From Candidatus Wolfebacteria bacterium (GTDB lineage: Bacteria > Patescibacteriota > Minisyncoccia > Phycocordibacterales > NVSU01), in assembly GCA_002401345.1 (NCBI GenBank), contig NVSU01000001.1, positions 17,078 to 55,316 of the forward strand: a DNA stretch of 38,239 nt, read 5' to 3'. How positions within the stretch are numbered: the first letter of the stretch is position 1; each line of letters begins with the position of its first letter. Under the pieces are notes generated by a model, which was not told the origin of the DNA, ran no database searches, and worked only from the letters and a program-made list of their open reading frames with translations. The position numbers and the translations under genes are program-made. Positions 1-38,239 of this stretch are shown here, piece after piece.

Positions 1-379
1 TTACAATAGCTTTCGCATCACCAAATGCTCCTTCTTGAATATTGGAGAGAAAATCAGACTCAGGAATCACACCTTCAAGCGCCGCAAAAAGATTCGAGGT
101 TTCATTAAATAGTATAGGTACAAATAAATAAAACAGTATTCCAAACACAATCACTGAGAGCAGGTAAATGAGCACTACCCAAAGCGTTCTATATTTTCCA
201 AATTTACCTAATTTTTTTATGACTATTTCAACAAATGAGGCAATAACGATCGATGTTAAAATTACGAGCACAAAATCTCGCAATAGGTAGAGTGCGGTAA
301 GAAGTAGTCCAATAAGAACAACTTTGTACATAGTTGCCGTACTTATTGTAACTGTAATATTTTTTCTACCTTCTGCCAT
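1..379 (-). CDS. AI-2E family transporter, N-terminal part (cut by window edge)
   Basis: An open frame reads on the minus strand from an ATG at 379 off the window edge, giving 126 residues with no stop. The start is MAEGRKNITVTIS. A first membrane segment (about residues 17-35) is followed by the stretch LVILTSIVIASFVEIVIKKL, then a second strong segment (VVLIYLLSVIVFGILFYLFV) and a soluble stretch with SNLFAALEG. This order matches the N-terminal half of the AI-2E/PerM/TqsA permeases (PF01594), eight-helix inner-membrane proteins whose substrates vary and often are not AI-2. The family call is by recognition of this pattern; the substrate cannot be inferred. The C-terminal half lies outside the window. 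Confidence 0.75.
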   Translation of the reverse strand, partial: MAEGRKNITVTISTATMYKVVLIGLLLTALYLLRDFVLVILTSIVIASFVEIVIKKLGKFGKYRTLWVVLIYLLSVIVFGILFYLFVPILFNETSNLFAALEGVIPESDFLSNIQEGAFGDAKAIV

Positions 380-402
380 GGTTCAATAGTACCACAAAAC
401 TA

Positions 403-462
403 CTATGCATGAAGATATATATGAGATTAAAATATGTTCAACCTAGTGGATGACATGAGAAC
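403..462. repeat. Composite intergenic repeat, modules B (403-430) and A (439-462)
   Basis: Module B (CTATGCATGAAGATATATAT...) recurs at 5956-5983 with only small changes. Module A (CAACCTAGTGGATGACATGA...) recurs at 2294-2313 and 4512-4540. The element lies just beyond the 3' end of the S51 peptidase gene. It has no plausible ORF. The copies are similar but not identical, which suggests an old repeat family and not assembly duplication. Confidence 0.6.
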
Positions 463-467
463 TAGAA

Positions 468-1052
468 TTATATTTTAAATACCTTAAATTCTCCTTCACG
501 AAGAGGAACAGTTTCTATATCTTCTTTGTAGTTTTTTGCTTCTCTGTCCGCATCATCCCAATCTATATTGGATGCATTGTAATCAGATCGATAATGAACA
601 ATGACTTTAACAGGAAGAAGCCCTAGTCCTTCACTGAACTTATTACTTCCGTCTAGTTGGTAATAGTATTTTGAAATAGCATGTGCTCCAGCTGAGCTTC
701 CTGCTAATGTTTTACCATCCAGTAATTCTTCCCAGCCTTTGTTGCTCTTTAGCTGTTCAAGTAACGGCTCATCCTCACCTCCTCTTAAGCTAATAACATT
801 AGCCCATTTTACTTGCTCAATAAATCTTTTTGGGTCAGCGGGTTGAATTTCAAGTTTTTTACCTGGAAGGCATTGTTCAAAGAAATTTTTGTCTTTTTCT
901 AGTGTTTCATCCCAGTTTTCTTTAGGTCGAGCAAACATGGTATCAAGTATTTTTATGGGTTCTTCAAACCCCTCTATGAGTTCTTCACAATAACCCTTAC
1001 CACCGTCTTCTGTCTTTGATGCATATCCACCAACTATAATGTATTTTGTCAT
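468..1052 (-). CDS. Peptidase S51 (peptidase E / cyanophycinase-like) family protein
   Basis: The 194-residue protein has the S51 nucleophile elbow GSSAGA at residues 118-123, with Ser120 as the likely nucleophile. Upstream is the glycine-rich turn LRGGEDEPLL (89-98), and His153 in VIVHYRSDY fits the catalytic histidine. Peptidase E cleaves Asp-X dipeptides; other members hydrolyse cyanophycin or act on unknown peptides, so the substrate is open. There is no signal peptide, so it is probably cytoplasmic. Length fits the family (about 200-230). The gene stands alone on the minus strand, followed by repeat modules A and B. Family confidence is good, specificity unknown. Confidence 0.82.
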   Translation of the reverse strand: MTKYIIVGGYASKTEDGGKGYCEELIEGFEEPIKILDTMFARPKENWDETLEKDKNFFEQCLPGKKLEIQPADPKRFIEQVKWANVISLRGGEDEPLLEQLKSNKGWEELLDGKTLAGSSAGAHAISKYYYQLDGSNKFSEGLGLLPVKVIVHYRSDYNASNIDWDDADREAKNYKEDIETVPLREGEFKVFKI

Positions 1053-1091
1053 ATTCTTAGTATATCAAAAGCATACTAAGAATGTAGGGAA

Positions 1092-1121
1092 ATAAAAAAA
1101 ATCCCCGCATTAGCAGGGATT
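1092..1121 (-). terminator. Intrinsic terminator of the receiver-domain gene
   Basis: On the minus strand AATCCC and GGGATT pair around a partly paired loop and are followed by a run of eight T. It begins a few bases after the stop of the response-regulator gene. Confidence 0.75.
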
Positions 1122-1125
1122 CTAT

Positions 1126-1509
1126 TTAAGACTGGATTTTTTGTAATATCTCTAAGATATACAAATGAATTTTCGAAGCTCTTATACCAAAAAAACCTTT
1201 ATCTAAAAAGACTGTGATGTCCTTTTTTTGTGCTTCTTTGATAAATTTATCATCCGCGGAACAAATGATCGTTTTCTTCAATTGATCTTCATTTAAAATG
1301 TTTAACACATTTCTACCATGACCGCCCCATCCCAAATTTCCATCCAGTAACAATACATCAAAATCACTATCAGTAGAAGAGATTGCTTTTATGGCATCTT
1401 GATCTTCAATCAAATCAATAATTTTGCATTCATTAAAGTTATTCTCGATTACCATCTTGAGTATGTCTTTGAAGCTTCTGTTGTCTTCAACAATAACAAT
1501 TTTTTTCAT
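1126..1509 (-). CDS. Single-domain response regulator (CheY-like receiver)
   Basis: From the ATG at 1509 the protein has 127 residues and is a bare receiver domain. Acidic residues Glu8-Asp9 (VIVEDN), phospho-acceptor Asp56 (VLLLDGNLG), Ser84 (IICSAD) and Lys104 (FLDKGF) occupy the expected places. There is no output domain, so it presumably acts by protein contact after phosphorylation; no histidine kinase is in the window. A longer frame from 1569 exists, but that upstream part overlaps the predicted -10 box, so the 1509 start is preferred. It diverges from the membrane protein at 1624 through overlapping promoters, which suggests shared control. Confidence 0.88.
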   Translation of the reverse strand: MKKIVIVEDNRSFKDILKMVIENNFNECKIIDLIEDQDAIKAISSTDSDFDVLLLDGNLGWGGHGRNVLNILNEDQLKKTIICSADDKFIKEAQKKDITVFLDKGFFGIRASKIHLYILEILQKIQS

Positions 1510-1545
1510 TATTTGAGTTTTCGTTGAACTTTTATTTCTGAGTAC

Positions 1546-1574
1546 AGGATACCAAATAATTATTGACAAGTCAA
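1546..1574 (-). promoter_or_regulatory. Sigma70-type promoter of the receiver gene
   Basis: Minus strand TTGACT (1574-1569), 17-base spacer, TATCCT (1551-1546). It lies about 36 bases before the chosen ATG at 1509. Confidence 0.6.
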
Positions 1575-1591
1575 TATTTCAATGATATTAT
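1563..1591 (+). promoter_or_regulatory. Sigma70-type promoter of the 1624 membrane gene
   Basis: TTGACA (1563-1568), 17-base spacer, TATTAT (1586-1591), a near-consensus promoter 32 bases before the ATG. Its -35 abuts the -35 of the opposing promoter, forming the dyad TTGACAAGTCAA. Confidence 0.75.
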
Positions 1592-1623
1592 CAGTTTAGA
1601 TTTGTTTAACTAATACTTTGAAA

Positions 1624-2214
1624 ATGGAAATTGTCCTGCAGATGACGGGTTCTATTGTCCTTGTTTTTGTATATATAATTTATTTTAAACAAGTGACAAC
1701 AGGAGAATCCACACCAAATCCTGGAACATGGATAACATGGTTCGTTATAATGGGAATTAATACCTTCACCTATTTCCGTGTTGTAGATGATAACTACTTT
1801 AAATCAGCTATAGTATTTATTGGATTTTTTTCAATAACTGCTATTATGGCCTACTCTCTAATTAAGGGGAGGTTTGCCAAGTTGGCTAATATAGATATTG
1901 TCTTGTTGGCGATATCTATTGTAATCGGAGTTTTTTGGCAGTTGACAGAAAATGCAATTGTATCAAACTTGGCATTGCAGATTATAATTTTCGTTTCCTT
2001 TCTTCCGACAGCCATTGGTTTATTAAAGGGCAGACTGAAAGAAAAACATTTACCTTGGACATTGGCTGTTATTGCTTATTCATTACAGACAATATCGCTT
2101 TTGGTTAATTATGATGGAAATTTATATCAACTCGCACTTCCAGTTATAAATGGAATATTGGGTAACGGATTAATTCCAATTATCTTGATTTACAAGAAAC
2201 TAAAGACTAGGTAA
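1624..2214 (+). CDS. Multi-spanning membrane protein, PQ-loop/SWEET-like
   Basis: The 196-residue product has about seven hydrophobic helices and short loops. The first loop holds TPNPGTWITWF, and the fifth helix ends FLPTAIGLLKGR. This proline/glycine pattern and the seven-helix count resemble PQ-loop (SWEET-like) proteins, but I do not see a canonical PQ pair, so the assignment is tentative. A TTG at 1618 is in frame, but the ATG at 1624 is the better start. The gene has its own near-consensus promoter and a terminator that overlaps its stop codon, so it is monocistronic. The divergent receiver gene may be a functional partner (inference). Confidence 0.55.
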   Translation: MEIVLQMTGSIVLVFVYIIYFKQVTTGESTPNPGTWITWFVIMGINTFTYFRVVDDNYFKSAIVFIGFFSITAIMAYSLIKGRFAKLANIDIVLLAISIVIGVFWQLTENAIVSNLALQIIIFVSFLPTAIGLLKGRLKEKHLPWTLAVIAYSLQTISLLVNYDGNLYQLALPVINGILGNGLIPIILIYKKLKTR

Positions 2215-2230
2215 AACTAGTCTTTTTTCT
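2202..2230 (+). terminator. Terminator overlapping the stop codon of the 1624 gene
   Basis: AAAGACTAG (2202-2210) pairs with CTAGTCTTT (2217-2225), followed by TTTCTTTT. The TAA stop at 2212-2214 is in the loop. Confidence 0.8.
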
Positions 2231-2234
2231 TTTG

Positions 2235-2313
2235 GATCAGAACCAAAAAAAACACCCCATTTTCATGGAGTGTTTTTTATATTTGAATCAATACGCAACC
2301 TAGTGGACGATGC
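2235..2313. repeat. Composite intergenic repeat, modules C (2235-2280) and A (2294-2313)
   Basis: Module C is a hairpin, AACACCCCAT-TTTC-ATGGAGTGTT, with A-rich and T-rich flanks preceded by ATCAGAACC; it recurs almost unchanged at 5906-5947 and can act as a bidirectional terminator. Module A (CGCAACCTAGTGGACGATG) follows. The rest of 2314-2586 has no convincing gene. Confidence 0.6.
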
Positions 2314-2408
2314 TCCCGTTTTGTTCAAGAGTACGACTTTATTTCTTTGGGAGTGAAATAATCTAAGAAATAAGAAGTGCCCTTGTGGTGAAGCGATTGA
2401 ATACAAAA

Positions 2409-2476
2409 CGCAGTCCTTTAGGGCTCCCGATTTACTTGGTCTCATTGAGACCTTAGAAAATCGCAGTCCTTTAGGG
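2409..2476. repeat. Hairpin flanked by 15-bp direct repeats
   Basis: CGCAGTCCTTTAGGG occurs at 2409-2423 and again at 2462-2476. Between them GGTCTCATTGAGACC (2438-2452) is a 7-bp perfect stem, enclosed by CGATTT/AAATCG (2428-2433, 2458-2463). The block lies between module A and the caspase-like gene and could be a small structured RNA or a remnant element; no function is known to me. Confidence 0.5.
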
Positions 2477-2586
2477 TTAGAACTGTATTTAAGCAGAATA
2501 AGAGAGTTATTTATATTCCAACCTTTTAATATAGCCAATAAAACCAAACTCATCAGGATTTTCAAATTTATATTTTATTAACCCTT

Positions 2587-3204
2587 TCAAGATTCATAAC
2601 AAACCTGATGTCGCATATTCCAAAGAAGATTTGGAATAAGAAAAGAATTTGATGCCTCACTTGTGAGAAGACTCTTTATTGCTTTTTTATATTTTTTAAA
2701 ACTATCTTCGTTTGCTTCTTTTGCATTTCTTCCGTTAATCAGTGACAGGGCAACCTGATTTGAAGTTTCAAAAAAGGGTCTAGCATAGTCATCCTCAAGA
2801 GGTTTTCCAATATATTCGTTTTTTTTAAAAAAAAGAAATGGTTCTTTGTATCCTATAAAAGATTTTGCCCCCTGTTTAACTACTTCTTCACCAAGAAGCT
2901 TTCCTGCACTGCAAGCTCTCATGTAAACATTGCAATCTTTCAATAAGTGAGCACTACTAGTAGACATAATAATCTCATCATTGTGACCAGCGATATTTAA
3001 TTCATCACCATGTCCATTTAAAATTACGACTTCAGGCTCCTGCTTTTTCAGATAGCTTTCAAGAGTTTTTTTATTTGCTTTTTCTTTATCTAATTGATAG
3101 ATACTTCCTTTCTTTTTTGCTTCTTCTATAAGAACTTCAGACCAATGATAAAGATAATATGTAACCAACTCATGCCTCGGTCTTGTAATAAGAGTTCTAA
3201 TCAT
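2587..3204 (-). CDS. Caspase/CHAT-like cysteine protease (clan CD fold)
   Basis: In this 205-residue protein a hydrophobic strand ending VVILNGHGDE gives His65, and a second, VYMRACSAGKLLGEEVV, gives Cys98. Downstream QGAKSFIGY resembles the strand after the catalytic Cys. A His-Gly and Ala-Cys-x-Ala/Ser-Gly dyad about 33 residues apart on consecutive strands is the signature of clan CD peptidases such as caspases, CHAT and gingipain-like enzymes. No sensor or repeat domain is fused. It is the last gene of a three-gene minus-strand operon and starts one base after the previous stop. CHAT and caspase-like proteases are often effectors of bacterial defence or cell-death modules; that role here is inference. 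Confidence 0.65.
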   Translation of the reverse strand: MIRTLITRPRHELVTYYLYHWSEVLIEEAKKKGSIYQLDKEKANKKTLESYLKKQEPEVVILNGHGDELNIAGHNDEIIMSTSSAHLLKDCNVYMRACSAGKLLGEEVVKQGAKSFIGYKEPFLFFKKNEYIGKPLEDDYARPFFETSNQVALSLINGRNAKEANEDSFKKYKKAIKSLLTSEASNSFLIPNLLWNMRHQVCYES

Positions 3205-3205
3205 G

Positions 3206-3436
3206 TTAAATGGGTAAATCTTTCAAGGTCCTAAGAAAAAATAGTTCTGATTCAATAAATTTCTTCCCAATCTCCGTTTGATTTTTAACTTCAGTAATTA
3301 GTGCTTCTGAGTTTAAATTCGCCTCATGTTCGTTTTCACCAACCGAAAGACTCGCATCTTTAGGTATGGTTCTAAGACGCGCAATGACAAGATTTATTAT
3401 CTCTATATTTATATCTTGTTCTTGTTGATTCCCCAT
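3206..3436 (-). CDS. Small acidic helical protein, middle gene of caspase-like operon
   Basis: The 76-residue protein is soluble and probably helical, with IEIINLVIARLRTIP near the N-terminus and KKFIESELFFLRTLKDLP near the C-terminus, separated by a polar Glu/Asn-rich stretch. I recognise no family. Its stop is one base before the ATG of the caspase-like gene, and its start is 7 bases after the stop of the first gene, so the three are surely co-translated. The tight coupling suggests a partner, adaptor or inhibitor of the protease (inference). Confidence 0.6.
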   Translation of the reverse strand: MGNQQEQDINIEIINLVIARLRTIPKDASLSVGENEHEANLNSEALITEVKNQTEIGKKFIESELFFLRTLKDLPI

Positions 3437-3443
3437 TTTATTA

Positions 3444-3638
3444 TTATCCCTGTGGAATAAATTCCAAAGTTATTATTTTATCCAAAATAATATCACCTAG
3501 TTCGGTACCTGAGCTAATTTCTCTATAAGCAACTTCCCATGTAATAGGACCTCCATTTTCAGGTCCCAAATCCAAAATAATATCTTTTCTTATATTTAAT
3601 GGAAGATTAGCGTAAAATTTAAAGAATTTATCTTTCAT
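3444..3638 (-). CDS. Small protein, first gene of caspase-like operon
   Basis: From the ATG at 3638 the product has 64 residues: MKDKFFKFYANLPLNIR, then a GPENGGPITWEVAYREI segment and GTELGDIILDKIITLEFIP. The pattern of two helices around a Trp-containing turn looks like a folded helical domain, but I cannot name a family. The open frame extends to 3692; that extension overlaps the predicted -10 box and reads as low-complexity Tyr/Ile, so the internal ATG is preferred. The sequence AAGGA lies about 13 bases upstream. It leads the operon with the 76-residue protein and the clan CD protease. Confidence 0.6.
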   Translation of the reverse strand: MKDKFFKFYANLPLNIRKDIILDLGPENGGPITWEVAYREISSGTELGDIILDKIITLEFIPQG

Positions 3639-3665
3639 ATATATACCTGTATCCTTGTATATATA

Positions 3666-3694
3666 ATAGTACGTGAAAATTATAAAATCCACAA
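3666..3694 (-). promoter_or_regulatory. Probable promoter of the caspase-like operon
   Basis: Minus strand TTGTGG (3694-3689), 17-base spacer, TACTAT (3671-3666), about 27 bases before the ATG at 3638. Confidence 0.5.
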
Positions 3695-3786
3695 GAAATT
3701 CTTAAATGACTTCTTTTAATAGCCGAACCATCTATTTACAGCATTCATAATGTTCTTCAGGTACACTTTACTGAATATAAATAATA

Positions 3787-4053
3787 TTAAAGTCGATCCC
3801 TCAATTCTTCTTCTAATTCCTCCTGATCTATATCATAGTCATATTCATCTAATACTTCTTCAATATCATCTTCTGTAACATTTTGTAAGTCTTCACTCAG
3901 ATTCACATAAGATTCATCTTTTTTTTCATTTTTCTTTTTACGAATAGTCCCTATAGATATTTCTTCATCGATCAGTATTGCAAGTAAAATCCACCACCAA
4001 GATATATGAACGACACCTACTATTTTTAATATAATAAATATTATGGTGAACAT
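3787..4053 (-). CDS. Small membrane protein with long acidic tail
   Basis: The 88-residue protein begins with one long or two short hydrophobic segments (residues 1-28, containing ISWWWILLAILID). A basic patch RKKKNEKKDE follows, then a strongly acidic C-terminus rich in Asp and Glu ending EEELRDRL. The WWW-containing helix recalls small phage-type membrane proteins, but I cannot assign a family. Its start lies 2 bases after the stop of the gene at 4056-4349, so the two form an operon. The acidic tail would be cytoplasmic if the positive-inside rule holds. Confidence 0.55.
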   Translation of the reverse strand: MFTIIFIILKIVGVVHISWWWILLAILIDEEISIGTIRKKKNEKKDESYVNLSEDLQNVTEDDIEEVLDEYDYDIDQEELEEELRDRL

Positions 4054-4055
4054 AA

Positions 4056-4349
4056 TTATGTTTGGGTATTTTTATTACTTCCATAAGCGATATACAAGAT
4101 TATATAGTAAATGACTCTTATAGCTACGTAATACAACAAACCATAAACCAGAGATAATAAAAATCTATTAAACCTAGCGGCTCCAAATGGACTACAATTT
4201 GCTTGAGTGAAGATATCAAAAGGAGTCGGATTTCCATAATCACATACCATTCTGGAAAATAATATAATTACAATCAAAGGCACTATAATCGATATTACTT
4301 GAACAAGGCGATTCCACCATTTTCCTTTAATTTTATCTTTAAAATACAT
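4056..4349 (-). CDS. Small two-helix membrane protein
   Basis: The 97-residue protein has a basic N-terminus (KDKIKGKWWNR), a first helix (VQVISIIVPLIVIILFS), a loop with two cysteines (MVCDYGNPTP...QANCSPFG) and a second helix (LLSLVYGLLYYVAIRVIYYIILYIAYG). The loop cysteines could form a disulfide outside the membrane. No family recognised. It is the first gene of a two-gene operon with the acidic-tail protein at 3787. Confidence 0.55.
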   Translation of the reverse strand: MYFKDKIKGKWWNRLVQVISIIVPLIVIILFSRMVCDYGNPTPFDIFTQANCSPFGAARFNRFLLSLVYGLLYYVAIRVIYYIILYIAYGSNKNTQT

Positions 4350-4419
4350 ATTATTATTTAGATCTTAATCACTTCCCCAGAGATCGAATATAATTGCCTT
4401 TATTTCTGTCATAAGATTA

Positions 4420-4428
4420 AGTATACCA
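4420..4428 (-). promoter_or_regulatory. Extended -10 promoter of the 4056-4349 operon
   Basis: Minus strand TGGTATACT (TG-n-TATACT), about 70 bases before the ATG at 4349. No clear -35 is seen. Confidence 0.4.
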
Positions 4429-4480
4429 AACAACATTCACAAAGTTTATTTACTTAAAGAGTTAGTAAGTCACAAAAGCC

Positions 4481-4540
4481 CGAACGCTTTCGCGTCCGGA
4501 CTTTGTGTTTTATGCGCAGCCTAGTGGATGACATTATAAC
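4481..4540. repeat. Orphan terminator-like hairpin (4481-4507) and repeat module A (4512-4540)
   Basis: AAAGCCCGAACGC and GCGTCCGGACTTT form a GC-rich stem with two mismatches and a TTTC loop. It stands between two divergent genes, so no annotated transcript ends here. Module A follows, and on the minus strand a perfect TATAAT (4536-4531) precedes its core. Together they could be a very short minus-strand RNA. The rest of 4350-4655 shows only promoter-like sequence. Confidence 0.45.
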
Positions 4541-4562
4541 CAGAATAATGAATTTAAGGTGA

Positions 4563-4591
4563 TTGACGTATAAAGTATTTTATGTCATTAT
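4563..4591 (+). promoter_or_regulatory. Probable promoter of the metalloprotease lipoprotein
   Basis: TTGACG (4563-4568), 17-base spacer, CATTAT (4586-4591), 64 bases before the ATG. Confidence 0.45.
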
Positions 4592-4655
4592 ATATTTAGA
4601 TTCGTTAGGCTTTTTGCCTATTGAAAATGATTATTGAACCTTAAAAACAAATCAA

Positions 4656-5834
4656 ATGAAAAAATCGATTAATTTTTTTGTCACCCTGTCTTTACTTATC
4701 GGTTGTACAAATCAAACTAGTATTAACGAGATTGATGACATAGTCGAATACCAAATCATTAAGGACACCAGTGTATCACTTAGCTTAGTAAAAGCGATTG
4801 TCTATGAGATTGCAGAAATCGAAATGTTTGCCGGGCTTTCTGTTGGCAGTTCTGTGGAATCCGTTGAAATCCAAATTAGTGAACCGTGCGGAAATTATGG
4901 CTGGCGTCTCACAGCAGGATGTTTCAAGCCTTTTAGTAATAAAATTGAAATATCTGTACCTCGAAAGAATACAAGTATTGAGGATATACAATATGACATG
5001 TCTAAAATGCAAAAAGGGTTCTATGATCCATATTTGGATGAAGAATCGGGAGGCTTGAATAAGAGTCAAAGAATGGAAAGATTTCGTTATAACATCTATA
5101 AAAAATACGGGAATAATTTGCCTGAGGAGCTTGAAAATGCAATGAATATCGTTGGGGGAACAAAGATTTTTTGTGATTCTGTATCCCGAAACACAAATCA
5201 TCTCTTAATAAATCAAAAACAATTAAATTCGATTATAGAAGCTCTTAGAGATGCAGAAAGTAGAACCGAGGTATTGCGATACAATGCACCTGATTCTCTA
5301 ATAAGGGAGCTTCAGCTTATTGAAAATGCTATTAGAGATAACAGGGAGAGCAACGAGAGGATGAATGAAAGCTTATACTGGGGTGATATTCCAAGACTTC
5401 TTAGGATAACACAACATGAGGCATTTCATGCAATATATCATCATTTCGGTGATGAAATTCACGATCATTCATTATGGAGAGAGCATTATAAGAAACTCCA
5501 AAAAGCCTCTGATGATTCAATAAAATCTTCAAGTAGTGATGATCCACGTTTTTCACACGCTTTTTTGGGTTTTTTGGAATGGGACTTAATTGCTGACGGT
5601 CATAGTTGGGATAGTGAAACAGAATTTTTTGCTTCCTTCATGGTGACACTTTATTCTGAAAGACAATGGGAAAAAGTAGTATGGTATTATCGAAACAAAT
5701 ATGACAAAGACCATATGAAGGTATACGAAAAGACACTCAGAATTCTTATTCAGATTATAGAAGAAAGTGATAAACTTCAAAAAACCGAATTCGCCTTGCT
5801 TCTCAATAAGCGATTTTTGTTATTTGATGAGTAA
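4656..5834 (+). CDS. Secreted lipoprotein with HExxH zinc-metallopeptidase motif
   Basis: The 392-residue protein opens with a lipoprotein signal (MKKSINFFVTLSLLIGC), with Cys17 as the lipidation site. A long N-terminal region with three further cysteines and a helical middle (about 185-240) lead to HEAFH at 254-258 in the sequence QHEAFHAIYHHFGDE. A helix with SETEFFASFMVTL places Glu321 or Glu323 as the likely third zinc ligand, as in gluzincins. It is therefore probably a surface-anchored metallopeptidase; the family and substrate are not recognised. It has its own promoter and a strong terminator and sits between intergenic repeat modules, as an isolated accessory unit. Confidence 0.7.
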   Translation: MKKSINFFVTLSLLIGCTNQTSINEIDDIVEYQIIKDTSVSLSLVKAIVYEIAEIEMFAGLSVGSSVESVEIQISEPCGNYGWRLTAGCFKPFSNKIEISVPRKNTSIEDIQYDMSKMQKGFYDPYLDEESGGLNKSQRMERFRYNIYKKYGNNLPEELENAMNIVGGTKIFCDSVSRNTNHLLINQKQLNSIIEALRDAESRTEVLRYNAPDSLIRELQLIENAIRDNRESNERMNESLYWGDIPRLLRITQHEAFHAIYHHFGDEIHDHSLWREHYKKLQKASDDSIKSSSSDDPRFSHAFLGFLEWDLIADGHSWDSETEFFASFMVTLYSERQWEKVVWYYRNKYDKDHMKVYEKTLRILIQIIEESDKLQKTEFALLLNKRFLLFDE

Positions 5835-5840
5835 AACCCT

Positions 5841-5870
5841 AAAGCCCTCAACTATGTTGAGGGCTTTTTT
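5841..5870 (+). terminator. Terminator of the metalloprotease lipoprotein gene
   Basis: AAAGCCCTCAAC-TAT-GTTGAGGGCTTTTTT, a perfect stem with T-run just after the stop. Confidence 0.9.
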
Positions 5871-5905
5871 ATTTCAGTTCTAAAATCCCTAATTCCGTCA
5901 CTTTA

Positions 5906-6017
5906 ATCAGAACCAAAAACACCCCATTTTCATGGGGTGTTTTTGATAAAAAATACTATGCGAGAAGATATATATGAAGTAAAGACAAATCCCACTTAGA
6001 CGTCCGACGTCTAAGTG
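5906..6017. repeat. Composite intergenic repeat: modules C, B and a perfect palindrome
   Basis: Module C (5906-5947) repeats the hairpin of 2235-2280. Module B (5956-5983) repeats 403-430. An 11-bp perfect stem with CCG loop, CACTTAGACGT/ACGTCTAAGTG, follows at 5993-6017. The modules occur in different combinations at 403, 2235, 4481 and here, bounding the accessory genes of the first 6 kb. Confidence 0.6.
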
Positions 6018-6054
6018 AACTAAATCGCATACTTAGCTTTATAATGGTCACTAA

Positions 6055-6465
6055 TTACAATTTTTCAAGTAAATAAATTTTGTCCCCATATTCAACATGG
6101 ACCCTTTCTTGGTTAGCTAGAGTACCTAATTTTTTGGCGAGATCTAAAATTATTGAAATAATTTTTTCATCATCATCAAAAAAATCTTGATGATATTCAC
6201 TTGATATTTCTCCCTCAACTCTTGCACTAGGTTCGTTATCACCAATAACTTTGAGATCTTTTTTGTATGCATAGACAAATTGTGCTTCTAAAACAATACC
6301 AGAAAAGTAAGGTAACCCCTTATCAGCTCGTTCTATTTGCCAATCAGTATACCAGTCAACAATATCAGAGACAGATGATATTTTCGCAGTATTGTCATGT
6401 CCAGCCCTCAACCCAAGATCAATCGTGAACTTTTTTTTATTTTGTTCAATAATTTTATATTCCAT
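6055..6465 (-). CDS. Hypothetical protein downstream of glyS
   Basis: The 136-residue soluble protein has no family I recognise. It looks alpha/beta, with an N-terminal strand pair (EYKIIEQNKKKFTIDLGL), a Trp-rich helix (IVDWYTDWQIERADKG), a strand (IVLEAQFVYAYKK), an acidic FFDDDEK turn and a C-terminal EYGDKIYLLEKL. It starts 6 bases after the glyS stop, so it is probably co-transcribed with glyS. No tRNA-binding motif is visible, and the position alone does not support a role in translation. Confidence 0.55.
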   Translation of the reverse strand: MEYKIIEQNKKKFTIDLGLRAGHDNTAKISSVSDIVDWYTDWQIERADKGLPYFSGIVLEAQFVYAYKKDLKVIGDNEPSARVEGEISSEYHQDFFDDDEKIISIILDLAKKLGTLANQERVHVEYGDKIYLLEKL

Positions 6466-6471
6466 AGTGCC

Positions 6472-7857
<1,386 letters not shown>

Positions 7858-7878
7858 GTAATTTTTAATTATTAATTA

Positions 7879-8289
7879 TTAATTTTTAAATAATATATTA
7901 ATGTCTTAATTCTTTTCTTTTGAACTTTTCGTAATTTTTGCAAAGATAAGTGTTAACTCATGAGCCTCTTTCCATAATTTCTTGCATTCATCTTTTTTGT
8001 CTTCATTTGCTTTTACAATCATTCTTAACCAATGTTTTGTCTCATTTGATTCTTTTCCGCATATTCGGATTTTATTCATAAAATCTTTTTTAGAACTTGC
8101 TTGGTTTGCTTCCATATAGTTTGCTCCTATACTTGTTGCCGATCTGATCATCTGATTTATGAGAGGTCTATTTAGATCATTTCTCTCGAGTGTCTTTATA
8201 AAATCAATGATAATTTCCCCAAATCTAGCAGTTCTTTCTTCTAAATCATAATTCATATATTGGAAATTGTAACATTATTTAAAAATTAA
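7879..8289. repeat. 16-bp perfect inverted repeats bracketing the four-helix-bundle gene
   Basis: TTAATTTTTAAATAAT at 7879-7894 is the exact reverse complement of ATTATTTAAAAATTAA at 8274-8289. They sit 11 bases beyond the stop and 17 bases before the start of the enclosed gene. The repeats are pure A/T, so chance is less negligible than the length suggests, but their symmetry around one gene is notable. Confidence 0.5.
7906..8256 (-). CDS. Four-helix-bundle protein of the 23S rRNA IVP (S23) family
   Basis: The 116-residue protein matches the four-helix-bundle family (PF05635/TIGR02436): an N-terminal LEERTARFGEIIIDFIKTL helix, then IRSATSIGANYMEANQASSKKDFMNKI and the ESNETKHWLRMI helix. The SATSIGANY-EA signature is diagnostic. 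Founding members are encoded inside intervening sequences of 23S rRNA genes and their role is unknown. Here there is no rRNA nearby; the gene stands between glyS and a surface protein inside perfect A/T inverted repeats, which suggests a small self-contained insertion cassette (inference). Confidence 0.9.
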   Translation of the reverse strand: MNYDLEERTARFGEIIIDFIKTLERNDLNRPLINQMIRSATSIGANYMEANQASSKKDFMNKIRICGKESNETKHWLRMIVKANEDKKDECKKLWKEAHELTLIFAKITKSSKEKN

Positions 8290-8308
8290 AAATTTGAAAT
8301 TAAAAATT

Positions 8309-10225
8309 TTATTGAACCACCCTGTCTTGAGGTGATGCAAATCCACTGTCATTTGTAAGTAGGGTGTTTAGTTGTCTCTTTGTGCTCCGAATAGTTGTAT
8401 TCGTAAATGTATCGCGACCTGAAAGTACTGTTTCAGAAATCAGCACTGGACTTGATCCAAGCTGTGAAAGAGATGGAAGAAATCCAATTTGGAATGATAC
8501 TTCTTTTGTGCCACCAAGTAATCCTGTTCCACTGTTTACTGTTCCTACATTCCATGTCACTTCTCTACTTAATGAATCAAATGTTACATTTTCAGATGAA
8601 GGAGATATTGCATTTACATATCGAATATATGAAGGAAGTGTAGCCTTTGCAGTCACTCCGGTAATACGATTAGAAGAATTCGTAAGATTCCATGTAATGG
8701 TATATGTCGTTTCAATATCGACTTTCGGTGGTAGAGGACCAGTGTTGGCGAATGGTCCGTCAAAGTAAAGTGCCTTTCCGGCAATTTGTAAATTAGAAGC
8801 TATTTTAACTATCTTAGTCTCTGTATTTATAACTTCTCTAGCAACAGAGCCAAGTGCCTCTCTTCCCCTAATGCTCACTTCAAGTACTATTTGTGGATTG
8901 GAAAGTATCGATCCTCCACTAAAGAGCGGTAATGAATTGAATGTAAAATCTACTGTGCCTCGTTCACCTGGATCGATTGATGCAAGCTGACCAAGCGAAT
9001 TTTGATCCCACGTAATAGTATTATTACTCGAACTATAAAATCCATTTTGCGGACGAACAGTATTTTTATCAAGTGCATTACCTGTAATTTTCACTTCTAT
9101 TTGTACATCATTTATTTCAGACTGAAGATTATTTGCCCACGCAATAGATCCTCTAATTTCAGACTGACTCGATACTGCATGTTCATCTTTATTTACATTG
9201 TTAATTAATAGTGCTGCTTCAATAAATGGACGAGTAATGGCAACTGTGTGTGAAAGTGAGTTAAATACCACACCAATTGCACTTGGGTCTTTAGAATCCT
9301 GATTTCCTGCAAATACTCGAAATGTTCGTTCTTCCCCGTCCTGTCCATTAATAATTCCTTTCACAGTGACTGTCTTGGATGTCCCCGGACTTACATCACC
9401 AAGATCCCACAAATTGTCCCTAAGCACTGGACTTGGAGAAGCACTTATAAACTCAAATCCTGGAGGATACTCAACTTTTAATCTCATGTCTTTAATAATC
9501 TCCTCGGCATTAAGTACTGTCTTTATTTTGAGTGTGACTTCCTGACTTGGACTCGTTTGCAGTGGTCCTTCGATAGAAAGAGACACGGGAGATGAACTGA
9601 TCGTCACTGGATAAATCTCCTCTCGAACAAAAATTGCATTAGAACCTTTCACTCTATATTCAAGTGTAATGCGCACGTCTTTTGTAGTATTTTGTTTTCC
9701 AAAAAGTACAATGTCTATATTTTCCGTCGCAGTCTTCCCTGGGTCAATGGTTCCCAGTGACACGCGAATTCGTTCAAAGTCTCCCTCTGTATCGCCTATT
9801 GACCCTTTAGGATATTCAATTAAAAGATCACTAAATTCCAGTGCGGCACTATTTCTATTCACGACATCTATCTGAAGCGCCAGTTCCTCTCCTCCGCTTG
9901 TAAATGCATTTCCAAGTACCTCAATATCAATATTTTTATTTGATACCGTATTAGATCCACTTAAGAACTTTATACCGGAAAATACTACTGCAACTCCTAG
10001 AAAAATAATTGAATAGATAAAAAACTTCTTAAAGAGTGAAGAATATTTAATACGAGATTTTTTCTTTTCTACTTTTGTTGCATCTTTCCAATCCGTAGGA
10101 ACCTCATGCTCATGTGGCTTGAGTACTTTTCTCTTCCTAGGCTGGATGCCACTTGTATCGGCCCTTTGATTGAGCTTTTTCTTTATATCTCGTATTCTAT
10201 TGGTTTTTTCATTTTCGTCAGCCAT
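8309..10225 (-). CDS. Membrane-anchored surface protein with repeated beta-sandwich (DUF11-like) domains
   Basis: From the ATG at 10225 the protein has 638 residues. About 70 polar, Lys/Arg-rich cytoplasmic residues (KKKLNQRADTSGIQPRKRK) precede one membrane helix (FFIYSIIFLGVAVVFSGI). The rest is exported and Ser/Thr/Asn-rich with at least four beta-sandwich units marked by phrases such as VEYPPGFEFISASPSP...WDLGDVSPG, ITWDQNSLGQLASIDPGERGTV and ATLPSYIRYVNAISPSSENVTF...VTWNVGTV, typical of DUF11/CARDB-like domains. It is probably a cell-surface stalk or adhesion protein. The in-frame start at 10255 is less likely as it enters the upstream terminator region. No sortase signal or enzyme motif is seen. 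Confidence 0.75.
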   Translation of the reverse strand: MADENEKTNRIRDIKKKLNQRADTSGIQPRKRKVLKPHEHEVPTDWKDATKVEKKKSRIKYSSLFKKFFIYSIIFLGVAVVFSGIKFLSGSNTVSNKNIDIEVLGNAFTSGGEELALQIDVVNRNSAALEFSDLLIEYPKGSIGDTEGDFERIRVSLGTIDPGKTATENIDIVLFGKQNTTKDVRITLEYRVKGSNAIFVREEIYPVTISSSPVSLSIEGPLQTSPSQEVTLKIKTVLNAEEIIKDMRLKVEYPPGFEFISASPSPVLRDNLWDLGDVSPGTSKTVTVKGIINGQDGEERTFRVFAGNQDSKDPSAIGVVFNSLSHTVAITRPFIEAALLINNVNKDEHAVSSQSEIRGSIAWANNLQSEINDVQIEVKITGNALDKNTVRPQNGFYSSSNNTITWDQNSLGQLASIDPGERGTVDFTFNSLPLFSGGSILSNPQIVLEVSIRGREALGSVAREVINTETKIVKIASNLQIAGKALYFDGPFANTGPLPPKVDIETTYTITWNLTNSSNRITGVTAKATLPSYIRYVNAISPSSENVTFDSLSREVTWNVGTVNSGTGLLGGTKEVSFQIGFLPSLSQLGSSPVLISETVLSGRDTFTNTTIRSTKRQLNTLLTNDSGFASPQDRVVQ

Positions 10226-10255
10226 TGTAGTACTCAGTATATATATTTTCGACAA

Positions 10256-10292
10256 ATAAAAAAAGCCCTTTCTGTCTGCAACAGAAAGGGCT
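10256..10292 (-). terminator. Terminator of the secreted protein gene at 10316
   Basis: AGCCCTTTCTG and CAGAAAGGGCT form an 11-bp stem; on the minus strand a seven-T run follows. It lies between two minus-strand genes and separates their transcripts. Confidence 0.88.
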
Positions 10293-10315
10293 CAATTGTT
10301 AGAAAATGAAGCACA

Positions 10316-11782
10316 TCAACTTGCAGGATTAAATCGCTTATCCAAATAAGCCATGATTTTATCTCTACTCATTTTTCTTGCCTTTTTCAATGACCACCCT
10401 CTTATTTCATTCACCTTCGGACCATCGATTATGTCTTTTTCTTTCATCTTTTCCTCAGATGTCAAAAATGCAACAAACCTCGTAAGCTCATAGGTAGAAT
10501 ATGCATTATAATAATACTTTTCATCGTATGTCTCTCGAGCTTTAAGATCATCCACAGAAAGTTCTTTAGATAAAAGCTTGTGATTCAATGTGTTGTGGGC
10601 TTTTATCTGAAATGCCTGATTTTGATACCAGCTTACCGCAGCCGAGCTAAGCAATAGTTTAGTATTAAGCGAACTAAAATCATGGTCAAGAGAAGCTATA
10701 TACGCTTTTGTAATAATATCTGGATACTTTTCCAGCTCCTTTGTTGAAACCATATCTACTAATTGCTCAAGACTCAATGAATCAAAATTTGCTATTAGTA
10801 ATAGTTTTCTCGCCTCATCTGTAATAATCGGTGAGACTCTCTGATATGAATCCAGTAACATAATCAAATAAGGAATCTTCAGATTGTCAGATTTCTCAAG
10901 CTCATAAAAACAGTTACGCTGTATCGCATAAAAATCATTCAGAAGACTATCATCTTTAGACAAACGTTTTCCAATGCGCATACGAATCACTGTCTTCATA
11001 TCATCCGCAAGAATGCACACGTCATCAGTCTGCGCTTTCTTCCATACACTACCTGCATGTTGCGGATAATGATTAATAAAATATGCGACACCCGATGAAG
11101 CTATAGGTCTTTCCATTCTCATTTCAAATGCTCTTTGATGAAACTTTGATGAGTCAGGAAAAAACTTCACTAACCATTCAAGATCAGAATTATTTCCTTT
11201 TTCTACGAGAAGATCAAATACACGCTGATGAAAGTTGCTAAAAGATTTCTCCTTTATAATACTTCTCAATTCCTTCCGATTCCAGCTATCTATCTTTCCT
11301 CGGGCTTCATTAATAGAAACAATGTGTGACACTATCGTATCTGCTTTCTCTTCTACATTTCTAGCAATAGGGAGCAACACATCTCTCGAGATCTGATAAG
11401 ATAAAACGTAGTCTCTGAAATCAGGCGTAACTTCTATAAGTAGATCCAAAAATCTCTCTCCATATGATGTCTTCATAAGTCGCGGACCTCGTTTCAAATA
11501 ATGATCTCTACTTCCACCAACTTTGCTACACAAATACATGCAACGCATTACAAACTTTCCAAAAGCTCGCTCAGCTTCCGGGTCATCTTTCTCAATCATA
11601 AGTATGAGCTCGTTATCTGATGCTTCTTCCCAAAAAGATTGTGGAATCGGCTGACATACCTCAATATAAGGTACATCTGACTCAATAGTTATTCTATCAT
11701 TGTGTGTGGTGTCATTTTGGCCTATTACCAAGGAAGTCCACATAAGTCCAATACCAATAAATAGGGTTATTATTGCTCTCAT
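10316..11782 (-). CDS. Exported hypothetical protein, helical
   Basis: The 488-residue protein starts with a signal peptide (MRAIITLFIGIGLMWTSLVIGQ) from the ATG at 11782; a TTG at 11788 is a less likely start. The mature part is rich in short helical segments with spaced aromatic and leucine residues and repeats the phrase FHQRVFDLLVEKG / FHQRAFEMRMER about 30 residues apart, suggesting helical (TPR/HEAT-like) repeats. I recognise no family and see no catalytic motif. It is flanked by its own promoter and terminator, so it is monocistronic. It may be a periplasmic or surface scaffold (weak inference). Confidence 0.65.
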   Translation of the reverse strand: MRAIITLFIGIGLMWTSLVIGQNDTTHNDRITIESDVPYIEVCQPIPQSFWEEASDNELILMIEKDDPEAERAFGKFVMRCMYLCSKVGGSRDHYLKRGPRLMKTSYGERFLDLLIEVTPDFRDYVLSYQISRDVLLPIARNVEEKADTIVSHIVSINEARGKIDSWNRKELRSIIKEKSFSNFHQRVFDLLVEKGNNSDLEWLVKFFPDSSKFHQRAFEMRMERPIASSGVAYFINHYPQHAGSVWKKAQTDDVCILADDMKTVIRMRIGKRLSKDDSLLNDFYAIQRNCFYELEKSDNLKIPYLIMLLDSYQRVSPIITDEARKLLLIANFDSLSLEQLVDMVSTKELEKYPDIITKAYIASLDHDFSSLNTKLLLSSAAVSWYQNQAFQIKAHNTLNHKLLSKELSVDDLKARETYDEKYYYNAYSTYELTRFVAFLTSEEKMKEKDIIDGPKVNEIRGWSLKKARKMSRDKIMAYLDKRFNPAS

Positions 11783-11827
11783 TTTCAAATATTTAATTGT
11801 GAAAAACTAGATTTATTACTATATCAA

Positions 11828-11855
11828 ATAATACCGTAATATCTCCAAAAGTCAA
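11828..11855 (-). promoter_or_regulatory. Promoter of the exported helical protein
   Basis: Minus strand TTGACT (11855-11850), 16-base spacer, TATTAT (11833-11828), 45 bases before the ATG. Confidence 0.6.
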
Positions 11856-11870
11856 TGTATATTGAGCTTT

Positions 11871-12458
11871 TTAGAGATGAGTCTCTTTGAGAGATTTGTT
11901 GATGTGAGCGGCAATACTCTTTCGTGCAGGGTAAATTCGCTCGATAAGATTCTTTGTAAGCTCGAGGGTTGTAAGGGCCTCAATATTTTTAATATCACCA
12001 ATATATCCGAGATGATACATAATTCGGAGTACAGTTAAGAGTTCTACATTTTTTGCTTGATCATTGGTTAATAATGGATCTTGTAGGTAAAGAAAAGATT
12101 CTATAACACTTGCATATAGTAATTCATTTTTTTCTTCTCCCTGACAAAGACGCTCGAGTAGACGAGAAATATTTGCAATAACTTCTGTAGCGTATGTATT
12201 GTGCGATGAAGATACCAGTGGTTGGATTTTAGATGCAGTGGTCACTCTCCATACTTCCCTTCCACGAACAAAATCAATATTCGCATACGATAGGTCTTGC
12301 AAACTATATCGGAGTTTCGATTCAAGTTTTCTAATTCCCTGAGCTGTTGCTCGAATCACGCCGAGTTCCTTTGTAAACACAGTTAAAAAACGATCAGACT
12401 CTCGGGTATCTTTACTCGACAATACTATTCCCTCTGTATGAAATATTTTATGTGACAT
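11871..12458 (-). CDS. recO: DNA repair protein RecO
   Basis: RecO promotes annealing of SSB-coated DNA and loads RecA with RecR. The N-terminal OB-fold is clear: TEGIVLSSKDTRESDRFLTVFTKELG, then ATAQGIRKLESKLRYSLQDLSYANIDFV. The helical C-terminal domain (LLERLCQGEENELLY-like stretch) ends at residue 195, some 45 residues shorter than E. coli RecO, and lacks the CxxC zinc-binding cysteines found in many RecO proteins. It is the last gene of a minus-strand series after ileS, the SGNH hydrolase and the RBBP9-like hydrolase, starting 5 bases after the previous stop. Confidence 0.9.
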   Translation of the reverse strand: MSHKIFHTEGIVLSSKDTRESDRFLTVFTKELGVIRATAQGIRKLESKLRYSLQDLSYANIDFVRGREVWRVTTASKIQPLVSSSHNTYATEVIANISRLLERLCQGEEKNELLYASVIESFLYLQDPLLTNDQAKNVELLTVLRIMYHLGYIGDIKNIEALTTLELTKNLIERIYPARKSIAAHINKSLKETHL

Positions 12459-12463
12459 GATAA

Positions 12464-13039
12464 TTATAGTTGAGAAATTTCTAATATGCTTTCAAGGACA
12501 CTCGGTAATTCTGTAACTCCATCACCTTCTGTAAAGTGACCTTTATTGTGTTCAACAATAACTTTCGCATGAAGTTTTTTTTCAAACTTCTCTTTAGTTA
12601 TATCAAGGGGAACGTCTTCATCATTATCAGATAAGATTGTTATGAATTTATTTGATGTCGCACGTACCATCTCAAAGTTTATCGGTAACTGCAACCAAGG
12701 TTCGGTAACTTCTCTTTCCCTACCAATAACGACATCTGTTAAATCAAAATATCCCGCCACAAAAACTGCTCCACCTATTTTCTTATTGTTTTTTTGTAGA
12801 AAATGAATAATGGCTAAACATCCTATACTATGACCAACAAAATATGTCTCTTCATTGAGCACTGGAGTGACTTCCATTAGTGCAGAAATCCACTCATCAA
12901 AATTTGAAACCTCAGAATTGGGCATTACAGGTGAGATAACATCAAAATCACGATTATTAAGTTCGTTTGTGAGCCATGGAAACCAATGACTCTGTGGATC
13001 TCCTTCCCATCCATGAACCAGAATTACTCTTTTTTTCAT
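12464..13039 (-). CDS. RBBP9/YdeN-like serine hydrolase
   Basis: The 191-residue alpha/beta hydrolase begins VILVHGWEGDPQSHWFPWL, the typical RBBP9/YdeN (PF06821) N-terminus with its HGWxG oxyanion-site motif. The nucleophile elbow GHSIG follows in YFVGHSIGCLAIIHFL, the acid is probably Asp in ILSDNDEDVP, and the histidine is in NKGHFTEGDG. The members are small intracellular hydrolases of uncertain substrate. It sits between the SGNH hydrolase and recO in a closely packed series, so two esterase-like folds are next to each other; no shared substrate can be deduced. Confidence 0.88.
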   Translation of the reverse strand: MKKRVILVHGWEGDPQSHWFPWLTNELNNRDFDVISPVMPNSEVSNFDEWISALMEVTPVLNEETYFVGHSIGCLAIIHFLQKNNKKIGGAVFVAGYFDLTDVVIGREREVTEPWLQLPINFEMVRATSNKFITILSDNDEDVPLDITKEKFEKKLHAKVIVEHNKGHFTEGDGVTELPSVLESILEISQL

Positions 13040-13053
13040 ATACTATTTCTTAA

Positions 13054-13794
13054 TTAATAATCTGGATATTTTTTATTATTGTCTAATAAACCTTCTAAAA
13101 ACTTATCCGCATCAAAATTAATGTCGAAAACTTCTTTAAGTAAGATCTTTGCAACTATTGCATTTCCATATTTATTATAATGCACATAATCTATATCCCC
13201 GGGTTTCAATCGTAAACTCTCATTCCCCTCTGGCTCTATCAATGTGTAAGACTTTTCAATAGCGTCTCTTGGAAATAAGGCAAACAAATCAACAAATACA
13301 AAATTTTTATTATTAATAAAGCTTTTTGCTATCTTATTTTCATTTTTTATATGCTCCATCATTTTTATATTTTCTTCTGACTTCAAAGATGGTATATAAG
13401 TCGAGAAAACAACCTTTATAGAATTATTAAGAGATTGTTGTATAAGTTCTTTAATATTCTCAATTGTGGTTCTGCTATTCACACCAAAACGAACATCATT
13501 TTTACCGGCACTCAGAAATATAAGATATGGTTTCTTATCTAAGACAAGTTCTTGAAATCTATCCAACAGATCACCTGAAGTTGCACCATCAAGTCCTAAA
13601 TTTAAAGTGTGGAGATTCCACAATTTATTTATATCTTCAATATTATCTTCGAGTTCTGCTTTTAACACATATCTAATAATTTCTCCCCAATTTGGAAAGA
13701 TATTTTCAAAACTTGTGGTTGAAGGACCATAATAAATAATATCTGTTTGAATATTGTTTACTACACGATTTTTAATTTCATCAAAAAAGTTCAT
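13054..13794 (-). CDS. SGNH/GDSL-type esterase
   Basis: All four SGNH blocks are visible in this 246-residue protein: the serine in YYGPSTTSFEN, the glycine in TLNLGLDGATSGDLL, the asparagine in IFLSAGKNDVRFG and the terminal DIDYVHYNKYGN with the catalytic Asp-x-x-His. It lacks a signal peptide, so it is predicted cytoplasmic. Members deacylate lipids, sugars or peptides; the substrate is not evident. It begins 3 bases after the ileS stop and is probably translationally coupled to ileS. Confidence 0.85.
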   Translation of the reverse strand: MNFFDEIKNRVVNNIQTDIIYYGPSTTSFENIFPNWGEIIRYVLKAELEDNIEDINKLWNLHTLNLGLDGATSGDLLDRFQELVLDKKPYLIFLSAGKNDVRFGVNSRTTIENIKELIQQSLNNSIKVVFSTYIPSLKSEENIKMMEHIKNENKIAKSFINNKNFVFVDLFALFPRDAIEKSYTLIEPEGNESLRLKPGDIDYVHYNKYGNAIVAKILLKEVFDINFDADKFLEGLLDNNKKYPDY

Positions 13795-13797
13795 ACG

Positions 13798-16700
13798 TTA
13801 TTTCTTAATTGAGATTTTATATACGTGATCATCGATAGGTATTTCATATCCGTCTGAGACTGATCCATATGCAATATCTTTTGCTTGAACTGATTTCTTT
13901 AATTCCTCCTTATTAGTTTCAACGAGCTCTTTTCCTTTTTCGTCTACATCAACAGTAAGTACAATTACATCATTCGTATTAAGTCCTTCTTTCTTTCGTG
14001 CATCTTGAATTCCTCGAAGAAGCTCCCTAAAGTCACCCTCTTTTTTGAGCGCAGGAGTAATGGCAGTCACAAGTTGAACTTCCTCTTCAATGGTTGAGGA
14101 AAATTCTACTTCTTTTATATTCACCTCATCTTTTATGAGGTCTATATATTGGTCCGACAATGCAACACCCTTAACCACAAGCTGTTGAAGTGGCTGACGG
14201 ACCTTGATTCCCGCTTTCTGTCGAGCTTCAAGACCAAGTGACACTATTTCTCGCACTCGTCTCATGTGTGTGAGTACTTTATCTTCCTTATTCTTAGTGA
14301 GGAATGAAAATATTTTTCCTAATGCAGATGATCCTGTAGTCTGTGGCCATTTTTCAAGATGAACACTCTCGCTACACTCAGGACCTTTAACTCTTTGAAA
14401 TATAGCTTCTGAAATAAATGGAATAGTCGGAGCAATTGCCTTTGAGAATTCCTTCAGTACAAACTGAGTCACCATCAATGCTGATGCTTTATCCTTTTCA
14501 TCATCCCCTTTATACCTATCTCGTGACCGACGTATGTACCATGTTGAAAGATCATCTACAAAATCTTCTATGGGTCGAGAGGCCTTATCAAATTCATAAT
14601 TATCTAGACCCTTTTCTATTTCTTTAATAGTTTCATTGAGCCGAGCAAGAATCCATACATCAAGTATATTTTCACTCACAGTCATTTTCTCAGAGGACAC
14701 AGTATCTGCATACATTTCATAAAATGAGAGTACATTCCAAAGGCGATTCATTACTTTATTTAATACTTCTTGAATATTCTTCTCAGACAAACCTACCTCC
14801 TCTCCACGGACTGCAGGTGAATTCATTAAAAATAATCTCAATGCATCTGCACCATACTTATCTACAACAACTCTGAGATCCGGATAATTTTTGAGTCGCT
14901 TACTCATCTTACGACCATCTTCGGCTAGTATAAGTCCATTCACTACAACATTCTTAAATGCAGTATCATCAAAGAGTGCAGTCGAGAGCACAAGAAGATT
15001 ATAAAACCATCCACGTGTCTGATCTAATCCTTCTGCAATAAAGTCTGATGGAAATCGTTTATGAAATCTCTCTTTATTCTCAAAAGGATAATGAAGCGAT
15101 GCATAAGGCATGGAACCTGATTCAAACCAACAATCAAACACGGCGTCGATACGGTTCATTGTTCCCCCGCATGAGCACGAAAGATGCACATTATCAATAT
15201 ATGGTCTATGAAGATCTAACTCATAGTGTTGATCATGAGGTAATACTGCAAAAGGTAACTCTCTAAATTCTGAAGTACGAATAAAATCATCTCGTCCCTC
15301 TTTTATTTCAGCCGTCTGATCTTTATTGAGACCTTTACTTCCTGCTTCCATCATCCATACAGGATACTCGTGACAAATAATAAGAATATTCTTATCGTGC
15401 TCTTTTTCATTAAGTTCATAGAGAAAGTCCATCACACGCTTCTTTACATCAAGTAGATTCTCTCCTCCTTCTGGTCGTTTTGTGATTTTTTCTCTGGTAG
15501 ATGAAAAATGTGATCTGTATTCCTCAATATTTTTCATATTGAATACTCCTGTATCAATTTCTTTAATACGGTCATCGTATACAATATCATCAGATGAAAT
15601 ACCAAGTTGCTCTGCTACAATCTCGGCGGTTTGTTTTGCTCGTAAAAATGGTGAAGAAATAATTATATCTATTCCCCCATCGGGTGGATTGTTTTTAAGA
15701 CGCAGTGCAGATGCGTGGACTTCTTTTTTTCCCTCTTCGGTTAGAGAAGTTTGATTTTCAATTTTTGAACTTACAATTCCATCTCTATTGCTCTCTGCTC
15801 CACCATGTCGCATCACAGTATATGTATTATTTGATTGTGGAAGGTGTGCCTGTAGGTCTTCAATTCCTCCAATGACAGTTTGTGTCTCACATGAGTCACA
15901 TTGCCATACTGGAAATGGAGCACCCCAGAAACGTGACCTTGAAATTGCCCAGTCTCGTGCACCTTCAAGCCATTTTCCAAAGCGACCATCACGGATATGT
16001 TCAGGAATCCAATTTGTTTTCTTATTGTTTGCCAAAAGTTTATCAACGAGGTCTGTAACTCTAATAAACCACGAGCTCGAAGCATAATTCAAAAGCGGTG
16101 TCTCACACCTCCAGCAATGCGGGTAGGAGTGGACAATCTTTTTCTTTGCAAAGAGCTTATTCGAATGAGCGAGGAATTTAATAATCTCAATATCAGCAGA
16201 CTGTGGCTCATCCTTTGGTTTCACTGACTGACCAATAAAATCTTTCACTTCATCCTTGAATACTCCGCCTGTGGTGACGTGCTGAATAAACGGAAGCTTT
16301 TCCTTTTTCCCAAGTGTCATATCATCATCCCCAAATGCAGGAGCAATGTGCACTATTCCAGTACCATCCTCAACTGTTACAAAATCTGCCGCATATACCT
16401 TCCATCCATTTTCTCTATTCTCTAAGTCACTCTGAGTAGAATAGTAATCAAAAAGAGGTGTATATGACTTTCCTATGAGATCTTCAGTTTTTACTTCTCC
16501 AATAACTGTATACTCTTCTTCAATTACATTTAAAAGATTTTTCGCCAAAATAAAATTCTCATTACCTATTTTTATTTTTACGTATTCAAAATCCTTCCCT
16601 ATTGCGAGTGCGGCATTCCCTGGAAGTGTCCACGGAGTAGTCGTCCATGCAAGTAAAAAAGTTTTTGGTTCGCCTGCCCCGTTAGAAGTAGGTTCTTTTT

Positions 16701-17424
16701 GGGAACCGCTAGTTCTAATGGGGTCAGTCAATTCAAATTTAACAAACACTGAAATATCAGTGACATCTTTATATCCTTGGTTTACTTCAAAATTAGAAAG
16801 TGTCGTCTCACACCGCGGACATAAATGCATTGCCTTGTGTCCCTCATATACATACCCTTTATCAAATAATGTTTTAAATGCCCACCAAATAGATTCTGTA
16901 TAGGTCCAATCCATCGTCTTGTAATCGCGATCCATATCTACCCATCGTCCCACACGAGGAATAATTTCTTTCCATTCTTTTTCATACCGCAACACACTGT
17001 CTTGTGCAGCCTGATTAAATTTCTCTATTCCATATGTTTCAATATCTTTTTTGGTTTCCAGTCCAAGTTCCTCTTCAATAATATTTTCAATAGGAAGACC
17101 ATGGCAATCCCATCCCCAAATTCGCTCCACTTTATATCCTTTCATTGTCTTATATCGTGGAATCACATCCTTCATTGTCGTCGATAATATATGACCATGA
17201 TGAGGAAGGCCCGTTGCAAATGGAGGGCCATCATAAAAGACAAAATCACCCTTAGGTGAAGGTTTTTCTAGTGATTTTTCAAATATTTTATTTTCCTTCC
17301 AAAATTCAAGTATCTTCTCCTCTCGTAGGGCCACTTCAGACTTATCAGCCGTAGCTCTCGCCTCGCTAAAGCTCTGGCGAAGCGGGTTAGTGGAGGTGGG
17401 TTTCTCTTTATTTTCATTGCTCAT
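13798..17424 (-). CDS. ileS: Isoleucyl-tRNA synthetase (type 2) with an internal histidine-phosphatase domain
   Basis: At 1208 residues this is about 170-200 longer than usual. The Rossmann HIGH equivalent is HHGH (75-78) in GLPHHGHILSTTMKD, the editing domain shows AWTTTPWTLPGN, and KMSKR is at 839-843 followed by LKNYPD, all typical of the eukaryote-like, mupirocin-tolerant type 2. Between VIGGIEDLQAHLP and ELDLHRPYIDN, where the normal protein has only a short loop, residues about 534-733 form a complete histidine phosphatase: RHG (539-541), Arg595 in SSPFLRAKQTAEI, Glu622, PEGGE and His685 in IICHE. Two further in-frame oddities are palindromic segments near residues 10-22 and 234-250. 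The start lies only 18 bases after a terminator hairpin. It leads a series with hydrolases and recO. Confidence 0.95.
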   Translation of the reverse strand: MSNENKEKPTSTNPLRQSFSEARATADKSEVALREEKILEFWKENKIFEKSLEKPSPKGDFVFYDGPPFATGLPHHGHILSTTMKDVIPRYKTMKGYKVERIWGWDCHGLPIENIIEEELGLETKKDIETYGIEKFNQAAQDSVLRYEKEWKEIIPRVGRWVDMDRDYKTMDWTYTESIWWAFKTLFDKGYVYEGHKAMHLCPRCETTLSNFEVNQGYKDVTDISVFVKFELTDPIRTSGSQKEPTSNGAGEPKTFLLAWTTTPWTLPGNAALAIGKDFEYVKIKIGNENFILAKNLLNVIEEEYTVIGEVKTEDLIGKSYTPLFDYYSTQSDLENRENGWKVYAADFVTVEDGTGIVHIAPAFGDDDMTLGKKEKLPFIQHVTTGGVFKDEVKDFIGQSVKPKDEPQSADIEIIKFLAHSNKLFAKKKIVHSYPHCWRCETPLLNYASSSWFIRVTDLVDKLLANNKKTNWIPEHIRDGRFGKWLEGARDWAISRSRFWGAPFPVWQCDSCETQTVIGGIEDLQAHLPQSNNTYTVMRHGGAESNRDGIVSSKIENQTSLTEEGKKEVHASALRLKNNPPDGGIDIIISSPFLRAKQTAEIVAEQLGISSDDIVYDDRIKEIDTGVFNMKNIEEYRSHFSSTREKITKRPEGGENLLDVKKRVMDFLYELNEKEHDKNILIICHEYPVWMMEAGSKGLNKDQTAEIKEGRDDFIRTSEFRELPFAVLPHDQHYELDLHRPYIDNVHLSCSCGGTMNRIDAVFDCWFESGSMPYASLHYPFENKERFHKRFPSDFIAEGLDQTRGWFYNLLVLSTALFDDTAFKNVVVNGLILAEDGRKMSKRLKNYPDLRVVVDKYGADALRLFLMNSPAVRGEEVGLSEKNIQEVLNKVMNRLWNVLSFYEMYADTVSSEKMTVSENILDVWILARLNETIKEIEKGLDNYEFDKASRPIEDFVDDLSTWYIRRSRDRYKGDDEKDKASALMVTQFVLKEFSKAIAPTIPFISEAIFQRVKGPECSESVHLEKWPQTTGSSALGKIFSFLTKNKEDKVLTHMRRVREIVSLGLEARQKAGIKVRQPLQQLVVKGVALSDQYIDLIKDEVNIKEVEFSSTIEEEVQLVTAITPALKKEGDFRELLRGIQDARKKEGLNTNDVIVLTVDVDEKGKELVETNKEELKKSVQAKDIAYGSVSDGYEIPIDDHVYKISIKK
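15226..15825 (-). other. Histidine-phosphatase (phosphoglycerate-mutase-like) domain inserted in IleRS
   Basis: Residues about 534-733 of the ileS product. The domain has the RHG triad with His540 as phospho-acceptor, Arg539, Arg595, Glu622 as acid and the second His685, thus every residue expected of an active branch-1 member. The flanks resume the normal IleRS sequence on both sides, so this is a clean insertion in the connective region before the KMSKS half. Reading frame is continuous through both junctions. Confidence 0.9.
16677..16723 (-). repeat. Short palindromic element in frame inside ileS
   Basis: CCCCGTTAGAAGTAGGTTC (16677-16695) faces GGAACC...TTCTAATGGGG (16702-16723). On the coding strand it reads DPIRTSGSQKEPTSNGAG, extra residues between FVKFEL and the TFLLAWTTTPWTLP strand. 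Its ends resemble the CCCGTTAGA/TCTAACGGG termini of the leader elements at 20337, 27942 and 32520. Confidence 0.65.
17357..17390 (-). repeat. Possible second palindromic segment at the N-terminus of IleRS
   Basis: CTCGCC and GGCGAAG pair imperfectly around CTAAAGCTCT; on the coding strand this gives TNPLRQSFSEARATA, a polar extension ahead of the conserved IleRS start. The NPLR phrase resembles the NPVR of the leader elements. The stem is short, so this is tentative. Confidence 0.35.
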
Positions 17425-17441
17425 ATCGATGATTTTATCAC

Positions 17442-17470
17442 AAAAAAACAGGTCTTACGACCTGTTTTTT
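17442..17470 (-). terminator. Terminator between the 17491 gene and ileS
   Basis: AACAGGTC-TTAC-GACCTGTT with A-run and T-run on either side, so it can work in both directions. It ends 18 bases before the ileS ATG, leaving almost no room for an independent promoter; a GATAAAAT box lies between them. Read-through or an overlapping promoter must supply ileS. Confidence 0.8.
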
Positions 17471-17490
17471 AAGATTTGTTATCTGCTATA

Positions 17491-18078
17491 TTACGCAGCG
17501 GCCTTAGTTTCTGATTTCATTTTTTCTTTTGCGCTAGCTATAGATCTATCTTTAATATCTTTAATTTCTTTTAAATCCTTTATTACGTCCTCTAAATCAA
17601 TAGGTTCAACATTTGTAGCCAAAAAATCTTGTTCGAACTTATCTACAGTTTCTTTATATTTTTGTAAATCACGAATCTGAGTCGGATCATCTTGTGCACG
17701 ATCAAGTGTCATACTAGGAGCCATTTTTTCTGTAATTTTCTCATCTTCGTCTTTGGGTTCTGAAACCAAACCAGATTCTTGCAAAATTCTCCCCAATGCA
17801 AAATCATACTCATAATACATGTGGTCATATTTTTCAAAATTCCCAATACCAATTGTATTATAAAGTTTACGTCTCCATTCAGGTAATTCGTCATATTCTT
17901 TAGTTAAACCTGTTTCCTTCACTTTTTTTATGACTGCATCTCGTGGAGAAGTACCCAACTCTCGAGATAATTCAATAACCTCTCGAAGTGTTTTTATTCG
18001 TTCTGCAGATAATTCTACAGAATTTTCAGTTTCAGTTTCTGGTGTTTTTTCTACACGTGGTCCTTGTTCCATATTCAT
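17491..18078 (-). CDS. Hypothetical charged helical protein
   Basis: The 195-residue protein is highly charged and almost wholly helical, with no hydrophobic segment. The N-terminus is low-complexity (TPETETENSVELSAER), the core has ELPEWRRKLYNTIGIGNFEKYDHMYYEYDFALGRIL, and the C-terminus is Lys/Asp/Glu-rich with possible coiled coil (IEDVIKDLKEIKDIKDRS-like). No family recognised. It has its own probable promoter and is followed by a terminator before ileS. An alternative start is the second Met, two codons in. Confidence 0.6.
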   Translation of the reverse strand: MNMEQGPRVEKTPETETENSVELSAERIKTLREVIELSRELGTSPRDAVIKKVKETGLTKEYDELPEWRRKLYNTIGIGNFEKYDHMYYEYDFALGRILQESGLVSEPKDEDEKITEKMAPSMTLDRAQDDPTQIRDLQKYKETVDKFEQDFLATNVEPIDLEDVIKDLKEIKDIKDRSIASAKEKMKSETKAAA

Positions 18079-18121
18079 GATGTTATTTTAGTTAGATTAA
18101 TAATGTGTATATTCTACTTTT

Positions 18122-18150
18122 ACTCTACCTTTATGATATTGAGTCGTCAA
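18122..18150 (-). promoter_or_regulatory. Possible promoter of the 17491 gene
   Basis: Minus strand TTGACG (18150-18145), 17-base spacer, TAGAGT (18127-18122), 43 bases before the ATG at 18078. Confidence 0.4.
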
Positions 18151-18188
18151 CGTACGTGAAATACATTCGTTGCAGTACTCCTTAAATG

Positions 18189-19916
18189 CTACATTTTTTC
18201 AGGAGTTTTTATTCCAAGAAGATTAAGGCCATTTTTCATCACCACAGAAAATGCCTTTGTAAGTGCGACTTTATATGGAGCTTCTGGAGAATCATCAACA
18301 ATAGTGACGTGTGCATATAGCGTATTAAATTTTTGTGCGAGTTCCAGAAGATAGTTCACTATGCCCTGCGGTGCATAGTCTTCAAGTGCACGAGCTACAA
18401 TTTCTGGAAATCGATAAAGATATTGTTCTACTGTATGCACATATTCATCATCGATTATATTTTTCGTATCGGATGATATATTTTGCTCTTTCGCCTTTTG
18501 AAGGAGTGAGAGTGCACGCGTGTAGCTGTATTGTAAATATGGACCTGAGTCCCCTTCAAATGAAAGTGCATGTGATATATCAAATACAATATTTTTACCA
18601 GGCTGTTGTTTTAGAATTGAAAACTTTGCAGCTCCCACTGCAACATATTCAGCAATCATATCTTTCTCTTCCTCAGTAAAATCACGATCACTCTCATTCA
18701 TTTTCTTAAACACTTCTTTTTCTAATTCATCAATAAATGATTCTGCAACAATAACTTTTCCTTTTCTTGATGCCATTTTCTTTCCATCGGGACCAAGCAT
18801 CATTCCATGAGAGATGTGCTTTGTTTTCTCAGAAATATTTTTATCAATAAATTCAAATACTTTTAGTAATACATGAAAGTAATCTGCCTGCTCATGAGCT
18901 GTCACAACAATTGATTCATCTAGGTCTGGCTCTATAGCAAATTTGTTTCTATTATTACCAAGTTCCTTTGTTTCATATGTTGGCAGTCCAAGCGATGTAA
19001 TAAATACTCGAGTATGTAATCCATGCTCTTCTCCCTTAAATATTACTGCACCTTCAGATTTTTCAAATACTCCTTTCTTCAAGTATTCATCTACGATATT
19101 CATTCCCTCTTTAGCAGATAACCCTTCGAAGAAATAATAATCAAATTTAGTGCCTAGCTTCTTATATATCTCTTCAAAATGATCCAAACTCCATTGGAGT
19201 CCCTTTTTATATAGTTGATTAATTTCATCACCTGCATTGTTGGCATATATCTTTTTATTGATCTCATCAATTTCTTTTTTCACATTGTCGTTTTCCTTGT
19301 ACGAGGCCGCCCCTAGAACGTACGCGGCACCTAAATATTTTGATTTTATAGAAAGGTCATCTGAATCTTTTGGCAATGTGCTCTTGGAATTCAACATCGC
19401 CCATACTGCCTTGGCAACATGCTGTCCAACATCTCCTTGATAATTTGCTCGCTTCACATCGGCACCAGAGAATTCTATTATTCTCGAAATAGACTCACCG
19501 ATAGTATTGCTCATCAAATGACCAATGTGGAATTGTTTAAATGGATTAGGTTGCGTATATTCAACCATAACTTTTTTCCCTTTCAGAGTATCTGATGCAC
19601 CGTATGAATCTTCTTTATCTAAAATAGTTTCAATTGTTGAATTTAAAAATTTATTCGTAAGAGAAAAGTTTATGAATCCTGGAGCTGCAATAGCAATGTC
19701 CTTAACTTCTTCTGGTTGATGATCTTCAATATGTTTTTTTATCGCTTCTGCAAGATCCTGAGGTTTCATCTTCAACTCCTTTGCATACATAAGCGCAGCA
19801 TTTGTCGCATAATCGCCATGAGACAATTCTGTTGGGTGCTCTAAAATCGCCTTGGGTTCTTTAATCCCAAGATTTTGAAGTGCATCATGTATTAAGTTTT
19901 CTAATTTTTCTCTCAT
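18189..19916 (-). CDS. argS: Arginyl-tRNA synthetase
   Basis: The 575-residue class I enzyme charges tRNA-Arg. The N-terminal Add-1 domain contains the LSHGDYATNAALMYAKELK stretch, and the HIGH motif is FHIGH in NPFKQFHIGHLMSN. The KMSKS equivalent is DGKKMASRKGKV, the relaxed form common in ArgRS. The C-terminal anticodon-binding DALR domain contains SYTRALSLLQKA and ends with LNLLGIKTPEKM, close to the universal ArgRS end. The ATG overlaps the dut stop (TAATG), so the two are translationally coupled. Confidence 0.97.
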   Translation of the reverse strand: MREKLENLIHDALQNLGIKEPKAILEHPTELSHGDYATNAALMYAKELKMKPQDLAEAIKKHIEDHQPEEVKDIAIAAPGFINFSLTNKFLNSTIETILDKEDSYGASDTLKGKKVMVEYTQPNPFKQFHIGHLMSNTIGESISRIIEFSGADVKRANYQGDVGQHVAKAVWAMLNSKSTLPKDSDDLSIKSKYLGAAYVLGAASYKENDNVKKEIDEINKKIYANNAGDEINQLYKKGLQWSLDHFEEIYKKLGTKFDYYFFEGLSAKEGMNIVDEYLKKGVFEKSEGAVIFKGEEHGLHTRVFITSLGLPTYETKELGNNRNKFAIEPDLDESIVVTAHEQADYFHVLLKVFEFIDKNISEKTKHISHGMMLGPDGKKMASRKGKVIVAESFIDELEKEVFKKMNESDRDFTEEEKDMIAEYVAVGAAKFSILKQQPGKNIVFDISHALSFEGDSGPYLQYSYTRALSLLQKAKEQNISSDTKNIIDDEYVHTVEQYLYRFPEIVARALEDYAPQGIVNYLLELAQKFNTLYAHVTIVDDSPEAPYKVALTKAFSVVMKNGLNLLGIKTPEKM

Positions 19917-20338
19917 TATATTCCTGTACTTCCAAATCCCCCTTCGTCACGGACAGAGTCTGATAATTCATCAACTTCTTCTATCTGTGCGGTGACGATG
20001 GGTTGAATTAATAATTGAGCAATTTTATCTCCCTTATTGAGCTCATATACTTCCTTTGACGTGTTAAACAAAATAACTCCATATTCTCCTCGGTATGTAT
20101 GTTCAATCACACCTCCTAATGTAGTTATTCCTTTTTTAATAGCTATACCACTCTTGTCCCAAATTAAACTCACGTATCCTTCTGGTAACTCAATTGATAG
20201 TCCTGTAGAAACCAAAATACGTTCACCTGGTTGTATTATATACCTATCACAACAAAATAAATCCATGCCTGCATCACCTTTGTGGGCATATTCTGGAAGC
20301 CGGGCATCTTTATGAATTCTCTTAATTTTTACTTCCAT
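19916..20338 (-). CDS. dut: dUTP diphosphatase (trimeric dUTPase)
   Basis: dUTPase converts dUTP to dUMP and pyrophosphate, preventing uracil incorporation and feeding thymidylate synthesis. The 140-residue protein has motif 1 AGMDLF (23-28), motif 2 DKSGIA (61-66), motif 3 GGVIEHTYRGE (75-85), motif 4 GDKIAQLLI and the C-terminal arm GGFGSTG. In motif 3 the usual catalytic Asp is Glu79 (codon GAA), which is unusual. The ATG uses the last AT of the palindromic leader element at 20337-20456, and argS is coupled downstream. Confidence 0.93.
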   Translation of the reverse strand: MEVKIKRIHKDARLPEYAHKGDAGMDLFCCDRYIIQPGERILVSTGLSIELPEGYVSLIWDKSGIAIKKGITTLGGVIEHTYRGEYGVILFNTSKEVYELNKGDKIAQLLIQPIVTAQIEEVDELSDSVRDEGGFGSTGI

Positions 20339-20456
20339 CCCGTTAGAGGCAGGTCGCGATCTTTGGAGACCTAGCCATGCCTAGCTTAATAATAATGTAT
20401 TTTAATAATCGCTATCTTGTAATTTCCTCCGAAGTGACCGCGGCCTCTAACGGGAT
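20337..20456 (-). promoter_or_regulatory. Palindromic leader element E1 in front of dut
   Basis: A 120-bp element with 14-bp perfect terminal inverted repeats, ATCCCGTTAGAGGC (20337-20350) and GCCTCTAACGGGAT (20443-20456). The adjacent inner bases CGCGGTC and GATCGCG also pair with one G-U. In the dut mRNA the distal repeat ends in GGGAU, and that AU is part of the dut AUG, so folding would bury the start codon. The 5' side contains GGAGGA. The interior is AT-rich and has a small CTAG...CTAG hairpin. Confidence 0.75.
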
Positions 20457-20460
20457 CCAT
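20386..20460 (-). CDS. Possible leader peptide of element E1
   Basis: A 24-codon frame starts ATG at 20460, only 9 bases after the predicted -10 box, so it would be nearly leaderless. It begins MDPVRGRGHFGG and ends in TAA at 20386. The first codons overlap the 5' arm of the terminal stem. Equivalent frames at 32383-32457 and 32516-32563 begin MNPV. Translation is unproven. Confidence 0.4.
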   Translation of the reverse strand: MDPVRGRGHFGGNYKIAIIKIHYY

Positions 20461-20469
20461 AACAATGAT

Positions 20470-20498
20470 ATTGTAGCACCCACGCACCAACAAAACAA
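20470..20498 (-). promoter_or_regulatory. Promoter of dut-argS
   Basis: Minus strand TTGTTT (20498-20493), 17-base spacer, TACAAT (20475-20470). Predicted transcription start is about 20463, just outside the palindromic element. Confidence 0.55.
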
Positions 20499-20510
20499 AA
20501 AATGTCAAAA

Positions 20511-20539
20511 TTGACAAAGTGATCTTAAACATATATTTT
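20511..20539 (+). promoter_or_regulatory. Promoter of the DUF1599 gene
   Basis: TTGACA (20511-20516), 17-base spacer, TATTTT (20534-20539); TATATT at 15 bases is an alternative -10. The ATG is 37 bases further. Confidence 0.55.
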
Positions 20540-20575
20540 AAACATAGCTAGAAAGTACATAAAAAAAATAAAAAT

Positions 20576-21127
20576 ATGAGTAGTCCAACTAAAAATGCTG
20601 TTGAGCAATTTAATAGTATTGTGAGTCTCTGTAAAAAAATTTTTATTAGCAAAACGAAAGATTACGGTACCTCATGGACCAATCTTCGTCGAGAATCACT
20701 TACTGATCAGATTTTCATAAAAGCTAAAAGGATAAGAACTATTGAAGAAACAAAAGAACAAAAAGTTTCTGACAGTGTTGAAAATGAATATCGAGGAATA
20801 TTGAACTACTGCATCATTGCACTTATGCAACGAGTACGTAACTCATATGAATATGTAGAATTAGATGAAATTAAAGTCACAAGTCTCTATGAAGACCAAC
20901 TTAAGCTCATTAAAGAATTAATGGTCGCCAAAAATCATGACTACGGTGAAGCATGGCGCGAAATGAGAGTAAAATCAATTACAGATCAAATTCTTCAAAA
21001 GCTCATTCGTATTCGAAAGATAGAAATGAATGATGAACACACAATAAACTCAGAAGGTATAGAGGCGAATTATCAAGATATTGTTAATTACTGCATCTTC
21101 GCCCTTATAAAGCTCAAAGAAAAATAA
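20576..21127 (+). CDS. DUF1599 / nucleotide modification-associated domain 1 protein
   Basis: The 183-residue protein consists of two tandem copies of one domain. Copy 1 has KTKDYGTSWTNLRRESLTDQIFIKAKRIRTIEE ... YRGILNYCIIALMQ, and copy 2 has KNHDYGEAWREMRVKSITDQILQKLIRIRKIE ... YQDIVNYCIFALIK (only parts quoted). The DYG-x-x-W, L/ITDQI and NYC-I/F-AL signatures fit DUF1599 (PF07659, Nmad1), a family linked by comparative genomics to nucleotide or DNA-base modification; its reaction is unknown. Its position amid dut, ThyX, a dCTP deaminase and folA supports a role in deoxynucleotide metabolism. It has its own promoter and terminator. Confidence 0.8.
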   Translation: MSSPTKNAVEQFNSIVSLCKKIFISKTKDYGTSWTNLRRESLTDQIFIKAKRIRTIEETKEQKVSDSVENEYRGILNYCIIALMQRVRNSYEYVELDEIKVTSLYEDQLKLIKELMVAKNHDYGEAWREMRVKSITDQILQKLIRIRKIEMNDEHTINSEGIEANYQDIVNYCIFALIKLKEK

Positions 21128-21134
21128 TTTGAGT

Positions 21135-21167
21135 AAAGCCCCGTATATTTTTATACGGGGCTTTTTT
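21135..21167 (+). terminator. Terminator of the DUF1599 gene
   Basis: AAAGCCCCGTATA and TATACGGGGCTTTTTT form a long stem with a T-run. Confidence 0.92.
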
Positions 21168-21178
21168 AAATGGGAAAA

Positions 21179-21208
21179 TTGACAGTTCTCACACAAAAAT
21201 GATACGCT
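21179..21208 (+). promoter_or_regulatory. Promoter of the thyX-like gene
   Basis: TTGACA (21179-21184), 18-base spacer, extended -10 TG-A-TACGCT (hexamer 21203-21208). The ATG is 36 bases downstream. Confidence 0.5.
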
Positions 21209-21244
21209 CCTTACAGAAATAACGTAGAACCAAAACAACTGAAT

Positions 21245-22564
21245 ATGAAAGCACACATTGATAATGCAATAATAACTATAGTGGACGACCAGTCCCCAGA
21301 AGAAATAGCCATGGTACAAGCCTTGAATTCAAGGAGTTCTGGCGGATATTTAGTAAATCATGCAAAGGTCCTAAAACAGGGTTTTGAAAACTTTATGAAA
21401 GGCACTTATGTAGGATACGGCCACAAATCTATTGGTGACTGTGGCACAACCACAATATGCGCCGATGGAATTAGTATGCTCTGCGCAAAAGCAATACAAG
21501 ATTGGTTTTTGTATAGTGGACAAGAAACGAGTACTCGATTTATTGATGTATCAGGATTAGGATTTATTGATCCTGTAAATACTGCAGCTTCACAAGCTAT
21601 TATGAATGCATGGTTTGACTTTTATCTCAATGAGAATAAAAGCCTTATTGTTCATTTAAAAAAGCTTCGACCTCTCCGAGAAGGAGAAGATGAAGGAAAG
21701 TATGAGAAGACGATTGAAAAAAGAGCACTGGATGTGCTTCGTTCTTTTCTTCCTGCAGGAGCAAAAACAAATGCGAGCTGGCACACAAATTTACGTCAAG
21801 CAGCTGACCATCTTGCACTGATGAATTATCATCCGGCAGATGAGATACGCATAGTTGCAAAAAAAATGCTGGCTGGATTAGTAGGGAAATATCCCAATAG
21901 TTTCAGTCATAAAAGTTATCCTGAGACCGAAAGGTATCGAGAAGAAATAATGAGTAAACACAATTATTTCAATCCGGACTCTTTTTCTAACTTTTCTTTT
22001 GCAGTAAATTTTTTGAAGCGTGACATAATCGATGAGTTTTGTTGGGCCATAGAAAATCGACCTGAAAAAACTGAACTACCAAAAATTGTAAATGAAGCAG
22101 GTAGTTTTACATTCGATTTCTTACTTGATTTCGGATCTTATCGAGACTGGCAACGACATAGGAGTGCACTGCAGCGTATGCCACTTCTCACTGAGAAATT
22201 TGGTTTCGGACAATGGTATTTAAATCAAATGCCAAATGACATGAAAGTGCGAGCCACTACACTTATTAAGAAGCAAGTTACTGCAGTAGAAAAACTTGGT
22301 GTCTCTGAAGAAACCCGGCAATATTATCTTGCAATGGGATTTCAAGTACCATGTAGATCTACAGTTTCAATTTCTGACATCGTGTATATTGTTGAACTTC
22401 GCTCGGATACTACTGTTCATCCAACAGTAAGAGAAAAAGCTCATAAGATATATGACGTTGTAAATGCACAGATTCCTGGTTTGATAAAATATGCAAACCT
22501 AACTAAGGATGATTTTGATCTCAAACGTGCAGATCAAGATATAACCCAAAGGGAAAGTGTATAA
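21245..22564 (+). CDS. thyX: FAD-dependent thymidylate synthase (ThyX), two-domain form
   Basis: ThyX makes dTMP from dUMP with FAD, NADPH and methylene-tetrahydrofolate. This 439-residue protein is about twice the classical length and holds two ThyX-like halves. The first has GHKSIGDCG, YSGQETSTRFID (matching NE-S-RY) and LRSFLPAGAKTNASWHTNLRQAADHL; the second has SYRDWQRHRSALQRM (matching the RHR-x-x-S motif) and YYLAMGFQVPCRSTVSISDIVYIVELR. The signature residues are thus divided between halves, as in long chlamydial-type ThyX. It follows DUF1599 and precedes a dCTP-deaminase-like gene, so a dUMP-to-dTMP role is likely. Confidence 0.82.
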   Translation: MKAHIDNAIITIVDDQSPEEIAMVQALNSRSSGGYLVNHAKVLKQGFENFMKGTYVGYGHKSIGDCGTTTICADGISMLCAKAIQDWFLYSGQETSTRFIDVSGLGFIDPVNTAASQAIMNAWFDFYLNENKSLIVHLKKLRPLREGEDEGKYEKTIEKRALDVLRSFLPAGAKTNASWHTNLRQAADHLALMNYHPADEIRIVAKKMLAGLVGKYPNSFSHKSYPETERYREEIMSKHNYFNPDSFSNFSFAVNFLKRDIIDEFCWAIENRPEKTELPKIVNEAGSFTFDFLLDFGSYRDWQRHRSALQRMPLLTEKFGFGQWYLNQMPNDMKVRATTLIKKQVTAVEKLGVSEETRQYYLAMGFQVPCRSTVSISDIVYIVELRSDTTVHPTVREKAHKIYDVVNAQIPGLIKYANLTKDDFDLKRADQDITQRESV

Positions 22565-22576
22565 GCTTTCACAATA

Positions 22577-22606
22577 AAAGCCTGTCGAAATTCGACAGGC
22601 TTTTTT
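22577..22606 (+). terminator. Terminator of the thyX-like gene
   Basis: AAAGCCTGTCGAA and TTCGACAGGCTTTTTT, perfect stem with T-run. Confidence 0.92.
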
Positions 22607-22612
22607 ATTTTT

Positions 22613-22641
22613 TTGACAAACACCCAAATAACGAGTATTAT
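22613..22641 (+). promoter_or_regulatory. Promoter of the dCTP-deaminase-like gene
   Basis: TTGACA (22613-22618), 17-base spacer, TATTAT (22636-22641). It is near-consensus and shows that the ATG at 22642 cannot be the start, since it is upstream of the expected transcription start. Confidence 0.8.
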
Positions 22642-22674
22642 GTGTATAGATTTTTTCATTTAAAACTAAAAATT

Positions 22675-23346
22675 ATGGCACTTTCTGATAAGAAAATATT
22701 AGAAGAGATAGCAAAGGGAGATATTATAATAGATCCTTTTAATAGTCTGAATTTGGCTACCTCAAGTTATGATGTATCACTTGGTGAATATTATTATCGT
22801 GAGCAAAAACCAAAGTATTACCATCCTATTTATAATATTTATAACAAATCTCATACTCATCATGTATGGGGTCCCAGGTTTTATGAAGCAAAGACTGCTG
22901 TCGAGGCTTTTGAAAAATTAAATTTTGACTGGGAAGGGATATCAAAGGATGACAAAGTTATCTTAATCCATCCCGGAGAAACAATTCTTGCTCACACCAA
23001 TGAATTTATTGGTGGGAGGAATCATATCACAACAATGATGAAAGCTCGTTCTTCAATGGGTAGAAATTTCATTGAAGTATGTAAATGTGCTGGATGGGGG
23101 GACGTCGGTTTTATAAATCGATGGACGATGGAAATTACTAATAATTCTCAGAATTATGTTATCCCTCTTGTTGTAGGAAGACGAATTGCTCAAATTATTT
23201 TCTTTGAGACTGGACCTATTGCAGGCAAAGACTATACAGTCACGGGAAAGTATCTAAGTTCTACAGATATCGATATAGTTAAAGAGGAATGGAAACCAGA
23301 AATGATGATTCCACAACTTTACAACGATAGAGATATTAAAAAATAG
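22675..23346 (+). CDS. dcd: dCTP deaminase family protein
   Basis: The 223-residue protein starts MALSDKKILEEIAKGDIIIDPF, typical of Dcd. SSYDVSLG, PGETILAHTNEFI, KARSSMGRNFIEV and GWGDVGFINRWTMEITN are the family's conserved blocks, with the Glu in WTMEIT in place of the catalytic glutamate. The RRIAQIIFFETGP strand and a YTVTGKYLSS tail complete the trimeric fold shared with dUTPase. It likely deaminates dCTP to dUTP; some relatives also hydrolyse dUTP. It is longer than E. coli Dcd (193) because of an insert with YYHPIYNIYNKSHTHHVWG near residues 42-63. Position beside dut and thyX fits the pathway. Confidence 0.85.
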   Translation: MALSDKKILEEIAKGDIIIDPFNSLNLATSSYDVSLGEYYYREQKPKYYHPIYNIYNKSHTHHVWGPRFYEAKTAVEAFEKLNFDWEGISKDDKVILIHPGETILAHTNEFIGGRNHITTMMKARSSMGRNFIEVCKCAGWGDVGFINRWTMEITNNSQNYVIPLVVGRRIAQIIFFETGPIAGKDYTVTGKYLSSTDIDIVKEEWKPEMMIPQLYNDRDIKK

Positions 23347-23349
23347 AAC

Positions 23350-23378
23350 AAAACCACACAGAAATGTGTGGTTTTTTA
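23350..23378 (+). terminator. Terminator of the dCTP-deaminase-like gene
   Basis: AAAACCACACA-GAAA-TGTGTGGTTTTTT immediately after the stop. Confidence 0.9.
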
Positions 23379-23412
23379 TTGCAGAGATAATTGCAATTTG
23401 GTGCACACATTA

Positions 23413-23442
23413 AAAAAAGCCCCATGATTGGGGCTTTATTTT
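23413..23442 (-). terminator. Terminator of the NDT/Rcl-like gene at 23462
   Basis: AAAGCCCCA-TGAT-TGGGGCTTT with a seven-A flank; on the minus strand it ends in T-run. It may also back up the plus-strand terminator just before it. Confidence 0.82.
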
Positions 23443-23461
23443 ACATAGAAACTATTCGCTG

Positions 23462-23905
23462 TCATCCTAATCCAAGTTCATGAATCATTTTCTGTAATAC
23501 TGGGATCATATCAAGAATATTTTCATATCGTTTAAATGCAAAGGATGGATTTCTTGCACATTCTGCACCTAATGCAAGTTCTGTTACAAGTGCGTCCTTC
23601 TCAGCAATTGCGAGCACTGGTATTTTCCTTTTTTCTACTGCAGTACCAAGTTCCCAACCTAAACCTGTTGAGGGATATGAGCACTCAGCAAGTATAATCT
23701 CACTATTCTCAACACACACATGAATATCATGTTCATAAATTTCTCCAGATGACTGGTCCTCATCAGGTCCTGCAGGACCGTAAAAATCTAAGATGATCAG
23801 ATTTGACTCCTTGCGAAGTCTCTCTTTAAAAATCTCTATAGAATTCTTAAACTCATCGGATGCATACGTAAGTGCGCACGCAACATATACTTTTGTTTTT
23901 TTCAT
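23462..23905 (-). CDS. Nucleoside 2-deoxyribosyltransferase / Rcl-like protein
   Basis: From the ATG at 23905 the protein has 147 residues. It opens KVYVACALTYASDEFKNSIEI, the family's beta-1 with a catalytic-site Tyr. The segment ILAECSYPSTGLGWELGTAV carries the conserved Glu and the S-x-G-x-GWELG nucleotide-binding loop, closest in feel to Rcl/DNPH1 (deoxynucleoside 5'-monophosphate N-glycosidase) though classic deoxyribosyltransferases share it. It would break or exchange the N-glycosidic bond of deoxynucleosides or dNMPs. The longer frame from 23965 overlaps the divergent folA promoter, so the shorter start is used. It ends in TGA, evidence that TGA is a stop here. Confidence 0.75.
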   Translation of the reverse strand: MKKTKVYVACALTYASDEFKNSIEIFKERLRKESNLIILDFYGPAGPDEDQSSGEIYEHDIHVCVENSEIILAECSYPSTGLGWELGTAVEKRKIPVLAIAEKDALVTELALGAECARNPSFAFKRYENILDMIPVLQKMIHELGLG

Positions 23906-23959
23906 TGAACAACATTTAGGGAGTTTATCTAGGTTCAAACTATCACAAAATTTAAATAT

Positions 23960-23988
23960 TTGCAATTTTATTGAAAAATATGTATGGT
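23960..23988 (+). promoter_or_regulatory. Promoter of folA
   Basis: TTGCAA (23960-23965), 17-base spacer, TATGGT (23983-23988). It overlaps an ATG at 23984, which therefore cannot be the folA start. Confidence 0.55.
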
Positions 23989-24025
23989 AGGCACAGTTAA
24001 AACAAGTTCATCAAAAACAACAAAC

Positions 24026-24538
24026 ATGAAAAAAGAAGAAGTAAGTTTGATCGCAGCACTTCAAGAGTATGACAACGCAATAGGTTATGACAATGACTTA
24101 TTATTTCGCATCCCAGAAGACTTGGCACGATTCAAGGCTAAAACAAAAAATAACATAGTTATTATGGGACGGAAAACAATGGAGTCCATTTCAAAGATGC
24201 CACTACCTGAGAGAGATAACATAATGATTACTCGAAACAAAAATTTCAAGGCACCGGAAGGTGTCATTACTGTACATGGTTTTGAAGAGGCTTTAGAGAA
24301 GGCTTTAGAGCTAGCATATAACACCGACAAGGAAATTCTTGTAATGGGTGGGGCTGAAGTATATGCGATTGCAATGCAATACGCTACCAAGTTCTACAAG
24401 ACAACTGTTGTCTCAAACAAAAAGGCAAACGTATTCTTTCCATATTACGAAGGTATGTTTCCAAAGATCCTTGAGCATAAAAATCATGAATGTCCAAAGA
24501 CAGGGCTGTCGTATACATTCTCAACTCTGGCTGCATAA
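24026..24538 (+). CDS. folA: Dihydrofolate reductase
   Basis: DHFR reduces dihydrofolate to tetrahydrofolate with NADPH. The 170-residue protein has the fold's landmarks: SLIAALQEYDNAIGYDNDLLFRIPEDLARFK, with Asp of PEDL as catalytic acid, the NADPH loop VIMGRKTMESI, ITRN, and VMGGAEVYAIAMQYATKFYKTTV. The usual Trp of LPW is Phe (LLFRIP). The ATG at 24026 gives MKKEEVSLIAAL; an in-frame ATG at 23984 lies within the -10 box and is rejected. It is unexpected beside thyX because ThyX does not generate dihydrofolate; perhaps it serves other folate reduction or is retained from a ThyA ancestor. Confidence 0.9.
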   Translation: MKKEEVSLIAALQEYDNAIGYDNDLLFRIPEDLARFKAKTKNNIVIMGRKTMESISKMPLPERDNIMITRNKNFKAPEGVITVHGFEEALEKALELAYNTDKEILVMGGAEVYAIAMQYATKFYKTTVVSNKKANVFFPYYEGMFPKILEHKNHECPKTGLSYTFSTLAA

Positions 24539-24543
24539 AGTAA

Positions 24544-24577
24544 TAAGCCGCACATATATAATGTGCGGCTTTTTTTA
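24544..24577 (+). terminator. Terminator of folA
   Basis: AAGCCGCACAT and ATGTGCGGCTTTTTTT form a stem with T-run. It overlaps the stop codon of the opposing gene at 24575. Confidence 0.88.
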
Positions 24578-25021
24578 TTTTATTTCCTGGAGTTTAGGAA
24601 ATGATTTTATGCGATGCGTGATTAATCTAGATACTTCTGAATATTCCTCAAAATAATCAAATGTATGCAGATCGACTCGCAATAATGTAGCTCCTTTGGT
24701 TATTTCTGTGGCAGAAGAACCATTCTTCGCTATTACACAAACTGATGTTCCCAATAGTTCAACTACTGTTTCAACGACCCAGCCATAGTTAAACTTTGGA
24801 TTAGCTGAGCAATCAAGTACTACAGAATCAAAACCAGTAAGAGCAGTAATGACACTATTTTGATACTCATTAGTTAAACTATCATTATCATGAAGTGCTG
24901 ATAAATCTACAATTTTTACATTGTATACATCACCAAGCTGTTTTATTAAAAGTCCAACTTCTCCATTATATATATCAGATGTCCGTACAAATGCGGACGC
25001 AAACGCTACTTTTAATTTCAT
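24575..25021 (-). CDS. Diverged nucleoside 2-deoxyribosyltransferase-like protein
   Basis: The 148-residue protein has a Rossmann-like alternation: KLKVAFASAFVRTSDIYNGEVG, VYNVKIVDLSAL, FDSVVLDCSANPKFNYGWVVETVVELLGTSVCVIA and GATLLRVDLHTF. The segment VVLDCSANPKFNYGWVVE aligns by eye with the S-x-G-x-G-x-E loop of the NDT/Rcl family, retaining Gly-Trp and Glu but losing the first Gly. It may be a second, diverged deoxynucleotide glycosidase. The start is the ATG at 25021; a TTG at 25027 is in frame. An extended -10 promoter lies upstream. Convergent with folA. Function less certain than for the 23462 paralogue. Confidence 0.55.
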   Translation of the reverse strand: MKLKVAFASAFVRTSDIYNGEVGLLIKQLGDVYNVKIVDLSALHDNDSLTNEYQNSVITALTGFDSVVLDCSANPKFNYGWVVETVVELLGTSVCVIAKNGSSATEITKGATLLRVDLHTFDYFEEYSEVSRLITHRIKSFPKLQEIK

Positions 25022-25052
25022 GTACAAAAAAATTTAATTAAAATCTGAAACT

Positions 25053-25061
25053 ATAGTAGCA
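25053..25061 (-). promoter_or_regulatory. Extended -10 promoter of the 24575 gene
   Basis: Minus strand TG-C-TACTAT, about 32 bases before the ATG. No clear -35. Confidence 0.45.
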
Positions 25062-25077
25062 CACTTTTCAAATATAC

Positions 25078-25106
25078 AAAAAGACCGCATATATGCGGTC
25101 TTTTTG
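25078..25106 (-). terminator. Terminator of the secE-nusG-rplK transcript
   Basis: GACCGCATATATGCGGTC (25083-25100) is a perfect palindrome between A and T runs, so it could act in both directions. On the minus strand it ends the transcript that includes the hairpin cluster. Confidence 0.85.
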
Positions 25107-25130
25107 TAATAAAAATTTTGAATAGAATCT

Positions 25131-25395
25131 ATTTAACTTCAATCCCCATATTCGTCGCTTCGTCCCGATTTTATAATCAAACCAAAGGTTTGATTATAAA
25201 ATCGAGGATCCTCGACTTTCTCAAAGAAAGTCGGGACTTCCTAAAAACCCCTCGGTTTTTAGTATTTTCCGCCACAGAGGAAACTAGATTTTAGCTCTGC
25301 ACTTGATTTTGTAATTCATTCCTCATAACAAAATCTACGCCCGACCCCCTTTCCTGAAGTATAGTGATTGAAGTTATTTAACTTCAATCCCCATA
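25131..25395 (-). repeat. Duplicated rplK tail enclosing a hairpin cluster
   Basis: ATTTAACTTCAATCCCCATA occurs at 25131-25150 and at 25376-25395; the latter is the real rplK end. Between them lie an 18-bp perfect stem (CGATTTTATAATCAAACC, loop AAA), a 9-bp stem CGACTTTCT/AGAAAGTCG, both enclosed by GTCC/GGAC with AGGATCCT between, then CTAAAAACC/GGTTTTTAG (loop CCTC) and GATTTTGT/ACAAAATC. The distal copy would encode ATNMGIEVK against ARSMGIEVK of the gene. This region has no gene and belongs to the rplK 3' UTR. Confidence 0.75.
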
Positions 25396-25796
25396 CTTCG
25401 AGCTGTTCCTGCAATAATCTTAGATGCTGCCTCAATATCATTCGCATTAAGATCTTTCATTTTCTGCTCAGCAATTTGTTTTAGCTGATCTTTGGTAATT
25501 TTCCCTGCCTTTTTGACTAGATTTTTTCCTGAGCCCTTATCTACTCCTGCAGCTTTCTTTATGAGAGCTGATGCAAGTGGTGTTTTTACAACGAAATCAT
25601 ATGATCGATCTTCATACACTGAGATAATGACAGATACTTTTTCTCCTCCCATATCTTTTGTTTCTTCGTTAAATTTATTAACGAAGTCTCCGATCGCAAT
25701 ACCAGCTTGACCAAGTGCAGGTCCAGTAGGAGGTGCAGGAGTTGCTTTACCTGCTGGTATTTGAAGTCTTACTTTTTTCTGTATTTTCTTTGCCAT
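25374..25796 (-). CDS. rplK: 50S ribosomal protein L11
   Basis: L11 binds the GTPase-associated region of 23S rRNA. The 140-residue protein has the usual opening [40 protein letters not shown] (residues split here only for naming), the [14 protein letters not shown] linker and the ending [11 protein letters not shown]. It is full length. It is the third gene after secE and nusG in the normal order, but the usual next gene, rplA (L1), is not present; a hairpin cluster and a copy of the rplK tail stand there instead. Confidence 0.97.
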
Positions 25797-25850
25797 AATT
25801 TAAATATATCTACTATAGTAATGATGCGTGTTAAAAATGCAAGTAATCGA

Positions 25851-26393
25851 TTAAATCTTCTTCACTTGTAAAAAGTCCAACTCAACGGGAGTTTCACGTC
25901 CAAACATTGAGACAAGTACTTTTATTTTTCCTCTGTCTTGATCAATCTCGCTAATCTTTCCTTCGAGTTCCTTAAATGGTCCATCTGTAATAAGTACTGT
26001 TTCTTCTATTTGAAGATCGATTTTATGTTTTGCGACATCTGTTTCCATTCTCTCGAAGAGTGCAGTGACTTCATCTTTTTTAAGGGGAACCGGAACAACT
26101 CCTGAGCCGACAAATCCTGTTACTCGTGGTGTATTTCGAACCACATACCATGAGTCATCAGTCACAATCATATCAACTAGAATATATCCAGGATATATTT
26201 TCTCTTCCTCTTCTACACGTTTCCCTCCTTTGATTTTTATTTTCTTTTCTGTGGGAACAATCACACTAAAAATCTTATCCTGCATACCAAGAGATTCGAT
26301 TCTCTGTTTAAGATTTCGAAGTACTGCATTTTCATATCCTGCATAGGTGTGAATTGCGTACCAATTTCTTTCTGGTTTTAATTCTTGTTTCAT
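25851..26393 (-). CDS. nusG: Transcription termination/antitermination factor NusG
   Basis: NusG binds RNA polymerase and links it to Rho or ribosomes. The 180-residue protein shows the NGN domain start RNWYAIHTYAGYENAVLRNL, the EEKIYPGYILVDM strand and WYVVRNTPRVTGFVGSG, then the KOW domain ITDGPFKELEGKISEIDQDRGKIKVLVSMFGRETPVELDF. Length and domain order are normal. It follows secE by 27 bases and precedes rplK by 54 bases in the classical secE-nusG-rplK operon. Confidence 0.97.
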   Translation of the reverse strand: MKQELKPERNWYAIHTYAGYENAVLRNLKQRIESLGMQDKIFSVIVPTEKKIKIKGGKRVEEEEKIYPGYILVDMIVTDDSWYVVRNTPRVTGFVGSGVVPVPLKKDEVTALFERMETDVAKHKIDLQIEETVLITDGPFKELEGKISEIDQDRGKIKVLVSMFGRETPVELDFLQVKKI

Positions 26394-26420
26394 AATGAGA
26401 GTAAATTAAGCTAAGTGAAT

Positions 26421-26597
26421 TTATACAATTCTCTCAAGTGCAAGAGAGAAAATGAAATCAAAAAATCCTAAGTAATAGGCAATTGCGAAGGCAATTACAA
26501 TCACAATAGCTGTGAACAATAGCGCCTCGTTTCTAGTTGGCCAATTCACATGTTTTAATTCACCTTTTATTCCTTTAAAAAATTCTGAAATTTTCAT
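26421..26597 (-). CDS. secE: Preprotein translocase subunit SecE
   Basis: A 58-residue single-span protein: FFKGIKGELKHVNWPTRNEAL is the amphipathic SecE signature, with the conserved VNWPTR, followed by one membrane helix (LFTAIVIVIAFAIAYYLGFFDFIFSLAL). SecE clamps SecY in the translocon. It is too short for many gene callers but lies exactly where expected before nusG. The ATG at 26597 is the only sensible start. Upstream are a promoter and a terminator-like hairpin. Confidence 0.95.
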   Translation of the reverse strand: MKISEFFKGIKGELKHVNWPTRNEALLFTAIVIVIAFAIAYYLGFFDFIFSLALERIV

Positions 26598-26620
26598 AGT
26601 AGAAAGTATTATTTGTCTAA

Positions 26621-26643
26621 TTTAAAAAGCCCCGGAGGGCTTT
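26621..26643 (-). terminator. Terminator-like hairpin in the leader of secE (possible attenuator)
   Basis: Minus strand AAAGCCC-TCCG-GGGCTTTTT, a 7-bp stem with tetraloop and five T. It is located between the predicted promoter (26656-26683) and the secE ATG at 26597. Confidence 0.6.
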
Positions 26644-26655
26644 CATGTAGTATAT

Positions 26656-26683
26656 ATAGTACTCTTTCAGCAATAAATGTCAA
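26656..26683 (-). promoter_or_regulatory. Promoter of secE-nusG-rplK
   Basis: Minus strand TTGACA (26683-26678), 16-base spacer, TACTAT (26661-26656). Confidence 0.65.
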
Positions 26684-26690
26684 TCCACAA

Positions 26691-26720
26691 AAAAAAGCCC
26701 TTATTTCTAAGGGCTTTTAA
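26691..26720 (-). terminator. Terminator of the 26733 gene
   Basis: AAAGCCCTTA-TTTC-TAAGGGCTTT; on the minus strand followed by T-run. It isolates the next promoter. Confidence 0.85.
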
Positions 26721-26732
26721 GAATAAATGAGG

Positions 26733-27236
26733 TCACCTCACGTTTTCAGTAGTACTATTTTGTATTTCTGCCAAATCCTGATTTTGGAACATCCACAAAA
26801 TTTTTCTGATAGTCCTCCTGTTTTGAGGAGAAAAATGATCCAGTTCTGCTTCCTCAATCTCTGGATGGTCATCACATACTCTTTTATCTATTTGAACTGC
26901 ATGACACCATTGCCAATTCCAGAAAAAAAAGAACCGATTATCCTTATAACCGATGCTAAATTTTTCATACAAATAATGGTCTAGTCCATTCTTTTGACCC
27001 GATGCACGTTCACACATGAGTAGTAATCCTTCTTCTGAGTTTTGTTCTCCGTATAATATATCAAGTAACTTTTCACAAAATTTCGATTTTTGAATCTTTT
27101 CATTAAGGTTACGCTCCATGACTGCAACTAATTCCGGCAAAGAGGTAGTTTTTGATATTTCGGTGATTGTGAGTGTTTCAGTTTCTGTAAGTAATACTTC
27201 TTCTGATGTTAATCCGTTTATGTCTGTATAATTCAT
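26733..27236 (-). CDS. Hypothetical acidic protein
   Basis: From the ATG at 27236 the protein has 167 residues, is acidic and soluble. A Glu/Thr-rich N-terminus (SEEVLLTETETLTITEISKTT) precedes helical segments, an aromatic cluster with FFFFWNWQWCH and a C-terminal FSPQNRRTIRKILWMFQNQD. No family recognised. An in-frame TTG at 27248 is less likely. The gene is monocistronic, ending in its own terminator before the secE promoter; the neighbourhood gives no clue to function. Confidence 0.6.
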   Translation of the reverse strand: MNYTDINGLTSEEVLLTETETLTITEISKTTSLPELVAVMERNLNEKIQKSKFCEKLLDILYGEQNSEEGLLLMCERASGQKNGLDHYLYEKFSIGYKDNRFFFFWNWQWCHAVQIDKRVCDDHPEIEEAELDHFSPQNRRTIRKILWMFQNQDLAEIQNSTTENVR

Positions 27237-27346
27237 AATAAAGAGCAAAAATTGTTATATCTAATGTGTATGGTATCAAAAAAAATACTTTTTGCAATCC
27301 CGTAGTAAAAAACAATTTTATTTTCTGATACTGGATGCAATAAAAA

Positions 27347-27373
27347 AAATACCCTCATATGAGGGTATTTTTT
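27347..27373. terminator. Bidirectional terminator after the FKBP gene
   Basis: AAATACCCTCATATGAGGGTATTT is a perfect palindrome with A and T runs. It serves the FKBP gene on the minus strand. Confidence 0.88.
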
Positions 27374-27388
27374 TTATTGGTTTATTTT

Positions 27389-27943
27389 TTATTCAATTCC
27401 GAGAAGTTCTACTTCAAAGATTAGAGTTGCGCCTGGTGGAATTGCCCCTGGTACACCTTGGTCACCATATGCGAGACCTGAAGGGATAGTAAGCTTTCGC
27501 TTTTCACCAACAGTCATACCTTCGACACCAACATCCCAGCCTTGGATTACTTGGCCTGCACCAAGTAAGAATGAAAATGGAGTTCCTCGATCGAGGCTTG
27601 AATCAAATTTTGTACCATCCTCAAGTGTTCCTGTGTAATGAACTGAAACTGTATTACCTTTTGCAGCTTCTGGTCCATCTCCTTTCTCAAGGATGTCAAT
27701 AATAAGTTCTCCTGAATCTGTGTGCATAGTAATAGAATCATCGTTGCTGGTATTGTCTGTAGAGCTGGTAGCTTCTACTTCATCTCCATCTTCAATGATG
27801 TCGATAATAACTTCTTCTGAATCTGTGTTCAGGGCAGTAGAATCTACACTGTTATTATTGTTTGCAGAGCGTGCGCCCAGAATAACAACAACGATCAATA
27901 TAATAAAAATAATAATAGCTATAATTGTTCCTGTTTTTTTCAT
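27389..27943 (-). CDS. FKBP-type peptidyl-prolyl isomerase, membrane-anchored
   Basis: The 184-residue protein has an N-terminal membrane anchor ([18 protein letters not shown]), a linker, and an FKBP domain from about residue 75: [59 protein letters not shown] and [17 protein letters not shown]. Active-site Tyr, Asp, Trp and Phe are present, so it should catalyse prolyl isomerisation, probably on exported proteins. The linker repeats the domain's first strand ([18 protein letters not shown] against [18 protein letters not shown]). The ATG is embedded in the TCTAACGGGATG end of leader element E2. It follows the DUF3179 gene and may be co-transcribed with it. Confidence 0.93.
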
Positions 27944-28000
27944 CCCGTTAGAGATAGAAATGATTACATTTCTGCGTAACTCATACCTACCTTCATTAAT
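27942..28000 (-). promoter_or_regulatory. Partial palindromic leader element E2 before the FKBP gene
   Basis: The FKBP-proximal end, ATCTCTAACGGGAT, is identical to that of E4, and the adjacent region resembles E4 base by base for about 45 bases, including the hairpin AGAAATG-TAAT-CATTTCT and a six-codon frame MSYAEM (27964-27984). The distal terminal repeat is missing; the DUF3179 stop lies there, so this seems a truncated copy. Confidence 0.65.
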
Positions 28001-28012
28001 TTTTTAAATTAC

Positions 28013-29014
28013 TTACTTAATAAAAATATCTGTATCTGGGAAGAATGAAGCCCATGAGAACCAAAAACCTCGTATAGGCACAATTGCTTCTCCGGAATCT
28101 AGATTTGTAATCACCACTTCACTATCTTTTTTATATTCGATCTTGATGTTTACTCCTCCCAGTGAATCTTCAATAGTCTTATTTTCTTTCAATATAGATT
28201 CTGAATAATATTTTGGACTATCGCCTATTTCTATACCGTATCCCACATCCTTAATTGGAAGGCGGAAATCTGAATTCCTAATCCCAAAGAAAATTTGATC
28301 ATTATCCTCATATGCTCCATATGGATATAATCCATAATTTCGAACATGACCTGTGTCTCGAGAAAGTACCTCTGTGTCTGGATGATTTTCTTTCCAGTTC
28401 TCCCATGTAGATGGAGCAATGGATACTCTTTTCAATTTCTCACCCCGCAACGCTGCTGGACCAATAATTGCCTCCCCTGTTATTTGTTGCCATAGACTCT
28501 CTTCTAATCTGTCGTACATAACCAAGTTACTATCCAATAGTCTCCCTGACACTCCAAATTCAGCAGTTTGACCATTCACCACTCGTTCGAATGCAAGTGA
28601 AGTCACACATAGTGGACAAAATGTAATCGCAATCGGATCTCCTGCAACAGTATCATTAACAATCTCGTGCCAATTTAATATTCGCTGAGGATATGCTCTC
28701 ACAACTCCTTTATGTACCAACCCAAATACAAGGTCCTCATCCCGAAGCCACTTGTCAGCATCATCTAATGATTCGAATTTAGGGTCGTCTATAGACGGTA
28801 TACAGTCCTGACGAGGACATCCCCAGGTTAAATCATCGAGTGTTAATGTTTTAGAATCTTTCCTTTGTTCCACAAGTTCATCTGGTATGTGATTAATAGT
28901 GGATGATTGTCGTCCTGTCTGACCGCTTCTTACAGCCAAAAAAACTAAACCACCTATGACTATTATAACAAAAACCACGCTAATAATGTTAAATTTTGTA
29001 TTAAATAATTTCAT
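28013..29014 (-). CDS. DUF3179 domain protein, membrane-anchored
   Basis: From the ATG at 29014 the product has 333 residues: an N-terminal membrane anchor (IISVVFVIIVIGGLVFLAV), then an exported domain. The conserved DUF3179 (PF11376) blocks are visible: RAYPQRILNWHEIVNDTVAGDPIAITFCPLC, then FGVSGRLLDSNLVMYDRLEESLWQQITGEAIIG and VLSRDTGHVRNYGLYPYGAYED (parts). The FCPLC cysteine pair is typical. The biochemical role of this family is unknown. The gene diverges from the P-type ATPase and precedes FKBP on the same strand. Confidence 0.88.
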   Translation of the reverse strand: MKLFNTKFNIISVVFVIIVIGGLVFLAVRSGQTGRQSSTINHIPDELVEQRKDSKTLTLDDLTWGCPRQDCIPSIDDPKFESLDDADKWLRDEDLVFGLVHKGVVRAYPQRILNWHEIVNDTVAGDPIAITFCPLCVTSLAFERVVNGQTAEFGVSGRLLDSNLVMYDRLEESLWQQITGEAIIGPAALRGEKLKRVSIAPSTWENWKENHPDTEVLSRDTGHVRNYGLYPYGAYEDNDQIFFGIRNSDFRLPIKDVGYGIEIGDSPKYYSESILKENKTIEDSLGGVNIKIEYKKDSEVVITNLDSGEAIVPIRGFWFSWASFFPDTDIFIK

Positions 29015-29055
29015 AACGCGTACAGTATAGTACAATATTAGATATATAGAAAGTT

Positions 29056-31746
29056 ATGGAGTTTTATAATAAAAAAATCAATATTCTATTGGGCGAACTT
29101 GCTTCTAGTGAACGAGGTCTCACCGCAGACTCCATACAAAAAAAACAAGAGGAATACGGACTCAATAAGCTTCCAGAGAAAAAACCAGAACGATTGATAT
29201 ATATATTTTTTCGGCAATTCAAAAGTCCTCTCATATACATTCTTTTAGCTGCATCATTAATAGTATTTCTTCTCGGCGATATAGCTGATGGATTTATCAT
29301 TTTAGTAGTCGTGCTCTTTAATTCGGTGATTGGAAGTGTGCAAGAAGGAAAAGCTCAGCACACACTTGCGGCACTTCAACGATTTACTGAAACAACAGTA
29401 TTAGTTATTAGAAATAATAAGGAAGTAATTATTCCTGACAGTGAACTGGTTCCGGGAGATATTCTTATACTTCGCGAAGGAGATAAGATAGGAGCTGACG
29501 CTCGCCTCTTTCATACAGATGAACTTTATATGGACGAATCATCACTCACGGGTGAATCAAATTCTGTATTAAAAAATAGTGAGTTATTAAATAAAAAAAA
29601 TCTTCCTACATCTGATCAAAAAAACATGGTATTCAGGGGAACTTTTGTGGTGGGTGGATATGGAAAGGCGCTGATTGTTGCAACTGGAAGTGACACCGTT
29701 ATTGGAATTATCGGATCAAAGCTCGAAGAAATTAGTACCGAGACTCCCCTAAAAACAAATATTCGCTTCCTCTCTAAAATAATTTCGATCGCAATAATAG
29801 GCCTCACTGTAATAATATTTTTTATAGGAATAGCCGGAGGAAATGATCCGAATACTATGTTTACGACAGCTGTGGCAATTGCAGTTGCTGCGATTCCTGA
29901 GGGTCTACCCGTGGTGGTAACTCTCATTCTTGCTAAAGGTGTATGGCGAATGGGTAAACAAAACGCACTTGTAAAAAGACTGCAAGCAGTTGATGCACTA
30001 GGACAAGCAGACATTATCGCCGTAGATAAAACTGGGACCATCACAAAAAATCAAATGATGGTAAAAAGTTTCTATGTGAATGGCACTATGTATAACGTCA
30101 ACGGAAGTGGCTATGAACCAACAGGAACTATTATGCACGATGATTCTACTGTGAGTCCGCTCGAACATCCAGAGATACTCCTTATGGGGAAAATTAGTGC
30201 ATTCAATGCTGATGCAGCAGTTGCCTATTCAGAAGAAACTCAGCAATGGATAAAAACAGTTGGTGATCCGACTGAAGCTGCACTTGTCGTACTTGCAAAA
30301 AAAATTGGATACGAAAAAGACAGCATAGAAGAAGAAAATCCAGCCATTTCTAAAATTCCCTTTATTTCTACAAATGGATATCACGCCTCAGTAAACAACA
30401 TTGATGGAACACACATGCTCTCTGTGTCTGGTATTCCAGAAAAAATTATGGAAATGTCTGACTCAATCTGGGAAGATGGAAATGAAAGAAAAATGAATAT
30501 TGAAGATAAAGAATCCATTAAAAAGATGCTCAAAAAAATGTCTCGAAAAGGATTACGAGTACTCGCATTTGGAATTAACTCGACACCACCAGAGCACGTC
30601 ACTGCTGATTCAATGCCCAAATTAAGCTTCGTTGGATTTATAGGTATTAGTGACACTATACGACCAGAAATTTACAATTCAATACAAAAAGCTGAGACCG
30701 TTGGAATGAGAGTGGTCATGATTACAGGTGACTTCGCTGACACTGCCAAAGCAATCGCAAAAGAAGTTGGAATATATAAAGAAGGAGATCGCGTACTGTC
30801 AGGAACAGATCTCAATGCGATGGATGACATGGAACTGCAAAACACTGTCGCATCAGTATCTGTGTTTGCTCGTGTTACACCCGAACATAAGCTAAGAATT
30901 ATTCAGGCATATAAAGCGAACAAAAAAATAATCGCAATGACTGGTGATGGTGTAAACGACACACTTTCATTAGCTGCTGCAGATCTAGGAATATCAATGG
31001 GTAAAATTGGAACAGAAGTTGCAAAAGAAGCCTCCGACATAATCCTGCTCGATGACAATTTTGGAAGCATTGTCTCTGCAATAGAAGAAGGACGGAACAT
31101 ATATAGAACCATCAAAAAGGTAATTTCATATCTTTTTTCAACGAACCTAGGGGAACTTGCGGTAATCATTGTCGCGATCAGTATCGGGTGGCCCCTCCCT
31201 ATCCTCGCCAGTCAAATTATCTGGCTCAATATGATTACTGATGGATTCCTTGTAATCGCACTTGCGCTCGAACCCAAAGACTCAGATTTACTTAAGAAAA
31301 ATTTTGTACGTCCAACAAAACGAATTATTGATAACACCATGTTACAAAGCATGTCACTTGTGACACTTGTAATGACATTTGGCACCTTATACCTCTTTAG
31401 TAATTACTTTACAGTGGACTTGGTAAAAGCTACAACTATTGCACTTACCTCTCTTGCCGTCTTCCAATGGTTTAATGCATGGAACAGTCGCTCTGAAAGT
31501 GTCTCTATATTCAAGATGAATATCTATAAAAACAAATATCTATTTTATGGAACATTTCTTGTACTTGGTCTTCAGCTATTGGCAGTGTACACACCGTTCA
31601 TGCAAAGAATATTACACACCACTGCGCTCACTCTGCGTGAATGGATCCTTATAGTTATAGTTGCACTTAGTGTGGTGGTGATCGAAGAAATAAGAAAAGT
31701 GTTTCTCCGTTTCAGTCAAAAAAATAAGCTCATGCGTACTACATAA
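29056..31746 (+). CDS. P-type cation-transporting ATPase (P2 type, Ca2+-ATPase-like)
   Basis: The 896-residue pump is full length. In order: N-terminal cation ATPase domain (GLTADSIQKKQEEYGLNKL), membrane helices 1-2, actuator domain with SSLTGES, helix 4 with AIPEGLP (the PEGL ion-binding kink of P2A/P2C pumps), phosphorylation site Asp324 in DKTGTIT, nucleotide domain with VGDPTEAALV, hinge TGDGVND and a C-terminal group of about six helices with LWLNMITDG-like IWLNMITDGF. It probably exports Ca2+ or a related divalent cation; ion identity cannot be fixed from sequence alone. It diverges from DUF3179 and lies near two other putative metal-related membrane proteins. Confidence 0.93.
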   Translation: MEFYNKKINILLGELASSERGLTADSIQKKQEEYGLNKLPEKKPERLIYIFFRQFKSPLIYILLAASLIVFLLGDIADGFIILVVVLFNSVIGSVQEGKAQHTLAALQRFTETTVLVIRNNKEVIIPDSELVPGDILILREGDKIGADARLFHTDELYMDESSLTGESNSVLKNSELLNKKNLPTSDQKNMVFRGTFVVGGYGKALIVATGSDTVIGIIGSKLEEISTETPLKTNIRFLSKIISIAIIGLTVIIFFIGIAGGNDPNTMFTTAVAIAVAAIPEGLPVVVTLILAKGVWRMGKQNALVKRLQAVDALGQADIIAVDKTGTITKNQMMVKSFYVNGTMYNVNGSGYEPTGTIMHDDSTVSPLEHPEILLMGKISAFNADAAVAYSEETQQWIKTVGDPTEAALVVLAKKIGYEKDSIEEENPAISKIPFISTNGYHASVNNIDGTHMLSVSGIPEKIMEMSDSIWEDGNERKMNIEDKESIKKMLKKMSRKGLRVLAFGINSTPPEHVTADSMPKLSFVGFIGISDTIRPEIYNSIQKAETVGMRVVMITGDFADTAKAIAKEVGIYKEGDRVLSGTDLNAMDDMELQNTVASVSVFARVTPEHKLRIIQAYKANKKIIAMTGDGVNDTLSLAAADLGISMGKIGTEVAKEASDIILLDDNFGSIVSAIEEGRNIYRTIKKVISYLFSTNLGELAVIIVAISIGWPLPILASQIIWLNMITDGFLVIALALEPKDSDLLKKNFVRPTKRIIDNTMLQSMSLVTLVMTFGTLYLFSNYFTVDLVKATTIALTSLAVFQWFNAWNSRSESVSIFKMNIYKNKYLFYGTFLVLGLQLLAVYTPFMQRILHTTALTLREWILIVIVALSVVVIEEIRKVFLRFSQKNKLMRTT

Positions 31747-31782
31747 GCCATCTTTCTCTCAACTTTTGTATATCTAAAAACA

Positions 31783-32322
31783 TTACATAAGAAGTATCAT
31801 GATGAGTGCCATCACTGCCATCAGAATATCTTCGAATAGTGTTACTTTTGTCATTGGAATTTTAAACACTGCACCAAGGCATGCACATGGTATTTGAACT
31901 TTCTTAGCAAGTTCTCGTGCAACTCCAATACTGCTAATGACCATAATAATTAAGGTCACCCAATTTGTAATAAGAAGTTCGAACGCAGTGAGATATGCAA
32001 CACCAAGTGCTATTTCTATAAGAGGATAGGCATATGCATATACGACACTTTTTTTTGCAAGCACGTCATATGTTCTATATGCCTCTACAAACCCACTCCA
32101 TTTGACGAGCTTAAACCCGCCAAAAATAATGAAGAAACTTCCCATAAAGTTCCCCATTGAAAACAATAGATCAAAACCTCCTCTGGCAAGCTGCATCACA
32201 ACAGTAAACAATATAATAATAGCGAATATAGTTATGAGGGGTATAAACTTCTTTAGAGAACTAACATGAGCCTCTTGTGGAGATTCAGCATGGTTACCAT
32301 CAGAATTGTGTGAATGATTCAT
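31783..32322 (-). CDS. MauE/DoxX-like membrane protein with His-rich N-terminus
   Basis: The 179-residue protein starts with a cytoplasmic or exposed His-rich tail (MNHSHNSDGNHAESPQEAH) followed by four membrane helices. The phrase FIIFGGFKLVKWSGFVEAYRTYD and the ending IPCACLGAVFKIPMTKVTLFEDILMAVMAL match the DoxX/MauE-like fold, in which the Cys pair and glutamates may be redox- or metal-related. No mau genes are nearby, so the role is open. The five histidines of the tail suggest metal binding, in keeping with the neighbouring pump and ZIP gene (inference). Its ATG is embedded in leader element E3. Confidence 0.7.
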   Translation of the reverse strand: MNHSHNSDGNHAESPQEAHVSSLKKFIPLITIFAIIILFTVVMQLARGGFDLLFSMGNFMGSFFIIFGGFKLVKWSGFVEAYRTYDVLAKKSVVYAYAYPLIEIALGVAYLTAFELLITNWVTLIIMVISSIGVARELAKKVQIPCACLGAVFKIPMTKVTLFEDILMAVMALIMILLM

Positions 32323-32453
32323 CCCGTTGTGAAAAATGACATCGCTCTGTAAGGAGCATACATGTCACAATTTTTTAATTGCTTATAGTTTCGACTTGCG
32401 TAATACATAATAAAGTATAGTGTTTCCCTTAATGTCATTTACTACTACGGGAT
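32321..32453 (-). promoter_or_regulatory. Palindromic leader element E3 before the MauE-like gene
   Basis: 133 bp between ATCCCGT (32321-32327) and ACGGGAT (32447-32453), with a second pair AATGACAT (32335-32342) and ATGTCATT (32432-32439). As in E1 and E4, the gene's ATG takes its AT from the terminal repeat. A TG-T-TATACT box (hexamer 32471-32466) and a short frame at 32383-32457 complete the pattern. Confidence 0.65.
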
Positions 32454-32457
32454 TCAT
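32383..32457 (-). CDS. Possible leader peptide of element E3
   Basis: A 24-codon frame from ATG at 32457, starting MNPVVVNDIKGN and ending TAA. The -10 box ends 8 bases upstream, so the message would be nearly leaderless. Confidence 0.35.
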   Translation of the reverse strand: MNPVVVNDIKGNTILYYVLRKSKL

Positions 32458-32502
32458 ATGCACCAAGTATAACAAACAATGCAGAGATACATCACCCTGT
32501 GA

Positions 32503-32508
32503 TACAAT
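32503..32508 (+). promoter_or_regulatory. Extended -10 promoter for the 34-codon ORF and ZIP gene
   Basis: TG-A-TACAAT (TG at 32500-32501, hexamer 32503-32508). Predicted start of transcription is about 32515, directly before the ATG at 32516. It is back to back with the E3 promoter. Confidence 0.5.
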
Positions 32509-32515
32509 ATATAGT

Positions 32516-32563
32516 ATGAATCCCGTTAGAGATCAAAGCGTTATGTATACGGGAGGAAGATAG
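32516..32563 (+). CDS. Possible leader peptide of element E4
   Basis: A 15-codon frame, MNPVRDQSVMYTGGR then TAG. It starts 7 bases after the -10 box. The GGAGGA near its end resembles a ribosome-binding site but no start codon follows it at usual distance. Confidence 0.4.
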   Translation: MNPVRDQSVMYTGGR

Positions 32564-32642
32564 TCAAAAAGAAATTATTTATAATACTAACGATAGGCAT
32601 GAATTACACGGAAATGTAATCATTTCCTATCTCTAACGGGAT
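32520..32642 (+). promoter_or_regulatory. Palindromic leader element E4 before the 34-codon ORF and ZIP gene
   Basis: 123 bp with 14-bp perfect terminal repeats ATCCCGTTAGAGAT (32520-32533) and ATCTCTAACGGGAT (32629-32642). Inside are GGAGGA, a six-codon frame MNYTEM (32599-32619) and a hairpin GGAAATG-TAAT-CATTTCC whose outer pair is changed to A-T in E2 with both sides altered together. Confidence 0.75.
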
Positions 32643-32745
32643 GAAACACAGAAATACACCCACACCGCCTCGAAAACCACCTCGAATGAAAGCAGAGGTT
32701 CAAAATAAGGGAATTAAGAAGGTTAAAAAACCTAAGAAAAAATAA
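32641..32745 (+). CDS. Small basic protein (34 residues) upstream of the ZIP gene
   Basis: The ATG is provided by element E4. The product starts MKHRNTPTPPRKPPRMK and ends IKKVKKPKKK: proline-rich then lysine-rich, with no hydrophobic segment. It stops 9 bases before the ZIP ATG, so it may couple translation into that gene. It may be a real small nucleic-acid-binding protein or only a translated leader; no homologue is known to me. Confidence 0.4.
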   Translation: MKHRNTPTPPRKPPRMKAEVQNKGIKKVKKPKKK

Positions 32746-32754
32746 TCTTTCCCC

Positions 32755-33510
32755 ATGTTAGGTTACATTCTCATTGCCGTCGCACTCGAAATTCTTGTTG
32801 CATTTGCAGGAGTCTTTCTTGTATATAAAAATGTAAAAGACTCCCATGAGTCAATATATCAACTCATAAGTTTTTCCATTGGAACATTTTTAGGCGTTGT
32901 TTTTTTCGACCTGCTTCCAGAGTCGATCGAACTCCTTTCACCAAGTGTCGCAATGCTCTATGTACTCGCAGGTTTTCTATTTTTCTTTTTACTGACTCGA
33001 TATCTCTATCTTCATCATCACCATCATCACGAAGATGATAAGTGTGATCATCCTCACGTCGATGCAAGTGGTATCATGGTACTTCTCGCTGATGTACTTC
33101 ATAACTTTATAGATGGAATTATTATTGCAGTTGCATTCATCGTTGATGTTAATTTAGGTATTGTCACCACAATAGCCGTATTGCTTCATGAATTTCCCCA
33201 AGAAACTTCTGATTTCTTTGTGTTAATTCACAGTGGATTTTCTAGAAATCGCGCACTCTTATACAATTTCCTTGTATCCCTCTCTACGCTTGTAGGAGCA
33301 TTACTCGCATATTTTCTTGTTGCACCTCTACAGAGTCTTATCGGCCCAGTACTGGCTATCTCAGCAGGAACACTTCTTTACGTTGCTGCAGCAGACCTTA
33401 TGCCTCAAATTCAAGCCCATTATAAAAAGGGCGGATATGAAATTCTATTCTTACTACTTGGTGTTGGAGTAATGTATGTATTAAGTAATTTCCTTATACC
33501 TATACTGTAG
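32755..33510 (+). CDS. ZIP family metal transporter
   Basis: The 251-residue protein has the ZIP arrangement of about eight helices. The variable loop after helix 3 is strongly histidine-rich (LHHHHHHEDDKCDHPHVD, 86-103), typical of ZIP metal-sensing loops. Helix 4 carries HNFIDG (116-121), and helix 5 carries HEFPQE (145-150), the counterpart of HExPHE with the second His replaced by Gln. It likely imports zinc or another divalent metal. There is no clear ribosome-binding site before the ATG at 32755; coupling with the 34-codon ORF may explain this. Nearest neighbours are the His-rich MauE-like protein and the P-type ATPase. Confidence 0.9.
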   Translation: MLGYILIAVALEILVAFAGVFLVYKNVKDSHESIYQLISFSIGTFLGVVFFDLLPESIELLSPSVAMLYVLAGFLFFFLLTRYLYLHHHHHHEDDKCDHPHVDASGIMVLLADVLHNFIDGIIIAVAFIVDVNLGIVTTIAVLLHEFPQETSDFFVLIHSGFSRNRALLYNFLVSLSTLVGALLAYFLVAPLQSLIGPVLAISAGTLLYVAAADLMPQIQAHYKKGGYEILFLLLGVGVMYVLSNFLIPIL

Positions 33511-33580
33511 TATAAAGTTAAGCGTGATTACTACACGTACTATACGTATTTTTTTTGATAGTTATAATTTAATGCAATAT

Positions 33581-33612
33581 AAAAAAAGCCCTGTCGTAAA
33601 ACGACAGGGCTT
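33581..33612 (-). terminator. Terminator of the 33638 gene
   Basis: AAGCCCTGTCGT and ACGACAGGGCTT; on the minus strand followed by a seven-T run. Confidence 0.85.
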
Positions 33613-33637
33613 GTACATGTGCTATTCCAAAATAAAA

Positions 33638-34696
33638 CTAGTTCAAGGTGGCCTCGGAACGAGTAGTCTCTACTGCCTCAACAGTCAAGGTACCGAATGT
33701 CCGCGATGATATTTCCAAATTGGAAACATTTCTGTTCACCAAATTTGTTGTATATACCTCATGGAGTCCCAGCTTACTTTCAAGAGTTAACTGCTTGTTC
33801 TCGACACCAGTGATGTCGAGCATTTCTACAGTCTGCTCTTCCAAGCCAGTTTCTATTCTCTCTAGAATAGTTTCAGTGATCTGCTTGCCTTCCGTGCTAT
33901 TGGTTGCAAGATACACATTTCCATTTGTTTGAGAAATTTGAACGATTACATTTGTACCGCCACTAAGAAATGATAAATCCCTTAGTCTCGTGATGATTGT
34001 GGTACCCGACACACCTGTGCAAATGGTAAAGTACGTATACTTTACCCCACTCTCACTCACAATAGTCATCACTGTAGAGTTTCGCATAAACTCAGTCCTC
34101 GCAGTCAACCACGCGGTAAACTGAGAAAGATTCGTCTGAAACTGAAGTAGTGTGAACGGAATGAGTCGCCCTGTGTATCCTGTAAACATTCTCACAAACA
34201 ATGTAACCGCACCCAGCAATGATTCAATGATCGAAACATTTCCAGATGTAGGGGCATGCTTCTTGAACATATCCCCAGCGACTTGAATCTCCTCTGAATC
34301 AAATACTCCGAGGTACTTCATCACGGCAATAAAAAGGAAACCTTGTTTCCAGCCGACAATAGTACCGAGATTGTATTTGTCTTCAATCGTAGGAACTCCA
34401 ATCACAAGTACACCGCTCTCTTTAAACCCAACAGGTAATTCTGGTGTCACATCCTTGTGTATTGAAGGCCAAACAACTTCTGCCTTTAATAGACCGATAA
34501 ACTTTTTTGACCCAAAAAGTACAAGTACAAAAAGGGTTATAAAAGTATCGACCAAAGATGGTCCTTTAGAACCACGCACTGCCTCATCTGAAACAGATTC
34601 ACCAATTCCATTACTAGAATTAGTATTCTTCTTAGAAGAAGTAAAAATACTTAGTGGTGTTACATTAACCACAATTTTACTGATAATTGCTCTCAT
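33638..34696 (-). CDS. Hypothetical protein, Thr/Val-rich
   Basis: The 352-residue protein has no family I recognise. The first 45 residues are polar (SSKKNTNSSNGIGESVSDE), followed by hydrophobic stretches (TFITLFVLVLFG; GFLFIAVMKYLGVF; LLGAVTLFVRMFTGYTG) that could be membrane helices or buried strands. The C-terminal half is Thr/Val/Glu-rich and beta-like, with GTTIITRLRDLSFLSGGTNVIVQ and FGTLTVEAVETTRSEATLN. The strand choice is supported by the correctly oriented terminator; opposing frames are shorter. It is single and has no informative neighbours. Confidence 0.6.
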   Translation of the reverse strand: MRAIISKIVVNVTPLSIFTSSKKNTNSSNGIGESVSDEAVRGSKGPSLVDTFITLFVLVLFGSKKFIGLLKAEVVWPSIHKDVTPELPVGFKESGVLVIGVPTIEDKYNLGTIVGWKQGFLFIAVMKYLGVFDSEEIQVAGDMFKKHAPTSGNVSIIESLLGAVTLFVRMFTGYTGRLIPFTLLQFQTNLSQFTAWLTARTEFMRNSTVMTIVSESGVKYTYFTICTGVSGTTIITRLRDLSFLSGGTNVIVQISQTNGNVYLATNSTEGKQITETILERIETGLEEQTVEMLDITGVENKQLTLESKLGLHEVYTTNLVNRNVSNLEISSRTFGTLTVEAVETTRSEATLN

Positions 34697-34769
34697 GATA
34701 TTAAGATAATTAAATTTGGTGCATTCTGTTTATAATTGGCCGAATGCGTTTCGCCACGCTTATCAATAC

Positions 34770-34820
34770 GAAAAGCACATAAAAAAGTAATCCTTATGAG
34801 TAACATTCTATGTGCTTTTC
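34770..34820. repeat. 12-bp perfect inverted repeat in the gap 34697-35055
   Basis: GAAAAGCACATA (34770-34781) faces TATGTGCTTTTC (34809-34820) across 27 bases. No gene ends here on the plus strand, so it is either a regulatory hairpin or the remnant of a terminator. Apart from this and the promoter at 34990 I see nothing in this 360-base gap. Confidence 0.5.
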
Positions 34821-34989
34821 ACATGACAGCCATGGAAAAATATTTTGGAATATATAATTAAAAAAGAACAACGCAAATGAGTGTAACAAAAAGACTTTTT
34901 GTGTCAATGAAAAATAAACGTTACCTGACAACAATTCTCCTCTGTCAAATATTTAATACTATAGTCACGGTCCATGATCGATTCTAAAA

Positions 34990-35018
34990 TTGACGGTAAG
35001 GAATTTATATACTATTAT
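34990..35018 (+). promoter_or_regulatory. Promoter of the 35056 membrane gene
   Basis: TTGACG (34990-34995), 17-base spacer, TATTAT (35013-35018), 37 bases before the ATG. Confidence 0.65.
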
Positions 35019-35055
35019 ATATCCAGATTTTTTTGATATTTAAAACTGGACAGAT

Positions 35056-35616
35056 ATGAAGAGAAGGATTCTTAATTTTTTTGATACATGTTCAAGCGTT
35101 TCCCTTATATTTATTTTAATAGGTATATTGGGAGCATTCATGGTCGTTATTGCATCCCCTTCGGTTGAGTATGATTCTGCCAACAAAGGGATTGTGCTGC
35201 TGATATTCTACAGCCAAGTGTCGTTTATAATTGGGTGTACATTTCGCTCATTTTTCTATTTTGTACGATTAGGATTTTTACACGGCAAACCAGAAACGGC
35301 ATATTATGAAAAAAAACCGACAGAAAGACAGGCGTCACTACTGTGGCTCATCTTTCATATACTTATGTTTTATTTTTGTATAAATGAATTTCTTCCTCAT
35401 ATACGAAAAGTTATGCAGTGGAACCTCTATGAATACTGGGAAATTATTATTTCTCTTACGAGTATCATTTTGATTTCATTATCATTTGGATATGTATATC
35501 GATGTATGAAACTTCTTTATATTATTGATTCATCTCACAGGTCAATGCGTACTGTACTGCGACTAAGTAAAGGGATCCGTAGATACTCTCGAAGAGATAT
35601 TCTTGTGGTTCTATAA
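35056..35616 (+). CDS. Four-helix membrane protein of unknown function
   Basis: The 186-residue protein has four membrane helices: VSLIFILIGILGAFMVVIAS, IVLLIFYSQVSFIIGCTF, SLLWLIFHILMFYFCINEF and IIISLTSIILISLSFGYVY. The C-terminus is basic (SKGIRRYSRRD) and probably cytoplasmic. No family recognised and no catalytic motif seen. It has its own promoter and a strong terminator and is convergent with msrA. Confidence 0.6.
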   Translation: MKRRILNFFDTCSSVSLIFILIGILGAFMVVIASPSVEYDSANKGIVLLIFYSQVSFIIGCTFRSFFYFVRLGFLHGKPETAYYEKKPTERQASLLWLIFHILMFYFCINEFLPHIRKVMQWNLYEYWEIIISLTSIILISLSFGYVYRCMKLLYIIDSSHRSMRTVLRLSKGIRRYSRRDILVVL

Positions 35617-35620
35617 ACAA

Positions 35621-35653
35621 AAAAAGCCTATCAATATATTGATAGGCTTTTTA
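35621..35653. terminator. Bidirectional terminator between the 35056 gene and msrA
   Basis: AAAAAGCCTATCAAT-ATATT-GATAGGCTTTTT with A and T runs, placed between convergent genes. Confidence 0.9.
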
Positions 35654-35665
35654 TTATTCCTGATG

Positions 35666-36232
35666 TTATGTGTGACATGTTTTTTGACCACGTTTTTGTA
35701 AATATTTCTGGTGATAGTCCTCTGCTTTATAAAAGTCTAGTGCAGGTACGATTTCAGTTACGATTGGATGTACCCATGTGCCACTTTTTTTCAATTCATC
35801 TTTAGTTTTTTCTGCTGCTGTTTTTTGTTCATCTGAGTAATAAAAAATTGCAGATCGATACTGTGTTCCAATATCAGGTCCTTGTCTATTTAACTGAGTA
35901 GGATTATGATTTTCCCAAAAAATCTTGAGGAGTGCTTCATAAGAAACTTTATTCGGATCGTACTTCATATATACGACTTCAGCAAAACCAGTTTCTCTTT
36001 CAAAAATCTCTTCATATGATGGTGCGACTCCCTCTCCGCCCATAAACCCAACTGCGGTATCTAACACACCTTCTTGTTCGCGAAATGATTCTTCTGAGTG
36101 CCAGAAGCAGCCCATTCCAAATGCTGCCCGCCTCGACTCGCTATCCTCTTTCGACGCGAGGCTGGCCCTCTCAAATTGATCTGTTGAATCAGCACTATCA
36201 ATCAAATTAGGTTGAGTATTGTCATCTTTCAT
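35666..36232 (-). CDS. msrA: Peptide methionine sulfoxide reductase A
   Basis: MsrA repairs methionine-S-sulfoxide. The catalytic GCFW is at 41-44 with Cys42 in AAFGMGCFWHSEESF; GFMGGEGVAPSYEEI, the TGFAEVVYMKYDP strand and GTQYRSAIFYYSDEQ are the standard MsrA blocks. The C-terminal YHQKYLQKRGQKTCHT has a Cys that may act as resolving cysteine. About 35 extra N-terminal residues contain no signal peptide but include a palindromic DNA segment. It starts 2 bases after the stop of the sugar-dehydrogenase-like gene and is surely co-translated with it. Confidence 0.94.
   Translation of the reverse strand: MKDDNTQPNLIDSADSTDQFERASLASKEDSESRRAAFGMGCFWHSEESFREQEGVLDTAVGFMGGEGVAPSYEEIFERETGFAEVVYMKYDPNKVSYEALLKIFWENHNPTQLNRQGPDIGTQYRSAIFYYSDEQKTAAEKTKDELKKSGTWVHPIVTEIVPALDFYKAEDYHQKYLQKRGQKTCHT
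36130..36162 (-). repeat. Palindromic segment in frame in the msrA N-terminus
   Basis: GCCTCG (36130-36135) and CGAGGC (36157-36162), with an alternative pair CTCGC/GCGAG, lie within codons for RASLASKEDSESRRAA, a polar extension before the conserved MsrA core. It resembles in kind the in-frame palindromes of ileS. Confidence 0.4.
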
Positions 36233-36234
36233 AA

Positions 36235-37521
36235 TTAAAAAATTATAGGATTAATTTTAATAATTTTATCATCACCTGACCGAGCATTTCCCCTACCGTC
36301 AGTATTTGATGTGGAGATAAAAAGAAATCCATCGGGACTCAACGCAACTGCTCTTATTCTACCAAATTCCTCTCTGAAGTGCGCAGTGAGTGAACGTACT
36401 TCATTATCTTTAATCTTAGCTTCATATAATGACTCCCCTCGTAATCCGGCAAAAAACAAACTCTCATTCCCTTCTCCATCGAGACTTTGGCGGACAGGTA
36501 CAAATAATGCACCAGCGGGGGCCCACGTCTCATTTGGGCCCGAGTGAACAACTGGTGAATTCAAACCTATTTGTGTTTCATCTCCTTTAATTATAGGCCA
36601 CCCATAATTATTGCCCTTAACTACCAAATTCAGCTCATCAAACCCAGATTGTGTACCAGAGGGGCCGTGTTCTGTTATCCATAGAGTTCCACCAGAGTCC
36701 CACGCCAGTCCTTGAGGGTTACGATGTCCATATGAATACACTGCTGTTCCAAATGGATTATCTTCTGGAATGCGTCCATCATCTCTAATACGGAGAATTT
36801 TTCCAGCAAGCGAATTAATATCTTGTGCATTACTAGCTACTCGAGCATCGCCAGTTGTGATATACAAGAATCCATCAGGTCCGAACTTTATTCTTCCACC
36901 GTCGTGAAATATTGCTCCTGGTATTGAATCAATAATTATTTTTCTATTTAATAAAGAATCACCATCAAGCACATATCGTTCAACTCTATTGAGTAATCCT
37001 TCATCTTCTTTAGTCGTGAGATAAAGATATATGTATCCATTTTCTTTAAAGCTAGGATGTAGTGCTAGTCCAAGTAATCCCCCTTCTCCTACATGTTCAA
37101 CACCTTGAATTGTAAACACTTCATTATCATCTCCAATTAGAAGTAGATTTCCTGTTCGCTCAGTTATAAGAAGATCATAGTCAGATATATTTCCTGATGA
37201 ACCTGGAACAAAGACCACTTCCCAAGGAATAGAGAGATTTTGTGCGACAACTTCTATAGCAGGAATTTCTTCTTCAACTTTTATTACTGAGGTAGTCTGT
37301 GCTGGTGTCTCACCAGGTGCAGTCACGCTATCGATTGGCTCTTCTATATCTATTTGAGCTCCTGAATCAAAAGGAATGAATTCTTTTTCGATTTGAACCC
37401 CCTGTTCTAGAGTAGTCTGCGTAGGTGAATATAATGTCTGCATAATCACGCTTCTAAATACAAAAAATAACCCTACTACTACGACTGTATACACTATAAG
37501 TTTGATATAAATTTTTTTCAT
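36235..37521 (-). CDS. PQQ-dependent sugar dehydrogenase-like (GSDH family) protein, membrane-anchored
   Basis: The 428-residue protein has an N-terminal membrane anchor (IYIKLIVYTVVVVGLFFVF), a spacer, and a six-bladed propeller of the glucose/sorbosone dehydrogenase family (PF07995). Diagnostic phrases are LSIPWEVVFVP, LLITERTGNLLLIG, GEGGLLGLALHPSF, FHDGGRIKFGPDGFLYITTGDA, LAGKILRIRDDG, GHRNPQGLAWDSGGTLWITEHGPSG and NYGWPI. Members oxidise sugars with PQQ, but many CPR-like relatives have no known PQQ source, so activity is uncertain. msrA is coupled downstream. Confidence 0.9.
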   Translation of the reverse strand: MKKIYIKLIVYTVVVVGLFFVFRSVIMQTLYSPTQTTLEQGVQIEKEFIPFDSGAQIDIEEPIDSVTAPGETPAQTTSVIKVEEEIPAIEVVAQNLSIPWEVVFVPGSSGNISDYDLLITERTGNLLLIGDDNEVFTIQGVEHVGEGGLLGLALHPSFKENGYIYLYLTTKEDEGLLNRVERYVLDGDSLLNRKIIIDSIPGAIFHDGGRIKFGPDGFLYITTGDARVASNAQDINSLAGKILRIRDDGRIPEDNPFGTAVYSYGHRNPQGLAWDSGGTLWITEHGPSGTQSGFDELNLVVKGNNYGWPIIKGDETQIGLNSPVVHSGPNETWAPAGALFVPVRQSLDGEGNESLFFAGLRGESLYEAKIKDNEVRSLTAHFREEFGRIRAVALSPDGFLFISTSNTDGRGNARSGDDKIIKINPIIF

Positions 37522-37560
37522 AGTATTTAAAAATATTAATTTAGACCCTACTACATAGTA

Positions 37561-37594
37561 CGAATCCCCGCCTGCTGACGCACACGGGGATTCA
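37561..37594. repeat. Hairpin downstream of the alpha/beta hydrolase
   Basis: GAATCCCCG and CGGGGATTC form a 9-bp perfect stem. On the minus strand no T-run follows, so it is a weak terminator for the hydrolase gene. Confidence 0.5.
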
Positions 37595-37634
37595 TTAAAA
37601 AATAATCAATCAAAAGGTTTAAAAGAGTACTGTG

Positions 37635-38239
37635 TTACTTGAGCAACCAGGAAGAAATTGTATCCCCTGTTTCTTTTGCATGAACACCCATTATCACACC
37701 AGGGTGCGTCGCTCCTTTTATTTCAACAAAATCTGCATTGTAATATTCCGCCATAGCTTTTGATTTCTCATAAGAGATACCGAATGGAAGACTTCCTGCG
37801 AGCTCACCGGCAATAATAAAATATGGCATTGTAATAGATTCTTTGGGAACAGAAATTCCTCTTTTTCGATCTCTCCGTGCATTTCCAGACTCTTCACCAA
37901 ACATATCTTTCATCATCATAAGTGCGTCCTTTGGAAGATCAGGCATTTTCTCCATAATTTCTTTTTCATCCACAGGCATTCCTGCTTGCATTACATCATA
38001 TACAAGAGGTATCTTAGCAATTTGCTCCTCGTCTCCTGCACCCTGTACTTCGACTGATTGACTTGGGTCAACTGATATGAGTGCATGAATGTCAGAGTGA
38101 TCTCTTGCATACATGAGCACAATAAGTCCTCCCATACTATGACCAATCACAACTGGATTTTTTAAATTTAGTTCACTTACCACTACATCCACATCATCAG
38201 CATAATCCTGCATTGTTACTTTTGCAAGATCCACATCAC
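37635..38239 (-). CDS. Alpha/beta hydrolase, 5' part outside the window
   Basis: About 201 residues are visible, lacking the N-terminal strands and oxyanion-loop HG motif. The frame is open to the window edge (reading DVDLAKVTMQDYADDVDVVV), so the GTG at 38234 is not taken as the start. The nucleophile elbow is GHSMGG in NPVVIGHSMGGLIVLMYA, the acid is probably in the region after YFIIAGELAGS, and the histidine is in IKGATHPGVIMG. The substrate is unknown. A weak hairpin lies after the stop. Confidence 0.85.
   Translation of the reverse strand, partial: DVDLAKVTMQDYADDVDVVVSELNLKNPVVIGHSMGGLIVLMYARDHSDIHALISVDPSQSVEVQGAGDEEQIAKIPLVYDVMQAGMPVDEKEIMEKMPDLPKDALMMMKDMFGEESGNARRDRKRGISVPKESITMPYFIIAGELAGSLPFGISYEKSKAMAEYYNADFVEIKGATHPGVIMGVHAKETGDTISSWLLK

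Follow-up and report, generated by a model that had tools for sequence, protein, structure and literature searches.

Gene Content of the ileS Locus

The window, that is, the whole analysed stretch of 38,239 nucleotides from a Candidatus Wolfebacteria bacterium (Patescibacteriota), carries the gene run argS - ileS - recO. Here ileS codes a type 2 isoleucyl-tRNA synthetase (IleRS) with an embedded histidine phosphatase (HP) domain, hereafter IleRS-HP. Two small hydrolase genes lie between ileS and recO (Table 1). One of them belongs to the RBBP9-like family, whose members also adjoin ileS at three other loci (L111, L119, and L250) and are nested in the LeuRS and ValRS of relatives. A 195-aa open reading frame between argS and ileS (window 17491-18078, minus strand) had no Pfam or NCBIfam match.

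Table 1. Features of the IleRS-HP locus and of related synthetase genes. Positions refer to the window unless another locus (L) is named.
Feature	Position	Strand	Basis or remark
recO, end of the conserved argS-ileS-recO run	11871..12458	-	Pfam, NCBIfam
RBBP9-like serine hydrolase gene (PF06821), same tight operon, between ileS and recO	12464..13039	-	Pfam
SGNH/GDSL hydrolase gene, 3 bases downstream of ileS	13054..13794	-	PF13472, 4.4e-12
IleRS-HP fusion frame, 1208 aa	13798..17424	-	Frame, Pfam/NCBIfam profiles, AlphaFold2, structure matches
C-terminal portion of IleRS (aa 734-1208): CP3 remainder, the other Rossmann half bearing KMSKR, the domain that binds the anticodon, DUF5915, stop	13798..15225	-	Translation, Pfam
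Second zinc-knuckle cysteine pair of the CP3 ribbon, C750/C752	15169..15177	-	Sequence; Cys in 47/55 IleRS-HP
Embedded branch-1 HP domain, aa 533-733	15226..15828	-	Pfam, custom HP profile, AlphaFold2, structure matches
His685 (second pocket histidine)	15370..15372	-	75/75 IleRS-HP
Glu622 (general acid)	15559..15561	-	69 Glu, 6 Asp of 75 IleRS-HP
Arg595 (phosphate pocket)	15640..15642	-	75/75 IleRS-HP
RHG motif, aa 539-541 (His540 nucleophile)	15802..15810	-	R and H in 75/75 IleRS-HP
N-terminal portion of IleRS (aa 1-526): Rossmann fold, first half, bearing HHGH; CP1 domain for editing, in which APAFGDDD is retained; CP2; CP3 start	15847..17424	-	Translation, Pfam
First zinc-knuckle cysteine pair of the CP3 ribbon, C509/C512	15889..15900	-	Sequence; column 509 Cys in 48/55 IleRS-HP
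argS, upstream of ileS as in most relatives	18189..19916	-	Pfam, NCBIfam
ValRS with embedded HP, window's own genome	L001:46-2871, contig C3	+	Site equivalent to that in IleRS
ValRS, 1277 aa: HAD in editing-domain region, RBBP9-like and HP in CP3 region	L063:550-4380	+	Pfam
IleRS, 1196 aa, without HP: NUDIX in CP1 region	L252:1193-4780	+	Pfam
LeuRS with weak nucleotidyltransferase-like match (PF10706, PF14907) in insert near aa 430-520	L258:1553-4579	+	Pfam

Synthetase Body and Position of the Insert

The fusion is translated as one continuous frame with no internal stops, and its GC content over the insert (36-40%) shows no break. The product matched tRNA-synt_1 of Pfam (8.8e-136) and scored 878.6 bits against the NCBIfam ileS model (TIGR00392; cut-off 621.4), which places it in this family. 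Sequences of solved type 2 structures scored about 685-713 bits against it, as opposed to less than 300 bits for type 1, so type 2 is closer. The HHGH (HIGH-type) and KMSKR motifs and the CP1 editing domain GTGIVHIAPAFGDDD are all present.

The AlphaFold2 model (aa 29-1160) had a mean pLDDT of 90.5 and a pTM of 0.84, and the solved structures closest to the modelled synthetase body were yeast IleRS (Z 46.5) and Priestia IleRS2 (Z 44.8). With IleRS2 in general (PDB 8c8u, 7d5c, 1ile; Z 40.8-46.5) the fusion shares all synthetase domains, both signature motifs, the CP1 editing Asp region, and the C-terminal DUF5915. It differs by about 200 additional residues in CP3 that form a full phosphatase; at this site the linker of unfused IleRS, where it could be measured, is an ordinary one of about 47-73 aa. 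The gene is predicted to code a working type 2 IleRS.

The insert is flanked by the cysteine pairs C509/C512 and C750/C752 and occupies a surface loop within the zinc ribbon of the CP3 connective peptide, as placed by published IleRS domain boundaries (PMC12077802). The initial annotation had set the junctions between VIGGIEDLQ and ELDLHRPYID, in agreement with the translation. It had also named a discontinuous frame as a finding that would speak against it; the frame is unbroken, and the same fusion recurs in many independent genomes, so an assembly artefact is rejected. The structure prediction that it had proposed returned both folds intact, with a pLDDT of 96.1 for the HP domain modelled alone. 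That this architecture is real is nearly certain.

Fold and Catalytic Residues of the Embedded Phosphatase

The domain boundaries were taken from the alignment to an HP profile built in this analysis, and they coincide with the earlier estimate of 15226-15825 up to the last three bases. The His_Phos_1 profile (PF00300) matched aa 537-700 with an E-value of 1.1e-26 and 94.1 bits, above its cut-off of 21.7, which assigns the domain to the superfamily. Against phosphoserine phosphatase 4ij6 the model gave Z 23.2 over 184 residues at 2.3 A, in line with the HP fold; further structural matches were GpgP, PhoE, and a phosphatase of the riboflavin pathway.

Catalysis in the HP superfamily runs through a phosphohistidine, here at His540. 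All residues expected of a branch-1 member (R539, H540, R595, E622, and H685) are present, just as the initial annotation had read and numbered them. It had named loss of these residues in relatives as an outcome that would speak against its reading. The opposite was found: Arg539, His540, Arg595, and His685 are invariant in 75/75 IleRS-HP, and the same Arg-His-Arg-His quartet is invariant in 7/7 second copies of tandem domains, 8/8 HP domains embedded in ValRS (ValRS-HP), and six free copies near ileS. A decayed catalytic site is therefore rejected, and because its catalytic residues are conserved the embedded domain is very likely an active phosphatase.

The same conservation bears on the proposal that the domain is a structural spacer whose fold stabilizes CP3 without catalysis. 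Its location in a structural zinc ribbon and the loss of CP3 cysteines in a few fused sequences would suit such a role. However, the quartet is fully invariant over 90 embedded domains, and an inert spacer would not keep catalytic residues invariant, so we regard this proposal as highly improbable.

To which phosphatases is the domain nearest? The metal-independent phosphoserine phosphatase PspA (PDB 4ij5/4ij6) and its PhoE, CobC, and GpgP relatives have the same fold (Z about 20-23), the catalytic quartet, and a similarly compact size without the PGM insertions, although these enzymes are free-standing and 20-26% identical to the embedded domain. None of the specific NCBIfam cut-offs tried was reached, whether for PspA (NF045917; 62.4 vs. 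350 bits), the 2,3-BPG-dependent phosphoglycerate mutase (NF038349; 84 vs. 225 bits), or the phosphohistidine phosphatase SixA (TIGR00249; 38.7 vs. 74.5 bits). The bifunctional RNase H/acid phosphatase (NF005567) likewise joins an HP domain to an RNA-related enzyme. There, however, the fusion is terminal and not nested inside a synthetase core, and its cut-off was not reached here either (73 vs. 326 bits).

Distribution of the Fusion

A survey of IleRS architectures in Patescibacteria had been suggested together with the first reading of the locus, and it revealed a widespread fusion. In the order to which the window belongs, the profile scan detected PF00300 inside a long frame in 38/41 genomes; the long frames that we fetched were IleRS, a few of them incomplete where a contig ended or the assembly had a gap. 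The embedded copy is the sole PF00300 match in 15 of these 41 genomes. At the level of the class (112 genomes sampled, 108 with an IleRS match), 74/108 are fused, as judged by coinciding HP and ileS matches, about 30 lack the fusion, and contig ends truncate a few.

Across the wider phylum fusions are a minority, yet they occur in several families. Among the best 80 IleRS loci of the named genome collection, retrieved with the full-length alignment as query, the insert was found only in records of Patescibacteria type, including Yanofskybacteria, Paceibacterota, and Peregrinibacteria. The other phyla in this sample, which is not a census, have an ordinary linker at the site where it could be measured. 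Since the insert is absent from about 30% of the class and, outside the class, from most of the phylum, it is dispensable for IleRS.

These counts also touch on the idea that the embedded domain stands in for a phosphoglycerate mutase that glycolysis would otherwise lack. None of the 5 sampled genomes of the order, the window's own included, had a PF01676 (iPGM/aPGM) match, as this idea would predict. On the other hand, PF01676 is present in 59/74 fused genomes of the class, a rate similar to that in the unfused ones, and the domain stays at the 84 bits given above for the nearest dPGM model and is structurally closest to phosphatases. We consider such a role very improbable for the domain, and as a general mutase of the class it is unsupported by co-occurrence. 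Over the whole class sample PF01676 was present in 89/112 genomes, versus 0/5 of those sampled in the order.

Related Fusions, Free-Standing Copies, and Evolution of the Insert

The genome of the window has a second fusion, a ValRS of 941 aa in which HP sits at the equivalent site and replaces the zinc ribbon. Further ValRS-HP were detected in L043, L045, L046, and L049, while the ValRS of L074 carries two HP domains. Two tandem HP domains are also present in IleRS of Peregrinibacteria type (L064-L069, L131). Elsewhere in the phylum HP is joined to a 2-hydroxyacid dehydrogenase (L060) or stands N-terminal to pyruvate kinase (L062). It is also fused to a VTT membrane domain in L057; L058 and L059 look alike, L057 being the one that was scanned.

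A more direct coupling to aminoacylation could be imagined from such data. HP would then act on AMP, PPi, or a phosphorylated amino-acid analogue, formed as a product or by-product when the synthetase activates or edits, or it would take a phosphate off the bound tRNA. The insert site shared by the two paralogues IleRS and ValRS, the tandem copies, and the close match to phosphoserine phosphatase 4ij6 are consistent with it. However, LeuRS also edits and was never found with HP in this analysis. The soluble pyrophosphatase PF00719 occurs at similar rates in fused (about 14/74) and unfused (about 7/30) genomes, which gives no sign that HP replaces this enzyme; HP as its stand-in was rejected for lack of association. 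Altogether we judge direct coupling to be improbable.

Where the IleRS has no insert, HP may persist as a separate gene. In L103-L106 the space between argS and ileS holds a free HP gene in the same orientation. Its overlap with ileS is 4 bases in L103 and L104 and 7 bases in L106, and in L105 a 4-base gap separates the two. In L107 and L108 it is found 1-2 kb upstream of ileS.

In our trees, which rest on quick searches, free HPs near ileS group with IleRS-HP. A single clade of IleRS-HP and the neighbouring free HP genes was not rejected (p 0.81); the corresponding values were 0.49 for ValRS-HP and 0.28 for all together, so that all embedded HPs may or may not share one origin. On the tree of the IleRS body, with the insert removed, the fused label changes about 12 times, at least nine of these changes being forced by well supported branches; the partner of L106 on the tree, like that of L108, is a fused sequence. 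This pattern would be explained by repeated fission or refusion of one HP subfamily, in either direction, or by transfer of ileS.

Other Hydrolases in Editing Synthetases

HP is not the only enzyme inserted in these synthetases. In the class, LeuRS inserts include NUDIX, HAM1/ITPase, HAD, and RBBP9-like domains (L244, L245, L247, L254, L256, L260, L264, L265, L266, L267, and L268), and several of these LeuRS have two or more; L244 has in addition a weak ASCH match. One ValRS of the class bears an RBBP9-like domain at the HP site, and inserts of other composition were seen in single IleRS, ValRS, and LeuRS (Table 1). About 24/107 LeuRS are enlarged as judged by frame length, a part of which were scanned for domains. 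The insert of the L257 LeuRS had no Pfam identification. The L259 LeuRS is of similar length, its insert being judged by length alone. As a control, MetRS had no insert or enlargement in 109 genomes (frames of at most 584 aa). In many ValRS of the class the protein has only about 700-760 aa and the profile match stops near position 715 of 863, so that they apparently lack the C-terminal arm.

The variety of these inserts (phosphatase, NUDIX, ITPase, HAD, and esterase-like) would also fit a plain uptake of domains by tolerant loops that has nothing to do with aminoacylation. Where genomes are streamlined, a small hydrolase gene from next door may have been fused into such a loop and kept its own unrelated job, while IleRS serves as a carrier that guarantees expression. 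Such neutral capture is favoured by the diversity of the hydrolases, which occupy several loops in LeuRS, ValRS, and IleRS, by the occurrence of HP as a separate gene in the same operon position, and by the roughly 12 switches of the fused state. Nevertheless, inserts were limited to the Ile, Leu, and Val enzymes in the PF00300 and PF06821 scans, with none in MetRS; the same CP3 site recurs in IleRS and ValRS; and the free copy remains beside ileS though any location would be possible. We find neutral capture rather unlikely.

Possible Role of the Embedded Phosphatase

The reading that we prefer, and to which we give about an even chance, is that HP is an active small-molecule phosphatase tethered to IleRS, as one instance of a wider uptake of house-cleaning hydrolases by the branched-chain editing synthetases. 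Arguments for it are the unbroken frame, both intact folds, the invariant residues, the wide conservation, the linkage of the free form to ileS, the ValRS-HP of the same genome, and the other hydrolase inserts in LeuRS, ValRS, and one IleRS with none in MetRS. The chemical variety of the inserts and the many genomes that do without HP in IleRS count against it. According to this tethered-phosphatase model, the CP3 zinc-ribbon loop of a type 2 IleRS holds a complete HP of the small-substrate PspA/PhoE/CobC kind, predicted to be catalytically competent. His540 would take the phosphate; Glu622 would then donate a proton, and water would release the phosphate. The substrate is probably a small phosphomonoester, because the domain is compact and nearest to phosphatases of this type.

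HP would be produced together with IleRS, and the tether may serve house-cleaning near the synthetase, a role that we infer with moderate confidence. The initial annotation had found HP in IleRS, which stands, and had offered as guesses the hydrolysis of a phosphorylated by-product or nucleotide and the removal of a phosphate from tRNA or from an adenylate-like inhibitor; it had overlooked ValRS-HP, the tandem and free copies, and the NUDIX, HAM1, HAD, and RBBP9-like inserts. Taken together, these point to general house-cleaning and not to one IleRS-specific reaction. IleRS-HP may then be the most stable case of a wider habit of Patescibacteria, in which the Ile, Val, and Leu editing synthetases capture house-cleaning hydrolases in permissive loops.

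A broader and more tentative possibility is that IleRS, ValRS, and LeuRS of Patescibacteria act as hubs that carry HP, NUDIX, HAM1/ITPase, HAD, and RBBP9-like esterase domains. Such hubs might clear away reactive by-products and damaged nucleotides where aminoacylation takes place, as an undescribed layer of quality control besides CP1 editing. For the RBBP9-like partners one lead comes by analogy across families: homocysteine thiolactone is hydrolysed efficiently by BPHL, an alpha/beta hydrolase, and thiolactones of this kind are generated when synthetases edit their errors (PMC4198189). By this analogy the RBBP9-like partners might hydrolyse aminoacyl esters or thiolactones.

Synthetases with extra catalytic domains are already known. 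An example is the NCBIfam model ileS_w_GNAT (NF040702), another IleRS with an extra enzymatic domain; there, however, the domain is an N-acetyltransferase and not a phosphatase, and IleRS-HP scored far under the cut-off (337 vs. 1999 bits). We found no description of HP in IleRS or ValRS, or of NUDIX in LeuRS, in the open-access literature, subscription papers and preprints being largely outside our coverage. The IleRS-HP architecture is conserved and, within that coverage, apparently undescribed.

In the literature covered, there seems to be no report of an essential synthetase whose catalytic-core region houses a complete housekeeping phosphatase with its active site intact across most of a bacterial class. 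If the tethering is functional, translation and clean-up chemistry would be linked in bacteria that are among the smallest and most reduced. Even if the domain was captured neutrally, the Ile, Val, and Leu synthetases present a case of recurrent, site-specific enzyme nesting, which bears on genome annotation and on the origin of multifunctional enzymes.
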